Below, one piece after another: positions 1-5,217 of a DNA stretch of 5,217 nucleotides. Every line of letters begins with the position of its first letter. Position 1 is the first letter of the stretch. The notes beneath the pieces were generated by a model, which worked only from the letters and a program-made list of their open reading frames with translations, was not told the DNA's origin and did no database searches. This stretch comes from an uncultured Bacteroidales bacterium. GTDB lineage: Bacteria; Bacteroidota; Bacteroidia; Bacteroidales; UBA932. The DNA lies in the NCBI GenBank assembly GCA_946405645.1, contig CAMJHW010000109.1, positions 1 through 5,217 of the forward strand, written 5' to 3'. The translations under genes and the position numbers were made by a program.

Positions 1-246
1 CCCGGCAGGGTCAGGACCAACATCTCGCTGCGCGCCCTTGACAAGGGCGGAAAGCAGCACGGGCAGATGGACCCCGGCCAGGCCGGGGGACTGGACGCGG
101 ACAAAGCTGCGAAGCAGATAGTCCGCGCCATCGCCCACGGCCGCCGCGAGGTCCTCGTCGGCAGGGGCGAACTGGTCATGGTATATATCAAGAGATTCTT
201 CCCCGGGCTGTGCGCGCGCCTCTCGCAGCGCATCAAGCCCGTCTAA
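1..246 (+). CDS. SDR family oxidoreductase, C-terminal part (5' end outside window)
   Basis: Frame 1 is open from the left edge to a TAA at 244-246 and gives 81 residues. They begin with PGRVRTNISL, which matches the 'PG-x-x-x-T' loop that follows the catalytic YxxxK in short-chain dehydrogenases. Next comes a segment typical of the DHRS7-like branch: DPGQAGGLDADKAAKQIVRA, then a 'GRREVLVG' strand, then an aromatic and basic C-terminus (VYIKRFFPGLCARL). The Rossmann nucleotide-binding part and the catalytic Ser/Tyr/Lys are not in the window, so substrate and cofactor cannot be judged. Members of this family are NAD(P)-dependent oxidoreductases, and the hydrophobic end of this branch often suggests membrane association. 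The gene converges on the feo operon, and its stop overlaps the stop of the 53-aa Cys-rich gene. No functional link to feo is visible. Confidence 0.85.
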   Translation, partial: PGRVRTNISLRALDKGGKQHGQMDPGQAGGLDADKAAKQIVRAIAHGRREVLVGRGELVMVYIKRFFPGLCARLSQRIKPV

Positions 247-404
247 TCACACTTGCCGCCTTTTCCGTCGCAGTACGGGCAGCCTTCCTTCTTGGAGCAG
301 TCGCCGCAGGAGCAGCTGCTTCCTCCTTTGCGCGTCGCAGTATACAGCGCAAAGGCCACAAGGGCGATTACCACGGCCAGGACGATTATAGTGGCTGCAT
401 TCAT
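243..404 (-). CDS. FeoB-associated Cys-rich membrane protein (53 aa)
   Basis: This small protein begins MNAATIIVLAVVIALVAFAL, which is one N-terminal membrane span (about residues 4-22). A short basic turn (YTATRKGG) follows, then a Cys-rich tail with six cysteines: C31, C33, C36, C42, C45 and C52 (CSCGDC, CPYC, KC). This is the layout of the 'FeoB-associated' Cys-rich family that follows feoB in many anaerobes. The ATG at 402-404 overlaps the feoAB stop as ATGA, so translation is probably coupled. The frame stays open upstream to 542, but that extension is antisense-like shadow inside feoAB; the family length and the overlap favour the 53-aa start. The stop (TAG, 243-245) overlaps the SDR stop on the other strand. 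The likely role is a small membrane partner of FeoB. Metal or redox binding by the Cys tail is plausible but not demonstrated here. Confidence 0.88.
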   Translation of the reverse strand: MNAATIIVLAVVIALVAFALYTATRKGGSSCSCGDCSKKEGCPYCDGKGGKCD

Positions 405-2749
405 GCGAAAATCAGATAAGCGGCCAGAGCGAAAATCCATGCGATGACGCACTGGAACAAGATGACCAGAAACGCCCATTTGGAGCCGAGCTCGCGGCGT
501 ATGGACGCGATGGCGGCGACGCAGGGAGTATAGAGAAGGCAAAAGACGAGGAGGGGAACCGCCGTGGCCGCAGTCAGGGCAGCGGTCACGCCAAGGACCT
601 CCATCGTGGAGACCACGCTCTCCTTTGCAAGGAAGCCGGTGATGAGGGCGGTGACGATACGCCAGTCGCCGAGCCCGAGCGGGGCGAAGAGCGGAGCGAT
701 CAGACCCGCCAGCCAGGCGAGGATGCTATGGCTGCCGTCTTCGACGAAATTGAGCTTGAAGTCGAAGGATTGGAGAAGCCAGATGACGATCGTAGCCACG
801 AAAATGACGGTGAATGCGCGCTGGATAAAGTCCTTGGTCTTGTCCCAAAGCAAATGCCAGACGTTACGCGCCCTCGGGATACGGTACACGGGCAACTCCA
901 TGACGAAGGGAGATGAATCCTTCTGTCCATGGAACAGTTTGGAGACCAATGCGGTCAATATGCCCACTACTATTCCAAGGAGATAAAGCGATACCATTAC
1001 CACACCTGCCCTCCCAGGGAAGAAAGCACTCGCCAGGAAGCCATAGATGGCTATCTTGGCGGAGCAGCTCATGAACGGGATGAGCAGGATGGTAAGGCGC
1101 CTGTCATGCGAGGACGGAAGGGTGCGGGTGGCCATTACTCCGGGAACGGAGCATCCGAAACCTATGAGCATCGGCACGATACTCCGGCCGGAGAGGCCGA
1201 GGCGGCGCAGGAGTTTGTCGGAGACAAACGCAATGCGCGCCATGTAGCCGCTGTCCTCAAGCATCGACAGGAAAAAAAACAGCACTATGATAATGGGGAC
1301 GAAGCTAAGCACGGAGCCTACTCCCCCGAATATCCCGTCTACGACCAGCGAACGAACGGGTTCGCTGACGTCCCAGCGGATGAATGCGGCGTCCACTGCC
1401 GCTCCGAGACCCTCTATTCCTGCCGCAAGCAAATCCTGCAGCCAGAGGCCGATGACATCGAACGTCAGCCAGAAGATCAAGGCAATGATGACGATAAAGG
1501 CGGGAATTGCCGTCCATTTGCCGGTCAGGATACGGTCTATCCTGAGACTGCGACGGTATTCCTTGCTTTCCTGTGGCTTGGATACGGTCTGCGAACAGAG
1601 ACGGCTGATGAACGAGAAGCGCATGTCGGCCATGGCCGCATGGCGGTCCAGGCCGCGCTCCTCTTCCATCTGGGTGATGATATGCTCCACCATCTCTTCC
1701 TCGTTGCGCTCGAGGCCGAGCTGCGCGGTGACGGCCGCGTCGCCGACGACAAGTCGGCTGGCGGCGAAACGCGCCGGCAGGCCTACGCGCTGCGCATGGT
1801 CCTCGACCAGATGCATCAGGCTGTGGAGACAGCGGTGCACAGCACCGCCATGGTCATCCTTGCTGCAGAAGTCCTGGCGTCCGGGCTTCTCCTGATACTT
1901 GGCGATGTGGATGGCGTGCTCGACAAGTTCGTTAACGCCCTCTCCGCTGGCAGCGGAAATCGGAACGACCGGGATGCCCAGCAAGCGCTCCATCTCGTTG
2001 ACGCGGACGGATCCGCCGTTGCCCCTGAGCTCATCCATCATATTGAGTGCGAGCACCATGGGAACATCCAGTTCCATCAGCTGCATCGTCAGATAGAGGT
2101 TGCGTTCGATATTGTTGGCATCTACAATATTGATAATCGCCTTGGGTTTTTCATTGAGGATGAAATCCCTGGACACAAGCTCTTCGGCGGTATAAGTCGA
2201 AAGCGAATAGATGCCCGGGAGATCGGTCACACGCGTGTCGGGATGTCCTTTGATTACACCGTCCTTGCGGCTGACCGTCACGCCCGGGAAATTGCCCACG
2301 TGCTGGTTGGAACCGGTCAGTTGATTGAAGAGCGTAGTCTTGCCGCAGTTCTGCTGGCCCGCAAGGGCAAATGTAAGGATTTCTCCCTTTGGAAGGGGAT
2401 GCTCGTCTTCCTTGGAATGGAAACGTCCGCCTTCGCCGAGCCCCGGGTGGGCATTATGCTCATGAAGGGAAAGATTGTATCCAAAGTCCTCGTCGATCGG
2501 GCCGAGATGCTCCGGCTCACGGCTGTACTCCTTGTCGACATCGATGTTGAGAGCTTCCGAGACCCTGAGCGTCAAGGCATAGCCATGAATCTTTATCTCC
2601 ATCGGGTCGCCCATGGGAGCCATCTTTACCAGACGCACCTCGGCACCCGGAATGATGCCCATATCCAGGAAGTGCTGGCGAAGGGCTCCTTCGCCTCCAA
2701 CATTTCTGACCACGGCCGATTCGCCGACCTTCAAATCCTTCAATGTCAT
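401..2749 (-). CDS. feoB: Fused ferrous iron transporter FeoA-FeoB
   Basis: This 782-aa inner-membrane Fe(II) importer has FeoA fused to its N-terminus. Residues 1-73 are the FeoA SH3-like domain (MTLKDLKVGE, LDMGIIPG, MEIKIHGYALTLR). Residues 74-123 are a His- and acid-rich linker. The G-protein domain follows: G1 GQQNCGKT (131-138), G2 Thr158 in GNFPGVTV, G3 DLPG (176-179), G4 NMMD (236-239) and G5 SAASG (265-269). A helical region runs to about 400. The membrane part starts near 412 and has about eight or more hydrophobic segments. It carries the two Gate motifs with GCSVPG (532-537) and SCSAKI (561-566), plus GFLAKE (705-710) and TPCVAA (741-746). All G motifs are intact and length is normal for a Bacteroidota FeoAB fusion, so it looks functional. 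The start at 2747-2749 leads directly into FeoA and lies about 20 bases downstream of a TAnnTTTG element. The 3' end overlaps the Cys-rich partner by four bases. Confidence 0.97.
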   Translation of the reverse strand: MTLKDLKVGESAVVRNVGGEGALRQHFLDMGIIPGAEVRLVKMAPMGDPMEIKIHGYALTLRVSEALNIDVDKEYSREPEHLGPIDEDFGYNLSLHEHNAHPGLGEGGRFHSKEDEHPLPKGEILTFALAGQQNCGKTTLFNQLTGSNQHVGNFPGVTVSRKDGVIKGHPDTRVTDLPGIYSLSTYTAEELVSRDFILNEKPKAIINIVDANNIERNLYLTMQLMELDVPMVLALNMMDELRGNGGSVRVNEMERLLGIPVVPISAASGEGVNELVEHAIHIAKYQEKPGRQDFCSKDDHGGAVHRCLHSLMHLVEDHAQRVGLPARFAASRLVVGDAAVTAQLGLERNEEEMVEHIITQMEEERGLDRHAAMADMRFSFISRLCSQTVSKPQESKEYRRSLRIDRILTGKWTAIPAFIVIIALIFWLTFDVIGLWLQDLLAAGIEGLGAAVDAAFIRWDVSEPVRSLVVDGIFGGVGSVLSFVPIIIVLFFFLSMLEDSGYMARIAFVSDKLLRRLGLSGRSIVPMLIGFGCSVPGVMATRTLPSSHDRRLTILLIPFMSCSAKIAIYGFLASAFFPGRAGVVMVSLYLLGIVVGILTALVSKLFHGQKDSSPFVMELPVYRIPRARNVWHLLWDKTKDFIQRAFTVIFVATIVIWLLQSFDFKLNFVEDGSHSILAWLAGLIAPLFAPLGLGDWRIVTALITGFLAKESVVSTMEVLGVTAALTAATAVPLLVFCLLYTPCVAAIASIRRELGSKWAFLVILFQCVIAWIFALAAYLIFA

Positions 2750-2763
2750 ATCGCTTGCTTTGG

Positions 2764-2773
2764 ATTTGCAAAT
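2764..2773. promoter_or_regulatory. Perfect 10-bp palindrome at the feoAB promoter (possible operator)
   Basis: ATTTGCAAAT is a perfect palindrome. It shares five bases with the predicted -7 element of feoAB (2769-2776) and lies 15-24 bases upstream of the feoAB start codon. A protein bound here would block or reshape RNA polymerase binding. Palindromes of this size occur by chance in AT-rich DNA, so it is a candidate only. Confidence 0.3.
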
Positions 2774-2776
2774 TTA
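2769..2776 (-). promoter_or_regulatory. Predicted -7 promoter element of feoAB
   Basis: Read on the - strand, this is TAAATTTG, an exact match to the Bacteroidota -7 consensus TAnnTTTG. It lies about 20 bases before the feoAB ATG, which predicts a short leader of roughly 15 nt. I see no clear TTTG -33 element at the usual distance (around 2795-2801), so the promoter may be weak or activator-dependent. Confidence 0.5.
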
Positions 2777-2836
2777 CGGCATTTTTCACTATGCGGCATC
2801 CCTATTTATGGGGATTTTTATATGCTTCAAGGTTCA

Positions 2837-2856
2837 ATAGCATTTTTAAATGCTAT
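2837..2856. promoter_or_regulatory. 20-bp inverted repeat at the regulator promoter (candidate operator)
   Basis: The arms ATAGCATTT (2837-2845) and AAATGCTAT (2848-2856) are perfect 9-bp reverse complements with a 2-bp centre. The right arm overlaps the predicted -7 element of the regulator gene (2854-2861), and the palindrome occupies the -7/-33 spacer. This is a classic place for a dimeric repressor or autoregulator. GCATTTTT recurs at 2779-2786, 61 bp to the left, near the feoAB promoter. The adjacent LuxR-type regulator is the obvious candidate ligand; this is inference. Confidence 0.5.
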
Positions 2857-2861
2857 CTTTG
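2854..2861 (+). promoter_or_regulatory. Predicted -7 promoter element of the regulator-queH operon
   Basis: TATCTTTG matches the Bacteroidota TAnnTTTG -7 consensus and ends 23 bases before the ATG at 2885, so transcription would start about 15-20 bases upstream of translation. A convincing -33 TTTG is not seen at the expected distance. The element also supports the 2885 start over the in-frame ATG at 2822, which would lie upstream of the transcript start. Confidence 0.5.
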
Positions 2862-2884
2862 CTTTGATAGACAATCTGTTTACA

Positions 2885-3814
2885 ATGACGACGGAGATCA
2901 ATCCCAACATCAGGCTGTCGGAGCTTGTGGACCGCAATTTCCAGATCCTTGGGCTCTTGGAGCGCCTGGGCATCAGCGGCAATTTCGGAGACAGGACCGT
3001 GGAGGACGTCTGCACTTCGCACGGGATAGACCCTTCGACGTTCTTGCTTCTCTATCATTTCTATATCGACAGGCAGTTCAAACCTACGGAGAAAATGCTT
3101 AGGGACGCAAGCATAGAGGATCTGGCAGATTATCTTCACCGCTCGCACGAGTACTATCTCAACGTTGCGCTCAAATCCCTGTCCAATCTGCTCGAGAGTC
3201 TGTTGGCGCCTTGCAGCGAGGCGCAGAAGAAGGTATTCCATAAGTTCTACGACGATTACGAGGAAGAGCTTAACAGGCATTTCGGTTTCGAGGAAGAGAA
3301 CGTCATGCCCTATGTCAGGATACTGGTTGAGGGAAGGGGGAGGAAGAAGGCTTCACTAGAGTCCTTCACTGATGACCACAACAGCATCAACGAGAAGATC
3401 TCTGACCTCAAGAGTCTGGTGATGAATTCGTTGCCAGAAGGTTGCGATTCTTCGGTCAGGATGCAGACACTGTATCTGATATGTTCGCTCGAGTACGACC
3501 TGGACCGCCATACGGCGGTCGAGGAGGGAGCGCTCGAGCCCATGTTGGAGATGCTCGAGAACAACGGTAAATACGGTAAGCGCAAGGCGGCCGAAGAGGA
3601 GCGGGAAGCCTTGTCAGAAAGGGAGAAAGAGATTCTCGTGGGTGTGGCCAAGGGGTTGCTCAACAAGGAGATAGCCGACCAGAACAACATCTCCGTATAT
3701 ACCGTCATCTCCCACCGCAAGAACATCACACGCAAGACCGGCATCAAGTCCGTGGCCGGCCTGACCGTATATGCGCTGATGAACGGACTGATAGATATGA
3801 GTTCCATAGAATGA
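2885..3814 (+). CDS. DUF542-like/hemerythrin-like domain transcriptional regulator with LuxR-type HTH
   Basis: This 309-aa protein has three parts. Residues about 9-55 (IRLSELVDRN ... VEDVCTSHGID) resemble the DUF542/ScdA-N domain of RIC/YtfE iron-sulfur repair proteins, but the usual Cys-Cys pair is replaced (LGISGNFGD, 28-36). Residues about 80-225 are hemerythrin-like. Candidate di-iron ligands H88, H132, E136, H165, H209 and E213 have nearly the same spacing as the ligands I recall for E. coli YtfE (H84, H129, E133, H160, H204, E208). Residues about 243-303 are a LuxR/GerE HTH (LSEREKEILVGVAKGLLNKE ... TVISHRKNI). No membrane span or receiver domain is seen. The likely role is a cytoplasmic transcription factor sensing Fe, O2, NO or redox state through a di-iron centre. 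It is divergent from feoAB and overlaps queH by ATGA. The ATG at 2885 was chosen because it starts just before the DUF542-like part and follows a -7 element; another in-frame ATG is at 2822. Confidence 0.87.
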   Translation: MTTEINPNIRLSELVDRNFQILGLLERLGISGNFGDRTVEDVCTSHGIDPSTFLLLYHFYIDRQFKPTEKMLRDASIEDLADYLHRSHEYYLNVALKSLSNLLESLLAPCSEAQKKVFHKFYDDYEEELNRHFGFEEENVMPYVRILVEGRGRKKASLESFTDDHNSINEKISDLKSLVMNSLPEGCDSSVRMQTLYLICSLEYDLDRHTAVEEGALEPMLEMLENNGKYGKRKAAEEEREALSEREKEILVGVAKGLLNKEIADQNNISVYTVISHRKNITRKTGIKSVAGLTVYALMNGLIDMSSIE

Positions 3815-4452
3815 GTGCCGGAGAAACTGCCGACCGGTCCAAGGTGTCCGGAGTGAAACATAAGCTCGTGCTGGAGGTTCCGGGCGGCGCACGGCGTGTG
3901 CTGCTGCACACCTGCTGCGCGCCGTGCTCCTCTGCCATTATCGAAATCATGCTCCAGCAAGGCATCACTCCGACAATATTCTATTCCAACTCCAATATCT
4001 TCCCCCTGGAGGAGTACCTGCACCGCAAGGACGAGTGCACGCGCTACGCGCAGTCGCTCGGGCTCGAAATCGTCGATGACGATTACGAGCACGCGGACTG
4101 GCGCAGCTGCGCGGCGCTGGGGCTCGAGAACGAGCCCGAGCGCGGCGCGCGCTGCCTCGCCTGCTTCAAGTACCGCCTTCTCCGTGCCGCACGCTACGCG
4201 TCACATCACGGATACACAGTCCTGACCACGACGTTGGCGTCCTCCCGCTGGAAAGACCTGGCCCAGGTCGATGCCGCCGGCCGCTGGGCCTGCGACACCG
4301 TCAACTCCGCCCTCCCTCCCGTCACCGTCACCTGGTGGGGCCAGAACTGGCGCAAAGGCGGACTACAGGACCGCCGGAACCAGATCATCCGAGAGATGAA
4401 CTTCTACAACCAGCAATACTGCGGCTGCGAGTATTCCCTCCGGAACAAATAA
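3811..4452 (+). CDS. queH: Epoxyqueuosine reductase QueH
   Basis: This 213-aa protein matches the QueH (DUF208) family, which reduces epoxyqueuosine to queuosine at the wobble position of GUN-anticodon tRNAs and is non-homologous to QueG. Visible signatures are HTCCAPCSS (33-41), FYSNSNIFPLEEYLHRK (57-73, substrate-side loop), CLACFKYRL (115-123) and YCGCEYSL (203-210). The metal and redox cysteines C35, C36, C39, C115, C118, C204 and C206 are all present. TmQueH is known to carry an Fe-S cluster and a nearby iron, so the enzyme depends on iron. The ATG at 3811 overlaps the regulator stop (ATGA), which indicates co-transcription and coupled translation. About 28 residues precede the first strand (RRVLLHTCC), more than the few usual in the family, so the true start could be one of the in-frame GTGs slightly downstream. 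The stop is followed by a terminator hairpin. Confidence 0.93.
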   Translation: MSAGETADRSKVSGVKHKLVLEVPGGARRVLLHTCCAPCSSAIIEIMLQQGITPTIFYSNSNIFPLEEYLHRKDECTRYAQSLGLEIVDDDYEHADWRSCAALGLENEPERGARCLACFKYRLLRAARYASHHGYTVLTTTLASSRWKDLAQVDAAGRWACDTVNSALPPVTVTWWGQNWRKGGLQDRRNQIIREMNFYNQQYCGCEYSLRNK

Positions 4453-4471
4453 CCCCCGTCCAATCCATAAC

Positions 4472-4510
4472 AAAAATGGCCCTGCAGTATCCTGCAAGGC
4501 CACTAATTTT
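4472..4510. terminator. Probable bidirectional terminator between queH and the small membrane gene
   Basis: The stem is TGGCC (4477-4481) with GGCCA (4498-4502) and TGCAG (4483-4487) with CTGCA (4492-4496). A single C-A mismatch separates the two halves, and the loop is TATC. On the + strand the hairpin is followed by CTAATTTT; on the - strand it is followed by ATTTTTG. It sits 24 bases past the queH stop and 26 bases past the stop of the convergent 58-aa gene, so it can serve both. Confidence 0.72.
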
Positions 4511-4527
4511 CTGACAATAAGGGAAGG

Positions 4528-4704
4528 TTAAACCTTGTCCCTGAGAAGGAAATAGTACACGATGAAACCGATCCAGCTGAAAGCCAGGACGGCGATCGAA
4601 AGAAGGATCTTACCGATGATGCCGAGTTTGGGTTTCTTGAAGATGTCGAGGACGCACCAGATGGCGACTACGATACCGAGGATGTAAACAATCTTAGCTA
4701 ACAT
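4528..4704 (-). CDS. Small PLDc_N-like membrane protein (58 aa)
   Basis: The - strand ATG at 4702-4704 gives a protein that begins MLAKIVYILGIVVAIWCVLD and ends YYFLLRDKV. It has two hydrophobic spans (about residues 4-18 and 31-53) joined by a short basic turn, DIFKKPKLG (20-28). The pattern 'W-x-x-x-D-I-F-K-K-P ... IG-x-I-V-Y-Y-F' resembles the phospholipase D N-terminal (PLDc_N) membrane domain found in cardiolipin synthases and in free-standing small proteins. No HKD catalytic motif is present or could fit, so it is not itself a phospholipase. Its function is unknown. It converges with queH across the shared terminator and has no same-strand neighbour within the window. Confidence 0.8.
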   Translation of the reverse strand: MLAKIVYILGIVVAIWCVLDIFKKPKLGIIGKILLSIAVLAFSWIGFIVYYFLLRDKV

Positions 4705-4730
4705 TGTATCAGGTTTTTAGAAATTTGTCC

Positions 4731-4738
4731 TAAATATA
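4731..4738 (-). promoter_or_regulatory. Weak candidate -7 element for the 58-aa membrane protein
   Basis: On the - strand this reads TATATTTA, one base off the Bacteroidota TAnnTTTG consensus, 26 bases upstream of the ATG. No clear -33 element is visible. The surrounding 4705-4750 stretch is AT-rich, as expected of a promoter. Confidence 0.28.
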
Positions 4739-4740
4739 AC

Positions 4741-5110
4741 AATTCTTCCCCAATTATCCACCCCCGCCCCCTCTTTTTTTCTTTCCGCCTGATTACTCTA
4801 TCCTCGGTTTTCTTCCCCTCTCACTTCCCACTCGCCCCAATCCCTCATTCCCCTCCACATTCCCATTACAGTCTATTCTCGCCTGATCTTCTGAATCCGA
4901 TTTCAGGAACAAAACCACCCTTTTTGTGCTTTTTTCTCCTCACTATCCCCTATACTTCCCTCACCTTCTCCATTTCTCCACTTCTCGATATTTTCATCAT
5001 TCCCACCTTTCCTCCTCGTCCCTTTTACTTCCGCTTCTTCCTATCCATCTTCCCCTCCTACCCTGTTCTGAACCAGACACTGACCACTCCCCAACTATTC
5101 CTGATCCTAA
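4741..5110. other. Noncoding pyrimidine-rich tract (+ strand)
   Basis: A hand count over 4741-5100 gives about 80 purines in 360 bases, so about 78% C or T on the + strand. Apart from 4871-4920 the figure is closer to 85%. Runs such as CCCCCGCCCCCTCTTTTTTT (4771-4790) are typical. No credible gene is seen on either strand. The only longer frame (GTG at 4926 to 5144) codes for a low-complexity Ser/Leu/Pro/His string that simply reflects the composition, and it runs into the hairpin repeats. CCTGAT occurs three times (4788, 4882 and 5100), but no longer repeat was found. Possible readings are a long untranslated leader for a gene beyond the right edge, or structural DNA. Confidence 0.6.
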
Positions 5111-5111
5111 C

Positions 5112-5148
5112 TGCTTTAGACGGTCCAAAAGATGGACCGTCTAAGGCA
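5112..5148. repeat. 37-nt hairpin repeat, copy 1
   Basis: The arms TAGACGGTCC (5117-5126) and GGACCGTCTA (5134-5143) are perfect reverse complements around a 7-nt loop AAAAGAT. The stem extends outward by a T-A pair, a T-G position and TGC/GCA, giving about 15 paired positions as RNA. Copy 2 has identical inner arms and a different loop. No T-run directly follows on the + strand, so it is not a standard terminator in that direction. Confidence 0.85.
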
Positions 5149-5162
5149 AAAACGCCCCAAAA

Positions 5163-5199
5163 TGCTATAGACGGTCCAGGAATTGGACCGTCTACAGCA
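5163..5199. repeat. 37-nt hairpin repeat, copy 2
   Basis: The inner arms are the same as in copy 1: TAGACGGTCC (5168-5177) and GGACCGTCTA (5185-5194), with loop AGGAATT. An A-C mismatch follows, then outer arms TGCT/AGCA. It begins 51 nt after copy 1 begins, and the 14-nt spacer is AAAACGCCCCAAAA. The remaining 18 bases to the window edge (5200-5217) show nothing recognisable. Confidence 0.85.
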
Positions 5200-5217
5200 C
5201 TCTGCAATCGCATTCCC

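Follow-up and report, generated by a model that had tools for sequence, protein, structure and literature searches.

A hemerythrin-LuxR fusion protein divergent from feoAB in an uncultured Bacteroidales bacterium, and a candidate operator shared with feoAB promoters

Gene layout of the window and domains of the fused protein

The window, the whole 5,217-nucleotide stretch of DNA analysed, carries a regulator gene on the plus strand at 2885..3814 (ATG at 2885, stop at 3812-3814), with a product of 309 aa supported by the ORF listing, Pfam, NCBIfam, the AF2 model and structural matches. On the minus strand lie one gene for a 782-aa FeoA-FeoB fusion, a ferrous iron importer (401..2749; ORF, Pfam and NCBIfam), and one for a 53-aa FeoB-associated Cys-rich membrane protein (243..404; PF12669, 27.7 bits against a cut-off of 27), whose start overlaps the feoAB stop. 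The original prediction described the regulator as divergent from feoAB, and this arrangement is confirmed, feoAB being here the single fusion gene on the minus strand.

Downstream of the regulator, queH, encoding an epoxyqueuosine reductase (3811..4452, plus strand; PF02677, 187.5 bits), begins with an overlap of the regulator's stop. A QueH match lies directly 3' of the regulator in six of seven close relatives, and the contig of L003 ends at that point. Further observations in the window include a hydrophobic 58-aa ORF on the minus strand (4528-4704), perhaps a small membrane protein, and, 3' of the genes (5106-5199), a 43-nt direct repeat present twice, each copy being itself an inverted repeat (TAGACGGTCCA...TGGACCGTCTA). 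A 961-aa ORF at 929-3814 is an open frame running antisense through feoAB, and an Rfam scan of the window gave no matches at gathering cut-offs.

From the N-terminus, the regulator comprises a putative ScdA/DUF542-like segment, a RIC/hemerythrin four-helix domain, a short joint and a LuxR/NarL-type helix-turn-helix (HTH). The helical domain (3113..3559, plus strand; residues 77-225), delimited by AF2 helices, the Pfam stretch 82-184 and conservation, carries H88, H132, E136, H165, H209 and E213, and the GerE/LuxR-type HTH occupies 3608..3775 (plus strand; residues 242-297; Pfam). Hemerythrin PF01814 scores 45.0 bits (cut-off 25.3) and GerE PF00196 53.6 bits (cut-off 23.5); these are the only Pfam domains above cut-off in the protein, with no Fur domain, and neither Pfam nor the joint length indicates a receiver domain. 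In the AF2 model (mean pLDDT 87), residues 53-225 find their closest structural matches in YtfE and S. aureus ScdA/RIC, and residues 238-303 in LuxR-type DNA-binding domains. Profile and structural matches thus agree with the predicted fusion of a RIC/YtfE-like domain to a LuxR HTH, and the domain make-up of the window protein is virtually certain.

Of the three domains initially proposed, hemerythrin and GerE were recovered by profile search, while DUF542/ScdA_N received no Pfam call in the window protein. DUF542/ScdA_N is matched by 3 of 40 aligned relatives (DUF1858 by 4 of 40), and positions 10-225 of a family profile, among them the N-terminal part, align with S. aureus ScdA. RIC TIGR03652 (NCBIfam) matches residues 34-215 with 47.5 bits, far below its equivalog cut-off of 204.7. 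The six proposed candidate ligands are well conserved: H88, H132, E136, H209 and E213 are invariant in the 68 RIC or fused rows of the alignment, and H165 is kept in 66 of them. Cys43 is likewise kept in 68 of 68, and in the ungapped alignment H88 falls one column away from the YtfE histidine.

RIC-LuxR pairs and fusions in Bacteroidales

A profile of 40 fused proteins gives some match in 194 of 198 Bacteroidales genomes. Among 8000 scored proteins, 5529 match at E <= 0.001, some perhaps through one domain alone, with both domains present in 119 of 120 among the matches listed. Neighbourhoods were fetched for the first 60 further genomes in the profile-search listing, and a LuxR-type partner accompanies the RIC gene in 59 of these 60 loci, fused in 7 and as a neighbouring gene in 52; at the remaining locus the contig ends at the RIC gene. 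Both genes share a strand in each of the 52 pairs, with RIC preceding LuxR in 50. In the other two, L063 and L076, the LuxR gene stands ahead of the RIC gene, the opposite of the usual order.

The separate LuxR partner resembles full-length NarL-type response regulators in both profile and fold. Its acceptor column holds Asn in 41 of 52 unfused partners and Asp in 6 of 52, and the Pfam receiver model is matched at 0.01 by 8 of 23 aligned partners. The unfused partner is thus mostly a pseudo-receiver protein, one with a degenerate receiver.

The tree, built on 67 rows, places the window with seven fused loci (100/97) and joins this group to two split, feo-linked loci (100/99), the other seven fused rows falling on the far side. 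Monophyly of all fused rows is rejected (p-AU 6.1e-08), and more than one fusion is shown. In every one of the 15 fused rows, 8-27 residues separate the hemerythrin domain from the HTH, so that none has room for a receiver. Direct fusion of the hemerythrin protein to the HTH on more than one occasion, always without the receiver, suggests that the sensor, or input, of the HTH is the hemerythrin protein. The one-component design first suggested is corrected in that the window gene represents, in fused form, a two-gene unit that is common in the group and consists of RIC and a CdhR-type LuxR protein.

Linkage to feoAB varies across the family. FeoAB adjoins the regulator in all seven close relatives: the two genes diverge in L001, L002, L003 and L007, whereas in L004-L006 FeoAB stands upstream in the same orientation. 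Of the 53 split loci fetched, 10 have it at a distance of up to about 8 kb, and none of 7 distant fused loci does; these counts are minima because many contigs end early. Homologues with no feo linkage had been named in advance as evidence against control of feoAB, and the low linkage in split and distant fused loci makes such homologues frequent, the expected association standing for the close relatives.

Related operons have been described. According to parts of PMC10434189, PG1236-PG1237 and BT0519-BT0520 are hemerythrin plus cdhR operons, induction of the pair in low iron amounts to a factor of about 7 in P. gingivalis and of 16 to 20 in B. thetaiotaomicron, and a fused form occurs in a third species (PIN17_RS10465, Prevotella intermedia), so that the fusion and the iron role are already in print. 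The same parts call the mode of CdhR regulation unclear and state that CdhR 'has yet to be shown to bind iron'; control of feo by the hemerythrin-CdhR pair and receiver loss were not found in them, and the words 'motif' and 'promoter' are absent from the main text. Passages of PMC10101095 describe CdhR as an activator of hmu genes and cdhR as lower under microaerophilic conditions, and a passage of a review presents CdhR as a negative regulator of Mfa1 (PMC7482874). The terms GerE, LuxR and DNA-binding do not occur in PMC4919030. No locus of the P. gingivalis type, with an RluA neighbour, was found by gene order in the genomes searched.

Candidate operator and promoter geometry

Between the two divergent promoters of the window lies a 7-2-7 palindrome, ATCCCTATTTATGGGGAT (2798..2815, strand not assigned), considered a candidate operator. 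Sequence comparison of the five divergent intergenic regions yields the common block ATCCCYAT-TT-ATRGGGAT, corresponding to window 2798-2815, and a random-start motif search in a set of 78 promoters, drawn from RIC, fused and feo genes, yields ATmCCYAT-WW-ATRGGkAT. The score reached by 1% of 497 control promoters, taken from other genes of the same loci, is passed by 28 of the 78, an in-sample count. Within the window, 2798-2815 is the sole match at <=2 mismatches, with 0.03 expected. NarL sites have the 7-2-7 form, and a palindrome of this kind suits a NarL-type HTH.

Two other leads were rejected. The perfect palindrome at 2837-2856 (ATAGCATTT-TT-AAATGCTAT, with 9-nt arms and overlapping the regulator's -7 box) has the look of an operator but is not conserved in L001, L002, L003 or L007, and a coupling of a recognition-helix residue to operator base 3 proved inconsistent.

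A matrix was trained on 63 RIC or fused promoters, with the window and its four divergent relatives held out. The test drew on 27 of 30 FeoAB loci, on a further 40 RIC genomes and on 20 of the 27 genomes listed as lacking RIC. Where RIC is present, this regulator-trained matrix matches 25 of 63 feoAB promoters (28 of 66 when three feo promoters of the motif search, L118-L120, are added), against 1 of 24 where there is no RIC match. The classes were set by E-value (present at about 1e-31 or better, absent at worse than 1e-20), and a RIC match in a genome does not prove the presence of the LuxR partner. In genomes outside the training set it matches 13 of 35 feoAB promoters, and among control promoters 5 of 497. 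The Fisher p of 0.001 for 25/63 versus 1/24 overstates the case because the genomes are related.

Exact sites give a complementary view, with 59 found in 45 of the 198 genomes. The 137 genomes with RIC hold 51 (reversed pattern, 7) and the 60 without RIC hold 6 (reversed pattern, 4); G065, a genome of doubtful RIC status with 2 exact sites, is left out of this comparison. Twelve of the 59 lie 49-120 nt ahead of a feoAB or RIC match, a count that is not independent because the pattern was derived partly from such promoters, and the L224 site also precedes a FeoAB gene. Of the 47 sites away from feoAB or RIC matches, 42 were looked at, and 8 of 40 further exact sites fetched fall inside genes. 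Eight genomes, chosen for carrying a site at RIC or feo, were searched individually: the close-clade genomes G001, G002 and G003 have one exact site each, in the feoAB-regulator intergenic region, and the other five have five additional sites, three ahead of feoAB at another locus and two elsewhere, one preceding a TonB receptor and the other a 434-aa protein that has no Pfam match.

The occurrence of the operator at feoAB promoters unlinked to the regulator supports a regulatory link between the family and feoAB, and these sites keep the idea of feoAB control alive. The control of ferrous iron uptake proposed at the outset is to this extent supported; where RIC is present, 38 of 63 feoAB promoters show no scoring site.

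The palindrome could instead be the site of another regulator, with the RIC-LuxR protein being one target and acting elsewhere or still repairing Fe-S clusters. Such an explanation would account for the porins and the CDF exporter among the targets and for the feoAB promoter of G144, a genome without a RIC match that has both the site and the 22-nt spacing described below. It is nevertheless very improbable, as only RIC genomes show an excess of exact sites (51 versus 7; without RIC, 6 versus 4), the 7-2-7 form fits a NarL-type HTH, and in three close-clade genomes the sole exact site adjoins the regulator gene. Assignment of the operator to the RIC-CdhR regulator family is considered highly likely.

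Promoter geometry bears on the direction of regulation. The -7 consensus is TAnnTTTG and is accompanied by a -33 consensus. The candidate -7 box of feoAB, TAAATTTG (2769..2776, minus strand), stands 21 nt from the operator, and that of the regulator gene, TATCTTTG (2854..2861, plus strand), 38 nt from it, the latter spacing being common to all five divergent loci. Scoring sites occur at 29 feo promoters, 28 from RIC genomes and 1 from a genome without RIC. A TAnnTTTG box follows the site in 21 of the 29, starting exactly 22 nt past the palindrome in 18 of these 21, at 21 nt in one and further away in two. By eye, TG directly follows the palindrome in 18 of the 29, producing a -33-like TTG that touches the site. 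Near-invariant spacing is more typical of activators contacting polymerase, and the fixed site-to-box distance suggests contact with RNA polymerase and hence activation; that the regulator activates is judged fairly probable.

Repression of feoAB through the same operator, the iron-loaded form covering the -33 region, is quite unlikely by comparison with activation. A repressor could also act where the site touches the -33 region, and the description of CdhR as a negative regulator of Mfa1 in part of PMC7482874 means that the family may also repress; the 22-nt spacing, near-invariant in 18 of 21, and the account of CdhR as an hmu activator in part of PMC10101095 argue against it.

Exact sites also precede, among others, genes for TonB receptors and OprB, for a CDF exporter and DUF1858+DUF2249 proteins, and for a small family of His-rich proteins; with this range of predicted targets, regulation may extend further than ferrous iron. 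The His-rich proteins, four related sequences 117-121 aa long that all follow an exact site (L230 410-769, L234 1887-2252, L237 570-935 and L251 1879-2232), are a possible metal-handling family; the one scanned had no Pfam match. Five further related proteins lie behind exact sites (L117 3068-4372, L222 2392-3732, L239 1027-2235, L244 1030-2301 and L253 205-804), and the two scanned gave no Pfam match. Related proteins at L250 2330-3289 and L252 2374-3312 follow exact sites that have a -7 box 22 nt away, the scanned L250 protein being a CDF cation exporter. At L229 the exact site precedes a gene with an AhpC/peroxiredoxin-like start (by eye), and at L240 and L241 genes of the DUF1858+DUF2249 type, one of the two having been scanned.

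Proposed regulation of feoAB and comparison with known systems

In the proposed mechanism, the hemerythrin/RIC domain would serve as the input, probably with a di-iron site, and a dimer of the NarL-type HTH would bind the 7-2-7 palindrome at 2798-2815. The operator touches the -33 region of feoAB, its spacing to the -7 box being fixed, which makes a class-II-type activator of feoAB most likely, and the same operator, 38 nt from the regulator's own -7 box, suggests probable autoregulation. The related pairs are induced in low iron; if the window protein behaves alike, it would be active when poor in metal and switched off when its site is loaded with iron. The sequences themselves show the domains, the conserved ligands, the pairing, more than one fusion, the conserved operator, its geometry and its co-occurrence with the RIC gene; we infer metal binding, occupancy of 2798-2815 by the window protein, activation, autoregulation and iron as the signal.

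YtfE/ScdA repair proteins act in nitrosative and oxidative stress, and they are the nearest solved relatives of the window protein. The same protein and operator might accordingly respond to NO or to O2/redox at the di-iron site, coupling stress to iron import, an explanation that would also suit the lower cdhR under microaerophilic conditions (in part of PMC10101095) and the exact sites ahead of the AhpC/peroxiredoxin-like gene of L229 and the DUF1858+DUF2249-type genes of L240 and L241. This signal is unlikely in view of the recurrence of the operator at feoAB and the induction of the pair by iron depletion in two species, as given in part of PMC10434189. Iron is rather likely to be the signal.

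Taken as a whole, the window gene as a regulator, probably an activator, of feoAB under low iron, within the full fused RIC-CdhR model, is held with modest confidence, slightly on the favourable side of even. The broader proposal is tentative and falls a little short of even: a Bacteroidales-wide factor family in which a di-iron hemerythrin protein would pass metal status directly to an HTH, via a pseudo-receiver partner or by repeated fusion, and turn on ferrous-iron import from a NarL-like operator, unlike Fur and as a bacterial counterpart of FBXL5. With the operator supplying the DNA target and feoAB the target gene, iron sensing in a major gut and oral bacterial group becomes testable with one protein and one promoter.

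Direct literature queries for a hemerythrin plus LuxR regulator in Bacteroides, with or without feoB, returned no match. The operator, feoAB control by the RIC-CdhR family, receiver loss and promoter geometry were not found in the literature searched, subscription papers lying mostly outside its scope. The pairing in 59 of 60 loci, the repeated receiver-less fusion and the 22-nt geometry were likewise not met with in that literature.

Several known systems can be set beside the window protein, in which a hemerythrin/RIC domain with a fused LuxR-type HTH, the hallmark of the RIC-CdhR family, was found. PG1236-PG1237, BT0519-BT0520 and PIN17_RS10465 likewise bring together a hemerythrin domain and a LuxR-type regulator, in neighbouring genes or in one fused protein, and are tied to iron, the likeness being drawn from their descriptions. 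RIC/YtfE/ScdA Fe-S repair proteins share its fold and ligand pattern, whereas the window protein possesses a C-terminal HTH and reaches 47.5 of the 204.7 bits of the equivalog cut-off. NarL/FixJ/LuxR-type response regulators share the GerE HTH and the 7-2-7 palindromic site, but the window protein has a hemerythrin domain instead of a receiver. FBXL5, the hemerythrin iron sensor of animals, is a ubiquitin ligase subunit; use of the hemerythrin fold for reading iron status is the likeness proposed, whereas the window protein is a predicted transcription factor. Control of iron import, probable for the window protein, is shared with Fur and DtxR, from which it differs in its unrelated domains and as a probable activator with a putative di-iron site.
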